64,000 nucleotides of DNA, taken from contig NC_133954.1 of assembly GCF_031877795.1 (NCBI RefSeq), positions 9,577,466 to 9,641,465 of the forward strand, written 5' to 3'. Both the position numbers and the translations under genes were made by a program. The notes beneath the pieces are model-generated. The model searched no databases, had not been told where the DNA came from, and saw only the letters and a program-made list of their open reading frames with translations. This stretch comes from Strix aluco. Taxonomy: Eukaryota > Chordata > Aves > Strigiformes > Strigidae. Below, piece after piece: positions 1 through 64,000 of the stretch (position 1 is the first letter of the stretch; each line of letters begins with the position of its first letter).

Positions 1-235
1 ACCTGAACCAAGTATCATAAACAGGGTGACTCAAGATTCCTCAGCAATCATTTGTGGTTTTTACATCCTTTTTATCCTTTCTGTTTTTTTTTTTTTTCTG
101 TTCTACATTGGTTTTATTTATCCAGTATCACCAGAAAACCTCAGTAAAATCAGTTTCATATTGGATTATCAAGAAAAAGCAATATTTTGCTTAATCCTCT
201 TTCAAACGTAATCAGAAAACCAAAGAAGAGCTTAC

Positions 236-4296
<4,061 letters not shown>

Positions 4297-4332
4297 CTAG
4301 CTCTGAGCAGCTTCTTAGCCTTCCCTAAGCAG

Positions 4333-4339
4333 CTTTATG
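4333..4339 (-). promoter_or_regulatory. TATA-like box of KRT23
   Basis: CATAAAG on the minus strand, about 76 nt upstream of the KRT23 ATG. The spacing matches the TATA-to-ATG distance in the other keratins of the window (85-100 nt). It is a weak match to the consensus. Confidence 0.45.
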
Positions 4340-4340
4340 C

Positions 4341-7300
4341 CTTTTCCTGTGGGAGTTTCCCTTCGATGAATGACTACAGCAACAAGATTGTGTCATCATG
4401 AAATGTGCTTCCTCTTGGTCAATTCTGAAGCATTTATGAGCCTGCAAACACTGTTGTTATTTGGAATCACAGCCACCTACCGGATCGCTTTCCTTTTGGT
4501 TGTTTTGGGTTTTTTTTTCTTTTTCTTTTCATATTATAATAGTGAGGTGTGGCTAAAATCAGTAGGTGTGGAACAGGATCAGCTTTGCCTCAGACTTTTT
4601 CTAACCCTGTAGTTAATATGTTTTCCTGCTTATGAGGGGAAGAGTATCATCCATTACAGAATAAATGGAGAGCTGGGGCAGGGATGGGTCTCTCAAGATA
4701 CTTTTTCTGTTGTAATTCTCAGGCTTTAGAATTACAGCAGTCTGTGAATCCTGCAACGCAGCATGTTCTATCGAGCTGTATTAACGTACCGAACAGCTTC
4801 AGCCTGGGTGAGACATGAGGCTTTAATGAAGTTATCCAACCTCTGGCATTCGACTAAAACTCCAGTCCAAAGTGAGTAGGGCCCAGCTATTCCCTTCAGC
4901 TGCCCGTTTCCAGGTGAAATACCTGAGAATTAGGTACTTAGTATTTTCTACTGTTTTTTTCATTATTTGAGGTGCAGTCATATTTCAGTAGCCTTGTTGA
5001 AATAGACAGTAATGCAGGGATTTCTTGCTGTTACTAGTACTAATACTATTAAGATATTTACGTATATTTAGCTATGGAAAATATTTAGATTATGAGCTTG
5101 TAACAACACTCGAAAAATTCAAGTGATTATTTAAAGCTAGCAGCCCTAAAAATTGACCTGGCAATCATACAAAAATAGTCTTTCTCAAAAGTTTCAGTAA
5201 CCTTCTGTCAAACTTCTTCCATCCAATATAGAACGGGCCAGTCTGGCTTCTGCAAAGATTTTCTTATTCCTCATGCTGATAAGTAGGTGGTAAATTGTGA
5301 CGCGTTCCCGTGACAACGGCTGGGTTATTGAATTTACCTGGTCTCAGAGTAGTTCTAGACCCCGGCCGAGGGGTAGGATAGAGGCAGAAGGTTCGGGAAG
5401 CGGTGGAGAGCTGAGTGGACACAGGCTCTCAGAAACGCTGCAGCTGTTTTGCCTTAGAGCAGCTGAAGGCTCAGCTCTTCAACAAGCTCGCTCTTAGCAC
5501 TGTTACTCGTGCTGAGTCGGGGGGTCGGAGAGGCCGTACAAACCAGAATTACACAGTCCTGGAAGAAACCGGAAGGAATCTTTTTTCCTCTGTTTGTTTC
5601 ATTTGAAATTTTTCAGTAATAAAGAATTGCTGCACTTCATCCTTTCCTGGGATCCCTCCTAGGCCTCATCTCCTGACTAGGGCAGGTTTTGAGCTCCTCC
5701 TTGTGGCTGTGTCGGCTCTGCTCGGCACCTCTGGGTTTTCGTTTCACCAGTGACGTTTCCGTTGAGTCCATATTCCTTCTTACTGCTCGTGCACTTCATT
5801 GTGTAGAAGTGCTAACATTTTAAACTGTTTTTGGAAATGAATCACTGAAGATAGGGTTTTCCAGTAAGTACACGGTACGGCTGTCGCAAACTGTTCTGAT
5901 CACAGCTCCCGTTCGGTGTCAGCCCTGCTGCTTGAGAGGGAGACAAAAACCAAAGGCCTAACTTGCAAAAACCCCAAATTATAATTGAACCAGTAATATC
6001 CTGTTGTTCAGTTCATCTCACCAGAGGGTAATTTCAGATGGAATTTTCTAGCCTGGCAGTTCAGCAAGTTAATGTTCTATAAAATATTACATTGAAATAT
6101 AAATACATACATATGTACATAATATTATGTGAAATAAAATTAATCCTTTGTTTCACAGGATCTCAGGAAATTAACTCTGTGAGATTCACAGCTTGCCTGG
6201 CAGTGAGGCTGACAGTCTGTGAGACAGAACAGCCTCTGCCTTACTCCCTGGTAGTTTCACGGAATATCGTGCCATCATGAAAAACAGAATTGTATTTTTT
6301 CTGGCAAGTAATACAAAACAAAGGTGATCTGGCACATAGGAAGTGTTTCCTCTGAAGCTCAGCCTTTTCCAGCTGGAAAAGAGGCCACACAGTTTTCATC
6401 AACACATGTTGAGCATCCATGGAAAAGACCAAAAAACTTACTGCAAAGCCAGACACGGCTCTCCTTCGGCAGGCTGGCAGCATGGGACTTGTCGTTAGTC
6501 AACTGTTTAGTCCACAGAGTACAGACTGAAAGCAACGATCAGAGTAAGAAAATAAAACCTGGTCAGCAGATGGCGCCATGAGATGGTGGTTTCTTTTTGT
6601 TTCATACAAGCTGGTCTCTGTAAGCTGAGCAGCTGCCAGGCGGGCCCAAGTTAGCTGGAACCGAGGAGTGCGTGGTCCCGAGTTGCTTTCTTTGGGTATT
6701 GTACTTGTTTACTGAGTTGGAATATGGAAAGCAAGTTGAGCTGGACTGACAGGCTGCAGTTTAACCATGGCAGAATATTTTGCCACCTGCATTGTACAGA
6801 TAAATATGCTGCGACCAGCACTTGTTGATTCAACTCCTCATCCGAAATACAAGGGGGTGCCTGCCTCTGGCTGTAGAATTTCTCTCTTGCTGTCTGAGCG
6901 ACACATACAGCAGCCATCGATTTCTAGATCAGGAAAAGCTATCATTTGGACTGTTTGGTTTGTCTCTTCTGGTAGATTGTGATGTTGCTTTGCTGAAGTT
7001 TGCAAGAACCTCTTCTCAGTCCTTTCCAGTGAGCACACCAGCAGTATGTCCGCTTCTCACTGATCCCGCGCCTCGGTCATGGCTAAGCTGTGGGGCTGGT
7101 GCCAGCAGTGTAGGTTGTTTTTTTCAAATGTCAGAGAATTGAAGACAGAAAAATAGTGGCTCTAAGGAGGTTGGAAGGAAATAGTACATAATTCTAGAAA
7201 CAATATAATTTTTGTAGATACTATTATGTGGACTGAAATACCCAGTGATGAGGCTACCAACAAATTTTCCAAACAGGTTATGTTAGCAAAATACAGCATT

Positions 7301-7939
7301 TATGTAAATGTTTTGTATGCTTCTGAAGTTGGGATTTACTAGCCTCTTAACTCTTCATCAGCATCTCTTCAATTGCACTGGTGTAGATTTGCTGAGAAGA
7401 GGCTGTGGTGCTAATATGACAGGTACAGTAATGACCCAGCCCGTGAGTTTCTTCTGTGTGTGTGAAAACCAAAACAGTCACTTGAACAGTTCATTTCACC
7501 TGGACCTTGCCTAGTGCTTCCTCAAGAGCTAAGGGAATTTGCCTTTTTGCTGAAGGAAGTGCAGGGACAGAAATATATAGATGGAAAAATATTTTTTTCA
7601 GAGGTGCATTTTATTCGTGCATGAATTGTAGTTGTGTTGTGCAATTTGAATTCAGAACAAAGAGCTTAACGTTTTGTTGCATAATCTTCTCTTTTTTACT
7701 GATACTAGCTTCAGATTCCTGGGAGAATCTAATGGCACTTTATATCTGTCTGCTCATCATCATCTTTATTATTATAATTAAAGTTATTAACGTTGCTGTT
7801 GTGGTTATTCACTGAGCATCTCTGGGGTTACAGGAAGCACTGTGCCAGGGAGGGTGTATGGTCATGTCTCTGGCAATGCCATACTGACTTCAGAAAAACA
7901 ACGTTAGGCTGGATGTATTTGCACAAGCAGAACAGAAAC
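4341..7939. other. Intergenic, KRT23 promoter side to KRT15 3' end
   Basis: 3.6 kb with no gene that I can support. I looked for remnants of hair keratins, KRT13 or KRTAP genes, which fill this interval in mammals, and found none. Open frames here are short and have no keratin-like composition. Confidence 0.6.
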
Positions 7940-7945
7940 TTTATT
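7940..7945 (-). terminator. Poly(A) signal of KRT15
   Basis: AATAAA on the minus strand in the context ACAATAAAGTTT, about 250 nt after the KRT15 stop. The spacing and the AATAAAG/AATAAAC context resemble the other keratin 3' ends in the window. Confidence 0.7.
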
Positions 7946-8195
7946 GTAAGTTCTTTTGTAAGGAAACTATATAGCTACTGACAGAAAATAAGCTTGTCAT
8001 CTTTGACCCATAGAGCCAAATGGTCATGTAAAAAGGGAGAGCAAATTTAAGGGCAGACATCAAGCTGTTGCACAATCTTGGATTACATTCTTGTGATATG
8101 GCAAAAGTAAAAGGATATTTCTCGTAGCATGAGCCAGTGTGTAGGCTGCACTGGTTTTATATGGTGTCGTATGGAAGAGGGGATTCAGTATTTCT

Positions 8196-13345
<5,150 letters not shown>

Positions 13346-13429
13346 AGCTGCAGCACAGGAAGGCGCTAAGGTCAGTTATTCAGCTTGGTGAGAAGAGGAA
13401 AGTGTGTGCCTTCACTGCCCTGCTGCTTC

Positions 13430-13436
13430 TTTTATA
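13430..13436 (-). promoter_or_regulatory. TATA box of KRT15
   Basis: TATAAAA within GATATAAAAG on the minus strand, about 85 nt upstream of the ATG. This predicts a transcription start near 13405 and a 5' UTR of about 60 nt. Confidence 0.75.
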
Positions 13437-16400
13437 TCCTCAAGACAGGGTGTCAGGAGACAAACCCAACCTGCAGCCCTCCCTCCAAAATTTCTCCTCC
13501 CTAGAGGTGAGGCCAATTATGATGACATTCCTCACAAACAGAGCTGGCTGTACATCTCAGGGGCTAGGGCTTGGGTTTTCTTTTTTAATTAAACAAAAGG
13601 AATGATTCAGATGAGTGTTTTTTCTTCAGGCTATAGTTCTGAAACTTGGATTTACTTCTGTGACATTTAAGAATGGAAAAACAAAGTGAGTTCAACCACA
13701 CCCACTTACCCATTGCAGCAATCACCACGGCTATTTTAAGAAAATCAACTTTTTCTAAAAATGAAGTTTAAGTAAAATTCTCCTTTCATTGAAAAATGCA
13801 CAATCATCAGTTCATCTCACCATTATTTCTTCTTTTCTAGCCATAGTTTTTCCCATTAAAAATTTGGAATTGAATTTGATAGGTTCTTATTCCTGTTCTT
13901 TGCTTGGAACTAGTATTTAGACTTTGGAGACTGAATTTTTAGTACAAAGAGCGTATAATCATAGCATTGCACGAGGAACAATTAGCATCCATCAATGTAC
14001 AAGGAAGAGTGGGCACACTTAATTTACTAATGCTTGTGAAATAGTCAAGAAGGGTAATACAAGATTGAAATAATTCAATTAAAAGAAGAAATGTGAGAGG
14101 AATAAGTTCCTGTCACTTTTGAAAAATGTAAACAAATTTGGTTTAAGATAAAACTGTTCAGATAGCAATAAATGTGCTTAATGCCAATATGCACTATGAA
14201 ATGAAGTAATTCTTGAAAATAAGATTTGAGGAGCACTTGGAAGAGTCATCTTAATCCTTCGTTTAAAGTGGGAGTCTGAAACAGCAGCATAGTTCAGATC
14301 TAATAAATTGCTAGGGGACTTCAAAAGGCAGTAATTCAGTAATACAGCTCTGTTCAATACTGTATAATTATGGGAAAACAGATTTGGGAGATTTTAAAGG
14401 AAGTATTAACTGCTTATTTATCCTGCCGGGGTGTGTCACCGGGGACAATGTGTGTGTGGAGCGTGGCAATAGTGTGGAGTTTGAAGAAAGAGCCCCCTTC
14501 TCTTTGCGCAACAAGGTGACACGCTTCAGGGGAAAGCCACAGGTGGCAGCTGAAGAAGTCGGGGTATGGGAAGACAATAAATTGGTACTGAGGCACATAA
14601 TGGTTTGAGGAAACGGGGAGTTGAGAGGAGGGAGAAAAGCAGGGACGAAGTGAAGATGGGAGGAACTTTCTCTGGTCCCTAGCTCAGAACCACCAAACTT
14701 ATTTTAAAATAAAACTTTGACATAAAGAAGACACATGCTATGTTTGCTAACAACACAATGAGGAGAGTGTTGTTTTTAGCGGTTTTTGACAGAACATATC
14801 AACAGAAAATGAGTTTAGAATTCAGGATGGGTGATGTCAGCTAAACTGAGGCTCATACCAGTTGCTGGAATAAACCGAGGGGTTTGCTGAGATTTGCAGT
14901 TGAGACTCAGTGCAGCCGCGGGGAAACGCGCAGCCTTTTTACCAGGAGCAGGGCGGGAAGGAACCATCAACCATGTAGCTGTGATATGTGCGGACCAGCC
15001 TGGGTCTGAAAATGTCTGCTCGCTCTCCAGCTGGTTGGAAAAGAGGGTGTTTCACAGTTGTGGAAACATGTTTCAATCTGAGCCTGGCCCTTTGCCACAG
15101 CAGTTCAGTTTTGCTGTGGGGCACATGAATGGTTCTGCGCAGCTTGCCAAATCTCTGTATCTCCAAGAGTTAGTATCTCAGCAACAAGTTTAGACAAACT
15201 CTCCTAAAGATAAAAAAAGTTTCTCTAAGACCCCTGTAATGTAAATATCCTGAGGGGTGCACGCTTCTAGAGTCTGTTTAACTCTGAGTGATCCCACAAT
15301 AAGCAAGATCAAATTCCATTTAAAAAAAAAAAAAGTCTAGCAAAATCACTTCTAGAAAACACCATAAACTTTAACAGGAAACTTTGGGGATTTTTCATTG
15401 AGTCTTCTTTCACTCAGTCTGTATAACTTCGTTGGAAGCTTGCTGGTGAAATACGCTTTGCTGCTTTTCAAAGTGCCCTGTGCGTTGCTCTCGATTGTTA
15501 TCAGATGAACACTTACAAAAACCAGGTAGCAGATATAAAGCTGTTTATTTCCTGTAGAATATTTACCATCGGGAAAAAGAAAAATAAATCAGGCAGCCAA
15601 TACAGATTATGTCTGTAACATAATTCAGAAAACCATAGTGGTGGGGATTCTGTGGCCTGTTCAGTTTTCTGTAAACCATCAACTCAGATCCTTGGGGTTT
15701 GTCTCCCACGATCAAACGCTTGTAAATGCAGGTGCAGCACTTGCAGACCTGATCCCTGCTTCATCATCTTCGCTGTGTGTCCTTTCCTGTTAAACAGCTG
15801 CTTCTGAATAGTTCCTAATATGTTACTAGAAATTGTCAATAGTATTTTCAAACCACAGGAGAATCCAAGGAAAGGTGCCTCAAGGAAGCCCCGTGAAGTT
15901 TGGAGGTGCTCAGTCAGGGATCATTTATTTGCAGCTCGCTTCAGTTGCTGTGCTTCACACGTATTTTCCTAAAGAGAAAAAACTTTCACTTTTGAGAGCT
16001 TACTTAAGAACACTGGCTGTCTGGTGAAAGGGGAATGGTAAATATGTCCGTACCTCTCCACTGAGAGCAGCCTGCTGGCAAATGCTGTGTGTATTCAGCA
16101 TTCACCCACTCATCCTATTTATTTATCTAGATTTGGTTGGTTTGTTACTGTCTCCAGGTTGAAGACTTCTGTATCAAAACCTACATGCTTTATAGCATTT
16201 TATAACAGACTATGTAAGGCAAACCTTGCTTCAGTGAAAAATTAGATACATTTTGGTATTTACATTAATAAAAGTTTAGGAATCAAGTGTTTTGATGAAT
16301 CTAATTTCATATCTGAATTTGAACAAGTATGTGAAAATCATCTGGTTCTAACTCAGTTCTAGATCTAGGTATAATGCTACATACAGTTATATTCTTCTTT

Positions 16401-17843
16401 TCAATTAGTATTTCTTCATTTTAGCTATGTTATATCTGTCATTTTTTCAAAAAAAAAATTGGTTACATTTCTCTATAAATTCATGAGGTTTGGAATGCTT
16501 CCAGATTCATAAGCTCTTGGGACTTTAAAGGAGCATCTCGAGTCAGTCCCGTCTCTGTACTGTAGAGATCCGAGTTGCTCTGTTCATTCTTCATTTAGCT
16601 CTTTTCTGCAGCTGGAACGTGAACTTCAATCTACAAAATTTTCTCCTTATAGTCTATACAAGGAAATTGAAGCCTATTACCTGCTGAAGTAAAAACCCCA
16701 CTATCTCAAACTCATGCCTTTATTCTGTCCTCACTAGCTTCACTCTGAGATTTCTTATCCAATGTCTTGACACACCGTTTCACCCTTTGCGCAGTACTCG
16801 GTGTTGTGCTTGTGGTGCGTAAGCTCCTCAATTTGTCATGTTCCACAGAGCCTTCCTGGAAGACGTCCCCTGACATGCCCGTGCTGGGCAAACTCTTTCA
16901 TTCCTTCTGTGAGGGGATTAACGGAGTTGACACACTTTCGCCTCTCCTTTCGGGAGGACAGAGAGTTCCATTCAAGAAGCAGCTTGTTTATCATCGGAGT
17001 CTTTGCTGATAAAGCCATCACTCAGACATTACATACCTTTAGAAAACAATTTTTTTCTGAACCAAACTCTAAAATTATAGTCTCTGAGTGATTTTATATT
17101 AAACATTTCACCAGAAATCCTTCGTTACCCTACAAATATGGAACAAAATCAATAAAATTATAAACTAAAAATTAGGCTATAAAAACAAGAATTCTAGCCT
17201 TTTCAAGATTCTTTCAAGTCTCTGAAGCCCCAATTTCTTTAGCAGGGTTTATGAATTCATTCAATTCTTGAGATGGTTGGAAATGAAATTACTGATTTCT
17301 GGGGGCCTGAACTAGAAGTTTACGCTTAGAATTTCAGCTAGGATAACATCCTTCCCATGGCATGAGAATGCAGGGGGCTAAAATTGGTGCTAAAGGTTTG
17401 TTACCTCTGTAGGAGCTGGGAGAGTGAGTGAAGATGTCTCACAATTGTTTCTCACTCCTGTTTGTTTCTGTAGGGGTTATCTTCAGGCGATTTTAACAGC
17501 TTTATATTTTACCCTAAAAAACCATCTCCCAGCTCTTCTTACCAGCATCATGTAACATCTCACTGCTACTGCTCTTGCGAGTGCACAGCCATTGTAGTTA
17601 CAAACATAAGTCACCCCTGAGTTCCCCACGCTGAGGGGCTGGGGATGCTGCTCCTCCACAGTCAGAGCTCCTGCCAGCCAGAGGAGCTGGGAGAAATGGG
17701 AGAGGGAGCTCAAGCCACCACAGCCTCTGGGAGCATTAACCAGTGGGGAGGCTGGCTAGCTCCTTCCTGCCTGATTAAAGCCAAACTTCGGTAGCAATAT
17801 CACAGTAACTCAAAAGAAGTAAGATTGCAAGAAGAAGATCATC
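13437..17843. other. Intergenic, KRT15 to KRT19
   Basis: 4.4 kb. No keratin exon, RNA gene or transposon recognised. A short A-run lies at about 15320-15334. The part just above 13437 is likely proximal KRT15 promoter; no specific factor sites were assigned. Confidence 0.6.
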
Positions 17844-17849
17844 TTTATT
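17844..17849 (-). terminator. Poly(A) signal of KRT19
   Basis: AATAAA on the minus strand (context CTAATAAAGATG), about 237 nt past the stop in the proposed KRT19 exon 8. Its distance supports the exon 8 model rather than an end at exon 6, which would require a 1.6 kb 3' UTR. Confidence 0.7.
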
Positions 17850-18085
17850 AGAGTAGATACAGCAATTCAGTATGTGAAAGAACTAGAAATAATTGAAAAG
17901 CTAACCCAGTTTGCCAACTAATCACTACTAAATGGATGAATCTACCTAAGCTTTGTGTGGCCAAGAATTTTCTGTGCTTTAAGACAGCAGTTTCCAGCAG
18001 TCTAGAGTGATTCCTTTCCGTTTCAATCCCCGTGTGTTATCCGCTTTTTCTCGTTTTGAAGATGCCATTTGCAGGACGTTCAGTA

Positions 18086-23231
<5,146 letters not shown>

Positions 23232-23324
23232 GGTGGGAAATACCAAGGACCTAAAGCCAAGCTGCAGCTCACGCAGTTTGCGATCCCGAGGCAGCAGTGT
23301 GTGCTCCGTTCCCCCACCCCACCT

Positions 23325-23332
23325 CTTTTATG
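23325..23332 (-). promoter_or_regulatory. TATA box of KRT19
   Basis: CATAAAAG on the minus strand, about 95 nt upstream of the KRT19 ATG, followed by a short GC-rich 5' UTR. A good positional match with the other keratin promoters here. Confidence 0.7.
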
Positions 23333-26300
23333 CCTGTGACAATGGGAGTTGTCTCCAGAATGTGTTATCTGAGACCCGTGGAATTTATCAGCCTTAAGCC
23401 TTCTGCCAACATGGCAATTCCTCTTATTGGTCAGTTGTGATGAAGTGGGCTGTTGCTTCCCCAAATACCTTCACGCAAGGGAGCCGATTCCCTCCCCCTG
23501 ACCGTTGCCTCTTGAAGCAAAAGGTGGGATTCAGCGGAGGCGTTGCCTGGCTGAGGGGAGCATTCATAAATCTACTTACACTTTGCCTACATGGAAACAA
23601 AAGGGCTGGGAGTGCCCAGCCCTGCTGCAGCCAGCGCTGCGTCCGTGGCGAAGTCACACAACAGCTTCCTGCAGGTAATCTCAGGAAAGAGTTTTAATAC
23701 AGAGTGACTAAGTTAGTCATTGGTAGACTGATAACAGAGCTTGAAAGGAGCCCAAATAGTGAACAATATGTGTGGCCTGTGACAAAACTGTTCCCACCCC
23801 TCTGTTTTCCTTATTTCCCCTGAGAAAAATACTTTCAGAAGTAACATTTTCACTGCTTCTTTCTTTGCTCTCAGTTCCTTCTGGGCTGTCAGAGATGGTC
23901 TGACAGAGAACATGCCTTGTCTGAAAGAGTCTAGTTTTCTACAGAAACAAGAATCCTGTTCAAGGAACCGTAGCTGTATTTGTAGCAGAGTTGGCATTAA
24001 ACTTCCCTGAGTTCCTGGGGAGTGAGCAGCGACAGAAACAAGTGCCCCATTATACATGTTGTCCTGTCATGCTACTGAAAGAGAGAAGTAAACAGAAGAA
24101 ACATAATCACTTAGTTTTCCGGTCTTTGAGATCGATGAAAATGTTATTTCTAAAATGTCCAAGTCCTCTGTTATCCAAGATGGATTTTCAAAAGCAATGT
24201 TGCTTTTGTTACCGCAGGCTCCTCCATGAGCATCACCACTAACATACGAGTGGATACTCCCATCTTTTATTCGATTCTGTTTCTTTCACTTGCCACCCCT
24301 CGCTGCCCCCAGACCTCTGGCACTCCCCAGAGCTGCTCTAAAGAAGGAGGGGCTACGCTGGCCTACCAGCACTTCCAGCTTCCAGCAAGCGACCAGGCCT
24401 GGGCAGAAATTCTGCCCCTACAAGTGCTTCTGCTAAACGGAACCTTTGGAGCACAAGATACATGCTGTGATGTTTCAATGAGAGATCCATTTAATGCCAA
24501 AATAGAAAATTAAAGGTAAGCCCAATGAAATGCATACTCTGTGCAAGGGCCTGTCTATCTTTCTATACCCGTTAAAAATGCATCAGGTACCTCAGAGCAC
24601 GCGTTAGTGCTGTACTCTGTACAGAGAGGAGTATCGAACTGCAGGGCAAACACCGGGGGGTAAAAGAACCAATATACAAACTGGAAGCTGGCCAAGGCAC
24701 CTGTTCCAACAGCCCCATTGGTCTGTATCTAATTATAAGGCTGTATCAGGAAGAGGAATTCTGCGGTGACTCAGGTGCAGAATGTATCACTTGAGATACA
24801 CCCCATACCTACCACACTTCACCTGGCTGTGATGCTGTAGCCCAGGGACATCACAGCTGAGTTCTCTTTCTGCAGAGACTGCTGCCTTCACACGAGGCTC
24901 CAGCTTGCACAGGAAATCTGTACAGCCTTTCCTGAGGGATACGGAGGGCACTTCTGACTGCCAAGGGCACGCTGGTCGTTCCTTCTGTAGATCTGAATGT
25001 CCCGTTCAGCCCTGGGTAGGAAAAACCTGCCCAGCAGGTAACTGTTCCAAGTCTGGTGAATAGCTGAAATAATAGTATCAGAAAGTTACAGTCTGCCTGC
25101 AGACAGAAAGCAAGCTACAGAAGAACAGTTATTTTATTGTTAAATATTGAAATCCGTGGTTAGAGCATAAAGGACATAAGTCCATGTGCTTTTCTTCACT
25201 GAACAGAATGCAAGAAGCTTAAAGCAGATCAGATACCAGGGTATTCAGATTTGTCTCCTGCTACGAGGAGAGAGGAACATCCCTCCAGGTACTCCCTCAT
25301 CATTTCCTAGCCCCCCATGCCAGGACCTCCGAGCAGTGTATTTTGGGGTTTTGCAAAATAAAACACACATTTATGATTCTGCATAATATTTTATGGTCCA
25401 GTTCATGAGAATTGGGGTCTGAAAGGCCTCTGCGTTCTCTCTGAAAGCCCTTGAGTAAAAGCAGCAGTGATCATATATTGTACTGTGAGAATGTCGATAA
25501 CGGGCTGCAGGCAGGTTACGTTTGCTTCAACATACAGGGAAGAATCTCCCAAAGAGTGAACTGCAATTCTTCATGGAAGTTTGGAAATACATCTGGAAGT
25601 GTCAGGAGGGGAAAAGCTGGGGAGACACTGTCACATGGAGAAATTATTTAATCTTATTAATACCACCAAATATATCTTAAGCTTCTAGTATCAAATCAGT
25701 CCCTCATGCAGCATTTTTACTGAAATTGCATTCAAAGTTTCCAGAAAGGTTTTGGTTTTCTTTTAACTTTCCATCTCTGTTTTACCTCAATGGCTGCGTG
25801 TGTTTGTTTTTATTGAGGCTTCCTTAAGGTGATAACATGTACTCAAATGCTTGGAAAAGCCTTTAGTGTGGCAAAGTATTTGCTCAAGAAAGTGCTTTTA
25901 TCATTCTGCATAGTGGGTTTTTTTCTCCCACTACAATAAACCTAATTTATTGTAGGGTCAGCTTTTCCCTAGAGGAACTATAAGGAGTGGTCAACAAAGG
26001 GAATTTCCTTTATCTGCCGCTTATCTGGGGGTAAGGGAGACACATTCATTAAAGTGGAGTCATCCAGTCGACTGGTGGAAACAGTCCACGCCCAAGCTCC
26101 TGGCTGAGACCTGCTTCTGCTTCGCCTTTATCTACTCTACTAGTCACTGCTGCTTTCTAAAACTCTTCATATTTTTTCAGGGTATTTTTATCAATTGTCC
26201 TGTAAACCATTTTTGATTGCCCTTGAGTGACACTGGCATATGCTTCACTCTTCTCCCATCCTGCTAAATTTGCTTCCAGGGCTTGCTAATGCAATTACAG

Positions 26301-29300
26301 TTAAATGAACTCTGTGAACATTTTAACTTACTTTATTGGTGCCTGCAATTCCACGGATGCTTCTATGGGCGAATGAGCAAAGTCAGATTGTTATTATTCT
26401 GAATTTTCCTTTTAAATCTTTAAGTGTTTGTCCATTCTGATAATTCTTCCTTTCTACCTCGGCTTCCATCAGTGAAAATGTGCTTCTTGACTCTTTTGTA
26501 TGCACATTTTCAGTCTTCATCTCTTCTCCTGCTCATCAAAACTTTGGGTGCCCCACCCTCCTGACCATGTCATATGCCCTCTTAAAATCACAACTTTGTA
26601 TGTTTTTCTCTCCTGTTGAAGATCATAGGTATGAAATGTTTGAGTCTTGTTAATTCAAATGCAAAATTTTCTATTTTTTCTTTAAACTTCCTTGTGGGAA
26701 GTACCAATGATAACAAGAACTGATCTGCAGCTGGCACTAAAATAGCTGTGTTGAACGTCTGCCTCAGATACAATTCTTAGCTTTCTTGCTTTTATATCCC
26801 ATCATTAATCTCTTTTTTTTTAATCCTCACAAACCTTGCATTGCCATATATTCACTGAATGTGCCAGCAGATTCAAAGACAAGAATGTTTATGTGCTGAA
26901 AAGGCAGGTCCTAGCACGTGCACACACAGCTGTTAAAAAGAGGGTAGGTAAGAGCAGAGAGCAACACTTTTAACTTTCTCAAAATTACTATTTTTGCAAA
27001 GTAGAGGGGATGTGATTTGGTGAAGAGAAATGCACAGGGGTGCCCTGATTTCTGTGTTGAAAGAGATGAGAAATAAGGTCATGTAAGGGTTCAGGTTTAA
27101 AAGAAATTATAAGAGTAAGATGCAGGACAATTCATTTTTATCCAGGGGTCTGGTTCTGTCACGGCAGGAGATGAACGGTGAATCAATGATTTGAGCTGAA
27201 CTTGAAAGCTATGGATTCCTGTTCAGCTACGGGCTTCTGTAGTGGTATTGGGACATAGCATTTAATTTCTCAGTATTTGTCATTTATATAACATTTGAAT
27301 AGATTGGTATGAGGAAAATACATAAAAGATCATGAAGAACTCAAACACTTAAGTAACTGGGAGCAGTGGAAATACTTGGCAAATACTTGAAACTGGATGT
27401 GGTGCGTACTTTTGGAAATACCTCTTCATTCTCTGTTTCCCTAGAAACATAAATAGCTTTAAACCCTTGATTTCGCTATCAGTCCAGAACTGTAATGATA
27501 ATGCACATCAGGGAGTGAAGCACCTGAGATAGGAAAATAAAGTAGATTTCTTATAGCATGATTAAAAATTGTGTGGGAAGAAAAGATCAGTTAGGACACC
27601 AAGCCCTGGCGAGTGAAAGACAAGTCACTGGGTATATTTTTACACTTCCTTTAACCGGTTATCTGGTTGGTAAATCTCAGCAAGGTATGATGGAGCTGGA
27701 AACTATTATTAAGAGTCAAACGTCTGACTGATGAGAGGCTGTGTTCCAAAAGTCAGGTTTCTGCAGGCAGCAGCAATAAGCACCTTAGAGGCCGCTGCCA
27801 AACCCAGAGAGACTAAACCTGTCCCAGGCCTCGGAGGAACCAGGTACATGTCGAGCGCTTGCTGTGCCAGCCACGGCTCGGCGGTGATTCACGCTGAAGG
27901 AGGAGGCCTGCAGCTACTCAGAGGGCATTTTCCCATAGGCCACATGGAAAATTCCTACTCAAAAAAAAAATCCCCCCTGGTAGAACACAGAGTAGATGGG
28001 TTTCATAGCACAGAGAGAGATGAGCTTTTTTATTCTGTTCATGTCTGTAAAATACTTGGAGAGCGTATCTGTATTATTTATGTTTATGTGCTCATATATT
28101 TGTAGGCATAGATGCATGTATTTTTATTTATATACTTATATATTATCATTTCTCTTGCTAATTTTCTAAAAATATATTCTGCTCATAGTGATAAGCCACG
28201 GCTTCCAGTAAGGGAAGAGATTTTACTGTGCAAGCATTAAACACAGGTTCTGGATCAAATTAGAAAACCAGGAGCTCTCTTTGTCCTCTGCTGATAGATC
28301 CTGCCAGCTGGGTTTGGGCTTTCCTGATCCTAGGGGCGCTTTCGTGCTGTCTTTTGCTTGATTCTCCAGATCTTTGTTAGGCTCCGTGAGAAAATCAAAC
28401 TATATTGCTCTACGAGGGCAAGTCCTGTGGCCATGGGTATGAAGAGCTACTGCCAGGGTGGTGTTTTTAAACCAGCTTGTTCTCATAGCAACTGTCAGCT
28501 CACGGGAAACGTGTTCTGCAGCCCTGGTTGTGTCTGCCCAGAATGACTGTGCACCTTTAGGGAAAGAAAAGGGTGTTTCAGGGAAAGAAAGGGGTATTTC
28601 TGTCTACTCGTTAAGTTTGCTACGTTTTCAAAAAGAAGTAGTTAACAGGCAAATTTCATAGTATTTGTGTGTATCAGGTACCTTCCTGGACAGCCCTGGC
28701 CGTTCACTGTGACTGAGAACCATGTTTTTCCACCAGCCTCTGACAGTTGTATTCAGCTTTAAATCTTCTTTTATTTAAACACTGAGGTCTGCGCCAACTA
28801 TCTAGATACTTTGGGCAGCCCTCCACCACCAAATCAAGCTGACTGAAATGCCTGCTGAGTGCCTTTTCACTCTTTTCTAAGGGATTCAGCTTAATAACTA
28901 ATAAAACCTGTAAGATTCTGGTGCATGATTTCTAACAGCATTTTCAACAGAGAGAGGTTGTCAACACTCGTTTAAAATCTTTCGTGTGTGTCACTACGAA
29001 CTTTTTGGTATTGACATAATTTTTGACAGTCTGACACCAAGTTGTGGGAAAGAACTTAAATGAGATTAGAAATGTAAGAAAATGTTGATTAATCAGGCTG
29101 TAAGTGCCTTTGATCCAGTTGCACTGCGGCTGCCAGGGCTGGTTGAGTGCAGGAGTGCCTGCCACTGGAAAGGTGTTCCCCGCAGCCAGCCTTCGCCGTG
29201 CCTTTCTGAGCGTGGGCTCGTAAACAGGGCGTTATTAGGGGTAATTGCAGTGTGCAGAAACTGCTCTTTAGGCAGTACGACCTCGGTTATGAAAGCCAGC

Positions 29301-30909
29301 TCCAGTGCACCTGAAATTGCACGTTCACTGGAGCAACCCGGAGAGAGCCTGTGCCCGTAATGGCTGTCACAGGGTGAGGATACCTAGAGCAATGCAGAAG
29401 TGTGTTGAGATTAATGGTCCAAAATGTTATGTATTAATGAAACTTAATAGGAATATGTTACTCGGGATACAGAAAGAGTGGATTTTCCTACGAGAATTTT
29501 TGTGCTCTTACTGTTCATTTTTATGATAGGCTGGTAATGTGAGAAATACCACAAAAGTAGCTGCCTTTCGTCTGATTTTTTATCAGAGGCACAGTGAATC
29601 ACTGATTGTCTTTTTTCGTTACTCGAGACAGCGCGGGGCCAAGAGGCTGCCTGGCGTAAGGGCCTGGCGCGGCTGCCGGCTGCCCCGCTGGCACCATCCC
29701 TTGGAGCTGAGGGTGCGAGGGGCTGGACAAAGGCGCCGCGCTCAGAAGCCGGGGCTGCGGTACCTGTCCCCACCCCCAGCTGCCTTTGCAAAGGAAAACA
29801 TTTGCTGTGGGCCAACATCCGCAGCCACGTGCTAGTCCTGAGCCGGCACGAAGCGCCCCAGAGGATCCAGTCCACTAATTTCTGGTTCTTGCTTTGGATT
29901 CTTCTCTGTCCAGCTTTTCCCCCTCTTATCTTCATCTGACCTCCTGAAAATGTTTTATTATGCGGGTGGAGATAATTAATTTCCAGAATTAAAAACTCAA
30001 ACACACCCAAAGATTATAACGCAGGGCACCTTTGGTTGCCTTTGGAAATCGTAACAGTACGAAGTGTCAGCGTCTCCACAGACCCCCCTGCAGGCCTGGT
30101 TTTTAAACACAGCACCTTTTAATTCAACCTCATGCTTAATAAAATTCTTCTCTTCACTTGGTAATACCAGGCTCCCTGTCTGTCTGTGGCAGCCACTGCT
30201 GCTACTAAATGAGTTGAAAACAGACAAAACTTCAACACTAATTAAACGCACACAAGAACAATCCAGGAGGTTTTGACTTAATCTGAATTTGCTGATTTTA
30301 TATGGAATTACTTCAAAAGCTTCAGGCAGAATTACGTGAAACAGATACTTCCTCTGTTTCTCTTCCCTGTCCTTCGTAATTAATTAATTTCTAATCTTTT
30401 TACTGTCTATTAATTTGCTTTATTAACCCCTCTGGTATCACAGTGTTACCCCTGTGAAAAACTTACCAATTTGATTGTTATTTAAGCTGTTCTTTCCTTG
30501 GCCCAACCGTTTCCCAGGTCTGAGGCTTCAATTTAATTTTGAGACTGTATTGAGCAGTTTCTGTCACAAATCCTATTGTATATTTTCGGGATTTGCCACT
30601 AGAGGATGCTGTGCAAACCAACACGCTGTGCGCATTGAGCCCTGCAGTGTCAGCTTCAAACCCCTCTGTCCCTCGTACCAAAGCGTAGGAGATATTTCTG
30701 CTGAGTGGTTCACCAGAGGAACACACCTGTACTGAACCCCGGAAGGGCAGAGTAGGGTATTCCCTTGTATTGACACTGCAAACGTAGACTGATCTCAGCT
30801 CACCCTGTCTTGTTCTGATGGGCTTTGATATTACAATGGGCAGATTATGCTCAAGTTCTGCCTAATAGCTCCATCCAGGGAAGTCAAAGGCAAGCCAGAA
30901 GCGGGTATG
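23333..30909. other. Intergenic, KRT19 upstream region
   Basis: 7.6 kb with no supported gene. It includes a GC- and CpG-richer patch at about 29628-29860 that overlaps a 188-codon minus-strand open frame (29444-30010) with no recognisable domain. I see no keratin remnants, tRNA or named transposon. Confidence 0.55.
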
Positions 30910-31204
30910 CTCGGCTCAGCTCGGCTCAGCTCGGCTTGGCTTGGCTCGGCTCAGCTCGGCTCGGCTCAGCTCAGCTCGGCTCAGCTCGGCTTGGCTTGGC
31001 TCAGCTCAGCTCGGCTTGGCTCAGCTCGGCTTGGCTTGGCTTGGCTCGGCTCGGCTCAGCTCGGCTCGGCTCAGCTCAGCTCAGCTCGGCTTGGCTCAGC
31101 TCGGCTCAGCTCGGCTCGGCTCAGCTCAGCTCAGCTCGGCTTGGCTCAGCTCGGCTCAGCTTGGCTTGGCTCGGCTCGGCTCAGCTCGGCTCGGCTCAGC
31201 TCAG
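30910..31204. repeat. Perfect pentamer array, 59 x CTYRG
   Basis: Fifty-nine 5-bp units in exact register with no insertion or deletion. Only three unit types occur: CTCGG (24), CTCAG (23) and CTTGG (12). On the other strand these are CCGAG, CTGAG and CCAAG. The array is flanked by unique sequence. Open frames that cross it encode Leu/Ser/Ala/Gly/Arg repeats and are artefacts of the repeat. Confidence 0.97.
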
Positions 31205-32786
31205 CTCTGCGGTGGGCACACCCTGAGCTGCGCAGAGACTGGGGGCAGCAGACCCAGCACGGAGGTTTCTCCCCTTTCTCATTTAAGAGAGACAGCAGAA
31301 GGGAAGCAGGAGACTGGGGAATGTTCCTGACAGACAGCCTAGAACACAGCTGGCTCCTTTCTGGGATCAGAAACATTCTTTCTATTTAAACTGTGGTCAC
31401 ATAAGATATTTCATCCCGAAGTCCATTATAGCTGGCTGATGCTGAGCTTTAGACCTTCTTTTCTGAGGTAGCCAGCACTGCCTGGTACGAGAAGTAAAAT
31501 GGGGCATGAGGCAGAACATGAGTCTGTTAGCTTGTACAGGAGCATGAGAGTCCTGTTGTGACTCAAGGGAGAGGTATTTTTGCTTTGACTTTACAAATCT
31601 CCTTTGTTTTCTAGGGAAATAGTTTGTCTGACTCATCTCTCTTTTCTGCTGTGCTGAGAATTTGGCTTTGGATTGTAACATGTAGACAGTTTGATGCCAT
31701 TTTAAATAATACATTGTTATCCAAAAAGATGATATTTTACCTGACCTGAACCTGTTTGCAAACCAAAGTGCAAGTGCAAAGCTATTTGATGGAATAAAAA
31801 CTGTTAGTGATTTATGTGCTGGTCAGAGAACAATGAAGGCTTGGGAGACCCACCCTTGTTTGTTACAGGGTGGCACTTGAGTCACTCACCTGATATGTGG
31901 CAGACCCTGTTCAGCTGCTTTCTCAGTCCACCGCAAACCAAAGACTAAAATACTGATTTGTAAGTTTTAAATGAGTGAAATATTTCACCGATTTTTCTTC
32001 TGCTGTCAAGCCCAAATACTGTGAGTGTGTTACATGAAGTGGAGCCGTTTTAGTAAGAAAGATTGAACCTCGCCGCCACCCTGCCACCCTCCACCCGTCC
32101 ACCCAGAGCTCTGTACAGCCGGGGAGCCAGGAATAGTCTTATGAAATAAGAGAACACACTTCTTGATTTTGAACCATCAGATAAAAGACCTGAGCCCAGA
32201 TCTTCCAACATGTCAGGAGAAATAATCCTAACAATTGAACTTCGTGTTATAAGGAGAACTTCTCTGCATACGCATCACTCGTTTCCTCATCTAATCCTTT
32301 GCTTTTATTGAACAAGATTAGACAGAGCCCTCATCTAAAAGTTGGGAGAGAGCCTGCCTGAATATGATTGATTCTTGTTCATTGACCCAAAGGAGAATGT
32401 TTTTGATTTGACAAAGTTTTCATGAAATTTTGGGGTTAATTAATCCTGATCGTTTTAGTTCAGAGGCTGAACTGTCAAATCAACTACTTGCATATCCCTT
32501 GCAATGTACACTAGGAAAAAGGGTTTTACCCATCCTCTTTTCTACCCTGTAGGTGTCACTCTTGAGTTTAATGTGAATGTATTCGTTCATCTCTGATATT
32601 TTATCCAGACATCATCTGATTAGGTTAGGATACACAATTTTCTTTGGGGCCATATGACATGATACACACAACCTTAATTTCTCTGTGAAGGTATATCTCA
32701 TTTGTTCCACCTAAATGTAAAGACAATATTGCTATACCAAATAGAGTGTTGGACACCAGTTCTCTTTGCATTGCAGAAAAATAAAG
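31205..32786. other. Intergenic between pentamer array and KRT9-like 1
   Basis: 1.6 kb. No gene or repeat recognised. Confidence 0.55.
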
Positions 32787-32792
32787 TTTATT
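32787..32792 (-). terminator. Poly(A) signal of KRT9-like 1
   Basis: AATAAA on the minus strand (CTCTAATAAACTT), about 280 nt after the stop. The surrounding GCTGATAAC...CCTCTAATAAA is shared with the KRT9-like 2 3' end. Confidence 0.8.
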
Positions 32793-33073
32793 AGAGGCAT
32801 TGTTATCAGCAGAAAGTAGATCACCAATCACATGGCAGACAAGTGTGTGTAGATGCAGTGATTGCATATGAAGAACAGTATAAAAAGGAAAAAGTAGATA
32901 ATTTTAGGAGAGTCCCTAGCAATTATTCATCTCGACTTCATGAATAACATTTGTAGAGCAATCTGTGCGTTGGGTAGGCACAGAGCGCTTGTGCTGTGTG
33001 TGTCAGCACGCTGCAGGCCGGGCTGCTCACAGGCGGTGGGTAGGTCAGGGAAGACCAGTGCACCGGTGGTATC

Positions 33074-33511
33074 TTAACACACTCTTGACTGCCCTGTGGA
33101 GTGAAAGAAGAAACAAACCATTACTCTGATGGGGAAATCAAGAGTCTCTTGCAGCACTGACACTGCAGATGTACCATTATTTAAACGTCCATCTGTGTTA
33201 GCAAACGTGTGAGAAAGGAGCTCAGGCTGTTTCTGTAACTGAAGCTAAAACACCTTGAAATTAAGAGATTTGATTGTGAATGGTTTAATCCCCGTGGCAA
33301 CTGCAAATGTGGAAGTCACAACACAAGGGATAGTATTAAAGGAAAAGAGATGAAACACAAAATATGAAAGCCATGGGGAATAGGATAAATTAGGATCCTT
33401 TTTGGAAGATGCTTCTTACCTGTCTTGTCGCCAGATTGACCATGAGAGTAGGAAGTAGAAGAATAAGAGTGGGAGGATATTCCCCCTCCTTGGAGAGCTC
33501 CTTGAGACGTT
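33074..33511 (-). CDS. KRT9-like 1 tail exons 7 and 8
   Basis: Exon 7 is 33420-33511 (92 nt; acceptor CTTGCACAG, donor GTAAGA) and encodes [21 protein letters not shown] and GQSGDKT. Exon 8 is 33074-33093 (acceptor CACTCCACAG) and encodes GQSRVC then TAA. The same hexapeptide ends KRT9-like 2, which confirms the small exon. Confidence 0.85.
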
Positions 33512-36500
33512 CTGTGCAAGGAAAGGAATTTTAATGAAGGGAATGATAAATACATTCATAAAGAGACATACTGTGACATAATGTGCAGTGCATGTAACAG
33601 CTCAGCTTTTCCTGGACCTTGCAAACAGTCCTTTATATTTTTTTATTTCATTCTCTTCAGGTATATTTTCCTAGGAGGCTCTAGAAGCAGAAATAACAAA
33701 AGACTGTGGAAGTATAATTCTTCTGCTCTCACAGTCCAGTTGTGCTTGCCAGTCTGCTGTCAGAAGGCAGTACATTACAGTTTGGTTTTGCGTCGTGACT
33801 CCTCTCATGGAACTCACTCTGCACAAACAGGCCAAGAGTTGCTGATTGACTGAACATATGTCAGTAACTATATGCTCGGTGTTTCCCTCTGTGTTTGATG
33901 TGCTTATTAAGTTTATGGTATATACATTTCAATGCAGATGGTGTGAAAAAATCTGGTGTATTTAGATTTCAACTACAGACTGGTAAAACATTCTACTCTG
34001 TCTCCTGTGAGTCTCAAAAGAGAAAAGATTGTGATAGAATTTATGCCCTTATATTTGCAAACAGAATACGTACACAATGTCTTGCTGTCCCTCCTGCAGC
34101 AGTGCCCGGTACTGCGCAATCTCCTGCTCCAGGCGGGTCTTGATGCCCAGGAGCATCTTGTACTCCTGGTTCTGACTCTCCATCTCACAGCGGATGCTGG
34201 CCAGCTCCTCCTCTACCGAGTTAATCTGCCCTTGGATTTGTTGCAGCAGGCAGCCATAGCGAGATTCGGTTTCTGCCAGGGAGTTTTCCAGAGAGTTTTT
34301 CTGGAGGCGGAAATGCAGGTGTTTAGCAGCAGAGCTCTACCCTCCCTGCCCGTTCCGAGGAGGGCAGGGCCCAGCGATCCTGCCCCACGTACCGTGCTGA
34401 GCTGCGCCTGCAGTTCGATCTCCAGGTTCTGCATCTCGCGTCTCAGCTCGGTGAGCTGGTGGCTGCTCGTCTGGATGTCCTGGCTGCTAGAAGTGACCTG
34501 CTGGTTGACCTCTTCAATCTGCAGGAGTCGAACCCCAAACACACTTTGTGAGTGAGAAAATCCCCTCAGGGAGCAGCTTTGCTGCCTGGGAACTCAGACA
34601 GCCAGGGAGCCTCTCCCTTCCATCTCGTCCTCATCGAGGACAGCCCAGTCATTGCTCTGTGGATCCTGACGTTCCACCCAGCTTGGCCCATCAGACCTGG
34701 CCTGCTCCCCCTCTGCCACTGCAGCCTTTCCGCGGTGGCTTTTTCCTTCCCGTTCCCCAGGCGTGCAAGTGAGGTGCAGGTGAGCAGCCTCCTCCTTTTA
34801 GCCAAAGGCATTGCATGCCCCGTACTACCGGGGCGTCCGGGTTTTCCCACCCAAGGAGACGCCACGTTGTGTGTTGCTACGTACCTTGACTTCATACCAC
34901 TGCTCAACCTCTCTGCGGTTCTTCTCGATGAGCTGCTCGTATTCGTTTCTCAGGTCGTTCAGTATCTTTGTCAAGTCTTCGCCAGGGGCAGCATTGACCT
35001 CCACGCTCACGTCGCCACCAGTTTGGGACTGGAGCTGTCTCATTTCCTGCAGAGCCCGAAGAGAGACACAAAGAGCACAGGTCATTTCTTGTGCTGGGGC
35101 CAGTGGGCAAAGCAGTATCAAGGTCCCAAGGAACGACAATCACACGACGTAAGGCTGAATTGACTTGACACGTAACTTTGGGAACCCCGAAGAATCAAAG
35201 GACTATGTCTTGGGCACGCTCTTTATCATTGGGTCGTACCTCCTCATGGTTTCTCTTCAGAGCAATCAGTTCGTCCTTCAGGGACTCCAGCTCGGACTCC
35301 AGTGAAGATCGAGTGCGAGTGAGATCATCCAGGAGATTTCTCAAGCCATTAATATCAGCCTCCACAGTCTGGCGGATGACCAGCTCGTTCTCATACCTGT
35401 ACCAAAGGAAAAAGAAGAGTTACACATTCATTTCATTACAATGCGTAGGCTTGGTCATACCACCTGGGACAGGGTATCATCACCTGCATTCATGAATCTC
35501 GTAAAATTCATGAGATGAAACGTGTGAGTTCACAGAGAGGTACTCACTTCATTCGGAAGTCGTCAGCAGTCATCTTGCTGTTATCGATGTCGAGCATCAG
35601 CTTGTTATTGTCCACAGTGGCAGAAATGATCTGCAAAAGGGGAAATTGGAGAGGAGTCTTCCTGTGCTCAAGACATCCAGGACAAGAAGCAAGAAGACCC
35701 CAAGCTTTGGTAGCGCTTTGTTGCGGGTCTTGGAATTGTTTCCTGCAGTAATGCAGGAAAGTTGTTACAGTGCCATGCCACAGGAACTGCTGTGTGCAAG
35801 ATTTTGGCTTCCCCAAACATTCTGATGAATGAATATATTGATGGGGGGACAAACAGAAGAACATTGATGCTGGCAGATCACCGACACCTTTGGCTTTCTG
35901 CACCCTGGGTGTCTAAGGAAGTGCAGTCTTTGTCCCTGATGCTCTAATTTGTCTCATTATCAAAAAAACTGCCTGTGGGGGAAGGCCTTGGTCCTTCCAT
36001 CTGCTCTGTGTAGGAGTGTGCAGGACAAAGGGAGTTCAGGTCTTGCCGTGCAGGTGCTTTGGCTTTGCACCCCGTCCAGCTGAACTGGGTGGGACTGGGA
36101 GGACTGGAAACCACATGTGCCTGGTTTGGAGCCGCCTGTGCGAGGTGGGATTTCAGTGAGGTGCGCCAGCGTGTTTGGGCGTGGCGGAGCCCTCCTCGAT
36201 GCCTCAGGCCGTGCCCACAGGGCACATCCCTTTTGCTTGTGGGGTGGTGTGGGGGTCTGTTCACCCCAGAGAAGGGAGGCGCAGCTCAGCAGGTTTCTGC
36301 CCGCGGTAGCACCAGCAAGGCCGCCCAGGAGGTCCCTCCCACCCCTCTAGAGCCAGTGCCAGGGGGAAGGAGGACGTCCTTGTGCAGGGGAGCGGCGTGC
36401 GGGAGATGGAGGCACCGTTAGCCAGGGCTGTCCTACCTGATTCTGGAGTTGTTCGATGGTCTGGTAGTAGGAGCTGTAGTCCTTTGAGACAGTGGGAGCT

Positions 36501-36931
36501 TGTTTCCTGTACCACTCCCGGATGTGGTGCTCGAGCTGAGCATTTTCCTCCTCCAGCCTTCGCACTTTGTCCAGGTACGCAGCCAGGCGGTCGTTGAGGT
36601 TCTGCATGGTGACCTTCTCATTGCCGCTCAGAAGGATGTCCCCCCCCGCCCCAAAGCCACCGCCAAAGCCACCGCCAAAGCCTCCTGCCAGGCCGCCACC
36701 AAAGCCTCCTGCCAAGCCCCCGCCAAAGCCCCCAGCGAGGCTGCCAGCGCTCATGCCCCCTCCGTAGCCAGCGCTGCACGCTCCCCCGCCGTAGCTTCCC
36801 CCGCCGATCACAGAGGAGGCGTATCGCCTGCAGGAGACGGAGGAACTCCGGCCTCCGCCGCCACCGCCGGCGCCTCCAGCTCCACCGCTCCTGTAAGAGG
36901 TGCTCGATGTTCTCTTGATGCTGCAGCTCAT
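33074..36931 (-). CDS. Keratin 9-like 1, type I epidermal keratin
   Basis: Exons: 36437-36931, 35548-35630, 35240-35396, 34885-35046, 34393-34518, 34074-34300, 33420-33511 and 33074-33093, giving 453 codons. Head: about 104 residues, [10 protein letters not shown] followed by [10 protein letters not shown] loops. Rod: from [20 protein letters not shown] to [12 protein letters not shown], about 105-415. Tail: about 37 Ser/Tyr/Gly residues. K9 kinship is seen in [20 protein letters not shown], in [20 protein letters not shown] and [11 protein letters not shown], and in SSSQDIQTS, all close to human K9 and unlike K10, K14 or K15. By position (next to KRT19) it also fits KRT9. Exon 6 is 6 nt longer than in K15 and K19. 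The ATG at 36931 has a good CCACCATGA context; an in-frame ATG at 37075 lies upstream of the TATA box and is not used. Exons 1-6 are almost identical to the next gene. A KRT14- or KRT42-type database label is possible. Confidence 0.88.
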
Positions 36932-37121
36932 GGTGGAAGCGATCAGCTGTCTGGCCCAAGTGCAAAGCCCTGCACAACTTGAGGGAGAAGATGAGGCTGC
37001 AGCCTCCTGTCCCCGCTGATGGCTACTTATACCTTGCCGGGTGGGTGGCTCCCGCCAGGCAGTCCAGCTTCCCATGGCGTTTGCCAGCCTGAGTGCTCAC
37101 GCCAAAAGTGATGTGCTAAGG
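34064..37121 (-). repeat. Duplicated/converted tract, copy 1
   Basis: Matches 42987-45830. 34064-35310 aligns at a constant offset of 8923 with a single mismatch that I can find (34734 against 43657). 35528-37121 aligns with few mismatches, apart from about 250 extra bp in intron 1. Between these lies diverged intron 2. Outside the tract only older, weaker similarity remains (for example 37170-37240 against 45875-45945, and exon 7). Confidence 0.92.
37025..37031 (-). promoter_or_regulatory. TATA box of KRT9-like 1
   Basis: TATAAGT on the minus strand, about 95 nt upstream of the ATG. The promoter sequence up to 37121 is shared with KRT9-like 2. Confidence 0.75.
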
Positions 37122-40100
37122 GGAATTTCTTTCGGGGCTTGGGACAGCCCTCCCCACAGGTATTGTGTCTGCATGCTGATTCACACGAAGCATGCACTGT
37201 AATTTCAGGTGGGTGGCTGTGTGTTAGATTTTGTTTCAGATAGCATGTTGCTGGCTACTTAGTGAGTGAGACTCATTTTAATAGTTCTTCTTTGTTCTTT
37301 GTAATCATTTTTTCTACTGAAAACAGGTGGTGAAAGCACCACCTAGTTACCATGTTTTAATTTCAGAGTTGGAGAAATATGAACTCAGGCACCTTCTGTG
37401 TGAGTCTGGTTTCATTTTACCTGCAGAACTGCCAGTAACTGACATTTTTGGAAATAAAATCTCTGAGAATTTAGGTTCTTCCCTACAAAGAAAGCTCATT
37501 GTGGGTACTGTTTTTCAGAATGTTTAGTGGTAAATCTCAATAGAATAACCTTTGGAGAAGCAGTGATATTTGTGAGTTTTCATGGAAATCTGGTAGTATC
37601 ACTTCCAGGAAGTAATCCTGTGTGTTGCACAGAACGATGGATGTGCAATAATGTAATTTAAAATCTGTGATTTTTTAAAATGTTGTGCAAATTTCTAGTC
37701 ACTCAAAGATTACTTCGAACTGAAATAGATGTGTAGAATCTCTAAGGCGTCACTGACTGTCTTGGGAGAGGAGAGCAGAAGGATTCAGCGTTTTGACTTA
37801 GCAAAATGGAAGCTAAGATGGTTAGCAGCTGGCTCTCAAGGAAGGAGATACCAGGGCTGTTTAAAATAAAGGACAACCCTGTTGTCCACACAGGAAAGGG
37901 CATCATCTGCTTGAGTGTGTTTGGGCTGGAAACTAAGGGGGAGCTTTTTATCTATGGGAGACAAAAGGATCTGGAAGGTGCTTCCATTGTGGGAGGTTTG
38001 GATGGAAAAGAGAAACGGTTTTGAGATTGACCTTGATCAGCTGGTGGTAGGGATTTTATCCTCGTGTCGTAGAGACAGCTGTGGTGACCCTTTAGATCCC
38101 CCTTGCCTTCTGTCTTTCGTCTCTAATACTGCAGAGGTCTCCAACGCTACTGCACAATTGCAGCGTTTCTGTCAGAAAACAGGATGTGATGAACCCTTCT
38201 TTGGAAATGAAAGTTTGACTTTAAATAACTTTCGCAAAACATAAATTTTAAGCCTGAAAGACAGGGGGCCTCTTTACATGAGAGTTAGACTCTGATGGAA
38301 ATTAATCTCTATTTGGAAGTTGAAAACTACTAGTTCATTTTGTGGTGGTTTCTTCTTTTTCAATCTTACTTATACGCAGCTTGTGGTTGTGGCTGGAGCA
38401 ACATTTTCTCTCTTAGCTGCAATAATTATGAGACCCATAAAAGTTATAAATGCGTGTTACAGCTGACAGGTATCATGGAAAGCCATTTACCTTCTTTCTT
38501 GATACCCCTACACACATTTTCATAGATATGCTGAAGATAATGTAATACTTTGATCTTCCTAGTTATGATTGTTCTTTTATTGGTAGCTCTCTAATTATCT
38601 GCACGTCAGAACCAGTTGCTTTGCATATGTTATTGAGACTGAGTCATCATTATTAAAAAATAAAAATTATTTTCTCACAGGGTGTGATTCCTTAGTCATA
38701 TTTTCCTCATTAGATTGTTGAAATGCACCTTTATTCTTCCCTATGAGAGGTTTATTGCTGATTGGCATTAACGCCAGAGGTGTTGATTTTATATCTCCTT
38801 CTCAGCATTGTTGCATCATAACATCTGACCAACAATTTCAAACATTTCCCAATGCTGTAATTTCATACCATCAACAGATGTCTTTTCTCTGTCTCTTTTT
38901 TGAACAGCTGATCTAACTTTGCTTACTGCTGTAACTGTATTACAAATACTTAAACTTTGGACTTTCTATTCTGTAACTCGTGGGTATTTCCGTGTCTCCC
39001 ATACATTTTTGGTCCACCATCCTCTGGACGCAGCTCTCTGCCCTGAGGTGGCTGTTGTGAGGCAATCTGGACATACTGATCTACATCACAAGCCAACAGA
39101 GCCAGGTCTCTTAAGGTGCCATTAACAGTCATAATCCTTGTGATGGCAGAACGGGGTCAGACATTTTCTGTTGTAGAGGGTATAGAGGCTCCTCAGCCCT
39201 ATGAAGAGACTGTTAGAGCTTTGAAATCCTATCTTCCCTCGAAGGCTTTTTGCTTATAATGCACCTTATGAACCTCTCTAAATCAGAAACGTTTGTTTGA
39301 AGTAACAGTGCTGCGAAGCCTTTCCAAATGCTGTTTACTCACCGGTGAAATTGGTCGCAGAGGCACAAACAGATACTCCAAAGTGGCAAAAGAACCAGAA
39401 GTAGTCAGTGGTTTTCACCGAAGCTGTGACGCCATTACTGGATGAATGTTTAGTCACACAAGAGGGAGAGGACAACCTCAGAAACAATTACTGGTAATTA
39501 ATTGTTTTACAGAAAATGAGTCAACTGTGGTCTTGGTAAGAAGAGTGCTGCTCCCATGAGTTTCATCAGGAGCTCCATCTGTGCATTCCTCACCCGCCAC
39601 CCATGGCCTTTCAGCATCCCTCCCCTGTGCGTTTCGTCAGCGTGTTCAGAGGAACGTTTCCATTGCCCCAGATTCTGGTCTTATTTTTCTCTTAAGTGAC
39701 TCCCTGGGATGGACCCCTATACCCTGCATGTGTGTAGACCTACAGAAAATCCTATTAAATGTGAGCTATTTTCATTCTACAGTCTGTCTAAATTGTTATT
39801 CAGTAGTCCTTCCTACCACTGAAAAAGGAAAAGTTTAAAAGTAATTCCCAAGAGAAATTAAGCTCTTCCAGTATAGCAATCCTTTCCTGTTCTCTCTCTC
39901 TACCTGCCACAACATGCTGTTATTATCAATGATGTTAACTAATGAATTCTAAATTCCTCCCTGCCAAAGCCCATTTTTCCCCTTCCCTGTAGATCTTTTC
40001 AGAACCATAAGCAACTGTATTGCTTTTTCTAAGAACCATGGATGAGGAGAAGTGAGTGCCAGGAGCAGACAGTGATACCAGGATACCTGATCAAACATGT

Positions 40101-42116
40101 GTTGGGGTTTCTGGAGCATCTGCTGGCCCTGGAGGGGGTGAGGCACGCTGTGCTTTTGGCGTGCCTGTGCCATGACCCGTGCGTTTCCCCCAGGACAGCC
40201 CTTGCCCCACACGTCGGTGGAGGTCAGCACCTCACCCACCAGCCGGGGGTGATGTGCGAAAGGCGCTGCCCCTCCACCAGCAATCCAGTCCTGCCGCCGT
40301 CACCGTCCCCGGCAGCTTTGCAGTGCGCCCGCTCCTTCCAGTCGGCAGATTGCCCAGCTTTGGTCTGGCAGGTTTAACTTCAGACTCTCCATAGCGCTGC
40401 CTATTTCACAGAGACCTCGCACTCTTACAAAGGAGTTCAGCAATGGGGAGAGACCTACTGCAGCTCTGGTGTTCCCTCGAGTTCGCTGGGTGTGGAAGAC
40501 TATTTCTGATCATTCTAATACTTCTCTGTGCTTCTGGAAGATTAGAAGGAAGCAGAACAACCGTTCAATGCTGATTTATATACACTAACTGTAGTTCAAG
40601 TTTCCATAATCCTGTCTCAGAAAAGATGTCTTCTTAAGCTGTTCTGGCTGTGTTAAGTACATCTGCGATGTGAATGAATTCTGGCAGCCTTTGGAGATGA
40701 AACTGGTAAAACCTGAAATGAGCCTTTTTTTCTTCAGAGGAGGGCTTTTGTTCATACAAATTCCTGATGCTGGACTGAAAAAGTCAGTCTGGAAACCCAG
40801 TTTTTCACCATGACTAGAAAGTATCTCTGTGGATACTTACTGCAAACTGCAATTATAATATTGTGAAGGCAGAGCCAAGCCACATGATTACTGAAAGAAG
40901 ACCTAACCTAAATAATACTCTTGTAAGTTGTTTAGGATGAAAAAACCTTTCTTTTCATTACCCTAACTGCATACCCTCCGTCAGCAAATAGAGACCAGAT
41001 TTGGTAGGTGGGGAAGGGAACAACAGGCACGTAGAACTGGATGAAACCTGGCCAATTTTGTGCATCTGATGCACACAGTTATAGATTGAAAAGGGGTTTC
41101 ACTTCATCTTTGGAAAGACAAATATATATAAAATAGCTGTTCTAATTTAGTATTGCCCTCTCATCTCCAATTTTATTACATATTTTATTTTCTTAAGCAG
41201 AAAAAGAAAGTATAGAAAATCATTTCAGTGGATGAAATGTGTCGCTCATTCCTCTTCAGGCATAGTGTCAGCCAGTTGAATGTACTGACAAAAAGTGGGT
41301 TCTTGGTATTATATTGGTATTTAAGTTGAAATTTCTATCATAAAACGTAGGAATGTTTTGGTGCATGACACTGAAGGAAACAGGCCCATTGCCTTGCTGG
41401 CTGTATTTCCTGGCAGAAGTTAGCAATACGTAATTCTCTGCATAGTCAAAGGTGTAGAAATCCTTGATGTCAGGGAGCCCAAACGTACTGGAACAACCTC
41501 TCCCGAGTCACGCCTTCCCACAGGAACTCTAGCTATGGTGAGCTGAGTAAAGCCAAAGATAATGGACTCAGATGAGTCACAGTAGTGACACTGAACAGTT
41601 TAGTACATTAGCGGTTAATCCAATATTCTTCAGAGAGTTACCCATCATTGGTATTTTCTTTCTGCTTTCACTCACATCACTCAGAGTGTCCTCAGTAAAA
41701 AGCAGCAAGGCAGGGGGACAGAAAGCAATCCTTCAGTGGCCATTAGAAAACAAAACCATCAGTTGTTTGTAATTTGACAGGAAGGAGAAAAATTGTGTCA
41801 AGAATGGATTTCTGTTTTCAACCTTATATCTCTTGCTTTTGAGCAGGGAGTTCTGACAGTCTCACCTGACTGACAGTTCCCGCAGGCAGAGCTCGGAGGA
41901 TGGCACGCTTCCTGCAGCCGTGCTCAGAATTAGCGACATTTCCTTTTACTCAGTGTGTCCATTTTCTCAGTGCTAAATAGATTGTCCCAAGACTGTGGTA
42001 CAGAGGATGATAGGACAGCCTGTGTTTGACTGCTTAGCTTGATAAATACCTGTTCAAAGTTTTTAAAATTAAATTTCTCAGACACACTGCTTTGATTTGC
42101 ATTGCAGAAGTAAAGT
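37122..42116. other. Intergenic, KRT9-like 1 to KRT9-like 2
   Basis: 5 kb. The first 150 bases keep weak similarity to the KRT9-like 2 upstream region. A minus-strand open stretch at about 38950-39150 looks coding-like but has no identified family. No other gene or repeat recognised. Confidence 0.55.
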
Positions 42117-42122
42117 TTTATT
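42117..42122 (-). terminator. Poly(A) signal of KRT9-like 2
   Basis: AATAAA on the minus strand (CTCTAATAAAACTT), about 215 nt after the stop, in a context shared with KRT9-like 1. Confidence 0.8.
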
Positions 42123-42334
42123 AGAGGCAGAGTTATCAGCAGAATTTAACCCTTAAACAAAGAACCAGTTGAGTAAGAGGAGCATTGCAGAATGGAGGAA
42201 GGGTGATGAGGCCGGTGCCCAGGCACTGCTTCCAAACTGTTCCAGATGCGTCGGCTGCGCTGCAGAAGTGCGGGGTTCAGTCTCTGTCCATGTTCAGCGC
42301 CGTTTAGCGGGGCTGCCAGTGTCCCTGCCGGGGC

Positions 42335-42838
42335 TTAGCAGACTCTTGACTGCCCTGGGTAAAGACAGAGCAAATCATTGCCTTGAGGGGAAATCGGATC
42401 TTCCCTCTGAACTGAATTCTTTCACCTAACATGCTGGGTTAGCAAGAGAAGCTCAGAGATCCCAAGGCCAACAATACCCTAGGCACTTTCTCAGAACTGT
42501 ATTTTAAAAAGCATATCCCATCCTGTAAAGTTTATAATCTCTATTTATATTTAGGTAGAGGGAGGGGCAAGACTCACTGGATTTTAACCCCCAATTCCTC
42601 CGTGACAGAGTCAAAGAGGTTCTCTCACTCCTGGACCTGGGAATCTTGACCAGCCCAAAATACAAAACTTTTTTCTGACAAAATATATTGTAGTCAATGC
42701 GGTGGGTGTAACCCACTAATAAACATTTCCTTACAAAGTGTTGTCTTACCTGTCACATCACCAGACTGGGAATGAGAGTAGGAAGTAGAATATGAATGGG
42801 AGGATTTTCCACCTCCTTGGAAAGCTCCTTGGGAGGCA
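42335..42838 (-). CDS. KRT9-like 2 tail exons 7 and 8
   Basis: Exon 7 is 42750-42838 (89 nt, three fewer than copy 1; acceptor CTTTTTACAG, donor GTAAGA) and encodes [20 protein letters not shown] then SHSQSGDVT. Exon 8 is 42335-42354 (acceptor CTTTACCCAG) and encodes GQSRVC then TAA. Confidence 0.85.
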
Positions 42839-45640
42839 CTGTAAAAAGAGAGTAATTAATTCACAAAAAAATCCCTGACTGCTGGATATTCAGTCAAAAA
42901 AGATGTTAATGTAGCTCCACGGACAAAATGTGTCTATTAGCAATTAAGTACATAAGGATTTCTATTTATTCCCTTGCTATACTATGGAATACGTACACAA
43001 TGTCTTGCTGTCCCTCCTGCAGCAGTGCCCGGTACTGCGCAATCTCCTGCTCCAGGCGGGTCTTGATGCCCAGGAGCATCTTGTACTCCTGGTTCTGACT
43101 CTCCATCTCACAGCGGATGCTGGCCAGCTCCTCCTCTACCGAGTTAATCTGCCCTTGGATTTGTTGCAGCAGGCAGCCATAGCGAGATTCGGTTTCTGCC
43201 AGGGAGTTTTCCAGAGAGTTTTTCTGGAGGCGGAAATGCAGGTGTTTAGCAGCAGAGCTCTACCCTCCCTGCCCGTTCCGAGGAGGGCAGGGCCCAGCGA
43301 TCCTGCCCCACGTACCGTGCTGAGCTGCGCCTGCAGTTCGATCTCCAGGTTCTGCATCTCGCGTCTCAGCTCGGTGAGCTGGTGGCTGCTCGTCTGGATG
43401 TCCTGGCTGCTAGAAGTGACCTGCTGGTTGACCTCTTCAATCTGCAGGAGTCGAACCCCAAACACACTTTGTGAGTGAGAAAATCCCCTCAGGGAGCAGC
43501 TTTGCTGCCTGGGAACTCAGACAGCCAGGGAGCCTCTCCCTTCCATCTCGTCCTCATCGAGGACAGCCCAGTCATTGCTCTGTGGATCCTGACGTTCCAC
43601 CCAGCTTGGCCCATCAGACCTGGCCTGCTCCCCCTCTGCCACTGCAGCCTTTCCGCAGTGGCTTTTTCCTTCCCGTTCCCCAGGCGTGCAAGTGAGGTGC
43701 AGGTGAGCAGCCTCCTCCTTTTAGCCAAAGGCATTGCATGCCCCGTACTACCGGGGCGTCCGGGTTTTCCCACCCAAGGAGACGCCACGTTGTGTGTTGC
43801 TACGTACCTTGACTTCATACCACTGCTCAACCTCTCTGCGGTTCTTCTCGATGAGCTGCTCGTATTCGTTTCTCAGGTCGTTCAGTATCTTTGTCAAGTC
43901 TTCGCCAGGGGCAGCATTGACCTCCACGCTCACGTCGCCACCAGTTTGGGACTGGAGCTGTCTCATTTCCTGCAGAGCCCGAAGAGAGACACAAAGAGCA
44001 CAGGTCATTTCTTGTGCTGGGGCCAGTGGGCAAAGCAGTATCAAGGTCCCAAGGAACGACAATCACACGACGTAAGGCTGAATTGACTTGACACGTAACT
44101 TTGGGAACCCCGAAGAATCAAAGGACTATGTCTTGGGCACGCTCTTTATCATTGGGTCGTACCTCCTCATGGTTTCTCTTCAGAGCAATCAGTTCGTCCT
44201 TCAGGGACTCCAGCTCGGACTCCAGTGAAGATCTAACCAGAGTCAGGTCATCCAGGAGATTTCTCAAGCCATTAATATCAGCCTCCACAGTCTGGCGGAT
44301 GACCAGCTCATTCTCATACCTGTACCACAGACAAGAGAGACAGAGAAGTGGGGAAAGGAGATGATGACAGTCAGTAGCACCCATCTTTCCAAGTCAGTAT
44401 CCCAGTAAAACATGAAGACTCGGTAACACCACTCGGGGCAGTGCTGCCTTGTCTCCTGAGATTATGAGCAGGATTTGAAAGACAAGTAATGTTCACAGAG
44501 AGGTACTCACTTCATTCGGAAGTCGTCAGCAGTCATCTTGCTGTTATCGATGTCCAGAAGCAGCTTGTTATTGTCCACAGTGGCAGAAATGATCTGCAAG
44601 AGGGGAAGTTGGAGAGGAGTCTTCCTGTGCTCAAGACATCCAGGACAAGAAGCAAGGAGACCCCAAGCTTTTTTGTAGGGATTGTAAGGAAAGGCCTTGG
44701 TCCTTCCATCTGCTCTGTGTAGGAGTGTGCAGGACAAAGGGAGTTCAGGTCTTGCCGTGCAGGTGCTTTGGCTTTGCACCCCGTCCAGCTGAACTGGGTG
44801 GGACTGGGAGGACTGGAAACCACATGTGCCTGGTTTGGAGCCGCCTGTGCGAGGTGGGATTTCAGTGAGGTGCGCCAGCGTGTTTGGGCGTGGCGGAGCC
44901 CTCCTCGATGCCTCAGGCCGTGCCCACAGGGCACATCCCTTTTGCTTGTGGGGTGGTGTGGGGGTCTGTTCACCCCAGAGAAGGGAGGCGCAGCTCAGCA
45001 GGTTTCTGCCCGCAGTAGCACCAGCAAGGCCGCCCAGGAGGTCCCTCCCACCCCTCTAGAGCCAGTGCCAGGGGGAAGGAGGACGTCCTTGTGCAGGGGA
45101 GCGGCGTGCGGGAGATGGAGGCACCGTTAGCCAGGGCTGTCCTACCTGATTCTGGAGTTGTTCGATGGTCTGGTAGTAGGAGCTGTAGTCCTTTGAGACA
45201 GTGGGAGCTTGTTTCCTGTACCACTCCCGGATGTGGTGCTCGAGCTGAGCATTTTCCTCCTCCAGCCTTCGCACTTTGTCCAGGTATGCAGCCAGGCGGT
45301 CGTTGAGGTTCTGCATGGTGACCTTCTCATTGCCGCTCAGAAGGATGTCCCCCCCCGCCCCAAAGCCACCGCCAAAGCCACCGCCAAAGCCTCCTGCCAG
45401 GCCGCCACCAAAGCCTCCTGCCAAGCCCCCGCCAAAGCCCCCAGCGAGGCTGCCAGCGCTCATGCCCCCTCCGTAGCCAGCGCTGCACGCTCCCCCGCCG
45501 TAGCTTCCCCCGCCGATCACAGAGGAGGCGTATCGCCTGCAGGAGACGGAGGAACTCCGGCCTCCGCCGCCACCGCCGGCGCCTCCAGCTCCACCGCTCC
45601 TGTAAGAGGTGCTCGATGTTCTCTTGATGCTGCAGCTCAT
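42335..45640 (-). CDS. Keratin 9-like 2, type I epidermal keratin
   Basis: Exons: 45146-45640, 44511-44593, 44163-44319, 43808-43969, 43316-43441, 42997-43223, 42750-42838 and 42335-42354, giving 452 codons. Exons 1, 4, 5 and 6 encode the same protein sequence as KRT9-like 1; exon 1 shows one silent difference (a TAC/TAT change and its neighbours aside, none seen). Exon 2 differs by one residue (LLLDIDNS for LMLDIDNS). Exon 3 differs at a short patch (LTLVRSS for LTRTRSS). Exon 7 is clearly diverged. Domains are as in KRT9-like 1: glycine-loop head about 104 residues, coiled-coil rod, short Ser/Tyr tail. The ATG at 45640 follows a TATA box by about 95 nt. The two genes probably make near-interchangeable acidic keratins that differ mainly in the tail. 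A KRT14- or KRT42-type database label is possible. Confidence 0.88.
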
Positions 45641-45830
45641 GGTGGAAGCGATCAGCTGTCTGGCCCAAGTGCAAAGCCCTGCACAGCTCGAGGGAGAGGA
45701 TGAGGCTGCAGCCTCCTGTCCCCGCTGATGGCTACTTATACCTTGCCGGGTGGGTGGCACCTGCCAGGCAGTCCAGCTTCCCATGGCGTTTGCCAGCCTG
45801 AGTGCTCACGCCAAAAGTGATGTGCTAAGG
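42987..45830 (-). repeat. Duplicated/converted tract, copy 2
   Basis: Partner of 34064-37121. Covers exons 1-6, most introns and the proximal promoter of KRT9-like 2. Flanking exon 7, exon 8, 3' UTR and far-upstream sequences are homologous to copy 1 but much more diverged. Confidence 0.92.
45734..45740 (-). promoter_or_regulatory. TATA box of KRT9-like 2
   Basis: TATAAGT on the minus strand, identical in sequence and position to the KRT9-like 1 box. Confidence 0.75.
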
Positions 45831-48800
45831 AAATTTTGTCTGAGGTAAGTAAAAGGCATTACCATTCCGTTCAAGTATGTCTGTGTTGATTCATACAAAA
45901 CACGCACTGCAATTTTATGTGGGTGGCTCTTTGTTGGGTATTTTGTTGGATAATACAATATCTCACAGCTTCTATTAATCTGGCAATATATCACTAGTGA
46001 TGGGAGTTAATGAAGGCTCCGCCTTGGTTGTCTGTCTCCTTCAGTCTTCTGCGTGGCGAAATGCAGCTTTTGTCTTCCTGCTGTGATCACAATGATTCGT
46101 AAGACCAGCAGCCTCCAAGGGACTCTTTATTCATTAATTTATCCAAAATTTACATTAGGTATTTAGAAATCTACTTCAATTTACTGAAAAAAAGTATTAA
46201 CCTTTAGAACTGCATTCCCCTGTCTGCGCGAGAACTTTACACTGAATTTTTTTCTCTGTTGTCACTGCTTAGAGTGAGGAAGGTCCTTCTGGTATTTAAT
46301 TTTTTCTGAAAGTGCAGGATGGTGATTGCAGTCATTTTTCCTGTTGAAGAAAACTGGATGACAGCCACGTATTTTGCAAGGGAAAACATATTAAATCTTT
46401 TCCTATCAAACAGCCATTAATTTTATTTTAGCTGTTTTAAATGGACTCAGAGGAAATTGAGAGCAGAAATGTTTGATATTTCATATTTTCATAATCGTAT
46501 TTAAAATACCCATTTCTCAGACTGTCCTTGAAATATATAATGCGGTAAAAAATAAGTTTGATGAAAAGATACAGTGCCAAAGATTAGATCTGAAAAAATA
46601 TAATCTTTAACTGAACTTGTTGCAGTGGATTGTGTTTGCCAACTGCGAGAGTATATCTTGCAACACAAAACACAGAGTAAGAAACAGTTGTGTATTTTTT
46701 TCCACTGTCTAGGCAATATGGGATGTTCAGTGAGTTGCTTTTTCCACCTTTACTAATCCAGCTTCTATGAAACTGAGAAGAGCCTTGAACAGAAAGAAAT
46801 TCTCAGGTTTCCAGCTGTGCATTAAATAGTGGCCGTGTAACTCCTACACAGGAGTCATTTGGCTAGTACAAGGGAAGCAGAAGGAGCTGGTGGAACCTGC
46901 TGTGAGTTACCACCTCAAAATCAGCTCATCCACAGTGAGGGAGGATGAATTCAGCCTAGAAGTATTTTAGGAAGAGATTCCATATTACAGAAGAAGAAAT
47001 AAACCCATTAAAATTAGCAAAAGAAGAGTGAGAAGGGGTTAAGTCACCTTACACCTGAAGGTAGCCATCAGAGGAGGCAGTGGGGTTTGTGAGGCTGATG
47101 ACGGTGTGCCTGGGTGTGCCTGGGCTGGCCCTGGCTGGGGGCCACCTGCCCACCACAGGCCCTGTCGCTGCCCTCCTCAGCTGGACGGCGGAGAGAAAAT
47201 CTAACGAAAGGCTTGTGGGTCAAGATAAGGGCAGGGAGAGATCACTCACCACTTACTGTCACGGGCTAAACGGACTTGACTTGGGCACCTTAATTTGATT
47301 TATCACCAGTCAAATCAGAGTAGGATAAGGAGATATAAAGCCAAATCTTAAACCACCTTCCCCCACCCCTCCCTTCTTCCATCACTGATGGGCTTGGCCT
47401 TGGCCAGCGGCAGGAGCCGGCTGGCATCAGCTCCATCAGACACAGGGGAAGCTTCTAGCAGCTTCTCACAGAAGCCACCGCTATAGCCTGCCGCTACCAA
47501 AACCTTGTCACACAAACCCAATGCAGTGCCTCATGGCTGTAGAAAGAGCTGGGGCTGAAGTCCTGAACAGGGGCAGCGTTTGTGCTTTGCTCTTGGCGTG
47601 TCGCTGCTGCCGTTCGGCTTCTCCAACGCCCAGTGGAACAGCTCTGCTACCCGCCTGTCCCTGGGGCAGCACAGGCACCGGAGGGGGCTGGTGACAAACA
47701 AGATTCCTGCTCGCACCGTGCCTCTGAAAACCAACAGACATCTACTTGAAATAGTACAGCTTCACCCTGGATGAAGCCATATTCTTCTGGTCTTCTGGGT
47801 TTGGTTTTTTTAATAGGTTTATGATTTTACAATAGGCTTTTGTATATCCATGTATCTAATTCTCTTCTTTAATCGTAAGATTTATATAGAAAGGCTTGTC
47901 AACAACATATTGTTGAATTGGAAGGGGAGGGTTGTGAACTCTTACCACTAGAATGTTATCTGCTATCTGTAGAAGCGCTTAGTTTTTAGAGGCTTAACAT
48001 GTGATGAGTTGTAAACTTGAGGTGCTGAATCCCAGAGCTTGAATTCAGCCGCCTAAAGGCACGTCCTTGTAGCTACTCCAGTGACTTCCAGAGAACCTGG
48101 AGGTGTCAGCTCTGACTCCAGAGGAAAGGGGCTTCAATAGGTGGGAAATACTCCCTAAGAGAGAAACGAAATTTTGAACTTAAAGTGCAACTGAATCATG
48201 AAAAATATTTACAAAATTATGACTTACCAACTTTTTGTCAACTAACTTTAATTAGAAACACCTTCCTGTCAGTTGTGACTTTGTGTTTAGAGAGAATGCT
48301 GTCATGTCCTTGGTCACAATTTGCCTCCTTCTGAGGCTGAAACACTCTAGGATACTACTGAGTGCACATGCAGAGGTTTTTTTCTGTATCTTTTGCACCA
48401 TTCTGAATCTTTTCCAGTTCTATCGTGTTATTTTTGAGACAGGGTTACCAAAGTTACACACTCAAAATACAGCCCAGGGTATCTGTGTGCCCTTAACTGA
48501 TACGTGGAACTAATGTTGTTCTTCATTTTGATCTTCTGTGTATCAAATGGAGAATCATGTCTGTGGTGGCAGCCTGCAGGGGGACATATCCCCCAATTGC
48601 TCAGCTCTCCATGGAAGACCCCAGCTGTATTCCATTCATCCAAACATTCTCACGGTCTAGATCCACAGGGTCTTCCTCAGTCTTTGTTCAAGATGCAGTG
48701 AGATTCCTTATTCCCCTCTGAGACTCTTTTTTAATTTCCTTAGCCACAGCAGTGGCTTTCTCCTGAAAATCCTTCATTCCCTCTATCTGGATCTCTTACC

Positions 48801-50954
48801 AGGTGCTGTCTCCATTCTGCCTATTTTAATCCCTTCTGAACTTCATCATATGATGTGTCACACTTAGTGCCTGTTGGGCCGCAAGGTAATTATGCGACAG
48901 GAAGATAAATACTCTTTAAAGGTTAATTTAAAGTGTAGATGGACATCTGTGGAGGGAGCTGTAAGGACGAGGTGTGAGCAGTAACAATACAGTACCCTCT
49001 AGAGGGCTCTGGCGTAAGCGCAGCTGATTACTTTGAAATAATCCACGTACCACTTACTATGAACACCGTATCTCTTTCTAGGTGGTGTGTGCAGTCTGTG
49101 TATCCGAAAGAAAGGAATAGAAATCAGCATTACTAGAACCTCATTCTTCCTGTTGTGTGTCCCTGGAAATATTTGCGTAGCACAAAGTCTGGTTAGCACG
49201 TCTGCAAAGCCTAGTTCATGCAAGCACAGGACAAACACAGATTTTGGGTTAGTGTAAGTCAAGTATTTCTACTTCCCTGAGTGGTTTCCAAGTGTTGAGA
49301 AAGTTTGTGTGGCAATGTGACCTGTATTTCTGGAAATTAATTTTGCATCTATACTCTCGATCCACACCTGTGTGCGTTGGCCTGTTTCACCCTCACCCCA
49401 TTGTGCCAGCCCCTCTTCCACCCCCCCATTTTTTTGACTTTTATTCACCACTAGAGCCACCCCTGAGCACACAGCCCCGCCTCAGCAGCTCAGCCCGGAG
49501 TTCACTGCAGGTGAAATACACCCTTCACCGTGCGGCCTCAGGCTCACTCTGGCCCCTCGTTTGCCAAATGACGCTCCGCTGGCCTGCGGAGCCTGGACCG
49601 CTGTGTGCGTTTTGTTAAAGCTTGGCTTTGGCACAGACATCCTGTCTTGCCAGGGTTACGACAGAGCCTCCTGCAGACAGCTCTGCCTGCGGGGAGCTGC
49701 AGAGCCTGGCGTGCCGGGCGGGCACTAGGATTTCACGTTCCTGTCCAGGTTTTGCACTGCTGGGTGTATGAGGAGCGGCACAGCCTCTGGCTGTGGTGCC
49801 TCGGTGGGAGCTGCACAACGGGCTCAGCCTGTCAAGGGGCTCTGAGGAGTTCCGATGCAAACTTCTCATTCAGATGAAGAACGCTGTGGTTTGCCACACG
49901 CCATGTCCCCTCCACTCCAACATATCATGCGGAAATTCCTGAGATTCCTCAAGCGAGCACAAGAGACTGCTTTGAAAGGCCTAGGACAATGCATCTCATT
50001 TCCTTTGATCTCTGAATTTGTTAGTCTCCAGAAGGCAAAGTTATTTTTGTCAATAAGTCTCTGGAAATGGGTTTAATCCATGGGGGTGGGCTGCAGTGAA
50101 ACAAGCTACTGTTTATTTTCCTGAACAGAGTTGTTCCAATCACCGGAGAAAGCTATACTGTAATTTCTTTGAAATAATGATGCTAAAAAAGCATATAAAA
50201 AAGCAGGACAGAAGCAAATGCAGCTGCCAAAAGCCAGCTAATAACCAGAGGGCTTTCTGATTATTTGCTTGTTGAGTTGCTCCAAGCTCTCACAGCAGCC
50301 AAGCAATCAAATTTTTTGCAAACTGTAGTCAGGAAGGTTTTTAAGTAACAGTTGGATGTGGCTGAAAGAGTTGATGTTCATTTTCTTTGCAGTACAGAAC
50401 TTCCTATATCCAAAAATAAACATTCCAGGTACTCTCACATGTACTTCCTTTGTCACAGGTGGAAGGTGACTGTTGCTGCTAGTATTAATATTTTATGGAG
50501 AACTTTGTAAAGATCCTGTAAATTATATTTCCTTTTAACCTCTTTTTCTTACCTGTTCAAAACCAGATCCCCAGTTTGTGCATTTCCAGTTTAAACCGAT
50601 GAGTGTCAGTCAAGTTTCTGTGAATCACAAATTGAAACATTCCTTTAATTTTACAGTCGTGGTTCTGTAACCATTTGTGGTTCTTTGTGTCCGGCCTGGG
50701 TGGGCGCTTATTTAATGCCAACTTTATTCAAACGCATGTAGTGCTGAGATTCTGCAGTCTGTTCTGGGCTGATTATGATCTGCCCTATTGTGCTTTAACT
50801 CTAAAGTTCGTTATCAACTACTGTAACGTATCATCAACTCTTCTACCTGGAGGCGTGTGTGGGCATGGCTTTGTATTTTCTTTAAGTGTTTACACCTATG
50901 GAATGAAAGAAAACCTCCACACAGGATTCTGGTTGCATCAGACAGAAATGAAGT
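45831..50954. other. Intergenic, KRT9-like 2 to KRT9-like 3
   Basis: 5.1 kb. Locally GC-richer around 47080-47750 and 49370-49900, but without a supported gene. No keratin remnant or named transposon seen. Confidence 0.55.
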
Positions 50955-50960
50955 TTTATT
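50955..50960 (-). terminator. Poly(A) signal of KRT9-like 3
   Basis: AATAAA on the minus strand (GCTAATAAAACTT), about 270 nt after the proposed stop. The context resembles the ends of KRT9-like 1 and 2. Confidence 0.75.
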
Positions 50961-51225
50961 AGCGACGTTTTGATACAGAACAACCCAAGTAACCAACAGG
51001 TTGAATCTGTAAAGCAAGTAGCTGGAGTGCTGGTGATTGAAGCACAAAGCATCCGGGCAGAAGCGCGTAGCGTGCATGCGGGCGGCCCAGCCGAGCAGCT
51101 CTGACGGGCCTTTCTGGACAGATGTTAAGAGCATCTGACTTTCCTCAGGAGCATGGGGAATGTAGAGGATTTGGGCCAATTTCTGTTTGAAAGGTCTTGC
51201 ACTGTAGGATCGTCGATGTATATTC

Positions 51226-52085
51226 TTAGTCAAAAGATTTTCTTCCGTACCCTGTTTAGAAATAAAGCAGGCATTAATTCCTTCAGTACCGGTGCTGAAT
51301 CTCTGAGGCACCAGTATCTACCAGACAGAAAAGAAGCTTGATTACGCAATAGGTGACCATAAGCATTCCACAGGCGTGGTACAAAAGCAGCGTATTTGTG
51401 AGGTTCTGCAAAGAATGAGAGGGATGAAGAAAAACAGCTGGAGTTTTAACCCATGATTAGCTGTTGTCACCCGCAAATTCAATAGACACTGAGTGTGGGT
51501 TTCTTAAGCAGAGTTGATCCTCTGCACACAAATAGGGAAGAATTATTAATAAAAGTAAATACAACACTTCCCAGAAATTTCAGTTTATCCTCGGTCTTGT
51601 TTACCTCCGGAAGAGTATGTTGATAGAGTATAAATGAGTAAGGATGGGACTGAGAGAACAGTGTGCCTGTACAACAGTTCTCACCTTGGCTTTCACCACC
51701 ACTCCTGCAGGACTGAGACTGGGAAGATGAAGAGTAGGAGTGGGAACTGCTGACACCCCCTGAGATCCTTCCTCCTCCTCCTCCTCCTCCAATACTACCG
51801 CTGCTTCCCCCTCCTATTCCTCCACTTCCTCCTCCCATTCCTCCTCCACCACTTCCTCCTCCCATTCCTCCTCCGCAACTTCCTCCTCCTATTCCTCCTC
51901 CCATTCCGCTGCCAGAGGAAATGCCACCACCACCATATCCACCACTCATGCTGCCACCTCCTCCTCCTCCTCTTCCTCCCCCAGAAGAATAGCCACCACC
52001 TCCTATTCTACCACCTCCCATGCCTCCTCCCATGCCTCCTCCCATGCCTCCTCCCATGCCTCCTCCCATGCCTCCTGCTGGGATT
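51226..52085 (-). CDS. KRT9-like 3 tail exons 7 and 8
   Basis: Exon 7 is 51685-52085 (401 nt; acceptor CTTTACAG, donor GTGAGA) and encodes the glycine-rich tail. Exon 8 is 51226-51251 (acceptor TTTCTAAACAG) and encodes GYGRKSFD then TAA. The phase fits and the total is a multiple of three. Exon 8 is short, and its peptide differs from the GQSRVC ends of the two sister genes, so its confidence is lower than for exon 7. Confidence 0.7.
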
Positions 52086-55000
52086 CTGTAAAGAGAAAGA
52101 AAGGAGAAAAAAAAGTTAATCAAATGCATTTTTGACGTCAGAAGGAAATCTATCTACAGATACTGCACGGAAGCTTGCACTCCTCGTGTCTGTCCTTCTC
52201 CTTTTAGAACCTAGCACAGATCAGCAAGACCACTGATGTGTGCCAAAAATCAACCTCTCTCAATTTCAGCTTGAATGCAAGAGATTTTGCTTTACCCACA
52301 TTCTGCTCAGATATTTCTTGCAAGCTTTAGCATTGCTGCTTTATCGGTGTGTGCCGTCACTGCGCTCCAAATTGGAAAGGCAAAAAACGAAGCTTTAGCT
52401 CTTCTTTCCGGCGCCACTTACAAGCAGAAGCAGGCTCACTGCATAACAGAAACCCAAATAGCTTGAACTGTCAGAGAACTGCACACTGAGACTTTTACGA
52501 AGGTTTGGAAAAACTATGGTCATTTTTCTGCTTGCAGTCTTTTCCAAGGTGACCTCTGTCTGTTCAGCTCCTGACCTTTTCTGGAGCCAGGGCAAAGGTA
52601 AGGCTCTGTACGGGGGTTTCCCTGTCCAGCCCCAAATCGGTAGCTCAGAATTTCTGCATTAATTTTTGTTCACATGATTTGTATTCTGAACAGGTTTGCC
52701 AAGAAATGTATAGTGCCTCAAACCGAGGAGGCGACTGGTCAAGAGAGCCGAATTAGCCTCATTTCAGTACAAAATCTATTTTGCAAATCTAGACTGTTGA
52801 TTTCCTGTCTTTGTGACTAAGCTGGCAAGCCTGGCTTTACACGGTGCTGTGTTCCTTTGTCAGGTTACATACACAAGGTCTTGCTGCCCTTCCTCAAGCA
52901 GTGCCCGGTACTGCGCAATCTCCTGCTCCAGGCGGGTCTTGATGCCCAGGAGCATCTTGTACTCTTCGTTCTGACTCTCCATCTCACAGCGGATGCTGGC
53001 CAGCTCCTCCTCCAAGGGGCCGATCATACCCTGGATCTGCTGCAGCTGCATGTTATAGCGACGTTCCGTGTCTTCCAAGTTGGATTGCAAAGAGTCTACC
53101 TGCAAATGGAAAACAAAAAATACTGTTTATGGGAATGTGGCAAGTTTAACTCATTTTTTGTGGAAAAAAATGAGATCTTCACAAGCCAGAAAAAAGTGTA
53201 TCTTTGAAGATAAGTAATCCAGTATCCCATTCTCTACAGATGGAGCACTTTCTAGGTAGAACCATGCTTTCATTCCCGTGACACATACAGCCTGTCCCAG
53301 GTGAAGCAGGAGCAGATGCCTTTACCTACCATGCTGATTTGCGACTGCAGCTCGATTTCCAGGCTTTGATATTCACGTCTCAGCTCAGAGATCTGTTGGT
53401 TGCTTGATTGTATCTCCTGGCCACTTGAGTGGACTTGTTGATTAACTTCTTCCATCTAAAAAATTTACATACAAAATTGAGGCATTTTTGATAATAAGAA
53501 AACATTGTGGGGTTATCATGAAAGCAATTAATAAGAATGAAGAAAGATGTAATGCAGACTGACTGTGTAGATCTCCCACATGCCACTGCTAACTCACTCT
53601 GTGTAACCCACCTTGCTACAGGACCACAGAGATTCTATGTGCTTCACCACGTAACCTTAATACTCCAGCACTGACCTGTTAGAGTAAACTGCTTAAAGTC
53701 CTTTAAAGTGAATGTCCCTTAAATAATACATGGTAAATTGCCTTTCCTCTGCTGGATGTAAAGAGGTCCAGTTGTTTGTGAAAGATTTAGTAACTGAAAC
53801 CCCCCTGTGCTTTACCTTGGTTTCATACCAGCTTTCCACCTCTCTCCGGTTGTTCTCAATAAGCCGTTCATATTCACAACGCATCTCATTTAATTTTTCC
53901 ATCAAATTAATGCCAGGAGTAGCATTGACCTCCACATTGACATCACCACCAGATTGTGTTTGCAGTCCTTTCATTTCCTGGAAAAAAACCCAACAAACCC
54001 CACCAGGTTCTCAAAGGCTGAAAGTAAGGAGAAATGTCATAGTTTCAAATAAAGGAAAAGAAAGGGACACAAATCCTCAGACAGCCGTATCGCTCCTGCA
54101 AAGGGAACCTCATCTGCCCTTGTCATCGAAGGGAACAATTCTGCCAGTCTCCAGGCAGACTTTACAGAGAACAGCAGCAGCACATACACCTTGACCCTGG
54201 CATTTTCTCCTCAGGGTCATATGGAATTCTATGCAGGGTGCTCTTTGTGAAAATCCTTTTATGTATTTTTGTTCTCAGTGGGAAATATCATTGCAGATAG
54301 TATAAATATTTTCTTTTGACTCCTCCATACATTCTATCCAATTTTCTTTCCATGACTTCAGCAACAAAATTGTACTTTGTACTGAAAGCCATTCATCTCC
54401 CTGGTCTCATTTTGCCACATGTTGACCTGGGTGTCTTATTACATCGGTTGTGGGCAGCTATGGATGCTGCATACTCCTGAAAATCAAAGCCAGATCATGT
54501 CAAGTTGGATGATCAAAGCCAGTGGCCCAAAGCTGGTTACTGCTAGTGGAAGAAATCCACAGGAAATTCTCTGAGCGTTGAGCTTTCGTTAGTTATTATT
54601 TTAAAGTGTGGAGAAACTTACCTCTTCGTGGTTCTTCCTGAGATAGATCAGTTCCTCTTTTAGGGATTCAAACTGTGTCTCCAAGTCAGATCTGGCCAGA
54701 GTCAGCTGATCCAAAAGTGGACGTAATCCATTAATATCACTTGCCACGCTCTGGTGCAGAGTGTATTCAGTTTCATACCTAAACAACAGACAAGAAAAAT
54801 GGTAACAGTGCTGCCAGACCTCTTTGTTATCTTGATTATCAACAGTTCCCATCAGTACGTCTTTCAACTTTAATCCCATTGCTCAGTTCTTAAAAGAAGG
54901 GACCTAATTTAATTCTCTTTCCATCTCCAGTAGGTTTGTTTGATTTCAGTACAATTTCCCTCTCTGAGATTTATATGACGAGGGTTATGCTTATAAATCT

Positions 55001-56827
55001 ACATGCAGGCATGGAGAAACTTCAAATGTAGTCCTTTAAAGGGCACTCTTGAGTAACTTGTCTGGAGAAAAATAACGAAAAACTAAAAAAATCCTTCTCG
55101 GAATGCTTTTCCCAACAATTATATTCTGTCATTGGAGCCAAGAGGCTACAGCATCTACAGAGATTAACTGACAATCTGAACTCGTGGGGGTAACGGGAGG
55201 CAAGGTGAAATGAGGCAGGAAGGGAAAGACTCACTTCAGTCTGAAGTCATCCACAGTCATTCTGGTGTTGTCAATGTCGAGAAGGATCTTGTTAAGGTCC
55301 ACATTTGCACCAACAATCTGAGAGGGAGAGGGCAGATGTTATTCAGTCATCATCGTTTCAGACTGACAAACAGATAGAGGGAAGAAATACCTGTGCAGAA
55401 ACACATTTCAGAGGCTCTTTACGGGAATGTCGAGCCTGACCAGTGCTGCAGAACCATACTGAGAGAGAAGAATTTATTTCTTCCACTTAAAAGAAAGTGC
55501 CTTTGCTGTCAGTTTTGGTTTACAAATATCCATTAAAAATACATTGTTGGAAAGAATAACTAAATAAACTCATATTCAAAAAACAGTGGGAAAACATAGC
55601 TACCATTGCGTTTGGCAACAACCATATCCATGTAGGAGATATGGGACTAGTGACTGGCTGAGGGCTAGAGTTAGACCAAATGCACATGTTGTCTCGTCCT
55701 GTATATTCACAAAAAGATACAATTGATGTGGCCACTAGTAGCACAACATAAGCAAGCAATGATTTTATCTCCCCTTCGAGAGAGGGAGGGACAAACAAGC
55801 AGGAGCCCAGCGTTGAAGGGAGCCCTGGGCAGGGCCCGTAATGGGGGCACCCGTGGTGATCTGCCCCTGCACCAAACCACGCTGCCCGCCCCAGAGACAG
55901 GTGTGCCAGAGTGCGCGTGCCACCCCCGGCAGAGAAAAGCCGCTAGTCAGGCTTTGGCACCACACCGGGCTGCTCCCTGGCTAAAGCAGAGGAGGGAAGA
56001 TACTCCCCAAAGAGGGATACTGTGCTGCAGGGGGCAAGTGCCGTTCTAATGAGAATCTGTCCAAAGTTAGTCGAATTACATCCTACCTGGTTCTGCAGTT
56101 CTTCAATTGTTCTGTAATATTGGCTGTAGTCCCTGGTAGAAGTGGGACCTTGATTTTTATACCACTCCCGGATCAGGTGTTCAAGTTGAGTATTTTCGTC
56201 CTCCAAGCGTCGCACTTTATCCAGGTAGGAAGCCAGGCGATCGTTAAGGTTCTGCATGGTCAACTTCTCATTTGTGGAGAGCAAGCCGGAGTCTTCGCCA
56301 AACCCCATTCCACCAAAACCACCTCCACCATAGCCACCACCACCACCACCATAGCCACCACCACCAAAGCCACCACTGCCCCCGAAGCCACTAAATCCAC
56401 CTCCACTATATCCACCACCACCAAAACTGCCTCCACCAAGGCCAGCTCCATAACCACCCCCCATTCCCCCAAACCCACCCCCACCTGAGCCGTAGCCTCC
56501 TCCCATGCTCCCACAGCCCATTCCTCCTCCGTAACTGCCACCACTCATTCTCCCACCATAGCTACTGCGGCTAATCCTTCCACAGCTGCCGCTGCTAAAG
56601 CCCCCTCCATAGCTGCTCCTGGAAGCTCCTCCACCAAAGCTTCTCCCGGAAAAGCCTCCACTTCCTCCAGAAGAGGTGTATTTTCTAGAGGACATTGAGG
56701 AGTATCCACCAGACTTACGCACTCCACAGCTGCCACCCCCTCCACCCCCTCCGCCACCACCACCGCTACCACCACCTCCACTGCTAATTCTGGTGGTACT
56801 GGAGGAAGACTTAGTGCCACAGCTCAT
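51226..56827 (-). CDS. Keratin 9-like 3, glycine-rich type I keratin
   Basis: Exons: 56087-56827, 55235-55317, 54622-54778, 53816-53977, 53330-53455, 52873-53099, 51685-52085 and 51226-51251, giving 640 codons, near the length of human K9. Head: about 186 residues, [10 protein letters not shown] then GGGG, SYGGG and GGFGG loops. Rod: about 187-497. Exon 2 reads [20 protein letters not shown] (human K9 has [17 protein letters not shown]). Later come [27 protein letters not shown] and, at the end, [12 protein letters not shown]. Tail: about 142 residues dominated by GGGM, GGGS and GGIGG repeats, then [13 protein letters not shown], related to the KRT9-like 1 and 2 tails. Glycine loops in head and tail are typical of K9/K10-class keratins of cornifying epidermis, where they are thought to add flexibility. 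The start at 56827 is in CACCATGA context. KRT10-like is an alternative name, but the rod favours K9. Confidence 0.88.
52019..52078. repeat. 12-bp coding minisatellite in KRT9-like 3 tail
   Basis: About five copies of CATGCCTCCTCC (plus strand), encoding Gly-Gly-Gly-Met units. It lies at the start of tail exon 7. Copy number is likely to vary between individuals. Confidence 0.85.
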
Positions 56828-56920
56828 GGTGACAGCAGGGAAGCGTCTGACCACAATCCCAAATTTAGGTGCACAGCCTGATAAGACTCAGGACTGCAAA
56901 TTTTCATCCCCAGCTCTCTC

Positions 56921-56928
56921 TATTTATA
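56921..56928 (-). promoter_or_regulatory. TATA box of KRT9-like 3
   Basis: TATAAATA on the minus strand, about 95 nt upstream of the ATG. The best TATA match in the window. Confidence 0.8.
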
Positions 56929-59900
56929 CTTTTGACAGTGGGTGTCACCATCAGGGTGTTTCCTTCTCCCGGGGCATTTACCAACCTTGTTGTTTGTGCC
57001 AAGAATAATTTGCTGAACAATATTTTTGTGCTGATATCTCAGGCAATCTAGCCCATTGCTGGGTTTATGGTGTTTGTTTAAGACCGAACGTTTCATATCT
57101 TTTGGGTGGCATTCTTTTCATTTAGCTTGTTCTGGAATAGGTAATCTTTTGCCTCGTGCAGCCTGGATCTGCTTTACGATGGAAAGGCCACATTCTACAG
57201 GATCCTGTTGAAGCTAATGCTGAGAGAATGTGTACCTGATGGAACTCTACAGAGAGAATTTTTGTTCTCAGTTCTTCCCTAAAAGAAAGAAGATTAGGCC
57301 CAAATCTCTCTTCTTAGACTATGCATTTATTTGTTCAATTATTAATCTCCTTTCTTTGCTAAGGTTTTTGTAGCTGCTATTGTCAAAGACTGTTGTTCTC
57401 TTTTGCTCTTTCATTTTTTGTGCATTTAAGATCTTCTACACTGCTTATATTCTCCTCACTGTACATGATAGTGCCAGAGTTTTACTAATAGCACTGTGTA
57501 ACTTGTCTGTTTGGATTGTTCAGCCTGTGGATCCCTGTCATCATGTAGAGAACGTGTTTATTTATATGAGAAGCCTATTTCAAGCAGTGCAGTGGGATTC
57601 TTATTTGAAAATCAAAATCCTTCCTTTGTGAGGAACAGCACACTAGATAGCTAAGTCCTAGAAATCAACGAGAAAAAAAGTAATGGATTTTTTTCACCAA
57701 AGAGCTGTTGATCTAAAGTAGGAAGATTAAGAATACTTTAATTGTATTATGAAGTCAATTGTAGCACAATTAGAAGCTGTATTAATGCAGACAATGACCT
57801 ATAAACTACTGTGTGGGAAGACCTTTTATGGTTTAATATAAAACTGCTCATTCTCTCTATTGTTACTGTGTCATACATTACAGGTGATAGAGTCATTATA
57901 TAGACTGCTCTTAATGCAGAGATCCTTGAGACTCTAAATTAGTATCCTGAGAGAAGAGTTGAAAGGCCTTTTACACAAATCAGTTGAAATCAGACTGAGA
58001 CCACAAAAGAAACTCCACGATATTTCAGTCTTGCCCTGATCCCCAGAAGTTTACCCAAGACGGACTTGTAAATGGTTTTCATGCCCAGCCGTTAGATTTG
58101 ATGCTAAAGCAGAGTATCTGAGGACAGAATTGCATGTTTCTGAAAAATCGGTGAGAAGGGTCAGAGTTTGGGGAGCAGTGCTGGCTGACGCTCTGATTCC
58201 AGATGACTGTCATCTCTAAAACACACTCGTGTTACGATGTTTCATCTTTGTCCTGGGTGAAAGCTGAATATTCTGGTTCAAATGCAGAATCTCATTTCCT
58301 CAGCATCCGCTCAGCTCTGTTCTTACACTGCAAGCTTTTACGAGAAACTCACCTCTTGCTTTTTAATACAGTAGAGACCTCGTTCATGCAAACAGCCAGT
58401 CCCTACCGCTTAGTCGCAAACAACAGCACAACCATCGGCGTTTGTGGTCCTGCTGGAGCTGGAGCCCAAGCTGTTACAGGTTGCTTGGAAGAAAGTGCAC
58501 GTTTTTCCAGTGACAGTTTTGTTCTGTGTTACTGAAATGTCTTCCTCACCTTTCTTCCTCTCTGGTTACTCATCCTCTAATGACCATAAGGTATTTATGA
58601 AGTGTAGCAATCTTGCCCTAAACCTCAGGTGCAGGGGACGAAGAAGGGCGCACCTGAGGAACTGTCCTTGACGCTGCTCCTCAGCATCCTCCAACAACGT
58701 CGTGCAGCCGGCGAGGCAGGGCAGCCCTCGCTTGCCAAGGGCCACCTTGATTTGGAACTTGATTGTACGTTGCTGCTGGTTTTTACGCTCTGCTGTCGGT
58801 TTCCATGTGCATGATTCTCTTACAAACTGTACTTCTGCCCCTTAACTTCTGGTCTTTTTTATGTTAAATTAAGGATTATTTAACATTTTCTGACTGAATC
58901 CATTGTCCTGTCCTTTGCACTGTGCTTTTGCCAACATTGCTTTATTGCTACTTATGCAATCTCTTTCAAAAGCTCTCTGATTTTATCTTGCTATTTGATA
59001 TACTCAATGGCTTAAAGATGATGAAAGATTTAAAGTGGCTTGATGATGTGATAATTTCTCCTTGTTTCACAGCTGGAGGATGGTAATGTCACCTCAGCAG
59101 CATAAACACCGTTTCTGGGCTTCTGCATGTTCTGTTACTGGTGCTGAAAGATGTAGTTTACTATATCCAAAATGGTTTTTCTTTGTAGTGTTGTTTTGCC
59201 TTTGTGTTTGGGTAATGTCGTTTTGGTCAAGGGGGGCCCTTTTTCACAAATTCCGCTACGGTAAGTAAAATGGATTATCATGTTCAAATCTCCATCAATG
59301 ATTCCGGTGATATTCCCTATAGATGCTTTTCATAGACAAGCTAGAACAATCTGTGGGTTTGTTAAGTGACAGTGAGCAAAAAATTCTCTGGAATTATTAA
59401 AACACGAGTTAAAAACATTTGCCAAAAGAGTCTCTTAATCTGAGAACCTGCATTGTTTCCTGTTTTATTTATTGGTTGTCTTTTGCTATATGCACTTGTT
59501 CACAGCAGCAACTTTTCCATACTGGAAGGTTCCTCTGACAAGGGCATATCTTATTGTATGCTTGGAAAATATTAAAAAAAGCGATGAAAGAAGAGTCAAG
59601 CCATTGAGGCTGGAGAACTTTAGATTACCCCAATATTTCAGTTTAGTTCTATATTATTACCAGTCTGTATACAAAGGAGGACACAAATAAAAGATTTTGC
59701 CTTTAGATCTTTGGTAGCTTTTAAGTCACATCCTCATAAAATGTTCCTTTTTGTCTTTAGTGTTGCTATTATTTCATTTTTGTTGCTAGCTCAATCTTAG
59801 TGCTTTTTATAGAAATCCTGCTGGCTGTTAGGGTATGCTGTGTTCTTAAGAGCTGAAAATTTTCCTTGTGGTATTTTGTTTCACAGTCACTCTGTTCTCA

Positions 59901-62900
59901 AAAATGTAGATTGTCTCTTTGGACTGTAATACCCACGTACCTGAAAAATACAGGTGAACTATGAGTATTTCATCCTCTTGTAAAGTTGCACCATTGAATT
60001 CCCGCCTGGCATATTTTAATTTATTGATTATTAAATATTTAACTGCACAAATATTTACAAACCAGAGAAGATCCATTCTGTGGACAGGATGAATTTTTCC
60101 TTTCTGAGCTCATTCAAAAATTTTTGTTCTCTGATTCTTTCCACCAATGTGTTTATAATTTATGGCATTACCTAAAGGAACTGGCAATTTGAGGACTTTT
60201 TTCTCATCTCTTTCCTATATATGATGCACAGTTTAATCATTACTGGTTTTGTGTTGGTGCAGCATCCAGTATGCCATGTAGCATTGCTGGTTCCAAGTCA
60301 GACCCCAGTAAGGACGTTTCTCAGCGCAGCCACCAGCGTTACTCAGCCTGCAGAGTATCCCGGTGTTTTGGCACCGGCTCCTGCTCCTTGCTGAGCTCAG
60401 CACATGCCACATTTCAAATACAGCTGACATTCTTTCACTCTCTCTCTGTTATTGTTTTCCTTTTAATCAGGCCTCTGTGATATATATCAAAGAAGTGACT
60501 GCCTAGCATCAGAATGAGACAAACTCTGCGAGCAGCCCACGCTGCTGTATATTTTAGCAAAACCGGGAGCCTTTTACAACAGGCTGGAGCTGCTGCGTTC
60601 AGAACAGACCTGGAGAAAATGTATTCTCACTTTTGTGTGCACTGAAAACCAAAAACATTTCCCCTTAGTTCATTCAGTGTCATTCTGATACCATACCTGA
60701 GGCAAGTGCTAGAGTTTATTCTTTTGATCTATTTAATAATCTCTTCCCATCACTCTTACCAGAAATTTTTGTGAAAGGATCTGTTTTCACCTGGGAGTCT
60801 GTGCTCACTCTTCATTCCTACTTCATCTCATAATGTCCTAGTGAAATCACACTATTTCCAAAGAAATTTAGACTAGACCCACCAAAGAAAATGAGGACTA
60901 GAAGTTTAAAACCTCTAGCACGCTCCTAGCACACACTTCTGTGCAGGATAACTTGGATCTTCCATGCAAGTAGGTTGACAGGAAGGATGCCTGTTGCTCA
61001 GATCCTGAAAACGTACACACCATTTTTGTCATTTGGCTGTGACAGCCGGGGGTCAAGGCTTTCGTGCAGTTTACAGGCTGCTAATTACTGCCTGCCAGCT
61101 GCCCGTGCTCATTTCTGTCTTTCTGAGCCAGAATCAGAGTTGTCCCTCTGTGATTACCCCCCAGTCTCCTACAGGGTGATGTCAATTTTATTGGAATAAT
61201 TTCTGTTGTTGGTACCAAAATGGAACAGTGTTTTTCACATTGCCTACAGCAGCTGGAGGGCACGATAAAAGCATCTGCTATCAAGGTCTGCTGCCTCTCT
61301 AGAGTTTAGGTGCCTCCGTCCGTTTGGGATAAGCAGCCTCCGATCCCCTCCAGGCTGTGGGCACCTCCAGCCGCTCTGTCACCGTAGTGGCTTTGGTGAC
61401 TGCAGTATCCTGCGAGGTGGAACATGGGGATTTGAATCCCAGCCTGCAAAGGCACCAATCCGCATATTGTACTTTGTTACTCCAACTAACGTGTTGTATG
61501 AAGGAGAGGCTTCCGCTCTTGGAGTGCTTTACAGGGAGGAAGGTCGTGCTGGCCTGCGGGAGGCTGCTGGGCTGAGCTCTGGGAAGGGTTTACACACACT
61601 CCAGGGCAACCTGCCTGGTCTCTGCTTGCCAGGGGCAAGTGGGAAGGAGCTGGTACTTGCTCCCCTTATCCTCAGCCTCGCCTGCACAAGTGCAGAAGCA
61701 GCCTAGAGGACTTGTTAGTCGAAAAGTAAGATGTAGCGAATGTAATAATTCAAGGTGGTTAAATACTCACTGAGCCAGGATCTGGGAGTCGGAGCTTTGG
61801 ACTTCAGCCAGTCTAGGGGTAACTAAATCCTGTTTATGCCCACTGCCTCTGGGGATCTGGCCCCTGCTTGATTGTCCATATAGAGAATTATTATCACAAA
61901 AAACAAATGACTGCCTAAGCAACCTCCTCATAAGAGCGAAGAAAACGCACCAGGACGTGCCTGTGGAGGTGGGGGGGCTCTCAGCAGATTGCACAGTTTC
62001 CTCCCTCCCCGCAGCAGTGCAGTGGAATGGCACACTTCGCTGTGCTCATCCTGTAGCCCATGAATGTAGCCTGTGTAGCATTTGACAATTAATAGGGCTC
62101 ACAGTTAATGCTAAACAAAAGAGACATCAGCAAAATATACGCATAGGCAATTTTGAAATGACATCTGTGCCTTCAAATGGACAGACGAATTGCTCTGGGA
62201 GTACTGAAGCCAAACACAGGAGTGTGTGTGCACGTTTATTTTTGCCTAAGGTTGTCCTGAAGGTCTTGTTCTAACACGTACCACAGTTTTCTTCTCAGAG
62301 CACTAATAGGAACACCAGATAAGTATCCGAATTGCAACATTGTGTACTCATAAAATTAAAGCTTGTTATGCTGATTAATGCCTAACAAAATGCATGCAAA
62401 TAAAAAGTGTGAGGCTCTCCTCACTACCCGTAATATTGCCGGCGTCCCACTTTAAGCGTGCCCTAAGCTTTGACACCTGACACTACAATATCTGTATTTC
62501 TTACTCCTGCCTTGCAGTAGGTTTGGTTTTCTAGCTCTGTTCCTCTACATAAGTTTTGTTGCATCGTTGTTATTAATTCAATCCTGTTCTCTCAGTAAGC
62601 AAATGCTAGTGATGACCTAGATGCAGATTTTGTATGTACAAAATGGAAAAAGGAAAGAATCCTTCAGCTGGCACTTTCTCCTGGGGTAGTCGTCTTCTTG
62701 TCTGAAATGAGCACTAATGCCACAATTAAGTAGGTTTTTTTAAAAGTTTATAGGTGGTTTGTATTTATTTTGCCACACACTGTAACATGTAGCAAATAAA
62801 CTTTATCATGAAGCGTATTTGCATTACAGCTGAGGCTCACATGCAGGGAACACGGTGGGAACACCTTGGTAAAGACACGGATTTTAGGTAAGGAAGAGCA

Positions 62901-64000
62901 CAGTACGGTCGATGCTGAGTAGTAAAAGTAGGAATAGTAATAGCATATTATTTATCCTAATTGCTCGGAAATTTTTCCTTATTTCTGTGCGTGATTATAT
63001 CGTATCAATGTCAGCCCTGAAATGGGCAGCAGGATTGCACAGCACGTTACAGCACACGGCGTTCCCGCGTCCGCGTGTTTGCGCGGCGCTGCTGCTCCTC
63101 GCAGGGCTGAGCCGCCGGGCGGATTCTCCTTCCCACACTTTAGACTCTTCAAGTTCCCTTCTGCTTTGCTCTCACAAGGACTTGTTTCAGTGGAATTGCT
63201 TCTGCAAGGTTAGATGCATAGAAACTAGATAATTAGATAACTGGCAGTAAAAGTACTAAAAGTAAGTTACATTTTTGGAAAGGGACAGGAGCAAGAGGTG
63301 TCAGAAGTTCTCAGAGCTGCCACGATGGTGCTGAGCAGCAAGCTCCAGCACAGACAGATCACTCCTCCACCTAAATTGTGTCTGACCTCCTTTAATAGCC
63401 TCCCGGGTGTTGCTGTAAGGCCAGAGGTGAGGTGAAGGCCTGTAAATCACTCTGTAAAAGCCAGGTAGCATGCACTCAACAGAAGTGTTTTTGAGATGAA
63501 CTTGGCAGGCTCTTGGAGGAGGTGTGAGAAGCAGAGCTCCTGGATCAGGAGCGTTCTTTAATTCGGGCTGCTAATAGACAGGTCTGAAAAAGAATTGTAA
63601 CAGCCTGCAAGAGGTGTTAAGGCTGCCAGAGCAATCAGAGAAAGTAGGTTTAGGGGACAGCTAGTGATATACAGACAAGTATGATTTTATGCTGCAAGGG
63701 TTTTAAAAGTTAAGTAGGCGATTTTGCAGTAGGAGGGAGATGGGGGTATCCTTGCAAACGGAATCAGCGCTGCCGCTTCGCAGTCAGGTCAGGGGTGCCA
63801 GTGTGTGACTCTATGAAGTGGTCCTTCAGCAAGACTAGCCGGTTCCTCAGGCCCCCGTAGAGACAGCGGTCAGAAAAAAATTTCTTCTAAGATTTTTTTT
63901 CTTTTCAAATACTAATCACATTGGCCAAGAGCCTGGCATAAGGCGATGCAGTGAATCACTGGCACAGATCTGCCCAGGGCTCAGGTGTTCAGATTCCCGT
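56929..64000. other. Right-edge region without recognised gene
   Basis: 7 kb. I searched the minus strand for the next keratin's tail exons and the plus strand for any coding series and found neither. A small CpG cluster lies at about 63055-63125. AT-rich elsewhere, with no named transposon recognised. Confidence 0.5.

Follow-up and report, generated by a model that had tools for sequence, protein, structure and literature searches.

Near-identical tracts in two neighbouring KRT9-like keratin genes of Strix aluco are best explained by gene conversion between old tandem copies

Mosaic gene conversion with raised GC and the concerted evolution of mammalian keratins are known phenomena. The mammalian pairs BMP8A/B, DDX19A/B and TUBG1/2, as described in PMC2720389, are nearby genes in which, like at the locus reported here, some exons and introns are homogenised while others diverge, and in which GC3 and intron GC are raised in the homogenised parts. 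The evidence for those pairs spans species and a process lasting more than 100 million years, whereas ours comes from one genome; in turn, the present case concerns a structural gene cluster, with four adjacent pairs involved and tracts that are sometimes limited to a single exon. Closer by family are the mammalian keratins K31/K33/K34, K6A-C and K81/K83/K86, members of the same superfamily and clusters, whose paralogues are reported to group within species (PMC4195889, PMC5540548). Concerted evolution was inferred there from trees, while tract anatomy is a feature of the present case, and significant conversion or recombination was reported in only 3 of the 19 groups tested (PMC5540548). The bird beta-keratin genes also form a skin-appendage family for which gene conversion is mentioned (11 occurrences in PMC2894828), but they encode an unrelated protein family. 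The avian alpha-keratin surveys PMC4264316, PMC7086170 and PMC8742010 treat the same family and, judging by layout, the same type I cluster; the phrase "gene conversion" has no occurrence in any of the three. In the open literature, searched by title and start of abstract and with most subscription journals outside its scope, we found no paper on conversion between bird alpha-keratin genes, and the instance reported here was not found described.

We analysed a window of 64,000 nucleotides (NC_133954.1, hereafter C24, positions 9577466-9641465), examined 164 kb of sequence around it, and searched the whole assembly (1.41 Gb, 202 contigs). Judged from gene content, the surroundings look like a bird type I keratin cluster. 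Two adjacent genes of the window, L1 and L2, share their orientation and are separated by 8.7 kb (Table 1). A count by eye gives 3 differing residues between their predicted proteins in exons 1-6; the tail adds 5 more, plus a gap of one residue. The Filament domain (PF00038) spans residues 104-413 of L1 (E 3e-102), and the type I keratins 14 and 10 are among its best PDB matches by sequence, where they rank above the type II keratins 5 and 1. Exons 2-5 measure 83, 157, 162 and 126 bases, and splice sites fit these lengths, which the search imposed, in all 11 modelled genes. Both the intermediate-filament rod and the shared gene structure thus place L1 among predicted type I keratins. KRT9L3, KRT9L4 and KRT9LC1-3 serve as names of chicken genes in PMC8742010 and PMC12821399. 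Between two keratin genes of the window sits an array of the 5-base unit GCTCG (30909-31207; ~60 copies, 84% matches), which can alternatively be read with a 25-base unit.

Table 1. Features of the KRT9-like genes L1 and L2 and of a block in a further gene (window coordinates)
Feature	Position	Strand	Description
Copy 1 (L1)	33074..36931	(-)	type I keratin, KRT9-like (predicted); 8 exons, 453 aa, intact; splice sites at all junctions
Copy 2 (L2)	42335..45640	(-)	type I keratin, KRT9-like (predicted); 8 exons, 452 aa, intact; gene model
Tract T1, copy 1	34064..35310	(-)	one end 10 bases into intron 6, the other inside exon 3; alignment and exon models
Tract T1, copy 2	42987..44233	(-)	partner of 34064-35310; alignment
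Older diverged island, copy 1	35311..35978	(-)	remainder of exon 3, intron 2, exon 2, part of intron 1; alignment
Older diverged island, copy 2	44234..44687	(-)	partner of 35311-35978; alignment
Tract T2, copy 1	35979..37121	(-)	exon 1, the 5' portion of intron 1 and the 190 bases preceding the start codon; alignment
Tract T2, copy 2	44688..45830	(-)	partner of 35979-37121; alignment
Exon 7, copy 1	33420..33511	(-)	outside the tracts; partner 42750-42838; 80.9% identical
C56 exon 6 block	52885..53146	(-)	93.9% identical to 68103-68364 of the neighbour D71, just past the window

Base-by-base alignment of L1 and L2 delimited two near-identical tracts. T1, in which the initial annotation had found a single difference, indeed contains exactly one in 1247 sites, introns 3-5 included: a G/A difference in intron 4 (34734/43657). 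T2 contains 8 differences in 1143 sites; of these, 5 lie upstream of the start codon (36977-37053). Self-BLAST recovered both, at 99.3% identity for 34064-35404/42987-44327 and 99.1% for 35979-37128/44688-45836. Introns 3, 4 and 5 are 100, 99.7 and 100% identical, with 1 difference in 651 sites altogether, and dS is 0 in exons 4-6. In the entire assembly, two sequences match the initial 337 bases of T1 at 100%, followed by matches at 83-86%; for the stretch of exon 1 and promoter, two match at 99-100% and the next at 80%. The 2898 BLAST-alignable sites of the two genes carry 77 differences, and the longest identical runs measure 684, 576 and 398. A run of at least 684 arose in 0 of 20000 permutations (largest permuted run, 438), a conservative test because the unalignable parts were left out. 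The divergence of T1 and T2 differs with a Fisher p of 0.017, for boundaries picked after the data had been seen, and the two tracts probably differ in age.

Between T1 and T2 lies a diverged island, which went unreported in the initial annotation. Its description of near-identical exons 1-6 holds for the two tracts, but not for exon 2 (96.4% identity), exon 3 (94.9%), the diverged intron 2 and 270 bp found in copy 1 only. Within the island, the exon 3 part has 8 differences, of which 7 fall within 14 bases (35311-35324). There, copy 1 reads TRTR, while copy 2 (TLVR) and 8 of the 9 other genes read TLxR; a patch from one of these nine genes was rejected as the source of the differences, TRTR matching 0 of 9 and copy 2 keeping TLxR. 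Intron 2, of 151 versus 191 bases, aligns over 142 bases with 65.5% identity and 58 gap columns; its middle scores 81 against 28±17 for shuffles. Each intron 2 has a single assembly match, itself, and a donor role of some third gene was therefore rejected for both. Exon 2 has three differences and the adjoining intron another three, giving 6 in 181 for 35528-35708 (exon 2 and flanks), which is perhaps an older conversion tract. The next 270 bp (35709-35978, intron 1) are replaced by 16 bp in copy 2. A transposon origin of this stretch was rejected, its one assembly match, in a search that skips very common words, being itself.

On the outer sides of the tracts, the two genes remain recognisably related. 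Alignment scores exceed those of shuffled controls for exon 7 (278 versus 5±17), intron 7 (259 versus 108±27), exon 8 with the 3' UTR (330 versus 48±26) and ~130 bases upstream (37129-37260; 186 versus 24±16), bearing out the initial annotation that exon 7, exon 8, the 3' UTR and the sequence above 37121/45830 are homologous and far more diverged. Intron 6 is not alignable (-151 versus -172±15), and homology is not clear at 37261-37660 (195 versus 152±28).

Exons 1-6 were modelled for 11 genes of the cluster, named by position: A13, B23, L1, L2, C56, D71, E85, F95, G106, H116 and I126. The models of 9 of the 11 were automatic, with exon 2-5 lengths fixed beforehand, and the set leaves out a gene near window 4 kb and filament-gene matches at C24:9541873-9573394. 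The proportion of synonymous sites differing (pS) was computed per exon for the 55 pairs, that is, in 330 cells, exon 1 being represented by its last 198 bases only. It is at most 0.132 in 14 of the 330 cells, the next value being 0.303. All 14 fall in four of the 10 adjacent pairs, and none in the other pairs of the 55: L1/L2 (exons 1-6), H116/I126 (exons 1, 3, 4, 5 and 6), E85/F95 (exons 3 and 5) and C56/D71 (exon 6). Such cells are absent from the adjacent pairs A13/B23, B23/L1, L2/C56, D71/E85, F95/G106 and G106/H116. In C56/D71, pS is 0.09 for exon 6 and 0.41-0.85 for the other exons. In E85/F95, the 157 bases of exon 3 are identical, dS is 0.63 and 0.74 for exons 2 and 4, and the five introns are 46-55% identical (MAFFT, no shuffled control). 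In H116/I126, dS reaches 1.95 in exon 2 (75.9% identity) and is 0-0.07 in exons 1 and 3-6; introns 4 and 5 are 100 and 98.4% identical, and introns 1-3 are 42-54% identical (MAFFT, no shuffled control). The exon 1 model of H116 starts at an upstream ATG, and its length of 672 is not the true exon length. The edges of several blocks lie 4-52 bases outside an exon, and no BLAST match of at least 100 bases is listed for the middles of the diverged introns in the pairs besides L1/L2.

In exon trees that are short and have many weakly supported forks, L1 and L2 are mutually nearest in all six exons, whereas exon 2 of H116 is nearer B23 (0.169) than I126 and its other exons are nearest I126; the exon 6 values of D71 and C56, being out of register, were excluded from this comparison. 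The heterogeneity of pS among exons is strong in H116/I126 (p 5.7e-22), E85/F95 (p 1.9e-11) and C56/D71 (p 8.0e-9), and modest in L1/L2 (p 0.0099), in which low values extend to almost every exon. Many pairs that have no low cell also reach nominal significance (L1/C56, for example, with p 3.8e-5), so that either exon rates vary for additional reasons or older conversions are still visible. Exon 6 of L1 and L2 (34074-34300 and 42997-43223; 52873-53099 in C56) has a pS of 0.30-0.31 to C56 and D71, against 0.46-0.79 for the other exons, and for exon 3, A13 and B23 have a pS of 0.31-0.34 to H116 and I126. Both sets of lowish values are perhaps traces of older conversions. Judged from sequence, conversion appears to recur in three adjacent pairs besides L1/L2, with some blocks confined to one exon. 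The suggestion of the initial annotation that head, rod and promoter stay alike while tails drift therefore applies to L1/L2 only, since in the other pairs other exons are converted. Three neighbours in this region, E85, F95 and G106 (window coordinates ~81400-106300, beyond the window), have cysteine-rich rods, and recall the three chicken genes KRT9LC1-3 named in PMC8742010 and PMC12821399.

A rise in GC is a common but not obligatory mark of conversion, and is present here on average. Converted introns have a GC of 0.60 in L1/L2, against 0.45-0.48 for the other introns, and of 0.80 in H116/I126, against 0.50-0.53. Across the eight genes of the four pairs, with exons 2 and 3 of L1/L2 classed as unconverted, converted exons show a mean within-gene GC3 excess of 0.168, which was reached in 29 of 20000 label shuffles within pairs. 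GC3 is also negatively correlated with the smallest pS (Spearman -0.64 over 66 gene-exon cells, which are non-independent). An exception is the exon 5 block of E85, with a GC of 0.508 versus 0.525 beside it; similarly, the GC3 of exon 5 in E85 and F95 (0.69 and 0.67) is not above that of all their other exons. The observed/expected CpG ratio is 0.49-0.78 in most blocks (0.39 in exon 3 of H116) and 0.24-0.37 beside most of them; it is 0.52 between the E85 blocks and 0.46 over the whole 164 kb. The GC and CpG excess could be a cause or a result of conversion.

A pair of neighbouring type II keratin genes on another contig, L030 (C27:2064501-2071500) and L031 (C27:2074001-2081000), was chosen for equal match scores in both genes and serves as one example, not as a rate. 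The two are 99.1% identical over 1.8 kb, introns included, in a stretch starting ~100 bases ahead of exon 2 and finishing near the end of the final rod exon; 15 of the 17 differing columns lie at or after position 3883. Outside this tract, identity is 75.6% in exon 1 and ~78% in the tail, and intron 1 aligns no better than shuffles (271 versus 236±36). The GC of the tract is 0.55 versus 0.36-0.41 beside it, the tract having exons and the flanks none. By sequence, this pair looks like a counterpart of the L1/L2 pattern.

Both ends of T1 and of T2 fall inside the duplicated unit, beside diverged homologous or unalignable sequence, and introns and synonymous sites are homogenised within the tracts and diverged just outside, as expected of conversion. 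L1 and L2 are very probably old tandem duplicates, parts of which were later copied by non-reciprocal interlocus gene conversion, and conversion in at least two tracts explains the data best. This supports the reading of the initial annotation, a recent conversion between old tandem copies. A single recent tandem duplication with uneven later divergence would fit the proximity and shared orientation of the two genes as well as a near identity that totals more than 2 kb. However, neutral divergence within the gene spans 0.08% (T1) to about one third (intron 2), an abrupt change that a single duplication does not account for, and exon 7, the UTR and the upstream sequence are diverged. The uniform divergence along the duplicate that the initial annotation had named as contrary evidence is not seen, as the permutation test indicates. 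We accordingly give this scenario next to no probability, and as the sole explanation it is refuted. The same holds for purifying selection keeping the rod and head of old copies alike without copying, which is favoured by the fact that keratins are conserved in the rod and by how few residues differ across exons 1-6. Synonymous sites and introns 3-5 are nevertheless as identical as coding sites, and the L1/L2 exons have a pS of at least 0.30 to those of the 9 other genes. Selection on its own is thus scarcely credible and refuted as the sole explanation, although constraint may help to retain what conversion makes.

Unequal crossing-over between diverged copies, which would yield hybrid genes whose identity stems from duplication instead of copying, is favoured by the tandem same-strand arrangement and has been named alongside conversion for mammalian keratins (PMC4195889). 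After a single exchange, however, identity should reach one end of the duplicated unit; here it stops on either side, at 34064 and at 37121, and is interrupted by a diverged island, so that one crossover does not account for the pattern and several exchanges would be needed, making this origin highly unlikely. We hold a chimeric join, or the correction of one copy with reads of the other, to be just as improbable. Near-identical kilobase repeats are a typical site of such errors, and polishing could explain part of the 1-versus-8 contrast between T1 and T2, but the 164 kb examined contain no N, the contig measures 10.6 Mb, and patches with differing edges occur in four pairs here and in a further pair on a different contig. 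Moreover, polishing is not expected to make one exon identical between diverged introns, and the GC shift in the tracts is a historical mark. Lastly, conversion templated by a spliced transcript (cDNA) would produce exon-limited tracts such as the single-exon blocks of E85/F95 (exons 3 and 5) and C56/D71 (exon 6). It was rejected, and we regard it as extremely improbable, because the tracts of L1/L2 and H116/I126 contain whole introns, and the BLAST edges of the single-exon blocks extend a few to 47 bases into introns.

Under conversion between the genomic copies, an old tandem duplication would have produced the two KRT9-like type I keratin genes, after which a break in one copy would be repaired from the neighbouring copy. 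Copying would stop where introns are too diverged to pair, trapping the tracts on exons and the nearest intron and promoter bases, while heteroduplex repair favouring G and C would raise GC within them. In this way, the head, rod and proximal promoter of L1/L2 would stay alike, and the tails and distal flanks would drift. Ectopic copying, intron heterology and GC-biased repair would together explain the exon-near edges, the inclusion of neutral sites and the composition. At an avian rate of 1.9e-9 per site per year, T1 would be ~0.2 (0.01-1.2) million years old, a figure that assembly polishing could bias downward. T2 would date to ~1.8 (0.8-3.6) and the patch at exon 2 to ~8.7 (3.2-19) million years. 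The zebra finch germline rate is reported as 5.0e-9 per generation of ~2-3 years (PMC12047795). The two rates are of the same order. The mean allelic non-crossover tract of the zebra finch is given as ~32 bp (PMC12047795), far shorter than the 1.1-1.2 kb seen here. This poses a difficulty for the conversion reading, which would require either infrequent long conversions or a large number of short ones.

A broader reading, which we put forward tentatively and consider doubtful, is that standing conversion splits keratin genes into two kinds of modules. GC- and CpG-rich rod exons, in some pairs with the proximal promoter and exon 1, would be swapped between neighbours in both clusters, since in a lineage lacking PRDM9 breaks would occur in the CpG-rich parts of genes, whereas tails, some single exons and most introns would diverge; rods would thereby stay interchangeable while end domains specialise. 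L1/L2 represents a known kind of gene evolution in an unusually clear form. Within a single gene, the exon-scale tracts allow converted exons to be set directly against unconverted ones, a natural experiment on the homology needs of ectopic conversion and on GC-biased repair. Bird keratins have been named and related by rod-domain trees (PMC4264316), and rod-only trees of that type would be affected: should conversion act on the rods of neighbouring genes, these trees would make tandem pairs appear too young and would blur orthology.
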